A stretch of 46,016 bases of DNA, taken from contig JADLEQ010000090.1 in the NCBI GenBank assembly GCA_020846005.1, positions 1 through 46,016 of the forward strand, in the 5' to 3' direction. Within the stretch, counting starts at the first letter, position 1, and each line of letters opens with the position of its first letter. This document shows, one piece after another, positions 1 to 46,016 of the stretch. Both the position numbers and the translations under genes were made by a program. Source of the stretch: Polyangiaceae bacterium (GTDB lineage Bacteria > Myxococcota_A > Polyangia > Polyangiales > Polyangiaceae). The notes under the pieces are model-generated. The model saw only the letters and a program-made list of their open reading frames with translations. It was not told the DNA's origin and did no database searches.

Positions 1-152
1 GCACCGACGAGCTGGCCTCGAGAGCCCCTCCCGCCCGTGGGCAGGCAGCGGATGGCGTGGCCGTCCGTCAGCTCGTAGGGATCTCCCGAGCTGAGCTGTT
101 TGGCCCAGAACGGGCCGCGCCCCGTGCCGCTAGACGCCGAACCGTCGCTCAT
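1..152 (-). CDS. N-terminal part of an unidentified protein (runs off the window)
   Basis: An ATG at 152-150 opens a frame that stays open to the window edge, giving about 50 residues. The start reads MSDGSASSGTG, followed by PFWAKQLSSGDPYELTDGHA and a Gly/Arg stretch. The third-position GC is high, which supports coding. The wording (a 'GDPYEL-DGHAI' phrase) reminds me of the N-termini of myxobacterial Uma2-type (PD-(D/E)XK nuclease-fold) proteins, but the catalytic part would lie outside the window, so this is only a suggestion. The gene is divergent from the viperin gene, with about 215 bp between the two starts. Confidence 0.45.
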   Translation of the reverse strand, partial: MSDGSASSGTGRGPFWAKQLSSGDPYELTDGHAIRCLPTGGRGSRGQLVG

Positions 153-204
153 GCGGCGAGGATAGCGCAGCCGCGACGGCCCGCCATGCGCCCGTGGCGG
201 TCGC

Positions 205-249
205 GCCGATCGCGATCACCCGCGGCGGCCGCCCCCGCCGATCGCGATC
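205..249. promoter_or_regulatory. Two identical GATCGCGATC palindromes upstream of the viperin gene
   Basis: A 13-bp direct repeat (GCCGATCGCGATC) occurs at 205-217 and 237-249. Each copy contains the perfect 10-bp palindrome GATCGCGATC (208-217 and 240-249). The repeat distance of 32 bp is about three helical turns, so a dimeric regulator could bind both on one face of the DNA. The pair lies in the divergent intergenic region, 119 bp before the viperin start. The same 10-mer also occurs inside a coding region near 8944-8953, so chance is possible. Confidence 0.3.
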
Positions 250-353
250 GAGCTCCGGCCGCGTCCCCTCACGGGAATTCACGCAGTCGAGCCGTTGCCG
301 GCGCCGGCACGTCGGTTGCGATGGAGGCCGCAGACCCAGCCTCGCGCTGCGGC

Positions 354-360
354 AAGGAGG
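354..360 (+). promoter_or_regulatory. Shine-Dalgarno site that fixes the viperin start
   Basis: AAGGAGG is a near-perfect anti-SD match, seven bases before the GTG at 368. It decides in favour of GTG-368 over the longer open frame from 194, whose extra 58 residues are Arg/Ser-rich and unlike any viperin N-terminus. Confidence 0.75.
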
Positions 361-367
361 ATCTCCA

Positions 368-1402
368 GTGAGCGCCACCATCCGGAACCAGCAGGGCAGC
401 GACCCACTTCTCGACTCGGAGGGCCCGGGCGCGCGCGCGCTCGGCCCGCGCCGCGACTCGGTCGCCGCGGGCGGAGTCGGGGGGCCCGGCGACGTCGCGC
501 TCGCCGCGGTGAACTTCCACATCCTCAGCGCGTGCGACGCCCGCTGCGACTTCTGCTTCGCCACGTTCCCCGGCGTGCGCGGCCGCCTCGCGGCGCCTGA
601 CGCGCGCCGCCTGATCACGCTCCTGCGCGCGCACGGCGCCGAGAAGCTCACCTTCGCCGGCGGCGAGCCCACGCTGCACCCGGATCTCGAGGGGTACCTG
701 CGTCACGCGAAGGGTGAGGGCCTCGTCACCGGCGTCGTCACGAACGGGTCGCGGCTGCAGCCGCTCCTCGCGCGCGCAGCGGACGCGATCGACTGGGTGG
801 CGCTGTCCGTCGACTCCGCCAGCGAGGCCACGCAGCGGGCCCTGGGCCGCGGCGGCGGGGACCACGTCGCCCGCGCCGTCCGGCTCTCCGATCTGTGCCG
901 CGCCGCGGGTGTACGCCTGAAGGTGAACACCGTCGTCACGTCCCTCACCTGGGAGGAGGACCTGACGGAGCTCCTGCGCCGCCTCGCGCCCGAGCGGTGG
1001 AAGCTCTTCCAGGTGCTCCGCGTCGAGGGCCAGAACGACGGGCGCGTCGAGCGGCTGCTCATCTCGCGCGAGCAGTTCTCGGCCTTCGTGGCCCGCCACG
1101 CGCGGCTGGCGGAGGCGGGCGTGACGCTCGTGCCGGAGGACAACGACGCGATCACCGACTCCTACGTCATGATCGATCCGCTCGGCCGCCTCTACGGCGA
1201 CACGGGTGGCATACATCGCGTGGGGCCCTCCGTCCTCGAGGCCGGGGTCGACGCGGCGCTCGCGGCGGTCGGCTTCCAGCCCGAGAAGCTGCGCGCCCGC
1301 GGCGGGCTGTACGACTGGGCGCCGCCGCGCCGCCACCTCCCGATCCTCGCCGGCCGCCCGACTCGACCGCCGCGCGCGGGGGGCGGCTACCCGCCGGGGT
1401 AG
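368..1402 (+). CDS. Prokaryotic viperin homologue (radical SAM ddh-nucleotide synthase)
   Basis: The protein has 344 residues from GTG-368. Viperins are radical-SAM enzymes that dehydrate a ribonucleoside triphosphate to a 3'-deoxy-3',4'-didehydro-NTP, a chain terminator for viral polymerases. Visible features: the [4Fe-4S] motif CDARCDFCF (C56, C60, C63); GGEPTLHP at 98-105 (the SAM-contact GGE); KVNTVV at 185-190; PERWKLFQ at 208-215; EGQND at 220-224; and VPEDND...DSYVMIDPLGR (255-274). Near the end comes RGGLYDW (311-317), the counterpart of the RGGKYIW of animal viperin. As I recall from animal viperin, K185, N187, R210, K212 and Y266 match CTP-binding positions. The N-terminal 40 residues are low-complexity, with no amphipathic helix. 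No adjacent nucleotide kinase, a frequent partner of bacterial viperins, is seen. The last 16 bp overlap the 3' end of the convergent glycohydrolase gene. Family assignment is strong; which NTP is used cannot be read from the sequence. Confidence 0.93.
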   Translation: MSATIRNQQGSDPLLDSEGPGARALGPRRDSVAAGGVGGPGDVALAAVNFHILSACDARCDFCFATFPGVRGRLAAPDARRLITLLRAHGAEKLTFAGGEPTLHPDLEGYLRHAKGEGLVTGVVTNGSRLQPLLARAADAIDWVALSVDSASEATQRALGRGGGDHVARAVRLSDLCRAAGVRLKVNTVVTSLTWEEDLTELLRRLAPERWKLFQVLRVEGQNDGRVERLLISREQFSAFVARHARLAEAGVTLVPEDNDAITDSYVMIDPLGRLYGDTGGIHRVGPSVLEAGVDAALAAVGFQPEKLRARGGLYDWAPPRRHLPILAGRPTRPPRAGGGYPPG

Positions 1403-2466
1403 CGCTCCCGGTGGGCGCTGGCGTCGAACGCCCCGGCGCGGAGCGCGGCGAGGTCGGCCGCGAGGGTCTCGATCACGTCGCGGAGCTCGACGCGCGCGAG
1501 CCAACGCTCGGGGATCGCGGCGAGGCCCAGCGTGAGGCCGAGGAGCTGGCCGGTCATGCTGCCGGTGGAGTCGCTGTCGCCGCTGTGGTTCACCGCGAGG
1601 AGGACGCCGTGCTCGAACGAGCGGGCGACGAGCGCGCAGTACACCGCGATCGCCAGCGCCTCTTCGGCGACCCAGCCGCCGCCGAGGGACTCCACCGCGG
1701 CCGGCGCGGGGGCCACGTCGCCTCTCGCGAGCGCCACCGAGGCGTCGAGGGCGCGGAGCGTCTCCCCCGACGCCGGGCGCTCGGCGATGAACGCGCGCGT
1801 CCTCGCGATCGCCTCGGCCAGCGGGAGGCGGCGCTGGAGGTGGGCGATGAGCATCGCGAACGCCCCGCCGGCGACGATGCCCGTCGGGTGACCGTGCGTC
1901 ACCGCCGACGCCTCCGCTCCGAGCTCGTAGGCCAGCCGCTCGCTCGCCGCCACGAGCCCGATCGGCGCGACCCGCATGACGGTGCCGCACCCCTTGCTGT
2001 CGTTCCGCGCCGGCTCTCCGAAGGACCGCGTCGCCGCGCCGAGGGCGGACAGGCACGTCACGCCGGGGCCGCGCCGGCTGGAGAGCCGCGCCTCACGCAC
2101 GAGCCAGCCATCCGGCCACTCGGGGCCCTCGGTCCCCACCGCGCGCGGCCTCGAGCCCTGCGTGAAGTACCAGCGGAGGTAGGCGTGATGGATCGCGCTC
2201 CCCGGAGCGGCGGGCTCCCGGTGGGCGCCGCGCGCGACCGCTCGCAGGAGGCCCTCCGCGGTGAACAACGTCATCTGCGTGTCATCGGTGATGGCGCCCT
2301 CGCGCCCGTACGCCTCGGCGAAGTCCCTGACGCCCGCCGGCCCGAAGCGCGCCTGGATCCGCGCCAGGTCGTCGAACTCGATGGGCGCGCCGAGCGCGTC
2401 CCCGACGGCGCCGCCGAGCAAGCACCCTCGGACGCGATCTGCCTCTTCTCGCTGCACCGACCCCAT
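1387..2466 (-). CDS. ADP-ribosylglycohydrolase family protein (DraG/ARH fold)
   Basis: The protein has 359 residues from ATG-2466. This family removes ADP-ribose from proteins or small molecules using two Mg2+ ions. The metal-binding motifs are intact: GAVGDALGAPIEF (19-31), TDDTQMT (60-66), HGHPTGI (191-197) and NHSGDSDSTG (293-302), so an active enzyme is expected. The frame is also open upstream of ATG-2466 for about 96 codons, but the fold clearly begins at EADRVRGCLLGG, so the short start is preferred. The gene is convergent with, and overlaps, the viperin gene. That could mean a shared defence role or simple crowding; such glycohydrolases are also ordinary housekeeping genes in myxobacteria. 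Confidence 0.88.
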   Translation of the reverse strand: MGSVQREEADRVRGCLLGGAVGDALGAPIEFDDLARIQARFGPAGVRDFAEAYGREGAITDDTQMTLFTAEGLLRAVARGAHREPAAPGSAIHHAYLRWYFTQGSRPRAVGTEGPEWPDGWLVREARLSSRRGPGVTCLSALGAATRSFGEPARNDSKGCGTVMRVAPIGLVAASERLAYELGAEASAVTHGHPTGIVAGGAFAMLIAHLQRRLPLAEAIARTRAFIAERPASGETLRALDASVALARGDVAPAPAAVESLGGGWVAEEALAIAVYCALVARSFEHGVLLAVNHSGDSDSTGSMTGQLLGLTLGLAAIPERWLARVELRDVIETLAADLAALRAGAFDASAHRERYPGG

Positions 2467-2863
2467 GCGCCCAACCTCGCACGCAACGCCGCCGCGCGCC
2501 ATCGGCGCGGGCGCGGCGCGCAGGCGCCCGGCGAGCTCGGCGGCGCCAGCGGCGCGCTCATGGCCGGCGAGGGGGTCGGCGTCCCCCGTGCGGTCGTTCC
2601 GGCGCGCGGCGGTGGAGCCGAGCTCCCCGAGCCGCCCAGCCGTCCGGAGCTGCGCCGAGACGAGGGCGCCGAGCGCCGCCCACGACGGCCGGGGAGGTGC
2701 CGCACCTCCGCGCTCGGGGGCGGGGGTGTCCGCCGGCGCCCGGCCGATGCCCAAGGCGCCGGCCCGGGCCCGACGGAGCAGCGGCTCGGCGCGCGAGCCC
2801 CGCCGGCTCCCCCGGCATCGCGTCGAGGACCTCCGCGACCGTCACGCGCCGCCAATCTGGCAT
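2467..2863 (-). pseudogene. Possible frameshifted coding stretch upstream of the glycohydrolase
   Basis: An ATG at 2863 opens MPDWRRVTVAEVLDAMPGEP, which reads like protein and has G/C at almost every third position for about 25 codons. The third-position pattern then moves to another frame, which runs without a stop straight into the glycohydrolase frame (through PSWAALGALVSAQL and AARRNDRTGDADPLAGHERA). Either a small gene has suffered a frameshift (real or a sequencing error), or this is a degraded N-terminal extension of the glycohydrolase. No domain is recognised. It fills the otherwise gene-free 2467-2899 interval. Confidence 0.3.
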
Positions 2864-2899
2864 GGGCCGTCGCGCGGGCTCGTGTAGGCTGTCGGTCGC

Positions 2900-4147
2900 T
2901 TGACCACGCTGACGACCGACACCGGTGAAATCCACCTCGCTCCAGATGTTGGCGCCGCCGCCGCGGGCGCGTTCGCCGCCGCGGTGGTCGCGTTGTCGAG
3001 ATCGGCGTCGATCGACCTCGGGGTGGAGCTGCCGATCCCGATCGTCGTGACGATCGAGGCGCTCGGCGTGCGCGGCGCCATCGCGCTGCTCGAGGCCGAC
3101 GTCTACGACCCAGAGGGGCTGGCGAGGATCTTCGTGTTCGACGATCGCGAGGCGTACGCGACGTACCTTCGCGACCGTGCGTGGCGGCGTCCGGGCACAC
3201 CCTCCGGCGCGCCGCCCCACGTCGAGGTCGCGCTCCTGCCGCGCGAGGACGCCGAGCCAGCCGTCGGTGAGCAGCTCGATCGCCTTGGGTGGCAAGTCGC
3301 GGGCGCCCCCTACGTGATCGTGGGTGCCGCCGCCGCCGGGGCCGCGCCGCGCCCGGTGACCGCGCGCGAGCTGTCGATGTTGGAGGCGTTCGCCCTCGCG
3401 CTCACGCACGCGGACAGAGACGCCGACGTGCTCGAGCGCCTGGCGGAGGCGGCCTCGGAAGGCGAGCGAACCTCGCGGACCGTGCGCGTCGCCGCCCACG
3501 CGGGTGAGCTCGAGGTCGCGCTCGAGCTCGGCGAGGCGCCCGCGGCGGAGTGGCGGACGCCGCGGCAGCTCGTGGATGAGCTCCTGGTGCCGCGCGCGGC
3601 CGACGCCGACGTGAAGCTGCACGCCTTCCTCTACAAGGCGGCGGTCGAGCTCGTGGCTCAGGCTGCGCGCGAGGACGTGCCGCGGGAGGAGCTCGTCCGC
3701 AGCGCCGCGACCTCGTTGCTCGTGGAGTCCATCGTGGTCGGCGGTCCCACGTTCCTCGCGTTCGACCCGGCCGGCCTCGAGCACCTGCTCTTCGAGCGCT
3801 TCCCCGTCCGGGTGCCGCTCGAGCCGAGGCGAGCGGCCGGCCAGGTCGAGGGCCTGCGGGCGTTCTTCGCGTTCCTGCTCGAGGAGGCGCAGGCCCCGTG
3901 GGCTCAGGCGTGCCTCGACGCGCTCGGTGGCGACACCGCCGCGCGCTTCGAGGCGGCGCTCGCGGACACCAGCCGCTACGACGAGGCGAAGCAGGCGATC
4001 CTCGAGTTCCGCAATTGGCGGCCGCCCGGGCCGAGCGCCGCGGACCGCGCGGAGCGGGCGCGCCGCGCCGCGGCGGCCGCGGCGGCGCACCGCGACGAGA
4101 AGCGCCGGCGGAAGGCCAAGCGCGCCGCTCGCGCGAAGCGACGTTGA
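2900..4147 (+). CDS. Hypothetical protein with Lys/Arg-rich tail
   Basis: The frame gives 415 residues starting at TTG-2900; no in-frame ATG or GTG gives a better start close by, so the true start is uncertain. The body is acidic and mostly alpha/beta, with phrases such as LPIPIVVTIEALGVRGAIAL and RIFVFDDREAYATYLRDRAW. A second helical half has YKAAVELVAQAAREDVP. The last 40 residues are an Ala/Arg/Lys helix ending KRRRKAKRAARAKRR, which looks like a nucleic-acid- or polyanion-binding tail. There is no signal peptide or membrane segment, so it is probably cytoplasmic. I do not recognise the family; it may belong to one of the DUF families built around a short HEPN-like or SEC-C-associated helical region, but I cannot show this. 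Confidence 0.72.
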   Translation: MTTLTTDTGEIHLAPDVGAAAAGAFAAAVVALSRSASIDLGVELPIPIVVTIEALGVRGAIALLEADVYDPEGLARIFVFDDREAYATYLRDRAWRRPGTPSGAPPHVEVALLPREDAEPAVGEQLDRLGWQVAGAPYVIVGAAAAGAAPRPVTARELSMLEAFALALTHADRDADVLERLAEAASEGERTSRTVRVAAHAGELEVALELGEAPAAEWRTPRQLVDELLVPRAADADVKLHAFLYKAAVELVAQAAREDVPREELVRSAATSLLVESIVVGGPTFLAFDPAGLEHLLFERFPVRVPLEPRRAAGQVEGLRAFFAFLLEEAQAPWAQACLDALGGDTAARFEAALADTSRYDEAKQAILEFRNWRPPGPSAADRAERARRAAAAAAAHRDEKRRRKAKRAARAKRR

Positions 4148-4149
4148 CG

Positions 4150-4490
4150 CGAGCGAAGCGGGAGCGCCGGCCGGCTGCCTGGACCACCTCCCCCCCTACG
4201 GAGCCTCGTGCGCGCCTGGCCTGGAGCGCTGGTCGCGCGCCACGGGCAGCGGCGTGCCCGGCTGCGCCGAGAGCCCGGATTCCTCCGGCGGTGCAGCTCG
4301 GGCGGCACGTGGGCGGTGAATCCCTCCTCAGCCTGCCCCGCCGGAGCGCCCTCCTGCGACCCCGTGGGGACGTGGACGTACCCACTGCCGGAGGTGGTCG
4401 AGTCCCCCATGCGCGTCACGTTCGAGGGCGACACGCGCACGGGCCGCCTGGAGGCGCGGGACACCGGCTCCTGCCGGGGTGACGCCAGCG
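4150..4490 (+). pseudogene. Possible remnant of a Cys-containing secreted or lipoprotein gene
   Basis: This 405-bp gap has no intact gene. One frame reads GASCAPGLERWSRATGSGVP; after a shift of frame the text continues CSSGGTWAVNPSSACPAGAP, then CDPVGTWTYPLPEVVESP and MRVTFEGDTRTGRLEARDTG. The second part has G/C at nearly every third base, and 'CDPVGTWTY' is typical of myxobacterial lipoproteins. No start codon with a ribosome site joins the pieces. A decayed gene is the simplest reading; chance open frames in GC-rich DNA cannot be ruled out. Confidence 0.28.
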
Positions 4491-4552
4491 CAGCTCCCAC
4501 GGGGCCCCGCGGCCAGCTCGCCGCGGCTCGGGGGTGGGCGCGGGCGCCGCGC

Positions 4553-5785
4553 TCACGCCACGCTCACCGAGAAGCCACGCTCGGCGTAGAGTGAGCGCGC
4601 CAGGTTCAGGATCTGGATCTGGGAGGTGCCGCCGCCGATCGTGAGGAGCTTGGCGTCCCGCGTGAGGCGCTCGACGGGGAAGTCCTGGAGGTACCCGTAG
4701 CCGCCGAGCACCTGGACCGCATCCATGCCCACCTGGACGGCGGCCTCGGTCGCGTAGAGCTTGGCGGCGCAGGCGTCCTTCCACGTGGCCTTGCCCTGCT
4801 TGGCCTGCCAGATCTGCTGGTGCACGAGGTTACGCACGTTGTTGTACGCGACGTACATGCCCGCGATCTTGTCCTGCACGAGCTGGAAGCGCGCGAGCTC
4901 CTTGCCCCACTGCCTGCGCTCCACCGTGTAGCGCAGACACTCGTCGAGGCAGCGCTCGATGATGCCGGCGCACATCGGCGCGGAGCCGGTGCGCTCCCCC
5001 GCGAACACGTCCTTCACCTGGTCACGTGCGCCCTCCGGCTCACCGCCGAGGAGCTGGTCCCGGCCGACGCGCACGTCGTTCAGGAACACCTCGCCCGTCG
5101 GCGAGGAGCGCATGCCCATCTTCTTCATCGGCTTGGAGACCTCGAGGCCCGGGGTGCCGCGCTCGAGCACGAACGGGTGCACGTTGCGCCGGTCGTCCCG
5201 CGCGCCCTCGCCCTCGATGCGGGCGTAGATCACGAACACGTCCGCGTACGGGGCGTTCGTGATGAAGATCTTGGAGCCGGAGAGCACCCAGCCGTCGCCG
5301 TCTCGGCGCGCGAGCGTCTGCATCGAGAAGGCGTCGGAGCCCGCGCCCGGCTCGGTGACGCCCCAGCAGCCGATCTTCTCCAGGGTGAGCACCGGCAGCG
5401 CCCAGCGCTCGATCTGCTCCGGCGTGCCCTTCTGCAGGAGCGTCGCGCCGGCGAGGCCCAGCGTCGCGCCGAAGGAGAGGCAGAACCCCGGGTTGACGCG
5501 GCAGAGCTCCCAGGTGGTGAGCGCGGCGATCGCCGGGTCGCGGCTGGGATCCTCGCCCTCGCCGCCGCCGCGGAACGCCTCGCCCCGCCGCTTCTTCTCC
5601 ATCACCTTGCGCGCGGACTGCGCCACCAGCTCCGCCATGCCAAAATCCTGAAACAGCTTGCGCATGAGCTCGTAGGGGAGCGCGCGGCCCTCCTCGAGAT
5701 CGGGCGTCGCCGGCTCGAGGTGCGTCGCCAGCCACTGGCGGAGCACGCTCCGCATCATCTCCTGCTGCTCGTTCCACTCGAACAT
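4553..5785 (-). CDS. Acyl-CoA dehydrogenase family protein
   Basis: The protein has 410 residues from ATG-5785, with GGAGGT six bases upstream (the longer open frame to 5932 adds a Pro/Arg-rich stretch and is rejected). It is an FAD-dependent flavoprotein that oxidises acyl-CoA thioesters to enoyl-CoA, passing electrons to ETF. Visible motifs are WGVTEPGAGSDAFSM (141-155), the ERRQWGKEL helix (289-297), QVLGGYGYLQDFPVERLTRDAK (around 358-379) and the FAD-site GGGTSQIQ (384-391). The position that carries the catalytic Glu in medium-chain enzymes (E of the usual YEGT) is Gly385. E264, in FAGERTGS, sits where isovaleryl/long-chain types carry their base, so activity through that residue is possible. 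The gene stands alone, divergent from the SYLF lipoprotein. Confidence 0.9.
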   Translation of the reverse strand: MFEWNEQQEMMRSVLRQWLATHLEPATPDLEEGRALPYELMRKLFQDFGMAELVAQSARKVMEKKRRGEAFRGGGEGEDPSRDPAIAALTTWELCRVNPGFCLSFGATLGLAGATLLQKGTPEQIERWALPVLTLEKIGCWGVTEPGAGSDAFSMQTLARRDGDGWVLSGSKIFITNAPYADVFVIYARIEGEGARDDRRNVHPFVLERGTPGLEVSKPMKKMGMRSSPTGEVFLNDVRVGRDQLLGGEPEGARDQVKDVFAGERTGSAPMCAGIIERCLDECLRYTVERRQWGKELARFQLVQDKIAGMYVAYNNVRNLVHQQIWQAKQGKATWKDACAAKLYATEAAVQVGMDAVQVLGGYGYLQDFPVERLTRDAKLLTIGGGTSQIQILNLARSLYAERGFSVSVA

Positions 5786-5910
5786 CGGGACACCTCCGAC
5801 CCGCGAGCATCGCCGAACGGGCGCCGGGCGTCCACGCCGGCGCGGCGGGGGCGCCGCCGCGGTGCGCCATTGAACGAGCGCCGCGCGAGCGGGCACGCAG
5901 GGGCAACCCC

Positions 5911-6531
5911 ATGGTCCACTCTCTCCGCCCACCGCGTCCGCTCCTCCTCGCGCTGCTCTCCTCCGCGCTCGGCCTGGCCGCCTGTGGCGGCGCCGGCTGG
6001 GAGCCCCGATCGCCCGCCTCGGGGGGAACCGAGGTCGCGCGCACCAGCCCCGCCGAGCGCGCAGAGAGCGAGGTCGAGGGCGCGGTCGAGGAGCTGCTCG
6101 CGCACGATCCCTCGATGGCGCGGTTCTTCGACGAGGCGTACGGCTTCGCCGTGTTCCCGAGCGTCGGCAAGGGCGGCGCGGGGATCGGCGGCGCCTACGG
6201 GCGCGGCTACGTGTACGAGCGGGGCGTGCCGGTCGGCACGACCAGCCTCGCGCAGGTGACGGTCGGCTTCCAGCTCGGCGGGCAGGCGTTCACCGAGGTC
6301 CTGTTCTTCCAGGACGAGCGCGCGCTCCGGGAGTTCCAGCAGGGCAACTTCGAGCTCGGCGCGCAGGCGTCGGCCGTCGCGGTGACCTCCGGCGCCTCCG
6401 CGGACGCCAGCTACGCCGACGGCGTCGCCGTCTTCACCCTGGTGAAGGGCGGGCTGATGTACGAGGCGACGGTGGCCGGGCAGAAGTTCGCCTACCGGCA
6501 CGCCGCCCCGCAGCCGGTCGCGGAGCGCTGA
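5911..6531 (+). CDS. SYLF/Ysc84-domain lipoprotein
   Basis: The protein has 206 residues. A hydrophobic signal ends in the lipobox LAAC (Cys at about 25), so this is probably a membrane-anchored lipoprotein. The rest is a SYLF (lipid-binding, Ysc84-type) domain: YGFAVFPSVGKGGAGIGGAY, then GRGYVYERG, QVTVGFQLGGQAFTEVLFF and KGGLMYEATVAGQKFAY. This is the bacterial secreted form of the family, thought to bind phospholipid or actin-like filaments in other organisms; its role in bacteria is not settled. ATG-5911 is 125 bp from the divergent acyl-CoA dehydrogenase start. Confidence 0.88.
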   Translation: MVHSLRPPRPLLLALLSSALGLAACGGAGWEPRSPASGGTEVARTSPAERAESEVEGAVEELLAHDPSMARFFDEAYGFAVFPSVGKGGAGIGGAYGRGYVYERGVPVGTTSLAQVTVGFQLGGQAFTEVLFFQDERALREFQQGNFELGAQASAVAVTSGASADASYADGVAVFTLVKGGLMYEATVAGQKFAYRHAAPQPVAER

Positions 6532-6540
6532 GCGCCGCCC

Positions 6541-8190
6541 CTACGGCGCGAGGGCCGGCGGGTTGGCGCGGGGCGCGGCCGGCTCGGACTCGGCGACCAG
6601 GTGGTTCTTGCCGCGCGCGGTCGAGAGCGCCGCCGAGAAGCTCGCGGTGTACGCCGCCGGGTCCTCCACCTGATCGACGTGGAAGAACGCGCCCTGGGCG
6701 CGCTGGTCGTCCAGATCCAGGAGGATGTAGCCGCGCATCGTGACCTCGCGGTACGCGAGGTGCGGGTTGGCCGAGTCGATCGCCGGCAGCAGCACCGAGA
6801 ACGGCCCGGACGGCGAGCTCACCGCCGGCGTCACGAACTCCACCGCCAGCGAGCCCGCGCCCGTCGACGCGTCGTACGCGGTGGGCTCGTTCGGGTCCGG
6901 GGCTACGTCGAACGCCCAAGAGGAGTGCACGTCGCCGGTCAGCACCACCACGTCGGAGATCTGCTTGTCCTTCAGCAGCGCGAACAGGCGGTCGCGCGCG
7001 GCCGCGTAGCCGTTCCACTGGTCCGGGTTGATGAGCACGCCCCCGCCGTCCGCGTTCGGGGCGCCCTCCGTCTTGTGGGGCGAGAGGATCACCTGCTGGG
7101 CGAGGAGCTTCCACTTGCGGGTGCTCGCCTCGAGCCGCTCGAAGAGCCACGCCTCCTGCTCGGTGCCGAGGAGGTTCTTCGCCGCGGCGACGCTCGCGGC
7201 GTACGACAACGTGAGCCCGGACGCTTGCTCGTCGCGCCCCACGATCCGCGTGTCGAGCATGATGAGGTCGACGAGGTCGCCGTACTCGAGGCCGCGGTAG
7301 ACGCGCCGGCCCGGCGCCTCGCGGATCGGCAGCCACTCGAAGTACGCCTGGGCCGCCGCGCTGAGGCGCGCGCCCCAGTCGCCCTCGGTGGCCGGGTCGT
7401 GGTTCTCGGCGCCGCTCTTCCACGAGTTGTCCGCGGACTCGTGGTCGTCCCAGGTGGCGATCATCGGGTGCTGGCGGTGGACCTCCTGGAGATCCGGATC
7501 CCGGTGGTACTGCGCGTAGCGCTGGCGGTAGTCGTCGAGCTGCAAGATCTCGTGCGACGGCTCGTACTCGCGCACGCTGCCGTACTTGCCGCTCGCGTAC
7601 TCGTAGATGTAGTCGCCGAGGTGGATCACCGCGTCGAGATCGGCGAGCTTCGCGATCTCGCGGTACGGGAAGAAGTACCCGTGCGCCAGGCTCGAGCAGG
7701 AGACGACGGCGAAGCGCAGGCGCGACACCGCGCCGGAGGGCGCCGTGCGGGTGCGGCCGATCGGGGACTGTCGCCCCTCGGCGAAGAAGCGGTAGTAGTA
7801 GGTCGTCCCCGCCGCGAGGCCGTCGGCGTCCACCTTCACCGTGTAGTCGCGGCTCGCGTCGGTCGCCTCGGGGATCCACTCGGCGATCACGCGCTGGGTG
7901 AACTCCGGGTTCTTGGAGACCTCGACCCACACCTTCACCGGGGCCGTCCCGGCGGGGGAGACGCGAGTCCAGAGGATGACGCCCGTGGGCAGGGGATCGC
8001 CGCTGGCGACCCCGTGCGAGAACATCGTCTCTGGGCCCTCGGCGCCGTCGTGCACGTACTGCGGCAGCGTGTCGTCGCCCGGCGCGGGGTCGCCGCCGTC
8101 GTCGCTCGAGCCGCAGGCGGTGAGGGACGGGGCCAGGGAGAAGAGGCCGGTCAGGCCGGCGTGGCGGAGGAGGGCACGGCGGGTGAGCAT
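6541..8190 (-). CDS. phoD: PhoD-type alkaline phosphatase/phosphodiesterase
   Basis: The protein has 549 residues from ATG-8190. The start MLTRRALLRHAGLTG followed by LTACGSS looks like a Tat-type signal ending in a lipobox, so export as a folded metal-bound lipoprotein is likely. The PhoD pattern is clear: an Ig-like N-terminal domain with FSHGVASGDPLPTGVILWTR, then metallophosphatase motifs RFAVVSCSSL, DAVIHLGDYIYEY, TWDDHESADNSW, LDTRIVGRD and VVLTGDVHSSWAF. Family members release phosphate from phosphomonoesters or diesters using Fe/Ca and are often phosphate-starvation genes; no Pho box was identified here. Its 3' end converges on the SYLF gene with only nine bases between. Confidence 0.92.
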   Translation of the reverse strand: MLTRRALLRHAGLTGLFSLAPSLTACGSSDDGGDPAPGDDTLPQYVHDGAEGPETMFSHGVASGDPLPTGVILWTRVSPAGTAPVKVWVEVSKNPEFTQRVIAEWIPEATDASRDYTVKVDADGLAAGTTYYYRFFAEGRQSPIGRTRTAPSGAVSRLRFAVVSCSSLAHGYFFPYREIAKLADLDAVIHLGDYIYEYASGKYGSVREYEPSHEILQLDDYRQRYAQYHRDPDLQEVHRQHPMIATWDDHESADNSWKSGAENHDPATEGDWGARLSAAAQAYFEWLPIREAPGRRVYRGLEYGDLVDLIMLDTRIVGRDEQASGLTLSYAASVAAAKNLLGTEQEAWLFERLEASTRKWKLLAQQVILSPHKTEGAPNADGGGVLINPDQWNGYAAARDRLFALLKDKQISDVVVLTGDVHSSWAFDVAPDPNEPTAYDASTGAGSLAVEFVTPAVSSPSGPFSVLLPAIDSANPHLAYREVTMRGYILLDLDDQRAQGAFFHVDQVEDPAAYTASFSAALSTARGKNHLVAESEPAAPRANPPALAP

Positions 8191-8340
8191 GGCGCCGTGC
8201 CTAGCACCGCTCGGGGTGTGCCGCCCCGGCGAGGCGCGGCGGCGCGGGGGCCCCGGTCGCCCCCGCCTCACGCCGGCGCCGGCGGGGGAGCGCGCGAATT
8301 TAGCGCCTGCGCAGGCGGCGGCCCGGGTACGATCCGGCGC

Positions 8341-8697
8341 ATGGCGACCAAGGCACAAGCGTTTCGAGCGCAACAGCAGCGTGACGTGAAGCCCGACCGA
8401 CCGAAGGCCCCCGCGCGGCCGCGCCGCGACGTGGGCGTCGACACCTCGCTCCCGGGCGTGAGCGCCACCGCGCGGCGCGCGACGCCCGGCCCGAGCGGCT
8501 CGCTCAACGAGAACGCGCGCGCCGCCCGGCGCGGCGGGGCGAAGCTCGAGGTGTCCACCGACGGGCGCCCGTCGCGCAAGTCGACGCGCAAGAGCGCGGA
8601 CGGCACGAAGCCCACCTCGAACCTGCAGCGACGCGCGATCCGCGCTACCGCCGCGCCCGCGGCGCGGGCCTCGCGCGCGAAGGCCCGCTCGAGCTGA
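8341..8697 (+). CDS. Small basic protein of unknown function
   Basis: The protein has 118 residues from ATG-8341. It is rich in Arg, Lys, Ala and Ser, with no hydrophobic stretch, and reads like an intrinsically disordered, nucleic-acid-associated protein. Phrases include LPGVSATARRATPGPSGSLN and SADGTKPTSNLQRRAIRATA. I do not recognise a domain. It is divergent from phoD, with about 150 bp between the starts. The long open frame from 6601 that contains it is an antisense shadow of phoD. Confidence 0.6.
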   Translation: MATKAQAFRAQQQRDVKPDRPKAPARPRRDVGVDTSLPGVSATARRATPGPSGSLNENARAARRGGAKLEVSTDGRPSRKSTRKSADGTKPTSNLQRRAIRATAAPAARASRAKARSS

Positions 8698-8767
8698 CGC
8701 GCGACGGCCGGCGCGTCACCCGCCCGCCTCCTTGCCGTGACGCTCCGCCACCTGGTAGATCGGCGCC

Positions 8768-8998
8768 ATGGCGTCGCAGGGTGGCAGCAAGGCGGTGCTG
8801 GGGTGCGGCTGCGGGCTGCTCTTCGTCGCGACGTGCGTGACGCTCTTCAGCGCGTTCCACGTCTTCATCGACCCACGCGGCGCGATCTCGCGCCGGGAGG
8901 CGATGCCGTTCTTCCTCATCGGCCTGATCGTGCTCCTGCTCTCGATCGCGATCACGGGTGTTGGCGCGTTCCTCGTGTCGCGCAAGCCGAAGCCGTGA
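8768..8998 (+). CDS. Small two-helix membrane protein
   Basis: The protein has 76 residues. Two hydrophobic segments are visible: about 10-32 (VLGCGCGLLFVATCVTLFSA) and about 47-70 (FFLIGLIVLLLSIAITGVGA), with a short polar loop between them and a Lys-rich end. It is probably an inner-membrane protein. The family is unknown. It stands alone 70 bp after the small basic protein and converges on cysD. Confidence 0.6.
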   Translation: MASQGGSKAVLGCGCGLLFVATCVTLFSAFHVFIDPRGAISRREAMPFFLIGLIVLLLSIAITGVGAFLVSRKPKP

Positions 8999-9059
8999 CG
9001 CTGGCCCGCGCGAGCGCGCGGCGAGTGCACCAGCTACCGAGGCCGCACCCGAGCCCGGA

Positions 9060-9995
9060 TCAGAAGTACCCCTCGCGCTTCTTCTGCTCCATGCTCGCGT
9101 CCTCGTCGAAGTCGATGAGCCGGCCCTGCCGCTCGGAGTGCTTGGCGAGGAGCATCTCCTGGATGATCTCCGGGACGGTCGTGGCGCTCGAGCGCACGGC
9201 CCCCGAGAGCGGGTAGCAGCCGAGCGTGCGGAAGCGCACGCGCTCGAGCCGCGGCCGCTCGCCGGCGCGGAGCTCCATCCGCTCGTCGTCCACCATGATG
9301 AGCGCGCCGTCGCGCTCGACGACCGGGCGCTCCGCGGCGAGATAGAGCGGGACGATGGGGAGGTTCTCGAGGTGGACGTACAGCCACACGTCGAGCTCCG
9401 TCCAGTTGGAGAGCGGGAAGGCGCGGATGCTCTCGCCCTTCACCTTGCGGCCGTTGTAGAGGTTCCACAGCTCGGGGCGCTGGTTCTTCGGGTCCCACTG
9501 GCCGTGCCGATCACGGAACGAGTAGATGCGCTCCTTCGCCCGCGAGCGTTCCTCGTCGCGCCGGGCGCCGCCGAACGCGGCGTCGAAGCCGTGCAGGGTG
9601 AGCGCCTGGAGCAGCGCCTGCGTCTTCATGATGGCCGTGTAGCGGTTGCTGCCGTGCGTGAACGGCGTGACGCCCGCCTGGAGCCCCTCCTGGTTCGTGT
9701 GCACGATCAGCTCGGCGCCGATCGACCGGGTGAAGGCGTCCCGGTGCTCGTACATGGCCCGGAACTTCCAGGTGGTGTCGACGTGGAGGAGGGGGAAGGG
9801 GAGCTTGCCCGGGTGGAAGGCCTTGCGCGCGAGGTGCACCATCACCCCGGAGTCCTTGCCGATGGAGTAGAGCATCACCGGCCGGTCGAACTCGGCCGCG
9901 ACCTCGCGCAGGATGTGGATGCTCTCGGCCTCCAGCTCTCGCAGGTGCGTGAGGCGCGCGCGGAGGGGCTCGGCGACGGCGTTCGGGGCCGGCAT
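9060..9995 (-). CDS. cysD: Sulfate adenylyltransferase subunit 2
   Basis: The protein has 311 residues, close to the usual 300. CysD is the catalytic subunit that joins ATP and sulfate to adenosine 5'-phosphosulfate, driven by the GTPase CysN. Motifs seen: [19 protein letters not shown], the PP-loop [15 protein letters not shown] (42-56), [18 protein letters not shown], the [20 protein letters not shown] stretch, [12 protein letters not shown] and [15 protein letters not shown]-like text near the C-terminus, ending REGYF. ATG-9995 is the family-typical start. No cysN or cysC lies downstream: the next gene in that direction is on the other strand. The partner must be elsewhere. Confidence 0.95.
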
Positions 9996-10081
9996 GGGGC
10001 CGGCGTCCTAGCACGGAACGCGGTCGCGCCTCGCGGCCGAAGGCCTGCGGCCGGCCGGGTCCGTGCTACACGGGGCGGCCG

Positions 10082-12160
10082 ATGACGGACCGGGCCAGCG
10101 ACGAGGTCGCGCCTCCCGCGGATCCAGCCGCGGCGGAAGCGTCGCGCGCCCCGGACTCACCGAGCGAGGCGGCGGTGCTCGAGCCGCCTCCCGCTCCGCC
10201 CGGTCCCGATGTCGCGGGGCTCACGCACCCCGTCGGGGTGGCCGGGCGCTCCGTGGCCCTGGCGTTCGGGCTCGGCGCGGCGCTCGTGGCGTGGATCCAG
10301 CTCACCTTCCAGGCGAAGTGGGTCGCGCGGTTCGTCATCGAGAACGACGTGGCGTCCGACGCCCGCATGCTGCTGCTCAAGTCGATGGGCGTAGGCGGCG
10401 CGATCGCCGCCGCGGCGGCGGTCGCGGCGATCGTCTGGGTGCGCCGGCGGGGCGGGGACGCGCGGGCGGTCGAGCGCTGGCTCTGGCTCTGCTCGCCGCT
10501 CGTGCTGCTGCCCGCCGTGCCCATCCTCTTCCGGTGGAGGGCGTGGAAGGACCGCCACGCGCAGCTGCTCCCGGCGGTGCTCGTCACCGCGCTGGTGTTC
10601 GAGCTCTTCTTCCACCGCGCGCTCGTGGAGGCGCCCGAGCGCGCGCGGGCCGCCTGGAGGTGGCTCGGCGCGCGGCTGCGCTGGCGGGTGCTGCGCCACG
10701 CTCCGCTCGTGACCGTCCTGCTCGGGTCCGCCGGGTACGGTGCGCTCACCGGCTTCTACACCGTGCGCTGGCACCACAAGCTCCAGACGCACATGTTCGA
10801 TCTGGGGATCAACACGCACCTGCTCTTCGCGTCGCTCCACGGCAAGCACATGTGGAGCACGCTCGTGTTCCCGAAGGAGCCCGAGAAGTACCTCGCGAAC
10901 CACGCGAAGTTCGGGCAGTACCTGCTGGCGCCGATCTTCGCCGTCTTCCCCCGCGCGGAGGTGCTGCTCATCGCGCAGTGCGTGATGCTCGGCCTCGGGG
11001 CGATCCCGCTGTTCCTCTTCGCGCGCCGGCGCCTGCCGCCCTGGGTGGCGGCCCTCGTCGCGCTCGGGTGGCTGTGCTGGTACCCGATGCACGCGGCGAA
11101 CTTCTACGAGGTGAACTACATCACCATGGCCGGCTCGCTCGTGCTGGCGACGGTGTGGGCCGCGGACGCGGGCCGCTGGATCTGGTTCGGCATCCTCTTC
11201 TTCTGGACGCTCGTCTTCCGCGAGGACATGCCGATCGGCCTCGCCATCGTGGGGACGGTGTTCTGGCTCTCCGGCCGCCGGCCGAAGCTCGGGCTCTTCA
11301 TGGCGGTGGTGAGCACGCTGTGGTTCGGCTTCCTCCGGTTCCACTGGATGGAGGAGGCGGGGGATTGGTGGTTCCCCAGCATGTACAAGGGCCTCTGGCC
11401 CCCAGGCGAGACGGGCTTCCGCAGCGTGCTGAAGACGCTGCTCAGCAACCCGTACTTCGTGCTCGACAAGATCTGGGAACGCGACAAGGCCTGGTACCTG
11501 ATGCACCTGCTCGTGCCGGTCGCGTTCTTGCCGGCGCGCCGGTGGTGGGCGTGGGCGGCGTTCGTGCCGGGCACCATCCTGACGCTCCTCGCGACCGACT
11601 ACCGCCCGCTGACGATGTTCACGTTCCAGTACGTGATGCACTGGGCGCCGTACCTCTTCCTCGCGACCGTCCTCGTGCTCGCCGCGCTCGCGCGGGACCA
11701 GGGCCAGGCGCGCATGCGCGCGGGCGCCGCCGCGCTGGTGCTCGCGACCGCCGCCACGACCTACAACCTCGGCGTCTTCCCCCAACGGACGGAGACGTTC
11801 AAGGGCGGGTACTTCCCCATCGGCTTCGAGTACACGGAGGAGGAGCGCACCCGCTACCGGCAGCTCCGCGAGCTGATCGCGCTCCTCCCAGCGGACGCCA
11901 GCGTCGCCGCGACGGAGAACAGCGGCCCGCACCTGGTCTCCCGGCTGTACGCCTTCACGATGCGCAACGGCCCGCAGACGGCCGACTGGATCGTGGCGTC
12001 GTCGCGGGAGCTCGGCCTCGAGAAGACCCGCCCGACGCTCAAGGAGGCGGTGTCGAGCGGGAGGTTCGGCGTCGTCGAGCGCCGGGGCGACTTCGCGCTG
12101 TTTCGCCGCGGGCACGACACCGCGGGGAACGCCCAGCTCATCGCGGACTGGAAGCTGTGA
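10082..12160 (+). CDS. DUF2079-type polytopic membrane protein
   Basis: The protein has 692 residues with about ten to twelve hydrophobic segments, after a Pro/Ala-rich cytoplasmic start of 55 residues. The loop HHKLQTHMFDLGINTHLLFA (240-260) matches the 'FDLGI' loop of DUF2079 proteins, which look like GT-C glycosyltransferases: many transmembrane helices and an acidic first periplasmic loop. The C-terminal soluble part (LRELIALLPADASVAATENS, then GPHLVSRLYAF) is also typical. Its likely role is transfer of a lipid-linked sugar, but no substrate can be named. The stop codon overlaps the next gene's GTG (GTGA), so the two are co-translated. Confidence 0.85.
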   Translation: MTDRASDEVAPPADPAAAEASRAPDSPSEAAVLEPPPAPPGPDVAGLTHPVGVAGRSVALAFGLGAALVAWIQLTFQAKWVARFVIENDVASDARMLLLKSMGVGGAIAAAAAVAAIVWVRRRGGDARAVERWLWLCSPLVLLPAVPILFRWRAWKDRHAQLLPAVLVTALVFELFFHRALVEAPERARAAWRWLGARLRWRVLRHAPLVTVLLGSAGYGALTGFYTVRWHHKLQTHMFDLGINTHLLFASLHGKHMWSTLVFPKEPEKYLANHAKFGQYLLAPIFAVFPRAEVLLIAQCVMLGLGAIPLFLFARRRLPPWVAALVALGWLCWYPMHAANFYEVNYITMAGSLVLATVWAADAGRWIWFGILFFWTLVFREDMPIGLAIVGTVFWLSGRRPKLGLFMAVVSTLWFGFLRFHWMEEAGDWWFPSMYKGLWPPGETGFRSVLKTLLSNPYFVLDKIWERDKAWYLMHLLVPVAFLPARRWWAWAAFVPGTILTLLATDYRPLTMFTFQYVMHWAPYLFLATVLVLAALARDQGQARMRAGAAALVLATAATTYNLGVFPQRTETFKGGYFPIGFEYTEEERTRYRQLRELIALLPADASVAATENSGPHLVSRLYAFTMRNGPQTADWIVASSRELGLEKTRPTLKEAVSSGRFGVVERRGDFALFRRGHDTAGNAQLIADWKL

Positions 12161-13113
12161 GCTCCCCTCGCGAGGGCGAGGGCGCCAGCGAGGCCGGAGG
12201 GCTCGGCGGGCTCCGGCGCAAAGCCGCGCCGCTCCTCGGGCTGCTCGCGCTCGGCTTCGTGGCGGTGGCCGCGGTGGAGCTGGCGCGCCGCTGGGACGAC
12301 CGCCCCGTGACGATCGACGTGACGATCGCGCTGCTCGCGCTCGCCCCCGCGCTCGCGGCCGCGCTCGTGCAGGGGTTCGCCTGGATCCGGCTCGTCGAGC
12401 GGATGGCGGGGCACGCCGTCCCGCGGCTGCCCGCGCTCGCGCTCTACCTCGACTCGCAGCTCGCGCGGTACGTCCCCGGCAAGGTCGGGCTGCCGCTGGT
12501 GCGCATGGCGGGCGCCGATCGTCTCGGCGTCCCGGCGAGGCTCGTCGGCGCGTCGGTGGGGATCGAGCTCGTCTCGTGGCTCGGCGTGGGCGGGACGGTC
12601 GGCGCGGCGGCGATGGCGCTCGTCCTGCGCGACGCGCGCGGGATCGGCGGCGTGGTCGGGGACGGCGCGGCGCTCGCGGCGGCGCTGCTGCTCGTGCTCA
12701 CGCTGGCGCTCCTCGTCGTCGACCGTGCGCGCTTCCCCAGGCCGCTCGCCTCGCTCTGGGACGCCGGGCGCGGGCCGCTGCTGCCGCGGGGCGTGCCGCT
12801 CCTCCACGCGGGGTACTGGTGCCTGCTCGGGCTCCACGGCGTGCTGCTGGTCCGCGCCGCCGGCGCGACGCACGGCGAGGCGGCCGGGTTCCCTGCGCTC
12901 GTCCTCGCGCCCATCGCGGGGTTCCTGGCGCTCTTCGCGCCGGCCGGCGCAGGCGTCCGGGAGGTCGTGCTGGCGCTCGTGCTCGCGCCGTCGCTGGGCT
13001 CCGCGGGCGCGCTCGCGGTCGCGCTCCTCGCGCGCGGCGCGTCGCTCGCCTCGGATGTGGGCGTGTGGGCGCTGGTGCGCGTCGCGGCCGGCTCGGCCGC
13101 CCGCGGCGCCTGA
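12157..13113 (+). CDS. Flippase-like/LPG-synthase-type membrane protein (UPF0104)
   Basis: The protein has 318 residues from the GTG that overlaps the previous stop. It has about eight hydrophobic segments. The stretches LYLDSQLARYVPGKVGLPLV (around 105-125), SVGIELVSWLG and FPALVLAPIAGFLALFAPAG followed by GVREV near the C-terminus are the conserved blocks of the UPF0104/AglD family (transmembrane part of lysylphosphatidylglycerol synthase, also found with glycosyltransferases). In this setting, next to a DUF2079 protein and near a GT2 enzyme, a role in envelope lipid or glycan handling is likely. Confidence 0.82.
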   Translation: MSSPREGEGASEAGGLGGLRRKAAPLLGLLALGFVAVAAVELARRWDDRPVTIDVTIALLALAPALAAALVQGFAWIRLVERMAGHAVPRLPALALYLDSQLARYVPGKVGLPLVRMAGADRLGVPARLVGASVGIELVSWLGVGGTVGAAAMALVLRDARGIGGVVGDGAALAAALLLVLTLALLVVDRARFPRPLASLWDAGRGPLLPRGVPLLHAGYWCLLGLHGVLLVRAAGATHGEAAGFPALVLAPIAGFLALFAPAGAGVREVVLALVLAPSLGSAGALAVALLARGASLASDVGVWALVRVAAGSAARGA

Positions 13114-13118
13114 TCCGC

Positions 13119-14963
13119 TCAGCGCGCCCGGTAGACGACCAGCCGCCCGCAGCGAGCGATCTCCTCCGCCTGCCCGGCGGCGCGCCACGCCTCGAGCTGC
13201 TCCTGCATGCGGTCGCGCTCGCTCCGCACGACCCACCAGCGGATGCCGTGCGCGCGCCACGCGGCGAGGTCCGGCGACAGGGACTCGAGCAGCTTCGTTC
13301 GCGCGTTGATCATCGCCTGCGGGATGCCGAACTGACGCGTGGGGTAGTCGGGCCAGGCGCTGCCGAGCCCCGCCTGCGCGTAGGCCAGCGACGAGCCGCG
13401 GCTCCGGTAGACGAGCTCGTCTCGGCCGGCGCGCGGGGCGAGGACCGCGATGGCGCATGCGTCGTCGCCGGGCACGGGCTCGAGGTGATCGCCCTCGAGC
13501 GCGCCGTCGAGATCGGCGGCGATGGCGACGTGGAACGCAGCCCCGGCCGCGATCGTCACCAGGAGGAGCACGCCGCCCGCGAGCGCCCTGCGACCGAGGC
13601 CGGCGCCTGCAGGTCGGCTCAGCGCGACGCGGCCCGCGAGCGCGCCCGCGCCCGCCCCGAGCACGAGCTGCGCGACGGTGGCGAACTTCACGATGTCCCA
13701 CGACTCCGAGTAGCGGACCGAGACGAGCACGGTGAGCGAGCCACCGACGAGGACGCCGAGCGCTGCCCGCGCGCGCCGAGCGCCGGCGAGCCCGATCGCG
13801 CCGAGCAGCGGGAGCGCGCCGAAGCTGTGCGCGAGCCACCGGAGCGAGCCCCACGTGGACTCCGTGACCCCGCCCGACCACTGGAGCGCCCCCGCCAGGC
13901 CGCGCGGCCCCGGCGCGAAGAAGCCCCCGAGGCGGGTGGCGGCCCACGCCGCGGCCGCGCCGACGCCGATGAGCCACCCCGCCCGCGCGAGCCACCGCTC
14001 CTCGCGCGCCCAGGCGGCGAGCCCCTCGCCGAGCAGCACGGAGCCTCCCACCGTGAGGAACAGGACGAGCTGGGCGTGCGCGAGCGCGACCCCGAGCCCG
14101 CCGAGCAGCGCGAGCCGCGCGAGCCCGGCGCCGCCCTCCGCGTGGACGACGAGCGCCGTCAGCGCCAGCGGGATGCCGAGCGCGAACGGGTGCTGGAAGA
14201 AGTAGCTGGCGACCGGCGGGTTCAGCCAGATCCCTTCGATGCGCCACGCGCCGCACAGCCGCTCGCCAAGCTCGAGCCAGGAGGGCGCGGCGACGAACGG
14301 CGCGCCCCCCCCGAGGAGCGCGCCGAGCGCCACGAACACGCCGACCCGCGGGGACCACACCAGCTCGCCCAGGCGGGCCGCGATCAGCGCGGCGTAGCCC
14401 CAGAGGCCCACCGTCGCCACGTCGATCCCCGACGGCGCGGGGAGGTGGAGCGCCGCCGCGATCGCCGCCGCCAGCACGTCGAAGCCGTAGTGGTAGCGGA
14501 ACTCCCACTCCGGGAAGGCAGGGTAGGGTGGGGGGTAGTGATCCCGGAGCAGGCGCGACACCGTCGACACGTGGCCGGCGATCGAGGCCTCGTCGTGAAA
14601 GTGCTTCTCCGCGGCGGGCAGGACCAGCGCGACCAGCCCGAGCGCGACCGCCAGCAGGACGAGATCCCGGCGCCGGGGCGACCCGCCCAGGCGGCCCGCG
14701 CGGGCCGCGCGCACGGCCAGCCACGCGCCCGGGGCGCCGACGGCGAGCGCGCCAGCGCCGCTCGCCGTGAGGAACGATCCCGTCCACCGCCCCACGGCCA
14801 GGGTGGTGACGAGCCACGCGGCGAGCGTCAGGGCCGGCGCGAGCACGGCGGCGCTCCGGGCCGAGAGGCCGGCGGCGCGGGCGGCGCCGGCGCCGAGCCA
14901 GCCGCCGGCCGCGAGCGCGACGACGAGCCCGGGAGACGTCGCGAGGGTGGCCAGCAGGGACAT
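13119..14963 (-). CDS. Large polytopic membrane protein, probably GT-C-like
   Basis: The protein has 614 residues from ATG-14963 (MSLLATLATSPGLVV). It has about a dozen hydrophobic segments and a soluble C-terminal domain (about 500-614) ending GRLVVYRAR. A periplasmic loop carries KHFHDEASIAGHVSTVSRLL and YPAFPEWEFRYHYGFDVLAA, an acidic/His loop after the first helices as in GT-C glycosyltransferases and DUF2298-like proteins. I cannot name the family firmly. The longer open frame to 15113 is Arg-rich and rejected. The 3' end sits five bases from the flippase-like gene on the other strand, with no visible terminator. Confidence 0.75.
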   Translation of the reverse strand: MSLLATLATSPGLVVALAAGGWLGAGAARAAGLSARSAAVLAPALTLAAWLVTTLAVGRWTGSFLTASGAGALAVGAPGAWLAVRAARAGRLGGSPRRRDLVLLAVALGLVALVLPAAEKHFHDEASIAGHVSTVSRLLRDHYPPPYPAFPEWEFRYHYGFDVLAAAIAAALHLPAPSGIDVATVGLWGYAALIAARLGELVWSPRVGVFVALGALLGGGAPFVAAPSWLELGERLCGAWRIEGIWLNPPVASYFFQHPFALGIPLALTALVVHAEGGAGLARLALLGGLGVALAHAQLVLFLTVGGSVLLGEGLAAWAREERWLARAGWLIGVGAAAAWAATRLGGFFAPGPRGLAGALQWSGGVTESTWGSLRWLAHSFGALPLLGAIGLAGARRARAALGVLVGGSLTVLVSVRYSESWDIVKFATVAQLVLGAGAGALAGRVALSRPAGAGLGRRALAGGVLLLVTIAAGAAFHVAIAADLDGALEGDHLEPVPGDDACAIAVLAPRAGRDELVYRSRGSSLAYAQAGLGSAWPDYPTRQFGIPQAMINARTKLLESLSPDLAAWRAHGIRWWVVRSERDRMQEQLEAWRAAGQAEEIARCGRLVVYRAR

Positions 14964-15145
14964 CGATCCGCGCGCACCGGCGTATCCCACCGCGCGCTGG
15001 CCGTCACCCTCCCGCGCCGCGCCCCGCACGAACCTGCCCCGCGGGCGCGCGGTCGGTGCTATGGCAGCGCGCGGCCCGAGGCGCCCCCGCGCGCGCGGTG
15101 GGGCTCCCCTCACCGTCCCCCGCCAGGGGCACGGGCGCGCCCCCG

Positions 15146-16153
15146 ATGGAATCTGCCCCGCCCACCGCCGCCGCCCTCGACGTCTCCGTCGTCATCCCCG
15201 TGTTCGACGAAGAGGAGAGCGTCCCCGCGCTCCTCCGCGAGCTGCACGGCGCCCTCCGGCCGACGGGCCTCCGCTACGAGCTCGTGCTCGTGGACGACGG
15301 CTCGCGGGACCGGAGCGTCCGCGTGATGAAGGACGCCGCGGCCACCGATCCCGCGCTGGTCGTCGTCGAGCTGCGGCGGAACTTCGGGCAGACCGCGGCG
15401 CTCCAGGCCGGCCTGGACGAGGCGCGCGGCGCCAAGGTCGTGCTGATGGACGCCGATCTGCAGAACGACCCGGCGGACATCCCGCGCATGCTCGCCCTGC
15501 TCGACGACGGCTACGATCTCGTCGCGGGCTGGCGCAAGGATCGGCAGGACCCATTCCTGAACCGCAGGCTCCCCTCGATGATCGCCAACCGCATCATCAG
15601 CTCGACGACCGGCGTGCACCTGCACGACTACGGCTGCACGCTCAAGGCGATGACCTCGAGCGTCGCCAAGTCCCTGCGCCTGTACGGCGAGATGCACCGG
15701 TTCATCCCGGCCATCGCGAGCTGGTTCGGGACGCGCCTCATCGAGCTGCCGGTGAACCACCGCGCGCGCCAGCACGGTGTCTCCAAGTATGGGATCGGCC
15801 GCACGCTCCGCGTCGTGCTCGACCTCATCACCGTGCGGTTCATGCAGTCGTACCTGACGAGGCCGATGCAGGTGTTCGGCCTCGGCGGGCTCGCGTCGGC
15901 AGCGCTCGGCTTCGGGCTGTGCCTCTACCTGGCGGTGGAGAAGCTCGTGTTCTCGGCGCCGATCGGCTCTCGGCCGCTGCTCCTGCTCGGCGTGCTGCTG
16001 ATCGTCGTCGGCGTGCAGCTCATCAGCCTGGGCCTCGTGGCCGACGTGCTGAGCCGCACCTACCACGAGTCCCAGGGCAAGCGGCCGTACCACGTCCGGG
16101 CGGTGCTCCGTGGCCCCGGCGCGGGCGCGGCGCCGGCGGGCGCCGAGGAGTGA
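15146..16153 (+). CDS. Family 2 glycosyltransferase, DPM1/ArnC/GtrB type
   Basis: The protein has 335 residues from ATG-15146. It transfers a sugar from a nucleotide sugar to polyprenyl phosphate. The GT-A domain is complete: VSVVIPVFDEEESVPALLRE, LVLVDDGSRDRS (47-58), RRNFGQTAALQAGLDEARGA, the metal-binding MDADLQNDP (101-109) and GWRKDRQDPFLNRRLPS. The interface-helix region KSLRLYGEMHRFIPAIASWF is present, as are two C-terminal transmembrane helices (about 250-272 and 285-308), as in GtrB-like enzymes. The tail KRPYHVRAVLRG is basic. It is divergent from the large membrane protein, and together they probably supply and use lipid-linked sugars. Confidence 0.93.
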   Translation: MESAPPTAAALDVSVVIPVFDEEESVPALLRELHGALRPTGLRYELVLVDDGSRDRSVRVMKDAAATDPALVVVELRRNFGQTAALQAGLDEARGAKVVLMDADLQNDPADIPRMLALLDDGYDLVAGWRKDRQDPFLNRRLPSMIANRIISSTTGVHLHDYGCTLKAMTSSVAKSLRLYGEMHRFIPAIASWFGTRLIELPVNHRARQHGVSKYGIGRTLRVVLDLITVRFMQSYLTRPMQVFGLGGLASAALGFGLCLYLAVEKLVFSAPIGSRPLLLLGVLLIVVGVQLISLGLVADVLSRTYHESQGKRPYHVRAVLRGPGAGAAPAGAEE

Positions 16154-16167
16154 TAGATTCCCCCGCG

Positions 16168-17190
16168 ATGACTCGCGCCCTCGCCCGCCGGTCGGCTCTG
16201 CCGGCCGCCCTGCTCGCCGCGCTCCTCGGGGCCGCGAGCCCGTGCCTCGGTCAGACGGACGAGGAGCGCAGCGGCGCCCGCGCGGCCGCGGAGGCCGCCG
16301 CCAAGGCCTTCGAGGGGCAGCGCTGGCAAGAGGCGATCGATCTGTTCGCCAAGGCGGAGAAGCTCGTCCACGCGCCGACGCACCTGCTCTTCCTCGCGCG
16401 CTCGCACCAGAAGCTCGGCCAGCTCGTCAAGGCGCGCGAGGCCTACCGCAAGGTCGTGAGCGAGACGCTCCCCGCGAACGCGCCGAAGGCGTTCAAGGCC
16501 GCGCAGGCCGCCGCGGAGAAGGAGCTCGCGGAGCTCGAGCCGCGGATCCCGCAGCTCACGGTGCGCGTCGAGGGCGCGACGGGCGAGGTCACGCTGAAGA
16601 TCGACGGCGTGGCGTCCCCCGCCGCGCTCGTGGGCGTCGCGTTCCCCATCGATCCGGGCGAGCACGAGCTGGTCGCCGAGACGCCAGGCGAGCAGAGCGA
16701 GCCGAAGCGGCTGACCATCGCCGAGAAGAGCCGGGAGGAGGTCACCCTCGTCCTCGCGCCTCGCGCGACGCCCGCGGCGAAGTCCGACTCTGGCGCGGCG
16801 GACGCGCCCGCCGCGGGGGGCGACGCCCGGGTCGACACCGCGAGCGCCGAGCCGAAGCTGCTCGCCTGGGGCGCCGTCGGGGTCGGGGTCGTCGGGGTCG
16901 GGGTCGGGACGTTCTTCCTCGTCCAGGCGTCGGGAAAGCTGTCGGAGAGCGACGACCTCTGCTCGGGCGGCGGCGTGTGCCCGGAGAGCCGGCGGCAGCG
17001 CATCGACCAGCTCGACGCGGACGCCAACACCGCCTCCACGATCGGTCTGGTCGGGCTCGGGGTCGGAGCGGTGGGGCTCGGCCTCGGGGCGTGGTGGCTC
17101 TTCGGCGCGGCCGAGCCCGCCGCTCCCGGGCAGGCGCGCGTCACCCCCTGGATCGGTCCCGGCTCCGCCGGAGTGAGGGGGACGTTCTGA
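16168..17190 (+). CDS. Secreted TPR protein with C-terminal membrane helices
   Basis: The protein has 340 residues. A signal peptide (1-29, cleavage near CLG/QTDE) is followed by TPR-like helices (FEGQRWQEAIDLFAKAEKLV, LLFLARSHQKLGQLVKAREA; about 45-110). A PEGA-like beta region follows (LTVRVEGATGEVTLKIDGVA, then DPGEHELVAETPG; about 130-195), then an Ala/Pro linker. Two hydrophobic segments come last (about 230-253, rich in GVGVVGVGVG, and about 290-313). This layout is common in myxobacterial envelope proteins of unknown role. The gene lies 14 bases after the GT2 gene and its stop overlaps the start of the DUF4838-like gene, so the three may form one operon. Confidence 0.8.
   Translation: MTRALARRSALPAALLAALLGAASPCLGQTDEERSGARAAAEAAAKAFEGQRWQEAIDLFAKAEKLVHAPTHLLFLARSHQKLGQLVKAREAYRKVVSETLPANAPKAFKAAQAAAEKELAELEPRIPQLTVRVEGATGEVTLKIDGVASPAALVGVAFPIDPGEHELVAETPGEQSEPKRLTIAEKSREEVTLVLAPRATPAAKSDSGAADAPAAGGDARVDTASAEPKLLAWGAVGVGVVGVGVGTFFLVQASGKLSESDDLCSGGGVCPESRRQRIDQLDADANTASTIGLVGLGVGAVGLGLGAWWLFGAAEPAAPGQARVTPWIGPGSAGVRGTF
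16879..16908 (+). other. G-quadruplex-forming motif inside a coding region
   Basis: Five runs of three or four G, separated by TC or TCGTC, lie within 30 bases on the coding strand. They encode the Gly/Val repeat of the first C-terminal membrane helix. This meets the usual pattern for an intramolecular quadruplex, but the codon repeat alone could explain it. Confidence 0.45.
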
Positions 17191-19349
17191 GCCGGCGGCT
17201 CGCGGCCCTGCTCGCCGCGCTGCCCCTCGCGCTCCTGCCCGGTGCCTGCGGGAAGGACGAGCCCGTCCCGGCGGCGTCGGTCCTGGCGTGCCGCCCGGGG
17301 CTCGACCCGTCGACCACCGATCGCTTCGGCGCCGGCGAGGTCGCGCTCGACCTCGCGGGCACGAGCGGCGGGGTGGCGCTCGCCCGAGACGACGTCGCCG
17401 GCTACCTGCGCCGCATGGCGGGCGGCCCGCTCGCGACGGACGCTGCGTCGGCCCGCTTGGTGGTGCGAGCGTCGACGGATCCGTCGCTCGCCGCGCTGAC
17501 GGGCGCGCCCTCGGAGCGCGGGTTCAAGATCGCGCGGGTCGACGACGGCGGGCGCACCGTGCTGGCGGTGCACGCTGCGAGCGACGCGGCGCTCGTCCAC
17601 GGCCTGTACGCGCTCCTCGAGGAGCTCGGCGCGAGGTTCTTCCACCCGGAGCAGGAGCTCATCCCCGAGCTCGGCGCGCTCCACATCCCGCGGCAGCTCG
17701 CGATCGGGCGGGACCCGGCGTTCGCCGTGCGCGGCGTGCAGCTCCACCTCCTGCACCCGACCGAGTACTTCGCGTCGTTCAACGAGCCCGGCGAGCAGCA
17801 CCTAGCCGAGGCGAAGCGGTTCATCGACTGGCTGGTGAAGACCGGCCAGAACCACGTGCAGTGGTGGCTGCTCGAGACGATGGACTGGGAGGCGTGGCTG
17901 CCGCACGGCCGCGCGATCGTCGACTACGCGCACTCCCGGGGCGTGACCGCGGGCGCGGTCGTGCAGCTGTGGGGCGGGTCGTCGCTCCAGCACGCGATCC
18001 ACCTGGTCGACGACGAGGCCCGCTGGCAGACGGAGATCCCCGCCGGCATCGACGCACTCATGGCGATCCCGTGGGACGTGATCGAGGTCGGCCTGGGCGA
18101 GTTCCTCTCGGGGGATCCGCAGGCGCTGCTCGACTGGATGAACCTCGCCACCGATCACGTGGCGACGCGCTGGCCCGGCACCGACTTCACCGTCATCAAC
18201 CATGTCGGCAACTACGAGAACCTCTGGATCGACTGGAAGGGCGAGCGGACGTTCTTCTACCACCTGCCCGGAGAGGCCGACCCGCGGCTGGTCAACACCG
18301 TCCACACGCTGTTCTTCTTCGATCTCTACCGCCCGTGGGCGATGTACGAGCACCCGGATTTCTCCCTCCAGCGCGAGTTCATCCAGCGCGAGGTGGGCGA
18401 GCGGCGTGTCCGCTACCAGCCGGAGAGCGCCTACTGGGTGACCGCCGACGTCGACGTCCCGGCCTTCCTCCCAGAGTACCTGCTCGCCCGGTGGACGGAC
18501 ATCCACGGCCTGCATCGCGACCTCACGCTCGCCGGCAAGCCCTCGCTCGAGGGGCACGTGATGTTCTCGTCCGGGCACGAGTGGGGGTACTGGCTCACCG
18601 ACTACCTCTCGGCGAAGATGATGTGGGAGCCCGAGCAGCCGCTCGAGCGCTTCCTCGCGCACTACGGCGGCGGCTACGGCGCGTGCGGCGACGAGATCGG
18701 TGGGACGCTCGGCGCGCTGGTCGACCACCAGACGCGCTGGCTGTTCGACGCGCGCCTCGTGCCCTACGTCTCTGGGGAGGACGCTACGGACGACGCCGGC
18801 TACCTCATCGGCATCGAGACCCACCCGCCCCGCGTGCCCTTCCAGCAGCTCCACGCGTGGAGCGAGCCCGAGCGCGCGACCTTCGAGCACGACGTGCTCG
18901 ACGCCCTGGCCGAGGCGGTCCGCGAGCTCACGCCGATCCGCGAGCGCTTCGCCCGGACGTGCGGGCGCGTCGACGAGACGCTCGCGCCCTGGTGCGCGGA
19001 GCTGGTGGACGGCACCGAGATCGTGGAGCTCAGGCTCCAGCACTCCGAGGCGCTGTACCGAGGCGTCCTCGCCAGCGCGCGTGGCGGCGACGCCGCGCCC
19101 CACTTCGCCCGCGCCGCATCCCTGCGGGACGACGCTCGCGAGGTCGTCGCGCGCCGCGAGCCGCACTACCGCTTCCCGCTCGGTCGCCTCGTCGAATCCT
19201 ACCAGAACCCGACCTCCTACGAGCACGGCTACTTGCGCCAGGCCCACACGCTCTGCTTCTGGGAGCGGCAGCAGGAGCAGGCGAGCTACGTCGTCGAGTA
19301 CGGTGTCGGCCCCGCGCTCACGGCGATGCAGCTCACCTGCCAGCAGTGA
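17187..19349 (+). CDS. Large lipoprotein with DUF4838/alpha-glucuronidase-like fold
   Basis: The protein has 720 residues. The signal is RRLAALLAALPLALLPGAC, with a lipobox ending at about residue 21. No ATG, GTG or TTG lies in frame before the signal. The only fitting start is CTG-17187, which overlaps the previous TGA and has GAGGGGGA just upstream. After the signal, LVHGLYALLEELGARFFHPE (about 132-151) is the hallmark of DUF4838 and related alpha-glucuronidase N-terminal domains. Then come a TIM-barrel-like part (KRFIDWLVKTGQNHVQWWLL; IVDYAHSRGVTAGAVVQLWG) and an alpha-helical end. It is probably a surface glycan-processing or glycan-binding protein; the catalytic residues are not certain. 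Confidence 0.85.
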   Translation: MSRRLAALLAALPLALLPGACGKDEPVPAASVLACRPGLDPSTTDRFGAGEVALDLAGTSGGVALARDDVAGYLRRMAGGPLATDAASARLVVRASTDPSLAALTGAPSERGFKIARVDDGGRTVLAVHAASDAALVHGLYALLEELGARFFHPEQELIPELGALHIPRQLAIGRDPAFAVRGVQLHLLHPTEYFASFNEPGEQHLAEAKRFIDWLVKTGQNHVQWWLLETMDWEAWLPHGRAIVDYAHSRGVTAGAVVQLWGGSSLQHAIHLVDDEARWQTEIPAGIDALMAIPWDVIEVGLGEFLSGDPQALLDWMNLATDHVATRWPGTDFTVINHVGNYENLWIDWKGERTFFYHLPGEADPRLVNTVHTLFFFDLYRPWAMYEHPDFSLQREFIQREVGERRVRYQPESAYWVTADVDVPAFLPEYLLARWTDIHGLHRDLTLAGKPSLEGHVMFSSGHEWGYWLTDYLSAKMMWEPEQPLERFLAHYGGGYGACGDEIGGTLGALVDHQTRWLFDARLVPYVSGEDATDDAGYLIGIETHPPRVPFQQLHAWSEPERATFEHDVLDALAEAVRELTPIRERFARTCGRVDETLAPWCAELVDGTEIVELRLQHSEALYRGVLASARGGDAAPHFARAASLRDDAREVVARREPHYRFPLGRLVESYQNPTSYEHGYLRQAHTLCFWERQQEQASYVVEYGVGPALTAMQLTCQQ

Positions 19350-19406
19350 GCGGCGCCCGCCGGCCGCCACGCCGAGGCGGACCACCCGCCCGGCGCGAGC
19401 TCGCGC

Positions 19407-20657
19407 TCAGAGGCAGCAGAGCGTGTGCTGGCCCGTTGGGTTCAGCGACCCGCTGGCGGTCGCGGAGGCGTCGCAGGTCGGATCGATCGTGCCGGAGCTG
19501 AGATCGACGCGCGCCTTGGGCGAGTAGCGATACCCGCACTGCTTCCCGGCCTCGCTCACGTACCAGGGGCTCCCGTTGCACGTGTAGTCGTTGCCGAGCT
19601 CGACGCTCGCGCCCCACCCGCAATTGCCCCCGGTCGCCGTGCAGGCGCAGCTCCCGCACGAGCGCGTGTCCTGGTACCCGGTGAACCAGTCGTTCTCGAC
19701 GGTGGTGAACCCGGTGCACGCGGCGCTGCCGCTCGAGAGCGCGCACTGCCCTCCCGAGCTCGTCTTGGGCACGCAGGCCTGGCCCGCGCCGCACCCGCCG
19801 CCCGCCTGCGCGACGCAGAACTTCTTCTCCGTGCCCCAGGTCGCGGGCGGCGGCGCGGCCGTCCCGCTCACCTGGCACGTCTGCCCCACCTTCCACGGCC
19901 CGGTACGCAGCCCGCCGAAGGTGCCCGTCCCCTGGTTGATCGGATCCGCCGTGCACGTAGCGTCGATCTCGCCCACGTAGACGCCGCCCGTCATCGCCGA
20001 GTCGGCGTTGCACGTCGCCTCCGCGGTGTAGTACCAGATGTCGATCGTGCACTTCAGCGGGTCGGCCGTGCAGTCGCAGCCCGGGCAGGTCGTGCTGCCC
20101 GTGAGGCCTCGCTGGATCAGCGTCTGCGACTCCTGAAAGCCGGGCGGGCACGCCGCGCTCGCGTCGACGAGCGTCCCCAGGCTCGCGTTGGAGGGCGCGG
20201 GCATGCACTCGCTCGTGGCGGTGCAGTCGAGGTCGGTGCAGTCGGTGTCGCCGTCGCAGTCGTCGTCCCCTCCGTTGAAGCAATCCTCGACGGTGCAGCC
20301 GCCGCCGGTCCCGCCACCGCCGGTCCCGCCGCCGGTGCCGCCGCCGCCCGTGCCGCCGCCACCGGAGCCCGCGGCGCCGCCGGCGCCCGCCGCGCCGCCA
20401 CCGCCCGAGCCGGAGGCGCCGCTCGAGCCCGCCGCGCCGCCACCCGCTTGCCCGCCCGAGCCGGCCGAGCCGCCCGAGCCGCCCGAGCCGCCCGAGCCTC
20501 CGCTCGACCCGCCGGAGGTGCCGCCCGTGCTGCCACCGCTGTCGGCGCCGGCGCCACCGTCCGTGTCGTCGGTGAAGCTGCGCTCGGGCGCGAAGCAGCC
20601 CGCCAGCGCGAGAGCGCACACCCCGAGCACCCCGGTCCGCAGGTCGTGGAGGTTCAC
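19407..20657 (-). CDS. Cys-rich lipoprotein with Gly/Ser linker
   Basis: The protein has 416 residues from GTG-20657. The signal ends in ALAGC (Cys21). Residues 33-120 are almost pure Gly/Ser/Ala/Thr, a flexible tether. Next is a MopE-type acidic block with the text CTVEDCFNGGDDDCDGD and DCTDLDC, probably Ca-binding. The rest holds two related Cys-rich modules: one near CPGCDCTADPLKC...EATC and one near CGSCACTATGGNC...DYTC, each followed by a 'DATC/DPTC' block, suggesting an internal duplication. It is probably displayed on the cell surface; the ligand is unknown. Confidence 0.85.
   Translation of the reverse strand: MNLHDLRTGVLGVCALALAGCFAPERSFTDDTDGGAGADSGGSTGGTSGGSSGGSGGSGGSGGSAGSGGQAGGGAAGSSGASGSGGGGAAGAGGAAGSGGGGTGGGGTGGGTGGGGTGGGCTVEDCFNGGDDDCDGDTDCTDLDCTATSECMPAPSNASLGTLVDASAACPPGFQESQTLIQRGLTGSTTCPGCDCTADPLKCTIDIWYYTAEATCNADSAMTGGVYVGEIDATCTADPINQGTGTFGGLRTGPWKVGQTCQVSGTAAPPPATWGTEKKFCVAQAGGGCGAGQACVPKTSSGGQCALSSGSAACTGFTTVENDWFTGYQDTRSCGSCACTATGGNCGWGASVELGNDYTCNGSPWYVSEAGKQCGYRYSPKARVDLSSGTIDPTCDASATASGSLNPTGQHTLCCL
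20298..20561 (-). repeat. Low-complexity Gly/Ser/Ala/Thr-coding repeat
   Basis: This stretch is built from short GGS, GGT and GGGGT-type units (codons 33-120 of the lipoprotein). It is prone to slippage, so its length may vary between strains. On the other strand it produces long Pro-rich shadow frames. Confidence 0.85.
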
Positions 20658-20764
20658 GCGACGGAGCGTACCCGCGCACGGAGGCGCCGCAAGCGCCCCG
20701 GCGGCGGCTCGCTTCCCCGCGCGGGGCGTCCCCGCTAGCGTTCCGCCCCCGCGACGGCATCCCC

Positions 20765-21643
20765 ATGACCCGACGACTCCACGTGGGCCTCGTGCAGCTG
20801 GCCATGGCGCCGGACAAAGCGACGAACGTCGCGCGCGCGTGCGCCGAAATCGGCGCCGCCGCGTCGCGCGGCGCGACGCTCATCTGCCTCCCCGAGCTCT
20901 TCGCCGGGCCGTACTTCTGCCAGACGGAGGACGTGGCGAACTTCGATCTCGCCGAGCCGATCCCGGGGCCGACGTTCGACGCCGTCGCCGCCGCGGCGCG
21001 CGCCGCCGGGGTGACCGTCGTCGCGAGCCTGTTCGAGCGACGCGCCGCGGGCGTCTACCACAACACCTCGGTGACCCTCGGTCCGGACGGCGCGCTCCTC
21101 GGCACGTACCGGAAAATGCACGTCCCCGATGACCCGCTCTTCCTCGAGAAGTTCTACTTCACGCCGGGCGATCTCGGCTTCGTCGCGCACGCGACGCCCA
21201 CGGCGGTCGTCGGATCGCTGGTGTGCTGGGACCAGTGGTACCCGGAGGCCGCGCGCCTCACGTCGCTGCGCGGCGCCGAGGTGCTCTGTTACCCGACGGC
21301 GATCGGCTGGCAGCCGTACGAGAAGGCGGAGTGGGGCGCCGCCCAGCTCGACGCCTGGCGCACGGTGCAGCGCGGGCACGCCATCGCCAATGGCGTGTTC
21401 GTCGCCGCGGTGAACCGCGTCGGCCACGAGGGGCCGGCGGGCGCCGGGATCGACTTCTGGGGGCACTCGTTCGTGGCCGATCCGTTCGGGGTCGTCCTCG
21501 CCGAGGCCGGGGAGGGCGAGGAGACGCTCGTCGTCGAGCTGGATCTCGATCGGATCGAGCAGGTCCGGAGGTGGTGGCCGTTCCTCCGCGATCGGCGGGT
21601 GGACGCCTACGAGGGCCTGACGCGCCGGTTGCTCGACTCATGA
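20765..21643 (+). CDS. aguB: N-carbamoylputrescine amidase
   Basis: The protein has 292 residues, the normal length. It hydrolyses N-carbamoylputrescine to putrescine, CO2 and ammonia. The nitrilase-fold catalytic triad is present: E44 in CLPELFAGPYFCQ, K117 in YRKMHVPDDP and C154 in LVCWDQWYPEAAR. The sequence LEKFYFTPGD and the WQPYEKAEWGAAQLDAWRTV helix are specific to the carbamoylputrescine amidase branch. The stop overlaps the start of aguA (ATGA), so both enzymes of the agmatine-to-putrescine route are made together. No arginine decarboxylase gene is in the window. Confidence 0.95.
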   Translation: MTRRLHVGLVQLAMAPDKATNVARACAEIGAAASRGATLICLPELFAGPYFCQTEDVANFDLAEPIPGPTFDAVAAAARAAGVTVVASLFERRAAGVYHNTSVTLGPDGALLGTYRKMHVPDDPLFLEKFYFTPGDLGFVAHATPTAVVGSLVCWDQWYPEAARLTSLRGAEVLCYPTAIGWQPYEKAEWGAAQLDAWRTVQRGHAIANGVFVAAVNRVGHEGPAGAGIDFWGHSFVADPFGVVLAEAGEGEETLVVELDLDRIEQVRRWWPFLRDRRVDAYEGLTRRLLDS

Positions 21644-22809
21644 GCGCGCGGCGGCGCACGGGCCCGGCGCCTCCGGCGGCCGCGAGATCCCTCGCGTCGG
21701 TGGCGGCCGCGCCGGAGCCGCCGCCCACGCCGGCCGCGCTCGGGATGCGCCTGCCCGCCGAGTGGGAGCCGCACGCGGCGACGTGGCTCGCGTGGCCCCA
21801 CCAGCGCAGCGACTGGCCGGGGAAGTTCGCGCCGGTGCCGTGGCTCTTCGTCGAGCTCGCGCGCCTGCTCTCCGCGCGGGAGCGGGTGCGGCTCCTCGTC
21901 GCGAACCCTGCGGAGGCCGCGCGCGCCCGCGCTCTGCTCGAGTCCGGCGGCGCGACGCTCGAGGCCATCGACTTCGTCGTGGCGCCGACGGATCGCTCGT
22001 GGACCCGAGACTCGCTGCCGCTCTTCGTCACGAGCGCGCGCTCCGGCGCGCGCGGGCCGGGCACCGTCGGCGCCGTGAAATTCCGCTTCGATGGCTGGGC
22101 GCGCTACCCGAACCACCGCCGCGACGACGCCGCCGGCGAGCTCGTGGCGGAGCGGTTCCCGCGCCGCTGGCGGCCCGAGTCCCGCGACGCGCGCGGGCGT
22201 CGTCGCCGCGTGGTGCTCGAGGGCGGCGCGATCGACGGGGACGGCCAGGGCACGCTGCTCGCCACGGAGTCGTGCCTGCTGAGCGGGCCGTTCGCCCGCA
22301 ACCGCGACCTCGGACGCACCCGCACCGAGGCGGCCCTGCGCGACTTCCTCGGCGTGCGCCACGTGATCTGGCTGGAGGACGGCATCGCGGGCGACGACAC
22401 GGCAGGTCACGTCGACGACTTCGCGCGGTTCGTCGGTCCGGCGCGCGTGGTGGTCGCGACCGAGCCCCGGCGCCGCGATCCGAACCACCGCCCGCTGGCG
22501 CGCGCGCGCGAGCGGCTCCAGGGCGCCCGCGACGCGCTGGGGCGGCGCCTCGAGGTCATCGACCTCCCGATGCCGGAGCCGGTCGCGTTCGCCGGGCAGC
22601 GGCTGCCGGCGAGCTACGCGAACTTCTACGTGGCGAACGGCGTCGTGCTCGTGCCGATCTTCTCGGACCCGAGCGATCGGCTCGCGCTCGGGCGCCTGGC
22701 GGAGGTCTTCGCCGGCCGTGAGGTGATCGGCTTCCCGTGCCGCGATCTGGTGCTGGGGCTGGGCACGCTGCACTGCAGCACGCACGAGGAGCCCGCCGCG
22801 CGCGGCTGA
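21640..22809 (+). CDS. aguA: Agmatine deiminase
   Basis: The protein has 389 residues. It deiminates agmatine to N-carbamoylputrescine, the substrate of AguB. Motifs of the peptidyl-arginine-deiminase-like family are clear: MRLPAEWEPHAATWLAWPHQ, DRSWTRDSLPLF, KFRFDGWARYPNHRRDD, VLEGGAIDGDGQGTLLATES, WLEDGIAGDDTAGHVDDFAR and, at the end, LGTLHCSTHEEP with the catalytic Cys at 379. The first 35 residues (Ala/Pro-rich) are an unusual extension; MRLPAEWEPH is where most homologues begin. The ATG overlaps the aguB stop, which fixes this start despite the extension. Confidence 0.94.
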   Translation: MSARRRTGPAPPAAARSLASVAAAPEPPPTPAALGMRLPAEWEPHAATWLAWPHQRSDWPGKFAPVPWLFVELARLLSARERVRLLVANPAEAARARALLESGGATLEAIDFVVAPTDRSWTRDSLPLFVTSARSGARGPGTVGAVKFRFDGWARYPNHRRDDAAGELVAERFPRRWRPESRDARGRRRRVVLEGGAIDGDGQGTLLATESCLLSGPFARNRDLGRTRTEAALRDFLGVRHVIWLEDGIAGDDTAGHVDDFARFVGPARVVVATEPRRRDPNHRPLARARERLQGARDALGRRLEVIDLPMPEPVAFAGQRLPASYANFYVANGVVLVPIFSDPSDRLALGRLAEVFAGREVIGFPCRDLVLGLGTLHCSTHEEPAARG

Positions 22810-22830
22810 CGGCGTCGCCGTGCGCGCGCG

Positions 22831-23823
22831 TCAGCGAGACTTCGCGCAGCGGAAGCCGAGATCCGCCGCGCGGCTCATCGGGTGTCGCGAGAAGCGCCGC
22901 TTGCCGCGCAGCTCGTCCAGGTCCGTCGACTGCCAGCTCCCGCCGCGCACCGCGTGGCGCGGCGCCTCCGCCGACGGGCGATCGTACGGGGCGTACGGCG
23001 TCGTCGTCCACTCGAGCAGGTTGCCCACGATGTCGAACAGGCCGAACGCCCCGGCGGGCTTCGAGCCGGCGGCGCAGGGGCCATCCTTCTTGCCGAAGCA
23101 GGCGAGCGCGGCGTCGGGTGCGGTACTCCCCCAGGGATAGGCGAGCTTGTCCTCGCCGCTCGTCGCGGCGTACTCGAGCTCGGGCTCCGTCGGGAGGCGG
23201 AGGCCCTTCCACGAGCAGTATTTCGTCGCCTCCTCGAAGCTCACGCACGAGAGCGGGAGCGTGTCCGGGGCCTTCGCGTTCGCGCTGCAGAGCGCGTTGC
23301 GCGGGTCCTCCGCCGCGGGGGCGGGCGCCTTCGCCGGCCTGCCCGGGCCGGCGCCGCCCTTCGCTGGGGCGGGCGGCTTCGCGCCGGCGCTCGCCGCGGG
23401 CGCAGCGGACGCGGCCGCGGGCGGCGGCGCCGGCTCCACCGCGGCGCCTTCGTCGAGCACCTCTCGAGGGAGCACGTCGCACGCTTTGTTGGCGACGCAC
23501 CCGGCGAAGTCTCCGACGGTGACCTCGCGCAGGTCCAGGCAGAACTCGCCGACGTCCGTCCGCTGCTGGGGGCGCTCGTCGGCGCGTCCCTGCCCCTGCG
23601 GCGAACCCAACCAGAGCGTGCCCGCCGACAAGAGCGCCATCCCCTCCGGGCAGCCCGACGGCTCGGCGCGCGCCGGCGTCTCCGCCTCCGGCGCGGCCGC
23701 CGGGGCCGGCGGCTTCGGCGTGCGGTCGCCGGCTGGCGCTGGGGTGGGCGGGGGCGGGGCGCCCGCCCCGCCACACCCGATCGCGACCGCGAACGCCCCG
23801 AACCACCACCGACGCCAGCTCAT
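22831..23823 (-). CDS. Lipoprotein with FGE/SUMF1-type fold
   Basis: The protein has 330 residues from ATG-23823. The signal is short and ends in AIGC. After a Pro/Ala linker, the formylglycine-generating-enzyme fold is seen: CPEGMALLSAGTLWLGSPQG, FCLDLREVTVGDFAGCV, LPLSCVSFEEATKYCSWKGL, RLPTEPELEYAA, GNLLEWTTTPY and the end VRGGSWQ...LGFRCA. A Pro/Ala/Lys segment of about 45 residues interrupts the fold near 125-170. The region that holds the active-site cysteines in true FGE reads LRGKRRFSRHP here, with no Cys, so sulfatase activation is unlikely; a binding or sensing role is more probable. Confidence 0.85.
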   Translation of the reverse strand: MSWRRWWFGAFAVAIGCGGAGAPPPPTPAPAGDRTPKPPAPAAAPEAETPARAEPSGCPEGMALLSAGTLWLGSPQGQGRADERPQQRTDVGEFCLDLREVTVGDFAGCVANKACDVLPREVLDEGAAVEPAPPPAAASAAPAASAGAKPPAPAKGGAGPGRPAKAPAPAAEDPRNALCSANAKAPDTLPLSCVSFEEATKYCSWKGLRLPTEPELEYAATSGEDKLAYPWGSTAPDAALACFGKKDGPCAAGSKPAGAFGLFDIVGNLLEWTTTPYAPYDRPSAEAPRHAVRGGSWQSTDLDELRGKRRFSRHPMSRAADLGFRCAKSR

Positions 23824-23953
23824 GGCCCAAGCGTCCGGCCGGGGGATCGCGCCGTCAAGCGCCTGACGCCCGCGCCCCGGGCGGCGCCGCGCCGCTGCTC
23901 GCCGCCAGTTAGTTGCGCGTCCCCGCCGGAGAGGGCACCCTCGAACCTCGGTC

Positions 23954-25144
23954 ATGCGCAAGCTCGCGGGAATCGGCTGGCTCCTCCTCGGGCTCGCGTG
24001 CGTCGCGCTGCCCGCGGCGCCGGCGGACGCTGCGCGCGCGCGCGTGCACGTCGTCGCGCAGGGGCAATCGCTCTGGAGCATCGCCCGCCAGCACCGGGTG
24101 ACCGTCAAGGCGCTCCGGGCGCTGAACGGCCTCGCAGACGACGCCGAGATCCGCCCCGGCCAGCGGCTCCGGATCCCTGCGCCCGGCGCGGAGGCGCCCG
24201 CGGCGCCGGCCATGTCGAAGACGCAGCCCGCGGCCGCGAGCGAGGCGCCGAGGGAGACCCGGACGCGCGCGTCGGGCTTCGTCCCGGAGAAGCCCGGGCC
24301 CGAGACCCAGACGCAGAAGACCGCGGAGGAGCGTGGGGTCAACCCGTGCAACACGCCCGATCCTGGCTGGGGCATCTACAGCCGCTGGGATCGCTCGCCC
24401 TCGATGGGGCAGATGATCCTGCCTCGCTCCGGCGGCGTGACGCGAGACGGTCGCTTCGACGTGGTGTTCCACTTCCACGGCCACGAGCCGGTGCGCAAGG
24501 AGTGGGTGCAGGTGATGGACGGTGCCGTGCTGGTCGGCATCGACCTCGGCATCGGCTCCGGCCCGTATGCGTCCGCGTTCTCCGATCCGGCCGCCTTCGA
24601 GCGCCTGGTGAAGAGCGTCGAGGCCGCCGTCGCGGCGAAGACGGGCAAGAAGCGCGCGGTCGCCCGCAAGATCGGGCTCTCGGCCTGGAGCGCCGGTTAC
24701 GGCGCGGTGCAGGAGATCCTGGGCCAGGCCTACGGCCGCAAGCACGTCGACGCCGTGGTCCTCCTCGACGGCCTGCACTGCGGCTACTCGGGCGCCGGCT
24801 TGAACGGCGCGCAGCTCGCGCCCTTCGTCGAGTTCGCGCGGCGCGCGGCGCGCCGACAGGCGTTCATGTTCGTCAGCCACTCCTCGATCATCCCGCCCGG
24901 CTACGCCTCCACGACGGAGACGGCGGCGTTCCTCGCCCACGAGGTTGGCGGCGCCGTGCGCAGGGTGCGGGGCGCGGGGCCGATGGGCATGGACCAGATC
25001 ACGCGCTACAGCCGCGGGTCCTTCCATGTCCGCGGCTACGCCGGCAACGACAAGATGGACCACTGCGCGCACATCGGCCTCTTCCGCGACGTGCTGAAGC
25101 ACCACCTCAAGCCGCGCTGGAAGTCCCCGCGCGGCCGCGGCTGA
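23954..25144 (+). CDS. Secreted LysM protein with alpha/beta-hydrolase-like domain
   Basis: The protein has 396 residues. A signal peptide (1-27, ending ADA) is followed by one LysM domain, VHVVAQGQSLWSIARQHRVT to RPGQRLRIP (about 31-77), which binds peptidoglycan. After a linker, residues 130-390 look like an alpha/beta hydrolase: FDVVFHFHGHEPVRKEW, a possible nucleophile elbow IGLSAWSAGYGAV (about 237-249), DAVVLLDGLHCGY, and a late HCAHIGLF that could supply a His. The substrate is unknown; an envelope esterase is plausible. The gene is divergent from the FGE-like lipoprotein. Confidence 0.82.
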   Translation: MRKLAGIGWLLLGLACVALPAAPADAARARVHVVAQGQSLWSIARQHRVTVKALRALNGLADDAEIRPGQRLRIPAPGAEAPAAPAMSKTQPAAASEAPRETRTRASGFVPEKPGPETQTQKTAEERGVNPCNTPDPGWGIYSRWDRSPSMGQMILPRSGGVTRDGRFDVVFHFHGHEPVRKEWVQVMDGAVLVGIDLGIGSGPYASAFSDPAAFERLVKSVEAAVAAKTGKKRAVARKIGLSAWSAGYGAVQEILGQAYGRKHVDAVVLLDGLHCGYSGAGLNGAQLAPFVEFARRAARRQAFMFVSHSSIIPPGYASTTETAAFLAHEVGGAVRRVRGAGPMGMDQITRYSRGSFHVRGYAGNDKMDHCAHIGLFRDVLKHHLKPRWKSPRGRG

Positions 25145-25147
25145 GCC

Positions 25148-25984
25148 TCAGGCGGCGGGGGGCGCCGAGTCGCGGGCCACCAGGGCCGCGCGGAGCCTCT
25201 GCGCGAGGTGCCGGGCCGTCTCGAGGAAGCCGACGAGCACGTAGACGCCGAGCAGCCACGCGAGCACGAACTCGGGGCGGTAGCGCTGCCAGACGTACGC
25301 GCTCGAGCCGAGCGTGAAGAGCACGAGCAGCACGGTGCCGCTGTTGAGGCGCAGATCCTTGAAGGACCTGAACTTCACGGTGGACACCATGAGGAACGAC
25401 AGCACGACGGTGACGCCCACGAGCCCGAGCGTGTACTCCTCGCCGAGGGTGCCGCCGACGGCGTGGTTGGCGACGACCAGCGAGATCAGGATGCCAGACG
25501 CGGGCGGGATCGGCAGCCCGACGATGTACGGCCCCGGCTTGGCCGGCGCTCCGGTCGCGCTGGTCGCCAGCACGTTGAAGCGCGCGAGGCGGATGGCGCC
25601 ACACGCGACGAACGCGAACGCGGTGAGCAGCCCGAGCGCCCCGTATTGGGAGAGCACCCACTTGTACATGAGCAGCGCTGGGGCGACGCCGAACGACACG
25701 ATGTCCGCCAGCGAGTCGATCTGCAGCCCGAACGCGCTCTGAGTCCGGGTGAGGCGCGCGACGCGACCATCGATGAGGTCGAAGAACATCGCGAAGATGA
25801 GCAGGATCGCCGCGCGGTAGAAATCGTCCGAAGACGGTTGATCTCGCGCCACGATCGCGATGGCGTTGAACCCGCAGAAGATGCTCGCGAGCGTGATCGC
25901 GTTCGGCAGGACGAACAGCGTCTTCCGCAGATCCAGCCGCGGCCCTCGCCGGGCCTTCGACCACCCGGGTCGTCGCGTCGCCAT
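25148..25984 (-). CDS. pssA: CDP-diacylglycerol-serine O-phosphatidyltransferase
   Basis: The protein has 278 residues from ATG-25984. It makes phosphatidylserine from CDP-diacylglycerol and serine, the first step to phosphatidylethanolamine. The CDP-alcohol phosphotransferase signature is exact: D72-G-x-x-A-R77, eight residues, G86, three residues, D90, three residues, D94. FVLPNAITLASIFCGFNAIA at the start and PAKPGPYIVGLPIPPASG are typical of bacterial PssA type II. About seven hydrophobic helices are visible. The open frame continues far upstream to 29050, but only as an antisense shadow; the family start is MATRRPGW. No psd gene is adjacent. Confidence 0.93.
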   Translation of the reverse strand: MATRRPGWSKARRGPRLDLRKTLFVLPNAITLASIFCGFNAIAIVARDQPSSDDFYRAAILLIFAMFFDLIDGRVARLTRTQSAFGLQIDSLADIVSFGVAPALLMYKWVLSQYGALGLLTAFAFVACGAIRLARFNVLATSATGAPAKPGPYIVGLPIPPASGILISLVVANHAVGGTLGEEYTLGLVGVTVVLSFLMVSTVKFRSFKDLRLNSGTVLLVLFTLGSSAYVWQRYRPEFVLAWLLGVYVLVGFLETARHLAQRLRAALVARDSAPPAA

Positions 25985-26180
25985 CTCGCGCGCGAGCGTA
26001 GCACGGAGGCGGCCGCGCCCACGTCGCTCGCGCGCCGCGCGCGACCCGCCTCGCCCGGCCGCGTCTCCGGCCGCCGCGCCGCGGCGCAGCCTGCGAAGCG
26101 CCCTTCGCGCCCCCGCGCCCCGGCCCCAGGCCCGCAGGTAGCTTGGCCCTCGGCGCGCGTGCTCCCTACGATTGCCACGC

Positions 26181-26660
26181 ATGACTCCCGAGGCTCCCCG
26201 GTCCCCCGCGCGCGTCGGCGCCCGTCCGTGGGGGCGCGTTGCGCTCCTCGCCGCGGCGGCGCACGCTCTCTTCGGTGCAGCGGGCTGCGCCGGAGACTCC
26301 GAGGCGATGAAACGTCGAATCGCCCAGCTAGAAGACCAGGTGACGCGCCTGCGCAACGACGCGGACCGCCTCGAGGAGCGGCTGGCCATCACCGAGAGCG
26401 GCGCGCCCCGCCCGGGCGCCCCGGCCGCGGCAGGCGCGAGCGCCCCACGCGAGCCGGAGGGCGCAGGGGATGAGCAGCGCCCGCCGCTGCGCGTGGTCCG
26501 GCTGGAGCCGGACGGCGCTCCAGCGGAGGCTCCCGCGGCCGAGGCCGCGCCCGAGGGAGAGCCGGCCGAGGATCCCGCGCCGCGGCCCGTCGTGCGCGTG
26601 CAGGGGAGCAAGCTCACCACCCGCTTCGAGGGCGTGCGGCCCGCGACGGGGGAGCCGTGA
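26181..26660 (+). CDS. Small lipoprotein with coiled coil
   Basis: The protein has 159 residues. The signal ends in the lipobox GAAGC (Cys near 34). A coiled coil follows, MKRRIAQLEDQVTRLRNDAD RLEERL in heptads (about 41-68), then an Ala/Pro/Glu-rich linker and the short end VVRVQGSKLTTRFEG. This is the layout of an envelope-anchored, trimer-like scaffold. The ATG at 26181 is preferred over the TTG at 26172. The last four bases overlap the next gene (GTGA), so it is co-expressed with a LysM protein. Confidence 0.78.
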   Translation: MTPEAPRSPARVGARPWGRVALLAAAAHALFGAAGCAGDSEAMKRRIAQLEDQVTRLRNDADRLEERLAITESGAPRPGAPAAAGASAPREPEGAGDEQRPPLRVVRLEPDGAPAEAPAAEAAPEGEPAEDPAPRPVVRVQGSKLTTRFEGVRPATGEP

Positions 26661-27964
26661 GGCGCCCGCTGTGGGTCGCGGCGGCGCTGCTCGTCGCGCC
26701 GGGCGCCCTCGCTCAGCAGGAGCCCGCGGGGCAGCCCGAGGGCGGCGCCGCGCCGCCCGCCGCGCCTGCCGCGGGGCAGGGGTCGACGGTGTACGTCCCG
26801 TGGGGCGTGCCGCCGCCCGGCACCGACATCAACGCCGGGCTCGGCGCCAGCTCGCGCCCGACCACCGACATCAACGCGTCCGGTGGCGGCTTCGACTTCG
26901 ATCGGTCCTCGAGCAGCGAGTCGGTGCGCGGCTCCGGGGGCGGCGCGATCGTGGATCGCGGCGCGAGCGTCCCGGACGTGTACACGGTGCAGCGGGGCGA
27001 CACCCTGTGGGATCTCAGCCGCAAGTACTTCGGCAACCCGTATCGCTGGCCGCAGGTGTGGGGGCAGAACCCTCAGATCCTGAACCCGCACTGGATCTAC
27101 CCCGGGGACGAGGTCCGCCTGCGGAGCGCGAGCGGCCCTCGGTCGACCGTCGCGCTCTCCGAGGGCGGGTTCGTCGACCGGCGCCCGCTCGTCCCGCGGG
27201 AGACGGTCTTCCTGCGGAGCCAGGGCTACATCGACGATCCGAACCAGGACGTGTGGGGCCAGCTCATGGGCGCGCGCGAGGACCAGCTGCTCCTCGGCCA
27301 CGGCAACTACGTCTACCTCCGGATGAAGAAGGGCGTGGAGCTCGAGGTGGGCCAGATCCTCACGATCTTCGACTCGATCCGCGCCCCGGAGCGGGTGAAG
27401 GGCGCGCGCCGGCTCGGCGGCTATATCGTCAAGATCAAGGGGAGCGTCCGCATCACCCACTGGGATCCGAAGAAGGGCGTGGCGCGCGGGCTGATCGTCG
27501 AGTCGGTCGACGTGATCGAGCGCGGCGCGTACATCGGGCCGATGGGGCGCAGGATCGACGTCGTGCCGCCGCGCAAGGCCGACACGGACGTGTGGGCCCG
27601 CGTCGTCACGAGCATCACGCCGCACGTGTACTACGGGCAGCATCAGGTCGTGTTCATCGACCGCGGCAGCGTGGACGGCCTCGAGCCCGGCAACCGCCTC
27701 TTCATCGTGCGGCGCGGGGACAGCTGGCGGCGCACCCTGTCGACGGCCTCCGGCACCGCGCGCGAGCGCATCCAGATGGACTCGCCGCGATCGGTCGACG
27801 TCTCGGTGACTCCGCTCCTCGGCGACGAGAAGGCGCTCCCGGAGGAGATCGTAGGCGAGCTCCGCGTGCTCCGGACCCGCAAGCGCAGCTCGATGGCGAT
27901 CGTCACCGTCTCGCACCGCGAGATCGAGCCGGGCGATCGCGCCATCGCGCGCAAGGGCTACTGA
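26657..27964 (+). CDS. Secreted LysM-domain protein
   Basis: The protein has 435 residues from the GTG overlapping the previous stop. A signal peptide (1-19, ending GALA/QQ) is followed by a Gly/Ser-rich region and one LysM domain, VYTVQRGDTLWDLSRKYFGN to YPGDEVRL (about 109-157). The sequence PYRWPQVWGQNPQILNPHWI is the extended LysM variant common in proteobacterial envelope proteins. The C-terminal half is beta-rich (GQILTIFDSIRAPE; VVFIDRGSVDGLEPGNRLFI), with a repeated 'ELEVGQ/GLEPGN/EIEPGD' turn. It probably binds peptidoglycan and works with the coiled-coil lipoprotein before it. Confidence 0.88.
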   Translation: MRRPLWVAAALLVAPGALAQQEPAGQPEGGAAPPAAPAAGQGSTVYVPWGVPPPGTDINAGLGASSRPTTDINASGGGFDFDRSSSSESVRGSGGGAIVDRGASVPDVYTVQRGDTLWDLSRKYFGNPYRWPQVWGQNPQILNPHWIYPGDEVRLRSASGPRSTVALSEGGFVDRRPLVPRETVFLRSQGYIDDPNQDVWGQLMGAREDQLLLGHGNYVYLRMKKGVELEVGQILTIFDSIRAPERVKGARRLGGYIVKIKGSVRITHWDPKKGVARGLIVESVDVIERGAYIGPMGRRIDVVPPRKADTDVWARVVTSITPHVYYGQHQVVFIDRGSVDGLEPGNRLFIVRRGDSWRRTLSTASGTARERIQMDSPRSVDVSVTPLLGDEKALPEEIVGELRVLRTRKRSSMAIVTVSHREIEPGDRAIARKGY

Positions 27965-28019
27965 GCCGCCCCGCTGTGCGTCGCCCTCCACGCGGACTAT
28001 GCTAGTCCGCGCGCACGCC

Positions 28020-28427
28020 ATGGCTCCGAACCGCGTGTTCTTCCCCCAGGCCGCGCTCGACGAGTGGGAGCGCGACGGCCGCATCGAGCTGCGGGAAGGC
28101 GAGCTCGTCGTGCGCGAGGAGGGGAGGCGATACCGCATGATCGAGGCCGCCCGCGTCGTCCGCGAGGTGACGGGCGCCGAGGACGTGCACGACCTCACCG
28201 GGCGGGTGAAGTCGGCGGCGTTCCTCACCGAGCTCGGCGCCGAGCTGCTCGGCGGGTCGATGCTGCTCGGCGAGCTCGCGTACGACATCGTGCCGGGGTG
28301 GCTCGGCGCGCCGCTGCCCGGGCTCCGGCCCGCCGCCGGTGAGCCCGGGCGCGGCGCGGAGCCGCGGAGCGACGAGGAGCTGCTCGGCCAGTACCTGGTC
28401 CGCACGCTGGGTGAGGGTGGCTCGTGA
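28020..28427 (+). CDS. Conserved small protein heading the heme operon
   Basis: The protein has 135 residues from ATG-28020; an in-frame ATG at 27999 would add seven residues. MAPNRVFFPQAALDEWERDG, ELREGELVVREEGRRYRMIE and VHDLTGRVKSAAFLTELGAE suggest a small mixed alpha/beta cytoplasmic protein; there is no signal or membrane helix. I cannot name the domain. The stop overlaps the GTG of the next gene, which ties it to the heme/cytochrome genes. Confidence 0.75.
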   Translation: MAPNRVFFPQAALDEWERDGRIELREGELVVREEGRRYRMIEAARVVREVTGAEDVHDLTGRVKSAAFLTELGAELLGGSMLLGELAYDIVPGWLGAPLPGLRPAAGEPGRGAEPRSDEELLGQYLVRTLGEGGS

Positions 28428-29236
28428 GCGCCGCGGTCGACGCGCTCTTCCTCGGTGGGCTGGTCGCGTACTCGGTGGCGGCGACGCTGCACGCCGCGGA
28501 TCTCTCGCGCCGCGAGGGCGAGGGCGTGGCGCGGCGCGCGGGGCCGTGGGTGCTCGGCGCGGGCGCGGCGCTGCACGCTGGGCACGTCGTGGCCGCGAGC
28601 CTGCTCACCCGGGTCTGCCCCGTAGAGTCGGTCCACTTCGCGCTCAGCCTGGCGGGGCTGATCCTCGTCGCCGCCTTCCTGGTCGTCCGGCGGACCCGCC
28701 GCATCGACGCCCTCGGCGCGGTGGTCGCGCCGGTGGCGCTCACGTTCCTGGTCGGCGCGCAGTTCGTGAGTCAGGCCCAGCCCGCGGACTCCGTCCCGCG
28801 CGGGCTGCTCGCGATCCACGTCACCGCGAACCTCGCCGGGGTCGGGCTCTTCCTGCTCGCGGCGGCCGCCGGCGCGTTCTACCTGGTGCAGGAGCGCGGG
28901 CTCCGCAGCAAGCGCTCCGGCCGCATCGCGGGGAAGCTCCCACCCCTCGAGGCGCTCGACTGGGCGCTGCACCGGCTGCTGCTCGGCGGGTTCCTCCTGC
29001 TCACCCTCGGGATCGCGAGCGGCTCGCAGTTCACCTCGCCGCCCGCGCACGGCCTGGTCGGCATCGCGCGGCTCGCGCTCGCCTACGGCACCTGGGTGCT
29101 CGCGGCGGCCGTGCTCGCGCTGCGCGCGATCGCGGGCTGGCGCGGGCGCAGGGCGGCGTGGGGGACGATCGCGGGTGCGGTGTGCGTCTCGCTCGTCGTG
29201 GCGATCTACGTCGCGCAGCCCGGAGGGCTCTCGTGA
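28424..29236 (+). CDS. HemX/CcsA-like cytochrome c assembly family membrane protein
   Basis: The protein has 270 residues with eight hydrophobic helices. CcsA/HemX proteins sit next to hemA in many bacteria; CcsA proteins carry heme across the membrane, while HemX types tune glutamyl-tRNA reductase levels. Conserved features are His residues in helices (LHAGHVV; AIHVTANLAGVGLFLLAAAA) and the phrase GAFYLVQERGLRSKR. The Trp-rich WWD heme-handling motif of true CcsA is not seen between the last helices (SQFTSPPAHGLVGIARLALA), so the HemX-like role is favoured. GTG start and stop both overlap their neighbours by four bases. Confidence 0.85.
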   Translation: MSAAVDALFLGGLVAYSVAATLHAADLSRREGEGVARRAGPWVLGAGAALHAGHVVAASLLTRVCPVESVHFALSLAGLILVAAFLVVRRTRRIDALGAVVAPVALTFLVGAQFVSQAQPADSVPRGLLAIHVTANLAGVGLFLLAAAAGAFYLVQERGLRSKRSGRIAGKLPPLEALDWALHRLLLGGFLLLTLGIASGSQFTSPPAHGLVGIARLALAYGTWVLAAAVLALRAIAGWRGRRAAWGTIAGAVCVSLVVAIYVAQPGGLS

Positions 29237-30627
29237 CGGCGGTCGTCGGGGTGTCGCACCGCACCGCGCCGATCGCGGTCCGCGAGCAGCTGGCAGTGGA
29301 CGCCGCCCGCCTGGGCGACGAGCTCGTGGCGTTGCGCGTGGCGCCGGTGGTCGAGGTGACGGTCATCTCCACGTGCAATCGCTTCGAGCTCGTCGGCGCG
29401 GGGGCGGCCGAAGCCGACGACGAGCGGGTGGCGGTCGCGCTGGCGGCGTCGCTCGCGGCGCGCGTGCCGGCGGCGGCGCCGCACCTCTACCGCCACGTCG
29501 GGCGCGAGGCCGTGCACCACGTCGCCCGCGTGGCGGCCTCGCTGGACTCCCTCGTCCAGGGCGAGCCGCAGATCCTCGGCCAGCTCAAGCACGGCTGGGA
29601 GGCGGCGCGCCGCGCCGGGACGCTCGGCCCGGAGCTCGCGCGCGTCCTCGCCCACGCGCTGCGGACGGCGAAGCGCGTGCGCCACGAGACCCGCCTCGGC
29701 GCCGGGCGCGTCTCCGTGCCGACCGTTGCGGTGGAGCTGTCGCGGCGCATCTTCTCCGAGCTGAGCGGGCGGGCGGCGGTGCTCGTCGGCTCCGGCGAGA
29801 TGGCCGAGGAGGTCGCGCGGCTCTTCGCGCGGGAGGGCGCGCGGGTGGTGGTCGTCGGGCGCAACGCGGAGCGTACGCGCGAGGTCGCGCGCCTGGTCGG
29901 CGGCGAGGCGCGCCAGTGGGAAGCCCTCGAGGGCGCGCTGGTCGAGGCGGACGTCGTCGTCACCAGCACGAGCGCGCCGGGCTTCGTCATCGACCGCGCG
30001 CTCGTGGCGAGGCTCCGCCGCCCGCGGCGCGGGCGGGCGCTGTTCTTCGTCGACCTCGCCGTCCCGCGCGACGTGCAGCCCACCGTCGAGTCGCTCGAGG
30101 ACGTCTTCCTCTACAACGTGGACGATCTCTCGCAGGTGGTCGCCGAGTCGCTCGCGGCGCGGTCGCAGGAGGCCGAGCGCGCGGAGCAGATCGTGCTGGA
30201 GGAGCTCCGCGTGTGGGAGCGGCGTCGCGACGCCGCGCAGGCCGTCCCGGCGATCAAGGCGCTGCGGGACCGCTTCGGCCACGCGCTCGAGCGAGAGCTC
30301 GAGCGGAGCCTGCGCGGGAGGCTCCGTCACCTCGGCGAGGAGGAGCGCGAGGCGCTGCGCGTGATGAACGAGGCGTCGTTGAACCGGCTGCTCCACGTCC
30401 CGTCCGTCCGCCTGCGCGCGCTCGCGGCCGATCCGGAGCAGTCGCCCCGCCTGGGCGACCTGGCGACAGCCCTCGACGAGCTGTTCGGCGCCGGGGGCGA
30501 CGAGGACGAGCCGGTGGAGCCCGGGCGCCGCAGCTTCCCGCCCGCGCCGGCCGAGGAGGCGCGCGAGGTCGGCGCTCACGCGCCTGGTCGAGCGGACACG
30601 GCCCGCGTCGCGGCGGGGCGCGGATGA
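29233..30627 (+). CDS. hemA: Glutamyl-tRNA reductase
   Basis: The protein has 464 residues from GTG-29233. It reduces glutamyl-tRNA(Glu) to glutamate-1-semialdehyde, the first committed step of C5-type tetrapyrrole synthesis. Motifs: VVGVSHRTAPIAVREQL, the catalytic Cys48 in STCNRFEL, DSLVQGEPQILGQLK, the NADPH fold AAVLVGSGEMAEEVARLF, FFVDLAVPRDVQP and YNVDDLSQVV, then the dimerisation helices. The C-terminal 30 residues (Pro/Glu/Ala) are an extension with no known role. The stop overlaps hemC (ATGA). Confidence 0.96.
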   Translation: MTAVVGVSHRTAPIAVREQLAVDAARLGDELVALRVAPVVEVTVISTCNRFELVGAGAAEADDERVAVALAASLAARVPAAAPHLYRHVGREAVHHVARVAASLDSLVQGEPQILGQLKHGWEAARRAGTLGPELARVLAHALRTAKRVRHETRLGAGRVSVPTVAVELSRRIFSELSGRAAVLVGSGEMAEEVARLFAREGARVVVVGRNAERTREVARLVGGEARQWEALEGALVEADVVVTSTSAPGFVIDRALVARLRRPRRGRALFFVDLAVPRDVQPTVESLEDVFLYNVDDLSQVVAESLAARSQEAERAEQIVLEELRVWERRRDAAQAVPAIKALRDRFGHALERELERSLRGRLRHLGEEEREALRVMNEASLNRLLHVPSVRLRALAADPEQSPRLGDLATALDELFGAGGDEDEPVEPGRRSFPPAPAEEAREVGAHAPGRADTARVAAGRG

Positions 30628-31526
30628 CGGTGCGCCTCGTCGTCGCCACCCGGCGGAGCCCGCTCGCGCTGGCCCAGGCGCGGGCGTTCGTCACCGAGCT
30701 CTGCCACGCGCACCCCGGGCTCGTCGTGGAGGAGCTGCACGTCGTCACGACCGGCGACCGGATCCAGGACCGGCCGCTCTCGGAGGTCGGCGGCAAGGGG
30801 CTGTTCGTCAAGGAGATCGAGGAGGCGCTGCTCGACGGTCGCGCCGATCTCGCGGTCCACTCGTCGAAGGACGTCCCCGCCGAGCTGCCGCCCGGGTTGG
30901 TGCTCGGGTGCGTGCCGCCGCGCGCCGACCCGCGCGACGCCGTCGTGGTCCGTGGCGGCGCTCCGCTCGCCAGCCTGGCCGCGGGCGCGCGGCTCGGGAC
31001 CTCCTCGCTCCGGCGCCGCGTGCAGCTCGCGCTCGCGTTTCCGGGGCTCGAGATCGTGCCGCTGCGCGGCAACGTCGACACGCGCCTGCGGCGCTCCGAG
31101 GAGGGGACGGTCGACGCCGTGGTCCTCGCGAGCGCCGGGCTCGAGCGCCTCGGCCTCGGCGCCCGCGCTACCGAGCGCCTCGAGCCGAGCCTGTGCCTGC
31201 CGGCGGTGGGGCAGGGCGCGCTCGCGATCGAGATCCGCGCGGGCGACGCGCGCGTCGCCGCGCTCCTCGCCGCGCTCGAGCACGAGACGACGCGGCTCGC
31301 GCTGTCAGCGGAGCGGGGCGTCCTCCGCGCGGTCGAGGGGAGCTGCCAGGTCCCGATCGCGGCGTTCGCGGAGGAGGACTCCGAGGGCTGGCGGCTGCGC
31401 GCGCTGCTCGCCGAGCCGGACGGCTCGCGTCTTCGCCGCCGCGAGCTGCGCTGCGCGCGACCGGCGAGCGCGGAGCAGGCCGAGGCGCTCGGGCTCGCGC
31501 TCGGCGTGGAGCTCCGCGGCGGGTGA
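30624..31526 (+). CDS. hemC: Hydroxymethylbilane synthase (porphobilinogen deaminase)
   Basis: The protein has 300 residues. It joins four porphobilinogen units into hydroxymethylbilane. Motifs: ATRRSPLALAQARAF, TTGDRIQDRPLSEVGGKGLF, HSSKDVP (79-85, with the catalytic Asp83), GTSSLRRRVQL, LRGNVDTRLRR and the dipyrromethane-cofactor Cys241 in EGSCQVPIAAF. All key residues are present. The start overlaps the hemA stop and the end overlaps the lpxK-like gene. hemD and hemB are not in the window. Confidence 0.96.
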   Translation: MTVRLVVATRRSPLALAQARAFVTELCHAHPGLVVEELHVVTTGDRIQDRPLSEVGGKGLFVKEIEEALLDGRADLAVHSSKDVPAELPPGLVLGCVPPRADPRDAVVVRGGAPLASLAAGARLGTSSLRRRVQLALAFPGLEIVPLRGNVDTRLRRSEEGTVDAVVLASAGLERLGLGARATERLEPSLCLPAVGQGALAIEIRAGDARVAALLAALEHETTRLALSAERGVLRAVEGSCQVPIAAFAEEDSEGWRLRALLAEPDGSRLRRRELRCARPASAEQAEALGLALGVELRGG

Positions 31527-32581
31527 GCTTCGTCTCGCCTCGGCGCGCGCTCGCGAGCCGGCTCGAGCGAGGCGTGGCGGGCGGGTCGGTGCTCGCCGGC
31601 CTCGAGCGCGCCTGGGTGGCGTGCGCTCGGGTCGAGCGAGACGTAGGGCCCGGGGTGGCGGCGCGCGTGATCGGTGTCGGCGGCGCGACCCTCGGCGGCG
31701 CGGGGAAGACTCCGCTGGCGCGCGCGATCGCCGCAGAGCTCGCGGCGCGTGGGGTGCGCGTCGCCGTGGCGGCGCGGGCGTGCGGCGTCGGGAGGCGATC
31801 GGCGCGCGTGGTGCGCCCAGGCGACACCTGGCGCGAGGTCGGGGATGAGCCGCTCGCGCTGGCTCGCGCGCTGGCCTCGGCGGGCGTGCCCGTGGTCGCG
31901 GGCACCGATCGCGCAGCGACGCTCGGCGTCGCCGCCGCGCGCGCCGAGGTCGTGGTGGCGGACGGCCTGCTCCAGGCGCGCCCGGCGCGCGTGGCGGCCT
32001 CGCTGCTCGTCGTGGACGCGGGCGCGCCCTGGGGGAGTGGCCGGTGCCCGCCGCTCGGCGATCTGCGCGCGTCGCCTCGCGCGCTCACCTCCGCCTGCGA
32101 CGCGGTCGTGCGCGTGGTCCCTACCCGAGGGAGCGCCCCGGAGCCGCTCGCGCTCGGGGCCTGGGGCGGGGGCGCGCGCCCCGTGTTCGATGTCGGGCGG
32201 CCGCCGGCGCGGAGCGCGCGGCGCCTCGCGCCGGGGCCGGAGGGCGAGGTCGTCACCCTGGAGCGGCTCGGCGCGCTCCGCGTCGGCGTCGTGCTCGCGC
32301 TCGCGCGGCCCGAGCGGCTGCTGTCGGCGCTCGCGGTCGCCGGGCTCCGGCCGGTCCGCGTGGTGCTCTTCGGCGACCACGAGGCGCCGCGCCTCCCGCG
32401 CGCCGCGTGCGTGGACGCCTGGCTCACCACCCCCAAGTGCGCCACGAAGCTCGAGGGCGTGCCGCGCTCGGAGCGGATCTGGGTGCTCGAAGACACGCTC
32501 GGCGTGCCGCGCGAGCTCGTGGAGTTCGTCGCGGCGCGCCTCGCCGTCGCGGCGTCGTCCCCGGCCGCGCCCGGAGGCTGA
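31523..32581 (+). CDS. lpxK: Divergent LpxK-like kinase
   Basis: The protein has 352 residues from GTG-31523. The P-loop block VIGVGGATLGGAGKTPLARA (49-68) is the LpxK signature, and VGDEPLALARAL (106-117) and LFGDHEAPRLP match the later GDEP and DHH-type blocks. LpxK phosphorylates the lipid A precursor at the 4' position. Two conserved blocks are eroded: the usual SRGYGR reads AARACGVGRR (83-92), and DDGLQH reads ADGLLQ (146-151), with one Asp kept. The family is clear but full lipid A kinase activity is not assured. No other lpx gene is nearby; the gene is translated with the heme genes by a four-base overlap. Confidence 0.82.
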   Translation: MSFVSPRRALASRLERGVAGGSVLAGLERAWVACARVERDVGPGVAARVIGVGGATLGGAGKTPLARAIAAELAARGVRVAVAARACGVGRRSARVVRPGDTWREVGDEPLALARALASAGVPVVAGTDRAATLGVAAARAEVVVADGLLQARPARVAASLLVVDAGAPWGSGRCPPLGDLRASPRALTSACDAVVRVVPTRGSAPEPLALGAWGGGARPVFDVGRPPARSARRLAPGPEGEVVTLERLGALRVGVVLALARPERLLSALAVAGLRPVRVVLFGDHEAPRLPRAACVDAWLTTPKCATKLEGVPRSERIWVLEDTLGVPRELVEFVAARLAVAASSPAAPGG

Positions 32582-32696
32582 GCGGGCGCGGGCGGGGGGC
32601 CGCGCGCGGCGCGCCGAGGGGGTTGCGCCGGGCCGGGACGTGGTACCGTCCCCTGGCAGCGCGGACCCCGCGCGTCCCCAAGGAGTCGCCGCCGTC

Positions 32697-33308
32697 ATGT
32701 TCTCCCGTCTGGCTCGCCTGTCCCTCGTGAACGTCGTGCTCGCCTCGTCGATCCTCGCCAGCCTGCCGGCGTGCGGCGGGGGGGGCGCGACGAACGCGCC
32801 GCTGCGAGCCAACGTGCAGCCCGGTGATCTGCCCGAGGGCGCGGAGTGGGACGGTGTCTACTTCAGCCCGCTCTTCGGGTACCTGCACCTGGTGAAGGAC
32901 GGCAACGCGGCCAACGCCCGCTGGCGCACGGCGAGCGGCGAGGTGTGGGGAGAGCTCGCGGGGACGGTGACCGGCGATGTCCTCCGCTACGAGTGGGAGG
33001 ATCACAAGATCGGCATGGTGGGGCCGAGCGCGAACCGGAAGGGAAAGGGCTACTTCAAGTACACCCGCCCGAAGCAGGACGAGGCCGACGAGCTCCACGG
33101 CGAGTTCGGCATCGGGGAGGATGAGGTCGGGACGAAATGGGTCGCCGTCAAGCAGAAGGACATGAAGCCCAACCTCGGCAGCATCGCCCCCGACGAGACG
33201 GAGAAGCACGGCGTCGGCGGTGGGTGGGACGACGCGCCGAAGGCGCCGCCCAGCGAGGAAGGCGGCAAGCCCGAGGGCGAAGCGGGCGGCGGCGGCGAGA
33301 GCCCCTGA
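32697..33308 (+). CDS. Lipoprotein of unknown function
   Basis: The protein has 203 residues from ATG-32697, with AAGGAG about eleven bases upstream. The signal ends in LPAC (Cys near 26), followed by a Gly run. The body EWDGVYFSPLFGYLHLVKDG to YFKYTRPKQDEADELHGEFG is beta-rich and has no named domain. It suits a small lipocalin-like or immunity-type barrel, but this is a guess. The C-terminus is disordered and acidic. It stands 115 bp after the lpxK-like gene, so a separate promoter is possible. Confidence 0.75.
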   Translation: MFSRLARLSLVNVVLASSILASLPACGGGGATNAPLRANVQPGDLPEGAEWDGVYFSPLFGYLHLVKDGNAANARWRTASGEVWGELAGTVTGDVLRYEWEDHKIGMVGPSANRKGKGYFKYTRPKQDEADELHGEFGIGEDEVGTKWVAVKQKDMKPNLGSIAPDETEKHGVGGGWDDAPKAPPSEEGGKPEGEAGGGGESP

Positions 33309-33336
33309 GCCGAGCTGCGCGGGAGGCCGCGCGGGC

Positions 33337-34914
33337 TCAGCCTGGCTCGTCGAGCGCCGAGCGCACCGCGGCGGCGAGCGTCTCGAGCGTGTACGGCTTC
33401 GCGAGGAAGCGGATGCCGGGCTCGAGCACGCCGTGGTGGACGATGACGTTCTCCGTGTAGCCCGACATGAACAACGCCCGCACGGCTGGGCGCAGGGCGC
33501 GGACGTGCTGGGCCAGCTCCCGGCCGTTCATCCCGGGGAGCACGACGTCGGTGAGCAACAGGTCGATCCGGCCCTCGACCCCAGGCAGCGCCTCGAGCAG
33601 CGCCTTCGGATCGGCGAACGAGCGCACCTGGTAGCCGAGCTGCCCGAGCACGCGCCCGGTGAGCCGCCGCAACTGCTCGCTGTCCTCGACCACCACGATC
33701 GTCTCCGCGCCGCCGGGCGCGCTCGCGGTTTCGCCGCGCGGCGCGGAGACGATGGCGTCGACGCGCGGGAGGTAGAGCTTGAACGTCGCGCCGCGCCCGG
33801 GCTCCGAGTACACGCTGACGTGGCCGCCGTGCTGCTGGATGGCGCCGTACACCATCGGCAGCCCCAGCCCGGTGCCGCGGCCCCCAGGCTTGGTGGTGAA
33901 GAACGGCTCGAAGAGGTGGGCCTTCGCCTCATCCGAGAGGCCTGTTCCGCTGTCCGACACCGACAACAGCACGTGCGGGCCGAGGCGCGCCTCCGGGTGC
34001 TGCGCGCAGTAGGTCGCGTCGAGCGTCGCGTTCGCCGTCTCGATCGTCAGCGTGCCGCCGCCGGGCATCGCGTCGCGCGCGTTGACCGCGAGGTTGATCA
34101 GGATCTGCTCGAGCTGGCCCGGGTCGGCGCTCACCGTGCCGAGCCCTGCTGCGAGCTCGACCACGATCGCGATGTCCTCGCCGAGGAGCCGGCGGAGCAT
34201 CTTCTCCAGCCCGCGCACCACGGTGTTCAGATCGAGGGGTCGTGGCGCGAGCACCTGCTTGCGCGAGAAGGCGAGGAGCTGGCCGGTCAGGTTCGCGGCC
34301 GACTCGGCCGCGCGGCGGATCTCCTCGAGCAGCTCGAAGAGCGCGCCCGTCGGCGCGAGCCCCTGCAGCGCGAGCTCGGCGTTGCCGCCGATCACCGTGA
34401 GGAGGTTATTGAAATCGTGCGCCACGCCGCCCGCCAGGCGCCCCACGGACTCGAGCTTCTGCGCCTGCCGCAGGCTCTCCTCCAAGCGGAGGCGCTCCGC
34501 CTCTGCGCGCAGCCGGGCGCCGACGTCCCACATGTAGACGATGCGCATCTGTCGGCCGAAGTAGCTGAGGTTCGCCGCGCGGGTCTCCGCCTGGACCAGC
34601 GAGCCGTCCCTCCGCACCACGTCGACCCGGTAGGTGTCCGCGCTGCCGGTGCGCATCGCGCGCTCGATCGCCGCGCGCGACGCCTCGGTGAAGCCGAGCA
34701 CGGCCAGCCCTGCCTGGCCGATCAGCTCGCCGGCCGGCACGCCGACGAGCTCGGCGAAGCGCTGGTTGACCTCGACGATGACGCCACGGTCGTGGATCAG
34801 GATCCCCTCGGTCGCGAGCTCGGCGAGCGCGCGGAACCGCTGCTCGCTCTCCGCCAGCGTCACGGAGGGCTGGCGCCCCCCGGCGGGGGCGCTGGACGGC
34901 GGCGGCTCAGACAC
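33337..34914 (-). CDS. PAS-domain hybrid histidine kinase
   Basis: The protein has 525 residues from GTG-34914 and no membrane helix, so it is a cytoplasmic sensor. Order of domains: PAS (about 22-135, starting ESEQRFRALAELATEGILIH), the dimerisation helix with phospho-His166 in VAHDFNNLLT, the ATPase domain with the N box NLAVNARDAMPGGG (274-287), the G boxes SDSGTGLSDE and GRGTGLGLPM, and a C-terminal receiver with phospho-Asp456 in LLTDVVLPGMNG and Lys in FLAKPY. This is a common myxobacterial hybrid type whose output is passed to another protein. No partner regulator is adjacent. Confidence 0.93.
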   Translation of the reverse strand: MSEPPPSSAPAGGRQPSVTLAESEQRFRALAELATEGILIHDRGVIVEVNQRFAELVGVPAGELIGQAGLAVLGFTEASRAAIERAMRTGSADTYRVDVVRRDGSLVQAETRAANLSYFGRQMRIVYMWDVGARLRAEAERLRLEESLRQAQKLESVGRLAGGVAHDFNNLLTVIGGNAELALQGLAPTGALFELLEEIRRAAESAANLTGQLLAFSRKQVLAPRPLDLNTVVRGLEKMLRRLLGEDIAIVVELAAGLGTVSADPGQLEQILINLAVNARDAMPGGGTLTIETANATLDATYCAQHPEARLGPHVLLSVSDSGTGLSDEAKAHLFEPFFTTKPGGRGTGLGLPMVYGAIQQHGGHVSVYSEPGRGATFKLYLPRVDAIVSAPRGETASAPGGAETIVVVEDSEQLRRLTGRVLGQLGYQVRSFADPKALLEALPGVEGRIDLLLTDVVLPGMNGRELAQHVRALRPAVRALFMSGYTENVIVHHGVLEPGIRFLAKPYTLETLAAAVRSALDEPG

Positions 34915-35020
34915 CCGGACACTCTACCACCCGCCCCCAGCGCCCCGCGGCCCGCCCGCCCACATTGGCCAGGCGCTGGGGCGGGCGCGCTTGGGGCCGG
35001 CTCCCCTGGGGCCGGCTCGG

Positions 35021-35107
35021 CGGAGTGGGCGGGATTCGAACCCGCGGTACCCTTACGGGTACACATGATTTCCAGTCATGCACCTTCGACCACTCGGTCA
35101 CCTCTCC
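35021..35107 (-). tRNA. tRNA-Ser, anticodon GGA
   Basis: The reverse strand folds into a class II tRNA of 87 nt with a long variable arm. The anticodon stem CATGA/TCATG encloses loop CTGGAAA with anticodon GGA (reads UCC and UCU). The T arm is GCGGG-TTCGAAT-CCCGC. The acceptor pairs GGAGAGG with CCACTCC: six of seven pairs form, with an A5-A68 mismatch. The discriminator is G and CCA is not encoded. Confidence 0.93.
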
Positions 35108-35204
35108 GGGCGCCGCGCCGCGGGGAGCGGGCGGCGCGTCCCCGGGCGCCTGCGCTCCCGGGGCGCCGATCCGGGCGCTGCGGTCAGCGGCGGGATCGGA
35201 CCGG

Positions 35205-35291
35205 CGGAGAGAGTGGGATTCGAACCCACGGTACCCTTACGGGTACACCTGATTTCGAATCAGGCACCTTCGGCCGCTCGGTCATCTCTCC
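35205..35291 (-). tRNA. tRNA-Ser, anticodon CGA
   Basis: This is a class II tRNA of 87 nt. The anticodon stem CCTGA/TCAGG encloses loop TTCGAAA with anticodon CGA (reads UCG). The acceptor GGAGAGA/TCTCTCC is fully paired and the T arm is GTGGG-TTCGAAT-CCCAC. The variable arm is the same as in the neighbouring tRNA-Ser, with 97 bp between the two genes, so they are probably a tandem duplication with a changed anticodon. CCA is not encoded. Confidence 0.95.
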
Positions 35292-35443
35292 GCGGCGGAC
35301 TGTGGCAGCCGGCCCCCCGCGTGTCAACGCGAAATGCGCCCGTTTGGGCGCGAAACCAGCCGCGGCCGACGCCCGCTCGCGCGGCGCCGCGGCGTGCGCG
35401 CGGGTGGCCTCCGGGCCGCGGTCGGTGGTACGGTGCGAGGCTC

Positions 35444-36064
35444 GTGACCGCCCGTGGACGCTACCGCAAGAGCGCCGTTAGCAAGCGGCAGGTGGTCGAG
35501 GCGGCCGTGCGGGCGCTGGCCACGAACGGCTACGCCCACACCAGCGTGAGCGACATCGCGGCCGAGGCGGGGCTGAGCAAGGGCGCCGTCCACTACCACT
35601 TCGAGAGCAAAGAGGATCTGGTCTCGCACGTGGCCGACCACTGCGCCGCCGCGGTGCGCGAGCGGGTGCGCCAGGCCTGGCAGGCGCCGGGGACGCCGCT
35701 CGAGCGGCTCCGGAGCGCGCTCCGCGAGATGCGCTCCGCGCGCCGTGAGGGTGCGCCCGAGCTGCGGGTGATCGCCGATCTCATGGTGCAGGCGATCAAC
35801 GAGCCGAAGCTCCGCCCCCCGATCTCGGCCATGTTCGTCGCGAACCGCGCCGAGGTCGTGTCGAACCTGCGGGAGACGTTCGACGCGCTCGGCCTGGAGA
35901 CCCGGCTCCCGATGTCCGTCGTCCCGCGCCTGCTGCTCGCGACGCTCGACGGCCTCGCCCTGCACGACTTCTTCGATCCGGGGGACGCCGCGCTCGACGA
36001 CGCGATCGAGCAGGCCATCGAGGAGATCGCGGCGACGCTGTTCGTGCCGAAGCCGGTCAGCTGA
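35444..36064 (+). CDS. TetR-family transcriptional regulator
   Basis: The protein has 206 residues from GTG-35444. The N-terminal helix-turn-helix is complete: VVEAAVRALATNGYAHTSVS, then DIAAEAGLSKGAVHYHFESK EDLV (about 15-56). The C-terminal part (60-200) is all helical and would bind a small hydrophobic ligand and form the dimer. Such proteins usually repress an adjacent gene. A candidate operator is the inverted repeat 58 bp after the stop codon; the genes after it (a small membrane protein and an outer-membrane-like protein) are possible targets. Confidence 0.9.
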   Translation: MTARGRYRKSAVSKRQVVEAAVRALATNGYAHTSVSDIAAEAGLSKGAVHYHFESKEDLVSHVADHCAAAVRERVRQAWQAPGTPLERLRSALREMRSARREGAPELRVIADLMVQAINEPKLRPPISAMFVANRAEVVSNLRETFDALGLETRLPMSVVPRLLLATLDGLALHDFFDPGDAALDDAIEQAIEEIAATLFVPKPVS

Positions 36065-36121
36065 GCCCGCGGGCGGGGTCCCTGCGACCCGGGCCCCCGC
36101 CGTCCCGGGGAGGGCGACGAT

Positions 36122-36145
36122 AATTCTGGCCTCGCAGCCAGAATT
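36122..36145. promoter_or_regulatory. Perfect 9-bp inverted repeat, candidate operator
   Basis: AATTCTGGC and GCCAGAATT form a perfect 9-bp inverted repeat around CTCGCA. The arms are AT-rich in a region that is otherwise about 70% GC. No T run follows on either strand, which argues against an intrinsic terminator. The half-site length and a centre 24 bp before a TTGACA box fit an operator for the TetR protein just upstream; half-site-like TGGCC words recur at about 36179-36183 and GGCCA at 36203-36207. Confidence 0.45.
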
Positions 36146-36159
36146 CGTCGGCTGGGCGA

Positions 36160-36188
36160 TTGACACGGTGCGGCATGGTGGCCAGATG
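36160..36188 (+). promoter_or_regulatory. Possible promoter with TTGACA -35 box
   Basis: TTGACA at 36160-36165 is a perfect -35 hexamer. Seventeen bases on, CAGATG (36183-36188) is a weak -10 match. The position, after the inverted repeat and about 40 bp before the ATG at 36227, is right for a regulated promoter, but the -10 box is poor. Confidence 0.28.
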
Positions 36189-36226
36189 AAATCCGTCCGA
36201 TAGGCCAGTTTTCAGGAAGCTGTTCC

Positions 36227-36496
36227 ATGTTCGACAACCTCTTCGGGATCCTCGGCCCCTTCACCTCGTGCCTGGTGCTCCTCGCCCTGCTCACCCCGGC
36301 GCTCGCCGTCGGTTTCTGGCAGACGACCGCCGCCGCCGGCCTCCCCGGGCCCGGCAGCGGCACCCGAGCTCGCCTGCCCCCGTTGGCCCGGTGGCGGGCG
36401 CGCGGGCGCCGCCGGCTCCGCGACGCCGGCCGATTGCTCGCGCGGGTGGAGCGGGCGATGATGCGCCCATGCGAGCTCCCGCGCTGGCCGGGCTGA
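36227..36496 (+). CDS. Small putative membrane protein
   Basis: The frame gives 89 residues from ATG-36227, with AGGAAG seven bases upstream of the start. The first 35 residues, MFDNLFGILGPFTSCLVLLA then LLTPALAVGFWQTTAAAG, hold one hydrophobic helix. Third positions are almost all G or C for the first 45 codons, which supports coding. The second half is Arg-rich and may be cytoplasmic. The end overlaps the start of the next gene by 28 bases. Family unknown; it could also be a decayed gene. This gene, the inverted repeat and the promoter-like box account for the 36065-36468 interval. Confidence 0.45.
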   Translation: MFDNLFGILGPFTSCLVLLALLTPALAVGFWQTTAAAGLPGPGSGTRARLPPLARWRARGRRRLRDAGRLLARVERAMMRPCELPRWPG

Positions 36497-37467
36497 CGGC
36501 CGTCCTCGCTCTCGGCACCTCCGTCTCCTTCGCCCAGCCGGACGCGACGGCCGCGGCGCCCGGCGCGTCGGGGTCCGCGCCGAGCGCTTCCGCGACGCCG
36601 CCCGGCGCTCCGCCGCCCGCCGCGAGCGGTTCCGCTTCGGGCGCACCCGCAGGCTCCGCCTCGGCCGCCCCCGCGCCGTCGGCTGGCGCGCCGGCGGACC
36701 CGCCGACCGAGGGCGCGATCGGCGCACCTGCGGCGGGGGCGGTGCCCGAACCGCCGCCGCAGCCGTCCGCGCCGGCTCCCTCCGAGGCTCCGGCGGAGGC
36801 CGCGCCCGCGCCAGCTCCTTCTCAGGCTCCGGAACCTGACGGTGAGCCGCCGCCTCCCGAGGTGACGTTCGGCCTGTCGATGGATCTCGGCGCGGGCGCT
36901 CGCCTCGAGGGGACGAGCGAGGGCTACCAGGACGCCGCCCCGGGGGGCGTCGCGGTGGCGCTCGGCGCGTGGTTCGCGCCGTCGCGCGTGTTGGAGCTCG
37001 GGCTCGTCGGCCAGCGCGCGCAGCTCGGGCTCGAGCGCAGCGCCCCCGTCGGGCGCAGCGTGACCGTCGAGCGGTATGCGTACTCGGCGTGGCTCGCTGC
37101 GCGCGCGTTCCCGCTGCGCTCCGACACGCTGGGATTGTTCGTGCAGCTCGGGCTGGGCGGGTCGTGGCAGTCGGTGGACGTGACGGGCACTCGCGGCGCA
37201 GGCTTCGTCACGTCGGCTGTCGGCTACGCCTGCTCCACGTCGGACGGTCCCGCGCTGGCGCTCGGCGCCGGGCTCGGGCTCGACGCCGCGATCCGGCGTG
37301 AAGTGGCGTTGGTAGCCGGTGTCGACGTGGGGGCACACCAGCTCTCGGGCGACGAGCTCGGCGGCTGCGGCCCCGGGGCGGGCACGGCGACGCTGCTCAC
37401 CGGGCGGGTCGGGTTCGTGTGGCGCTTCGATCTCGCGGGGAGCGCCGAGGGCGCCGCCGGGCGCTGA
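36469..37467 (+). CDS. Secreted outer-membrane-like protein with Pro/Ala linker
   Basis: The protein has 332 residues from ATG-36469. A signal peptide (1-22, ending SFA/QP) is followed by a low-complexity Ala/Pro/Ser/Gly linker (about 23-128). The beta-rich C-terminal region (EVTFGLSMDLGAGARLEGTS to TGRVGFVWRFDLAG) has alternating hydrophobic strands such as VAVALGAWFAPSRVLELGLV and LGLFVQLGLGGSWQSVDVTG. This suits an outer-membrane beta-barrel of about eight strands, with one Cys pair in late loops. Function unknown; the linker may cross the peptidoglycan. Confidence 0.8.
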   Translation: MRAPALAGLTAVLALGTSVSFAQPDATAAAPGASGSAPSASATPPGAPPPAASGSASGAPAGSASAAPAPSAGAPADPPTEGAIGAPAAGAVPEPPPQPSAPAPSEAPAEAAPAPAPSQAPEPDGEPPPPEVTFGLSMDLGAGARLEGTSEGYQDAAPGGVAVALGAWFAPSRVLELGLVGQRAQLGLERSAPVGRSVTVERYAYSAWLAARAFPLRSDTLGLFVQLGLGGSWQSVDVTGTRGAGFVTSAVGYACSTSDGPALALGAGLGLDAAIRREVALVAGVDVGAHQLSGDELGGCGPGAGTATLLTGRVGFVWRFDLAGSAEGAAGR

Positions 37468-37530
37468 CGACCGTCGCCGGGCGTGGCGCATCGCGCCCGC
37501 AGGCCGGCGCGATCCCGTCGAGCGCCCGGC

Positions 37531-37635
37531 TCAGCCGAGGAGCGCCGCGCCGTACCCGAGGCCGAGGGCCACCACGAGGCCGATCCCGAAGCCGACGAGG
37601 CCGTCCCGGAAGAGCGAGCGAAGGTCGATCGTCAT
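37531..37635 (-). CDS. 34-residue single-helix membrane peptide
   Basis: ATG-37635 opens a 34-codon frame ending in TGA at 37533-37531. It starts MTIDLRSLFRDGLVG and continues FGIGLVVALGLGYGAALLG. The charged start and one Gly-zipper-like hydrophobic helix look like a genuine small membrane protein. Every third base is G or C in nearly all codons. No strong Shine-Dalgarno is present. A 14-bp palindrome, CTGGCT-CT-AGCCAG (37639-37652), lies just upstream of the start. The rest of the 37468-37814 interval shows nothing else I can support. Confidence 0.42.
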   Translation of the reverse strand: MTIDLRSLFRDGLVGFGIGLVVALGLGYGAALLG

Positions 37636-37814
37636 GGCCTGGCTCTAGCCAGAAGCGTGCCACGCGCCGCTGCCCCGTTCAGCGCGGATCGCGCCGATGC
37701 ACGGGCTCCAGCCGACCGCAGTCTGTGCCCGTCTGTGCCACTCGCCCGGACACCTGTCGCGCGGCCGTCCGCGGCGCACCGGCGATCGCGACGCGAGGAC
37801 CGGCTCGCCGCGGC

Positions 37815-39149
37815 TCAGGGCGCGGGGCTCGCGCCGCTCGCGAGCCACACGACCACCTCGACGTGGGCCGTCCCCGGCAGCGTGTCGTACGCGCGGACGC
37901 CGCACCGGGCGTAGCCGCCGCGCTCGAGGCGCTCGAGATCGCGCGCGAGCGCAGCCGGCCCGCAGCTCATCACCGTGATGCGTCGCGCACCGGTTCGGGC
38001 GAGTCGATCGCACACGGCCTCGCCCAGCCCCGCGCGCGGCGGGTTCGCGACGATCAGCGTCGGCGCGCGCCGCCCCTCGGCCAGACGTTCGCCGAGGAAC
38101 TGCTCCACCGACTGCGCCTCGACTCCCAGCGCTGCCGCGCTCTCCGGGTACGACTCGCAGGGCAGGACGCGCGCGAACCGCGCCGAGAGCAGCCGCGTCG
38201 TGACCCCGGCGCCGGCGTAGAGATCCCAGGCTTCGTTGCCCGAGAGCGGCTCGCCGCGCTCGGTGAGCAGCAGGTCTCGATACGCCCGCTCCGCGATCTC
38301 GGGGTGTGGCTGAAGGAAGCCGAGCGGCCCGAGCCGCTGGCGGATCCCGGCGAGCTCGCACTCGAGCGTCGCGTCGCCCGCGAGCGCGCGGGCCGGCTCG
38401 CCTCGGAGCGAGTTGTCCGTCGCGTCGCGCCGTGACGCGGCGACGCCCACGATCCCGCCGCGACCGAGCAGCGCTCGGGCGAGCGCCGCGAAGCGCGCGT
38501 CCGGCTGGCGGGTGACGAGCGTCACGAGCACGCGCGCCCCGTCCGTGCGAAGCCACACCGCCTCGAGCTCGCCGCGCGCGGAGCGCTCGTCCCACGGCTC
38601 GACGCCGAGGCGCGTCGCCTCGTCCGCGACGGCGTCGGCCGCCCGGGACAACAGCGGATGGTCGATCGCGCAGCCGCGCATGTCGGCGGGGCGGTGGGAC
38701 CGCCGCTCGAAGCTGCCGAGCGCGAGCGCGCCACCGCGCCGGAACACCACTCGCTTGGCCGATCGGCGGTACCCGGCGGCGAACGCGCTCCCCTCGATCC
38801 GGTCGGCGTCGAGCCCCAGCGCGCGGAGCGCGTCGAGCTTCGCGCGGCGCTGGCTCTCGAGATCGAGCTCCAGCAGCGGGCACCCCGTGCACCGCCCGCC
38901 GCGCGACGGGTGCCGCTCGCACGGCGCGCGGACGCGCCCCGGCGCTGGCGCTACGACCTGCTCGAGCCGCGCGTGGACGCGCGCATGGTGTCGCGATCGC
39001 ACCAGCGGCGTGGCGACGACGCGCTCGCCGGGGAACGCGCCCGGCACCACGTACTCGTCGTCGCCCACGCGCCCGATCCCGGCGCCGTCCGCGTCGATCC
39101 GCGTGATGGCGACCTGGACGCCCGTCGACGGGCTCGGGGCGCGCGTCAC
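37815..39149 (-). CDS. 23S rRNA (uracil-5)-methyltransferase, RlmD/RumA type
   Basis: The protein has 444 residues from GTG-39149. It uses SAM to methylate C5 of a uracil in RNA. An N-terminal TRAM domain (about 8-66, with GAGIGRVGDDEYVVPGAFPG) is followed by an Fe-S site with C77, C87, C90 and C160 (spacing as in RumA) and the SAM fold (AWDLYAGAGVTTRLL, 307-321). NPPRAGL comes next, then the nucleophile Cys396 in MSCGPAALARDL and the end motif DTLPGTAHVEVVVWL, which carries the general-base Glu. The target uracil (1939 or 747 type) cannot be told. The start overlaps the stop of the GH1 gene. Confidence 0.93.
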   Translation of the reverse strand: MTRAPSPSTGVQVAITRIDADGAGIGRVGDDEYVVPGAFPGERVVATPLVRSRHHARVHARLEQVVAPAPGRVRAPCERHPSRGGRCTGCPLLELDLESQRRAKLDALRALGLDADRIEGSAFAAGYRRSAKRVVFRRGGALALGSFERRSHRPADMRGCAIDHPLLSRAADAVADEATRLGVEPWDERSARGELEAVWLRTDGARVLVTLVTRQPDARFAALARALLGRGGIVGVAASRRDATDNSLRGEPARALAGDATLECELAGIRQRLGPLGFLQPHPEIAERAYRDLLLTERGEPLSGNEAWDLYAGAGVTTRLLSARFARVLPCESYPESAAALGVEAQSVEQFLGERLAEGRRAPTLIVANPPRAGLGEAVCDRLARTGARRITVMSCGPAALARDLERLERGGYARCGVRAYDTLPGTAHVEVVVWLASGASPAP

Positions 39150-40771
39150 TTCCCGCTGCAGTAGGTGTACGGCTCGGCGGTCACCGGCTCAGGGGTCATC
39201 GGACCGTCCCCGCCGTACCGCGCGCGGAGCTCCGGGGTGAGCTTGCGCGCCCCGGCGATCTCCCCGAGCACCGTCGCGCCGAGCGTCGGCGTGCGCTCGT
39301 ACGTCGAGTAGTCCACGTGGTAGAGGCCGAAGCGCGGCTCGAACCCCTCGGACCACTCGAAGTTGTCGTAGAGGCTCCAGTGATAGTAGCCGCGCACGTC
39401 GATGTCCTCGTCGAGCGCGCGACCGATCTGCTCGAGCGTGCGGACGATGTTCTCCGCGCGTCGCTCGCCGACCTCGGTCGCGATGCCGCTCTCGCTCACG
39501 ACGAGCGGCAGCCCGGGCCAGCGCTCGGAGAAGTCACGCAGGATGTCGAGCAGCCCGGGCGCGTAGAACTCGTAGCCCATCGCCGGGACGCAGAACGTCG
39601 GGTCGGTGGCGGGGAGGCACGAGCCGAAGTCGAACGTCGAGAAGCACGGCGTGACCTCGAGCACCGGCACGAGGCCGTCGTTGCCGGTGACGCCGGCGCG
39701 GAAGTAGTACTGGACGCCCAGCCAGTCGAGCGTCCCCGCCCACGACGGCTGTGGCTCGTCCCCCGTGCCGTCGAGATCCGGGTCGAACGTCCCCGCGCGG
39801 AGCGAGTCCACGACCAAGTGGTGGAAGACGTAGCTCAGCCGATCGCGCGCGGTCACGTCCTCCGGGTCCGTGCTCGGCTCGTTGAACCGCGCCGCCTCCC
39901 ACTTCGCGACGGACAGCGTGAGCCCGATGTCGGCGGGGCGACCGTCAGCGTCGGCGTCGGCGGTGTCCGCCGCGCGGAGCGCCGCGTACATCGCCGCGTG
40001 CCCGGAGAGGTAGTCTCGGACGACGGGGATGAACTCCTCCTCGAGCTGGAACAGCCCGACCTTGCCGGGGGGGAACTGGCCGACGCCGTAGGACGCCAAG
40101 AGGTAGTTCACGGGCTCGTTGAGCGTGCCCCACTCGTCGACGCGGTCGCCGAAGCGCTCGCCGAGCAGGCGCGCGTGCTCCGCCAGCTCCTCCACGATGG
40201 CGGGGCCGCCCGTCGGGTGGCCGAAGCCGCAGAGGTTCGTGTCGGTCGGGCCTGCCGCACACTCCACGTCGCGCGGGTCGTCCACCCAGACGGGGTTCGA
40301 GAAGTGGTGGATCGTCACGACGGGCCGGATGCCGCGGGCGATCAGCGCGTCGAGGAACGCCGAGTAGTGCGCGAGCGCCGCCTCGTCGATCTGGTCCCGC
40401 TCGGGCTCGATGCGCGCCCACTCCATGCTGAAGCGGTAGGAGTCGAGCCCGAGCGACGCGATCAGCTCCACGTCGTCGAGCGCGAGCGAGTACCCGCGGG
40501 CGGCGTCGCCCACGAACTCGCCCTTGCCGACGCCGCCCTCGGAGACGGGGCGGGTGAACCACCACCAGTCGGTGTGCTCGTTCGCGTCTTCGATTTGGGT
40601 CGCCGCGCTCGCGGCGCCGAAGCGGAACCCGCGCTTCGGCCCGGCCAGCGGCGCGGGCTGGCCGAACGCGACGCTGCCGTCGCCGGCGGGCGGCGTGGTG
40701 TCCGAGCTGGAACCGCAGCCCGTCGTGGCGGCGGCCCAGGCGGCCAGGAGGAGCCAGCGAGGTCGAGTCAT
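39146..40771 (-). CDS. GH1 beta-glucosidase-like lipoprotein
   Basis: The protein has 541 residues. The signal ends in ATTGC (Cys19), so the enzyme is a lipoprotein, rare for GH1. The GH1 barrel is complete: FRFGAASAATQIEDANEHTD, YRFSMEWARIEPERDQID, TIHHFSNPVWVDD, the acid/base Glu219 in TLNEPVNYLLASYG, DWLGVQYYFRAG and the nucleophile Glu427 in LVVSESGIAT (usual form TENG). The end has HWSLYDNFEWSEGFEPRFGL, the substrate-binding Trp/Glu block. A beta-glycosidase acting on cellulose- or plant-derived disaccharides at the cell surface is likely. The stop overlaps the methyltransferase start (GTGA). A decayed copy of its first part lies at 42465-42786. Confidence 0.95.
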   Translation of the reverse strand: MTRPRWLLLAAWAAATTGCGSSSDTTPPAGDGSVAFGQPAPLAGPKRGFRFGAASAATQIEDANEHTDWWWFTRPVSEGGVGKGEFVGDAARGYSLALDDVELIASLGLDSYRFSMEWARIEPERDQIDEAALAHYSAFLDALIARGIRPVVTIHHFSNPVWVDDPRDVECAAGPTDTNLCGFGHPTGGPAIVEELAEHARLLGERFGDRVDEWGTLNEPVNYLLASYGVGQFPPGKVGLFQLEEEFIPVVRDYLSGHAAMYAALRAADTADADADGRPADIGLTLSVAKWEAARFNEPSTDPEDVTARDRLSYVFHHLVVDSLRAGTFDPDLDGTGDEPQPSWAGTLDWLGVQYYFRAGVTGNDGLVPVLEVTPCFSTFDFGSCLPATDPTFCVPAMGYEFYAPGLLDILRDFSERWPGLPLVVSESGIATEVGERRAENIVRTLEQIGRALDEDIDVRGYYHWSLYDNFEWSEGFEPRFGLYHVDYSTYERTPTLGATVLGEIAGARKLTPELRARYGGDGPMTPEPVTAEPYTYCSGK

Positions 40772-40845
40772 GGGGGGAGGATGCCTCAGGCGCGGCCAGA
40801 AGGACCAGCCCTCGGGGCGGGCGCTCGGCCGCGTCCCGGCGGCCC
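40525..40845. repeat. Direct repeat copy A (GH1 start and 5' region)
   Basis: This stretch, from inside the GH1 signal/N-terminal region to about 75 bp upstream of its start, matches 42465-42786 in the same orientation at roughly 75-80% by eye. Shared words include CGGGGCGGGTGAACCACCAC, GCTCGCGGCGCCGA and GCCGCGTCCCGGCGG. Confidence 0.7.
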
Positions 40846-40932
40846 ACGGCGGCGTGCCCCGGTGCCCGGGGGAGCGGCGGCGAGGGCTCGACCGCGTCGG
40901 CCCGTGCCGGGCGTTGCCCCGCGCTCCCCGGC

Positions 40933-40954
40933 TGATATCATCTGCGGCAGCCGC
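40933..40954 (+). promoter_or_regulatory. Palindromes just upstream of the RHH-MNT gene, candidate operator
   Basis: TGATATCA (40933-40940) is a perfect 8-bp palindrome in GC-rich surroundings. GCGG-CAG-CCGC (40944-40954) follows, ending 8 bp before the ATG at 40963. Ribbon-helix-helix antitoxins usually repress their own operon at short palindromes in this position, so autoregulation is plausible. Confidence 0.3.
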
Positions 40955-40962
40955 GAGATACC

Positions 40963-41520
40963 ATGGCCGTCCACCGCGCCTCGGGGCGCTTCATCCTGCG
41001 CATCGAGCCCGGCCTGCACGCGGTCCTGCGGCGCGCGGCGAGGGACGCCGGCCTGTCCCTGAACGAGCTCTGCGCCCGAAGGCTCGCGGCGCCCGCCGGC
41101 GCCCTCGAGGCGGGCCCGGCCCCGTCCCTGGTGCAGCGCGCGGCGGCGGTCCACGGCGACGACCTGGTCGGGGTCGTCGTGTTCGGCTCGTGGGCGCGTG
41201 GCGAGGCGACGATCGAGTCCGACGTGGACGTGCTCGTGGTGCTCGACGAGCGGCGCCCGCTCGTTCGGGCGCTCTACCGGCGGTGGGACGCAGACCCGCT
41301 GACGTGGGAGGGGCGCTCGATCGAGCCCCACCTCGTGCACCTCCCCGGCGAGGGGACGGTGGGGACGATCTGGGCGGAGGCCGCGGTGGACGGCATCGTG
41401 CTCTTCGAGCGAAACCTCCGCGTCTCGCGCGAGCTGGCGCGCGTCCGCCGCGCCATCGTCGCCGGGCGGCTCGTGCGACGCACGCTGCACGGGCAACCCT
41501 ACTGGGCGGAGGTCGCGTGA
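40963..41520 (+). CDS. RHH DNA-binding/nucleotidyltransferase (MNT) fusion, probable antitoxin
   Basis: The protein has 185 residues. Residues 7-43 (SGRFILRIEPGLHAVLRRAA, RDAGLSLNELCARRL) look like a HicB/Arc-type ribbon-helix-helix DNA-binding domain. Residues 60-165 are a minimal nucleotidyltransferase with an exact GSx10DxD motif: G75-S76, then D87-V-D89 in SDVDVLVVLDE. In MNT-HEPN toxin-antitoxin pairs the MNT enzyme silences the HEPN toxin by transferring AMP. Adding a DNA-binding domain to the MNT would let one protein both repress the operon and disarm the toxin. The stop overlaps the HEPN start (GTGA). Confidence 0.85.
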   Translation: MAVHRASGRFILRIEPGLHAVLRRAARDAGLSLNELCARRLAAPAGALEAGPAPSLVQRAAAVHGDDLVGVVVFGSWARGEATIESDVDVLVVLDERRPLVRALYRRWDADPLTWEGRSIEPHLVHLPGEGTVGTIWAEAAVDGIVLFERNLRVSRELARVRRAIVAGRLVRRTLHGQPYWAEVA

Positions 41521-41933
41521 GGAACCGCGAGCTCGCCGCGGACTACGTGAGGCGCGCGAAGATCCGCCTCCGCGCCCTGGACGTGCTCTACGAGGGCGAG
41601 AGCTGGGCCGACGTCGTCCGGGAGAGTCAGGAGGTGGTCGAGCTCGCCCTGAAGGGGCTGCTGCGAGCCAGCGGGATCGAGCCACCGAGGGTCCACGACG
41701 TCTCCGCGCTGTTGCTGGCCGAGCGAGACCGGTTGCCCGAGGTGCTGCACTCGTCCGCCGAACGCCTGGCGTCCATCTCACGAGAGCTTCGGCGGGACCG
41801 GGAGCTGTCGTTCTACGGCGCCGAGGATCTCACCCCCTCGGACTTCTACTCGCGCGAGGATGCGTCCCGCGCTCGTGATGGCGCCGCGACGGTGGTGCGC
41901 CTCGTCGGGCCGCACGTTCGCGCGACGCCGTGA
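41517..41933 (+). CDS. HEPN-domain protein, probable toxin partner
   Basis: The protein has 138 residues from the overlapping GTG. It is all helical: NRELAADYVRRAKIRLRALD, WADVVRESQEVVELALKGLL, RASGIEPPRVHDVSALLLAE, then two more helices. The 'G-xx-P-R-V-H-D' turn is typical of HEPN proteins that partner MNT proteins. Near the C-terminus R128-L-V-G-P-H133-V-R135 gives an Rx4H motif, the RNase signature of HEPN toxins. In the MNT/HepT type I recall RX4HXY with a Tyr that is modified; here Arg135 takes the Tyr place. Whether this one is an active RNase is unproven. Confidence 0.82.
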   Translation: MRNRELAADYVRRAKIRLRALDVLYEGESWADVVRESQEVVELALKGLLRASGIEPPRVHDVSALLLAERDRLPEVLHSSAERLASISRELRRDRELSFYGAEDLTPSDFYSREDASRARDGAATVVRLVGPHVRATP

Positions 41934-42065
41934 GGCGGCGCCGGGCCCCGTGCGGGCGGTGACGCGAGCGGGCCCGCCGCGCGCGAGGCGGACGCGTGGG
42001 CCTGGGAGCTCTCTCGGCGGCCATCGCGGTCGTCTCCGTAGGAGGCGGGGACCCGACTCCGGTCG

Positions 42066-42359
42066 TCATCCCGTCGCGCCCGCCGCGTCCGCCCGGCGCG
42101 CGCGGTCGACGAGCGCCAGGAGCTCGCCACGACGGTCGAGCTCGTGGAGCTCGTCGGAGCCGCCGATCGATTCGCCGCCGATGAAGATCTGGGGCACCGT
42201 CCGCCTGCCGCCGGTCGCGTTCACGAGCCATTGGCGACGGTCCGGCTCGTGGGTCACGTCGATCTCTTCGAACGGGATACCCCTCCGGGCGAGGAGCGAC
42301 TTCGCGCGAACGCAGTACGGGCAGTAGGCCGTCGTGAAGATCTGGACCGGGTCGGGCAT
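42066..42359 (-). CDS. Glutaredoxin (GrxC type)
   Basis: The protein has 97 residues from ATG-42359, somewhat longer than the usual 85. Redox motif C13-P-Y-C16 in TTAYCPYCVRAK, then GIPFEEIDVT, the cis-Pro loop GRRTVPQIFIGGESIGGSDE and LHELDRRGELLALVD, all standard for dithiol glutaredoxins that reduce disulfides using glutathione. The Ala/Arg-rich tail is extra. It is on the opposite strand to the RHH-MNT/HEPN pair, converging on it with a 132-bp gap, and lies inside the block bracketed by the GH1-derived repeats. Confidence 0.95.
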   Translation of the reverse strand: MPDPVQIFTTAYCPYCVRAKSLLARRGIPFEEIDVTHEPDRRQWLVNATGGRRTVPQIFIGGESIGGSDELHELDRRGELLALVDRARRADAAGATG

Positions 42360-42464
42360 GGAGCACCGTCTCCACCGGCGGTGGCGCGTTACATCCCGCT
42401 GGGCTGGCGGGGCGCCCCGCTGCTCGACGGGGCGGACGCCGCGGGGCGCGCCGCCCCGGAGCTC

Positions 42465-42786
42465 GGCCGTGCCGGCGCGCCCTCGGAAACGGGGCGGGTG
42501 AACCACCACCCACCCGTGTGTCCGTTCGCGCCTTCGACCTGGGACTCCCCGCTCGCGGCGCCGAGGCTGGACCAGCGCTCCGGACCGGCGCGTGGAACGG
42601 GCCGGCCCACCGAGACGCCGCCGTCGTCGGCGGTCGCGGTGGGAGCCGAGCTGGCGCCACGGCCGGGGCGGTGGCGGGCCGGGCGGTCGTGAGGAGCCAA
42701 GCGGATCGCGCCGTCGGGCGGAGGACGCCTCGGCGTCGAGGAGCGCGCCCGGCCCTCGGGTCGGCCTTTACGCCGCGTCCCGGCGG
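42465..42786 (-). pseudogene. Decayed copy of the GH1 gene start (direct repeat copy B)
   Basis: On the reverse strand the text SLGAASGESQVEGANGHTGG then WWFTRPVSEG matches the GH1 residues FGAASAATQIEDANEHTDWW then WFTRPVSEGG. ADDGGVSVGRPVPRAGPER matches PAGDGSVAFGQPAPLAGPKR. The DNA match runs on through the lost start codon (ATG of the intact gene is ACG here) and about 75 bp of 5' DNA. After VSEG the frame leaves the GH1 sequence and soon stops at 42389. This is a fragment of about 80 codons plus leader, unable to make an enzyme. It fills most of the 42360-42809 interval. Confidence 0.82.
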
Positions 42787-42809
42787 TGCGAGAGTGACGG
42801 CCCAGGCGG

Positions 42810-44321
42810 ATGACTGAACCCGTTCTCGCCCCCGGTGGGCTCGCGGCAGGACGCTTCAGGGTCGAGGGCGACGCCTCGGCCGGCGCCTGGCTCGCGCGCG
42901 ACGAGACGACCGGGGCGGCCGTCGTGCTCGTGCCCATCGAGGCTGCGGAGGCCGCCGCCCTGCGTCCTGCGATCGGCATCACGCACCCGCACCTGGCGGC
43001 CGTCCTCGACGTGCTCGATCTCGGCGCCGAGGGCCCCGTCCTCGTCACCGAGGTCGTGAGCGGGCCCGTGCTGCAGGGGGGGCGGACGCCGCCGCTCGTC
43101 GCCGTGCGCGCGGCGCTCCGTGTGGCTGACTGTCTGAGCGCGATCCACCAACACGGGGCGAGCCACGCGGCCGTCGGCCTCGGCGCGCTCGTCATCGAGC
43201 CGGAGGGGCGCGAGGCGCCGGTGCTCACGCACTTCCCCCGGCATCGATCGCCGTCCTACACGAGCCCGGCCCGCCGCGAGTCGGGCGGCCCGTCCGAGGC
43301 GGACGACACCTGGGCGGTCGGCGCGTTGATGCACGAGTGTCTGATCGGCGAGCCGCCCCCGGCCGACGGCCTCGCCAGCGTCGAAGCGGTCGCGGGGGCC
43401 GGCGTCGAGGATCCGACGCTCCGCGAGCTGCTGGTCCACACGCTCAACGCCGATCCCGCGAAGCGCAGCCGGGATCTGCGGACGCTGAAGCGGGAGCTGG
43501 CCCGCTGGTTCGTCGATCACGCGGGGGACGACTCGATCCCGGGGGTGCCCTCGGCGCCCCCCCCGCCCCTGCCGGCGAGCCAGGCGCCGCCCCCGGCGCA
43601 GACGAGCGCGCCGCCGGTGGCGAGCCGCGCCCCCTCGGCGATGCCGCCGCGCAAGCGGTCGAAGCTCGTGCCCGTGCTCGCGGGCAGCGCCATCGTGTTC
43701 GGGCTGCTCGCTGCCTGGGCCGTGAGCGCCCTCCGGCCCGCTCCCGTCGTCGAGGTGGGGCGACAGCCGGCGGCGGCCGAGCCCGCGGCGCCGAGCGCGG
43801 TGGAGATCTCCGAGGTGCAGATGGTGACGCCGTCGGCGTCCGTGGCGGTCGGCAACCAGCAAGCGACGTGCGTGGCCGGCTGGGTCCCGCCCGGTTCGCT
43901 CGCCAGCCCGGCGCCGGAGCTCGGGTGGGTGTGCACCGAGACGGATCCGAAGGCGGCGTCGAAGAAGCTCGGGGCGGCGCTCGGCGGCGGCTCGGGCGAG
44001 ACGAAGGAGCTCGCGGCCAAGCTCGGGTGGTACGAGCTCGCAGCGCTGGCCGTGGTGCGCGCCGGCTGCTGCGTCGAGGAGAGAGCGCTCGTGTTGCCGG
44101 AGCCCGCCGCGGGCTGTCAGGCGGCGGGGCCCGCGCTCACGCAGGTGGGGACGGACGTGCAGGAGGGCAAGCCGATCGAGGACTCGCTCGGCAAGCTGAC
44201 GGAGGCGTTCACCTGCGCGGCCAAGGCGGGCCAGGCCGGCGCGTTCGGCCGAGCCGCGCCGCCGACGGAGGCGGAGACGAAGGCCTTCCGCGACTACGTC
44301 GCGAAGGTCGCGGTCCACTGA
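42810..44321 (+). CDS. Membrane-anchored pseudokinase
   Basis: The protein has 503 residues. The first 235 are a Ser/Thr-kinase-like domain: GRFRVEGDASAGAWLARDET (N-lobe), IGITHPHLAAVLDVLDLG, VLVTEVVSG (hinge), CLSAIHQHGASHAAVGLGAL (the HRD loop region) and DDTWAVGALMHECLIGEPPP (subdomain IX). The catalytic residues are missing: no Lys in AVVLVPIE, no Asp in the HRD loop (SHAAVG) and no DFG (LTHFP). A Pro-rich linker follows, then one transmembrane helix (about 290-312, VPVLAGSAIVFGLLAAWAVS), then a beta/alpha domain of about 185 residues with several Cys. It is probably a scaffold or sensor, not an enzyme. The start lies right after the repeat copy B. Confidence 0.85.
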   Translation: MTEPVLAPGGLAAGRFRVEGDASAGAWLARDETTGAAVVLVPIEAAEAAALRPAIGITHPHLAAVLDVLDLGAEGPVLVTEVVSGPVLQGGRTPPLVAVRAALRVADCLSAIHQHGASHAAVGLGALVIEPEGREAPVLTHFPRHRSPSYTSPARRESGGPSEADDTWAVGALMHECLIGEPPPADGLASVEAVAGAGVEDPTLRELLVHTLNADPAKRSRDLRTLKRELARWFVDHAGDDSIPGVPSAPPPPLPASQAPPPAQTSAPPVASRAPSAMPPRKRSKLVPVLAGSAIVFGLLAAWAVSALRPAPVVEVGRQPAAAEPAAPSAVEISEVQMVTPSASVAVGNQQATCVAGWVPPGSLASPAPELGWVCTETDPKAASKKLGAALGGGSGETKELAAKLGWYELAALAVVRAGCCVEERALVLPEPAAGCQAAGPALTQVGTDVQEGKPIEDSLGKLTEAFTCAAKAGQAGAFGRAAPPTEAETKAFRDYVAKVAVH

Positions 44322-44349
44322 CGAGCTGAGGCGCGAGGAGGCGCGCGGG

Positions 44350-44793
44350 GTGGACGTCTTGGTCTACGCCGTGAGCTTCGCGCTGCAGATCGTCACCCCC
44401 TGGTGGCTCGTCCGTCGCGACGAGCGCCGGCTCGCGCCGCGCGAGCGGGCCCGCGCGTGGAACGAGGCGACGTTCCGGCTCGCCGTCGTCGTGTTCGGGC
44501 CGCTCGCGGTCGCCACCCACTTCCTCCGCACGCGGCGCACGGTGCGGGGCCTCGCGCTCGGGCTGCTCGCCTCGGCGCTCACGGCGCTCCCGGCGTCGGC
44601 GGTGGGCGCCTTGGCCGAGCTCTGGCTCGACGAGCCGTCGCCGACCGTGGGCGAGGCGTTGGCTTCGATGCTCCTGGGGGCCGCGGCGCTCGCCCTGGTC
44701 GCGGGGATCCTGGCCGCGCTGCTGGTCGGCGCAGACGTGGCGATCCGGCGCGGCGCGCGCGCGCTCGCCCGGGCAGCGCGCGGCGCCCGATGA
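44350..44793 (+). CDS. Membrane protein of unknown family
   Basis: The protein has 147 residues from GTG-44350. Three or four hydrophobic helices are visible: about 3-20, 44-60, 69-91 (ALGLLASALTALPASAVGAL) and 104-130 (ASMLLGAAALALVAGILAAL), with basic segments between and an Arg/Ala-rich end. It starts 28 bp after the pseudokinase and in the same direction, so the two may be co-transcribed. No family is recognised. Confidence 0.65.
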   Translation: MDVLVYAVSFALQIVTPWWLVRRDERRLAPRERARAWNEATFRLAVVVFGPLAVATHFLRTRRTVRGLALGLLASALTALPASAVGALAELWLDEPSPTVGEALASMLLGAAALALVAGILAALLVGADVAIRRGARALARAARGAR

Positions 44794-44802
44794 CCGCGTG
44801 CG

Positions 44803-45975
44803 CTACGTCCGGGGGCCACGGCCGCGCTTCGCGCCACCGATCGCGCGCCGCGCGGCCCGTGCCGCGGTGTGATGCAGCAAGTCGCCCGTGTAGATCCCGC
44901 TCGGGATCACCTCGCACTCCGCCCAACACCCACGGCACGCGTCCACCCAGGCGCGGTGCTCCGCCGCGAGCTGCGAGCGCCACAGGTCGTCGAGGCGCTG
45001 CGTCGTCAAGTTGCCGACGATCTCGGTGTTGAACTGGCAGACGGGCACGTCCCCATTCGGCAGGAGCCGGACGTGGCTCCGCAGCGCGACGCACCGGGGT
45101 CGCGGTGCGGGACGGGCCACGCCCGTGAGCCGCTGATGCAGGCCGTCGAGGTAGTAGCGCTTCGCAGCTCGCAGCGCTGGCGAGAGGCGCTCCGCGTCGC
45201 GAGCCAGCCGTTCGACGAAGCCGGCGCAGTCGGCGCCCGCGAGCGCGGGGTGCAGCGGGTAGCGGTCGTGGGACGCGAGGTCGTCGGCGCGAGTGCCGCG
45301 TCGGCTCACCGCGTACATGGCGGTCTCCGCGTACGCGAGCACGACCTGCACCTCGACCCCGAGCGCGCCGAGCGTGTCGCGCAGCGCGTCGTGGTCCTCG
45401 AGAGAGCGTCGCGAGATCACCGTGTGATTCGCGCTCACGTCCAGACCCTCGGCGCGGAGCGCGACCAGCCCGCGAACCGTCTCCAGCGCCCGCGCGAAGG
45501 TCACCGCCTTGCCCCGGCTCTCGTCGTGCGTGGTCGGCATGCCGTCGAACGAGACGAGGAAGCGGAGCCGGCGGGGCGCGGGGAATCCCGCCGCGAAGCG
45601 CAGGACTCGCTCCGGGAGGGACCCGTTGGTGGTCACGTGCAGCACGAGCGGGCGGGCGGCCTCGTGGACCGCCACCGCGACCTCGGCGAGGTCCTCGCGC
45701 AGGAAGGGCTCGCCCCCGCTGAGGCGCACCACGTCGAGCGGGCCCAGCTCCGTGAACACGCGACTCACCGCCTCGGGCGAGAGCTCGCGCCCACGCGGTA
45801 GCCTCCACGAGTCGCACATGCCGCACCGTGCGTTGCAGCGATTGCACACGAGATACGTGCACCAGGCGGGGCGCGGCACCCGGCCTGTGCGATGGTCGAT
45901 CACCGCGAGCGCCAGGCGACCCAGGCGGTCGGGGAGCGTCGCCGCGCCGACCCGGTCATCCCCGGCGGTGATCAA
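44803..45975 (-). CDS. Radical SAM/SPASM-domain protein
   Basis: The protein has 390 residues or more. The first good start is TTG-45975, but the frame is open to the window edge, so the true start may lie outside. The radical-SAM motif is CNRCNARCGMC (cluster Cys in CNARCGMC), followed by VVRLSGGEPFLREDL and LHVTTNGSLPERVL. The C-terminal SPASM region has CVALRSHVRLLPNGDVPVCQ, then NTEIVGNLTTQRLDDLWRSQ and CRGCWAECEVIPSG, which would bind an auxiliary [4Fe-4S] cluster. Such proteins modify peptides or act in cofactor and sugar pathways; no precursor peptide is evident. It converges on the small membrane protein gene. Confidence 0.9.
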   Translation of the reverse strand: MITAGDDRVGAATLPDRLGRLALAVIDHRTGRVPRPAWCTYLVCNRCNARCGMCDSWRLPRGRELSPEAVSRVFTELGPLDVVRLSGGEPFLREDLAEVAVAVHEAARPLVLHVTTNGSLPERVLRFAAGFPAPRRLRFLVSFDGMPTTHDESRGKAVTFARALETVRGLVALRAEGLDVSANHTVISRRSLEDHDALRDTLGALGVEVQVVLAYAETAMYAVSRRGTRADDLASHDRYPLHPALAGADCAGFVERLARDAERLSPALRAAKRYYLDGLHQRLTGVARPAPRPRCVALRSHVRLLPNGDVPVCQFNTEIVGNLTTQRLDDLWRSQLAAEHRAWVDACRGCWAECEVIPSGIYTGDLLHHTAARAARRAIGGAKRGRGPRT

Positions 45976-46016
45976 GCCGGCGCCTCCACCAGCGCGCCGC
46001 TCCCGCGCGACGCGGC

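Follow-up and report, generated by a model that had tools for sequence, protein, structure and literature searches.

A bacterial viperin of an already described defence-enzyme family at the end of a Polyangiaceae contig

Bacterial viperins make ddhCTP, ddhUTP and ddhGTP (PMC10732462), and for the animal enzyme, roles past antiviral activity have been argued (PMC9642334). The gene studied here lies at positions 368–1402 of a window of 46,016 nucleotides, which is the whole stretch of DNA that we analysed. We found that it encodes a genuine bacterial viperin (a prokaryotic viperin, or pVip), belonging to a defence-enzyme family that is already described and automatically annotated. A prokaryotic viperin homologue had been proposed at this position in an earlier note, and profiles, tree and predicted structure all support that proposal. 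The open reading frame, its coordinates and the motifs on which the proposal was built (CDARCDFCF, KVNTVV, PERWKLFQ, EGQND, DSYVMIDPLGR and RGGLYDW) were likewise confirmed.

The gene, its ends and its neighbours

Because the window is the entire contig and the pVip gene starts 367 bp from the contig end, only those 367 bp exist upstream. The features of the locus are as follows.

3–152, reverse strand: the initial 50 codons of a Uma2/DUF4351-like ORF that runs divergently and is truncated where the contig ends; a neighbour, outside the system
354–360, forward strand: Shine-Dalgarno-like AAGGAGG, 7 nt 5' of the GTG start
368–1402, forward strand: pVip gene, 344 aa, predicted viperin-family radical-SAM nucleotide dehydratase (profiles, tree, structure)
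368–505, forward strand: N-terminal extension, residues 1–46, of low complexity (pLDDT below 50 for residues 1–40)
506–1324, forward strand: catalytic core, residues 47–319 (profiles, fold comparison)
533–556, forward strand: predicted [4Fe-4S]-binding CxxxCxxC radical-SAM motif, with C56, C60 and C63 corresponding to mouse C84, C88 and C91 (alignment)
1325–1399, forward strand: C-terminal tail of the pVip
1387–2754, reverse strand: convergent ADP-ribosylglycohydrolase gene, a neighbour (PF03747, 9.7e-71), whose end at 1387 overlaps the final 16 nt of the pVip gene, stop codon counted

The start codon of the pVip gene is the GTG at 368. GC content by codon position is 0.77/0.50/0.96 in the core, a strong third-position bias, and 0.85/0.63/0.93 in the 46-codon extension, which thus shows coding periodicity; the stretch from 194 to 367, ahead of the GTG, has values of 0.71/0.76/0.76 and no such periodicity. 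Because the third-position bias is seen in the extension and not in 194–367, a start at 368 agrees with the data, and translation probably includes the extension. A start at 194 was rejected for the lack of coding periodicity up to 367, and one at 509 was rejected because it falls within the core and has no ribosome-binding site. We found neither a sigma-70-like promoter nor a terminator around the gene, a result that is weakly informative in a genome of 75% GC.

Both ends of the protein had been described as unusual. The low-complexity N-terminus is probably real, and near relatives begin only a few residues ahead of the core, but the extension is disordered in the model. The tail past YDW (RRHLPIL, which then runs into the convergent gene) resembles the shorter RR-x-L tails of near relatives, namely RRRLPVLRSA in the copy from genome G019 and RRRLHL in that from G147. 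Neither the extension nor the tail indicates a new function. We consider it very doubtful that the 46-residue extension serves in localisation or partner binding; its position, though not its sequence, is comparable to that of the N-terminus that anchors animal viperin to membranes.

The divergent ORF, which starts at 152, encodes the N-terminus of a Uma2/DUF4351-like protein (the Pfam Uma2 match on a homologue is under the gathering score); two paralogous matches to it occur at other places in the genome. With a divergent gene upstream and a convergent gene downstream, no same-strand gene adjoins the pVip gene. The ADP-ribosylglycohydrolase was rejected as a partner because none of the 26 other viperin loci that we examined contains a homologue. 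No other recognised defence gene was found within the window's first 20 kb, where one weak BrxP match falls in a PAPS-reductase-domain protein. At the opposite end of the contig (44803–46014, reverse strand) lies another radical-SAM gene, which includes a SPASM domain.

Family identity, predicted fold and active site

The 368–1402 protein scored 246.5 bits against NCBIfam NF038283, an equivalog model with a cut-off of 180 bits, and so passed the curated profile of the family. PADLOC pVip models matched at up to 4.8e-73, the top model being that for "viperins not associated with kinases". Eukaryotic viperins matched in phmmer at about 1e-42 to 1e-48, and the closest PDB sequences are the solved viperins of mouse, sea anemone and Trichoderma. 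The earlier note expected the gene to be hidden under a generic radical-SAM annotation. This is not the case, because NCBI's own model names the family and would call the protein a "viperin family antiviral radical SAM protein", the label already carried by 13 of the 14 records of plasmid relatives.

An AlphaFold model built on an alignment of 32 window and locus sequences had a mean pLDDT of 85.2, with values above 90 almost throughout the core. Its top Foldseek match is CTP-bound mouse viperin. When aligned to that structure (6q2p) with VIA-align, the model gave a Z score of 37.5 and an rmsd of 1.6 over 276 residues spanning 42–322, while the best non-viperin, SuiB, reached Z 22.5, and PqqE, MoaA and NifB scored 20.3, 18.7 and 17.7. 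The predicted structure therefore has the viperin fold, including its C-terminal part, and most of the suggested comparison with CTP-bound viperin is answered.

To judge residue conservation, we used an alignment of 39 prokaryotic and two eukaryotic viperins. Every residue at columns conserved to at least 95% is present in the 368–1402 protein, among them those corresponding to mouse N77, H79, C84, C88, C91, R194, K220, N222, K247, E293 and Y302, and the equivalents of K120 and S301 are present as well. K120, R194, K220, N222, K247, Y302 and others are the residues that we take to contact the NTP (CTP) in mouse viperin, and the expectation that the NTP site is conserved was borne out. At columns conserved to at least 85% among the 39 prokaryotic viperins, the only departures are N57D, which adjoins the first cysteine, and L275, which replaces F.

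Relatives, spread and the association with kinases

The tree placed the protein among the bacterial viperins, as anticipated, and separated it from three further radical-SAM proteins encoded by its own genome. These three served as the outgroup (MoaA, NifB and PqqE were compared by profile and fold, outside the tree), and because their branches are very long, the root is weakly placed. The window copy belongs to a weakly resolved group with G019 and G147 (same family), G198 (same order), and G167 and G334 (elsewhere in the phylum). Five other same-family copies (G004, G033, G368, G395 and G397) fall in another clade, and the kinase fusion G376 in a third. By identity, the nearest relative is the G019 pVip, at 62%.

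The set of relatives was taken from genome searches, after a single-sequence contig scan had returned only two, both cyanobacterial. Copies above the cut-off were found in 32 of the 379 sampled genomes of the phylum; most sampled genomes of the family have none, and the only same-genus genome in the sample, which is 90% complete, also lacks one. A phage collection yielded no viperin relative at 1e-15. The patchy distribution, together with the scattering of same-family copies over separate clades, suits a horizontally exchanged defence gene, and the pVip appears to have come into the phylum more than once.

No nucleotide kinase is fused to the protein, and none was found near the gene within the window, where the upstream side is limited to 367 bp. 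The earlier note was thus right about the missing kinase, though not in calling it unusual. When the window was considered together with 20 wider loci from the phylum, two (G167 and G334) had a kinase beside the pVip, a count that covers kinases related to the queries used and that a remote kinase could escape. Seven further copies in the phylum are fused to a nucleotide kinase. With two adjacent and seven fused, the kinase-less state is that of the majority in our sample, and it is one for which PADLOC has a model. The fused copies (L041, L044, L046 and L063, and L058, L066 and L067) carry C-terminal kinases of two kinds, one having an ISGVSGAGKD-like P-loop and the other an IEGLDGSGKS-like one, and the two kinds occupy different regions of the tree.

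Proposed function and comparison with described viperins

We consider it highly probable that the protein is a SAM-dependent nucleotide dehydratase, a stand-alone prokaryotic viperin giving a ddh-NTP and acting against phage; we infer the chemistry, the NTP used and the anti-phage role from the studied family. The [4Fe-4S] cluster held by the CxxxCxxC motif would cleave SAM to a 5'-deoxyadenosyl radical, which would abstract the 4'-hydrogen of a ribonucleoside triphosphate. Water would then be lost at C3', leaving a 3'-deoxy-3',4'-didehydro (ddh) NTP that may stop or disturb phage RNA synthesis. Because the gene is stand-alone, its substrate would have to be maintained as the NTP by housekeeping nucleotide kinases.

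An enzyme of the viperin family with intact chemistry could instead have a present role that is metabolic or regulatory, as the non-antiviral roles argued for the animal enzyme might suggest (PMC9642334). The gene stands alone among ordinary genes (those for the ADP-ribosylglycohydrolase, an acyl-CoA dehydrogenase and a PhoD phosphatase), and its base composition is host-like, with a GC3 of 0.96 in the core, which means that the window copy has either resided in its genome for longer or was acquired from a genome of similar composition. However, a housekeeping enzyme would not be expected to be missing from a genome of the same genus and from most of the family, and relatives of the gene adjoin kinases or candidate defence genes, or sit on plasmids. 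We therefore regard a metabolic or regulatory role as unlikely.

It is less likely still that a kinase or another partner lies beyond the contig end, so that the system is not truly stand-alone. The contig does begin shortly ahead of the gene, but what opens upstream is the divergent ORF, which leaves no same-strand gene directly upstream. Moreover, a search of the whole genome with PDC-M51B, a viperin-associated kinase family, returned only a partial match (3e-6), of a kind also obtained in 12 of 14 control genomes. Membership of another radical-SAM family that merely resembles viperin (MoaA, NifB, PqqE, BlsE or a peptide maturase) can be dismissed as exceedingly improbable, because the common radical-SAM domain and the weaker matches to MoaA (7e-16) and BlsE (3e-13) stand against a viperin profile score about four times that of MoaA, no SPASM domain detected in the domain search, a Z gap of about 15 to the best non-viperin over the whole-length fold, and the conserved NTP site.

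The protein is a further well-supported pVip from a phylum in which the family is patchy, and it helps to map how stand-alone, kinase-beside and kinase-fused forms co-occur; knowledge of viperins as such is unchanged by it. With mouse viperin (RSAD2) it shares the fold and the radical-SAM and NTP-site residues at 37% identity, and mouse K319 is replaced by His, as in most pVips sampled. The cyanobacterial plasmid pVips of Nostoc, Sphaerospermopsis and Anabaena are about 52% identical to it, with the same catalytic residues in the two that were aligned, but unlike the window copy they have a deoxynucleoside/thymidylate-type kinase directly upstream. The viperin ORF on the Anabaena cylindrica plasmid (L071:3983–4735) ends early, with homology stopping well short of the usual C-terminus, and may be truncated.

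The G019 pVip (L011/L076) is like the window copy in having no kinase found beside it and in its short RR-x-L tail. It differs in its surroundings, where GC3 is mostly 0.70–0.85 over roughly 10 kb and 0.87–0.96 in the genes on either side, whereas the window copy is host-like. Within L076:3331–13806, its neighbours include a protein kinase, a sigma-54 activator and a protein matching PDC-M28C, a candidate defence family in PADLOC, at 3.2e-116, and directly after it on the same strand is a 293-aa ORF (L076:9164–10045) with no Pfam or PADLOC match. Compared with the prokaryotic viperins at large, as represented by NF038283 and the kinase-less PADLOC model, the protein is alike in its whole core, near-invariant residues, fold and patchy distribution, and it differs in its low-complexity N-terminal extension and longer tail, both of which lie beyond the core.
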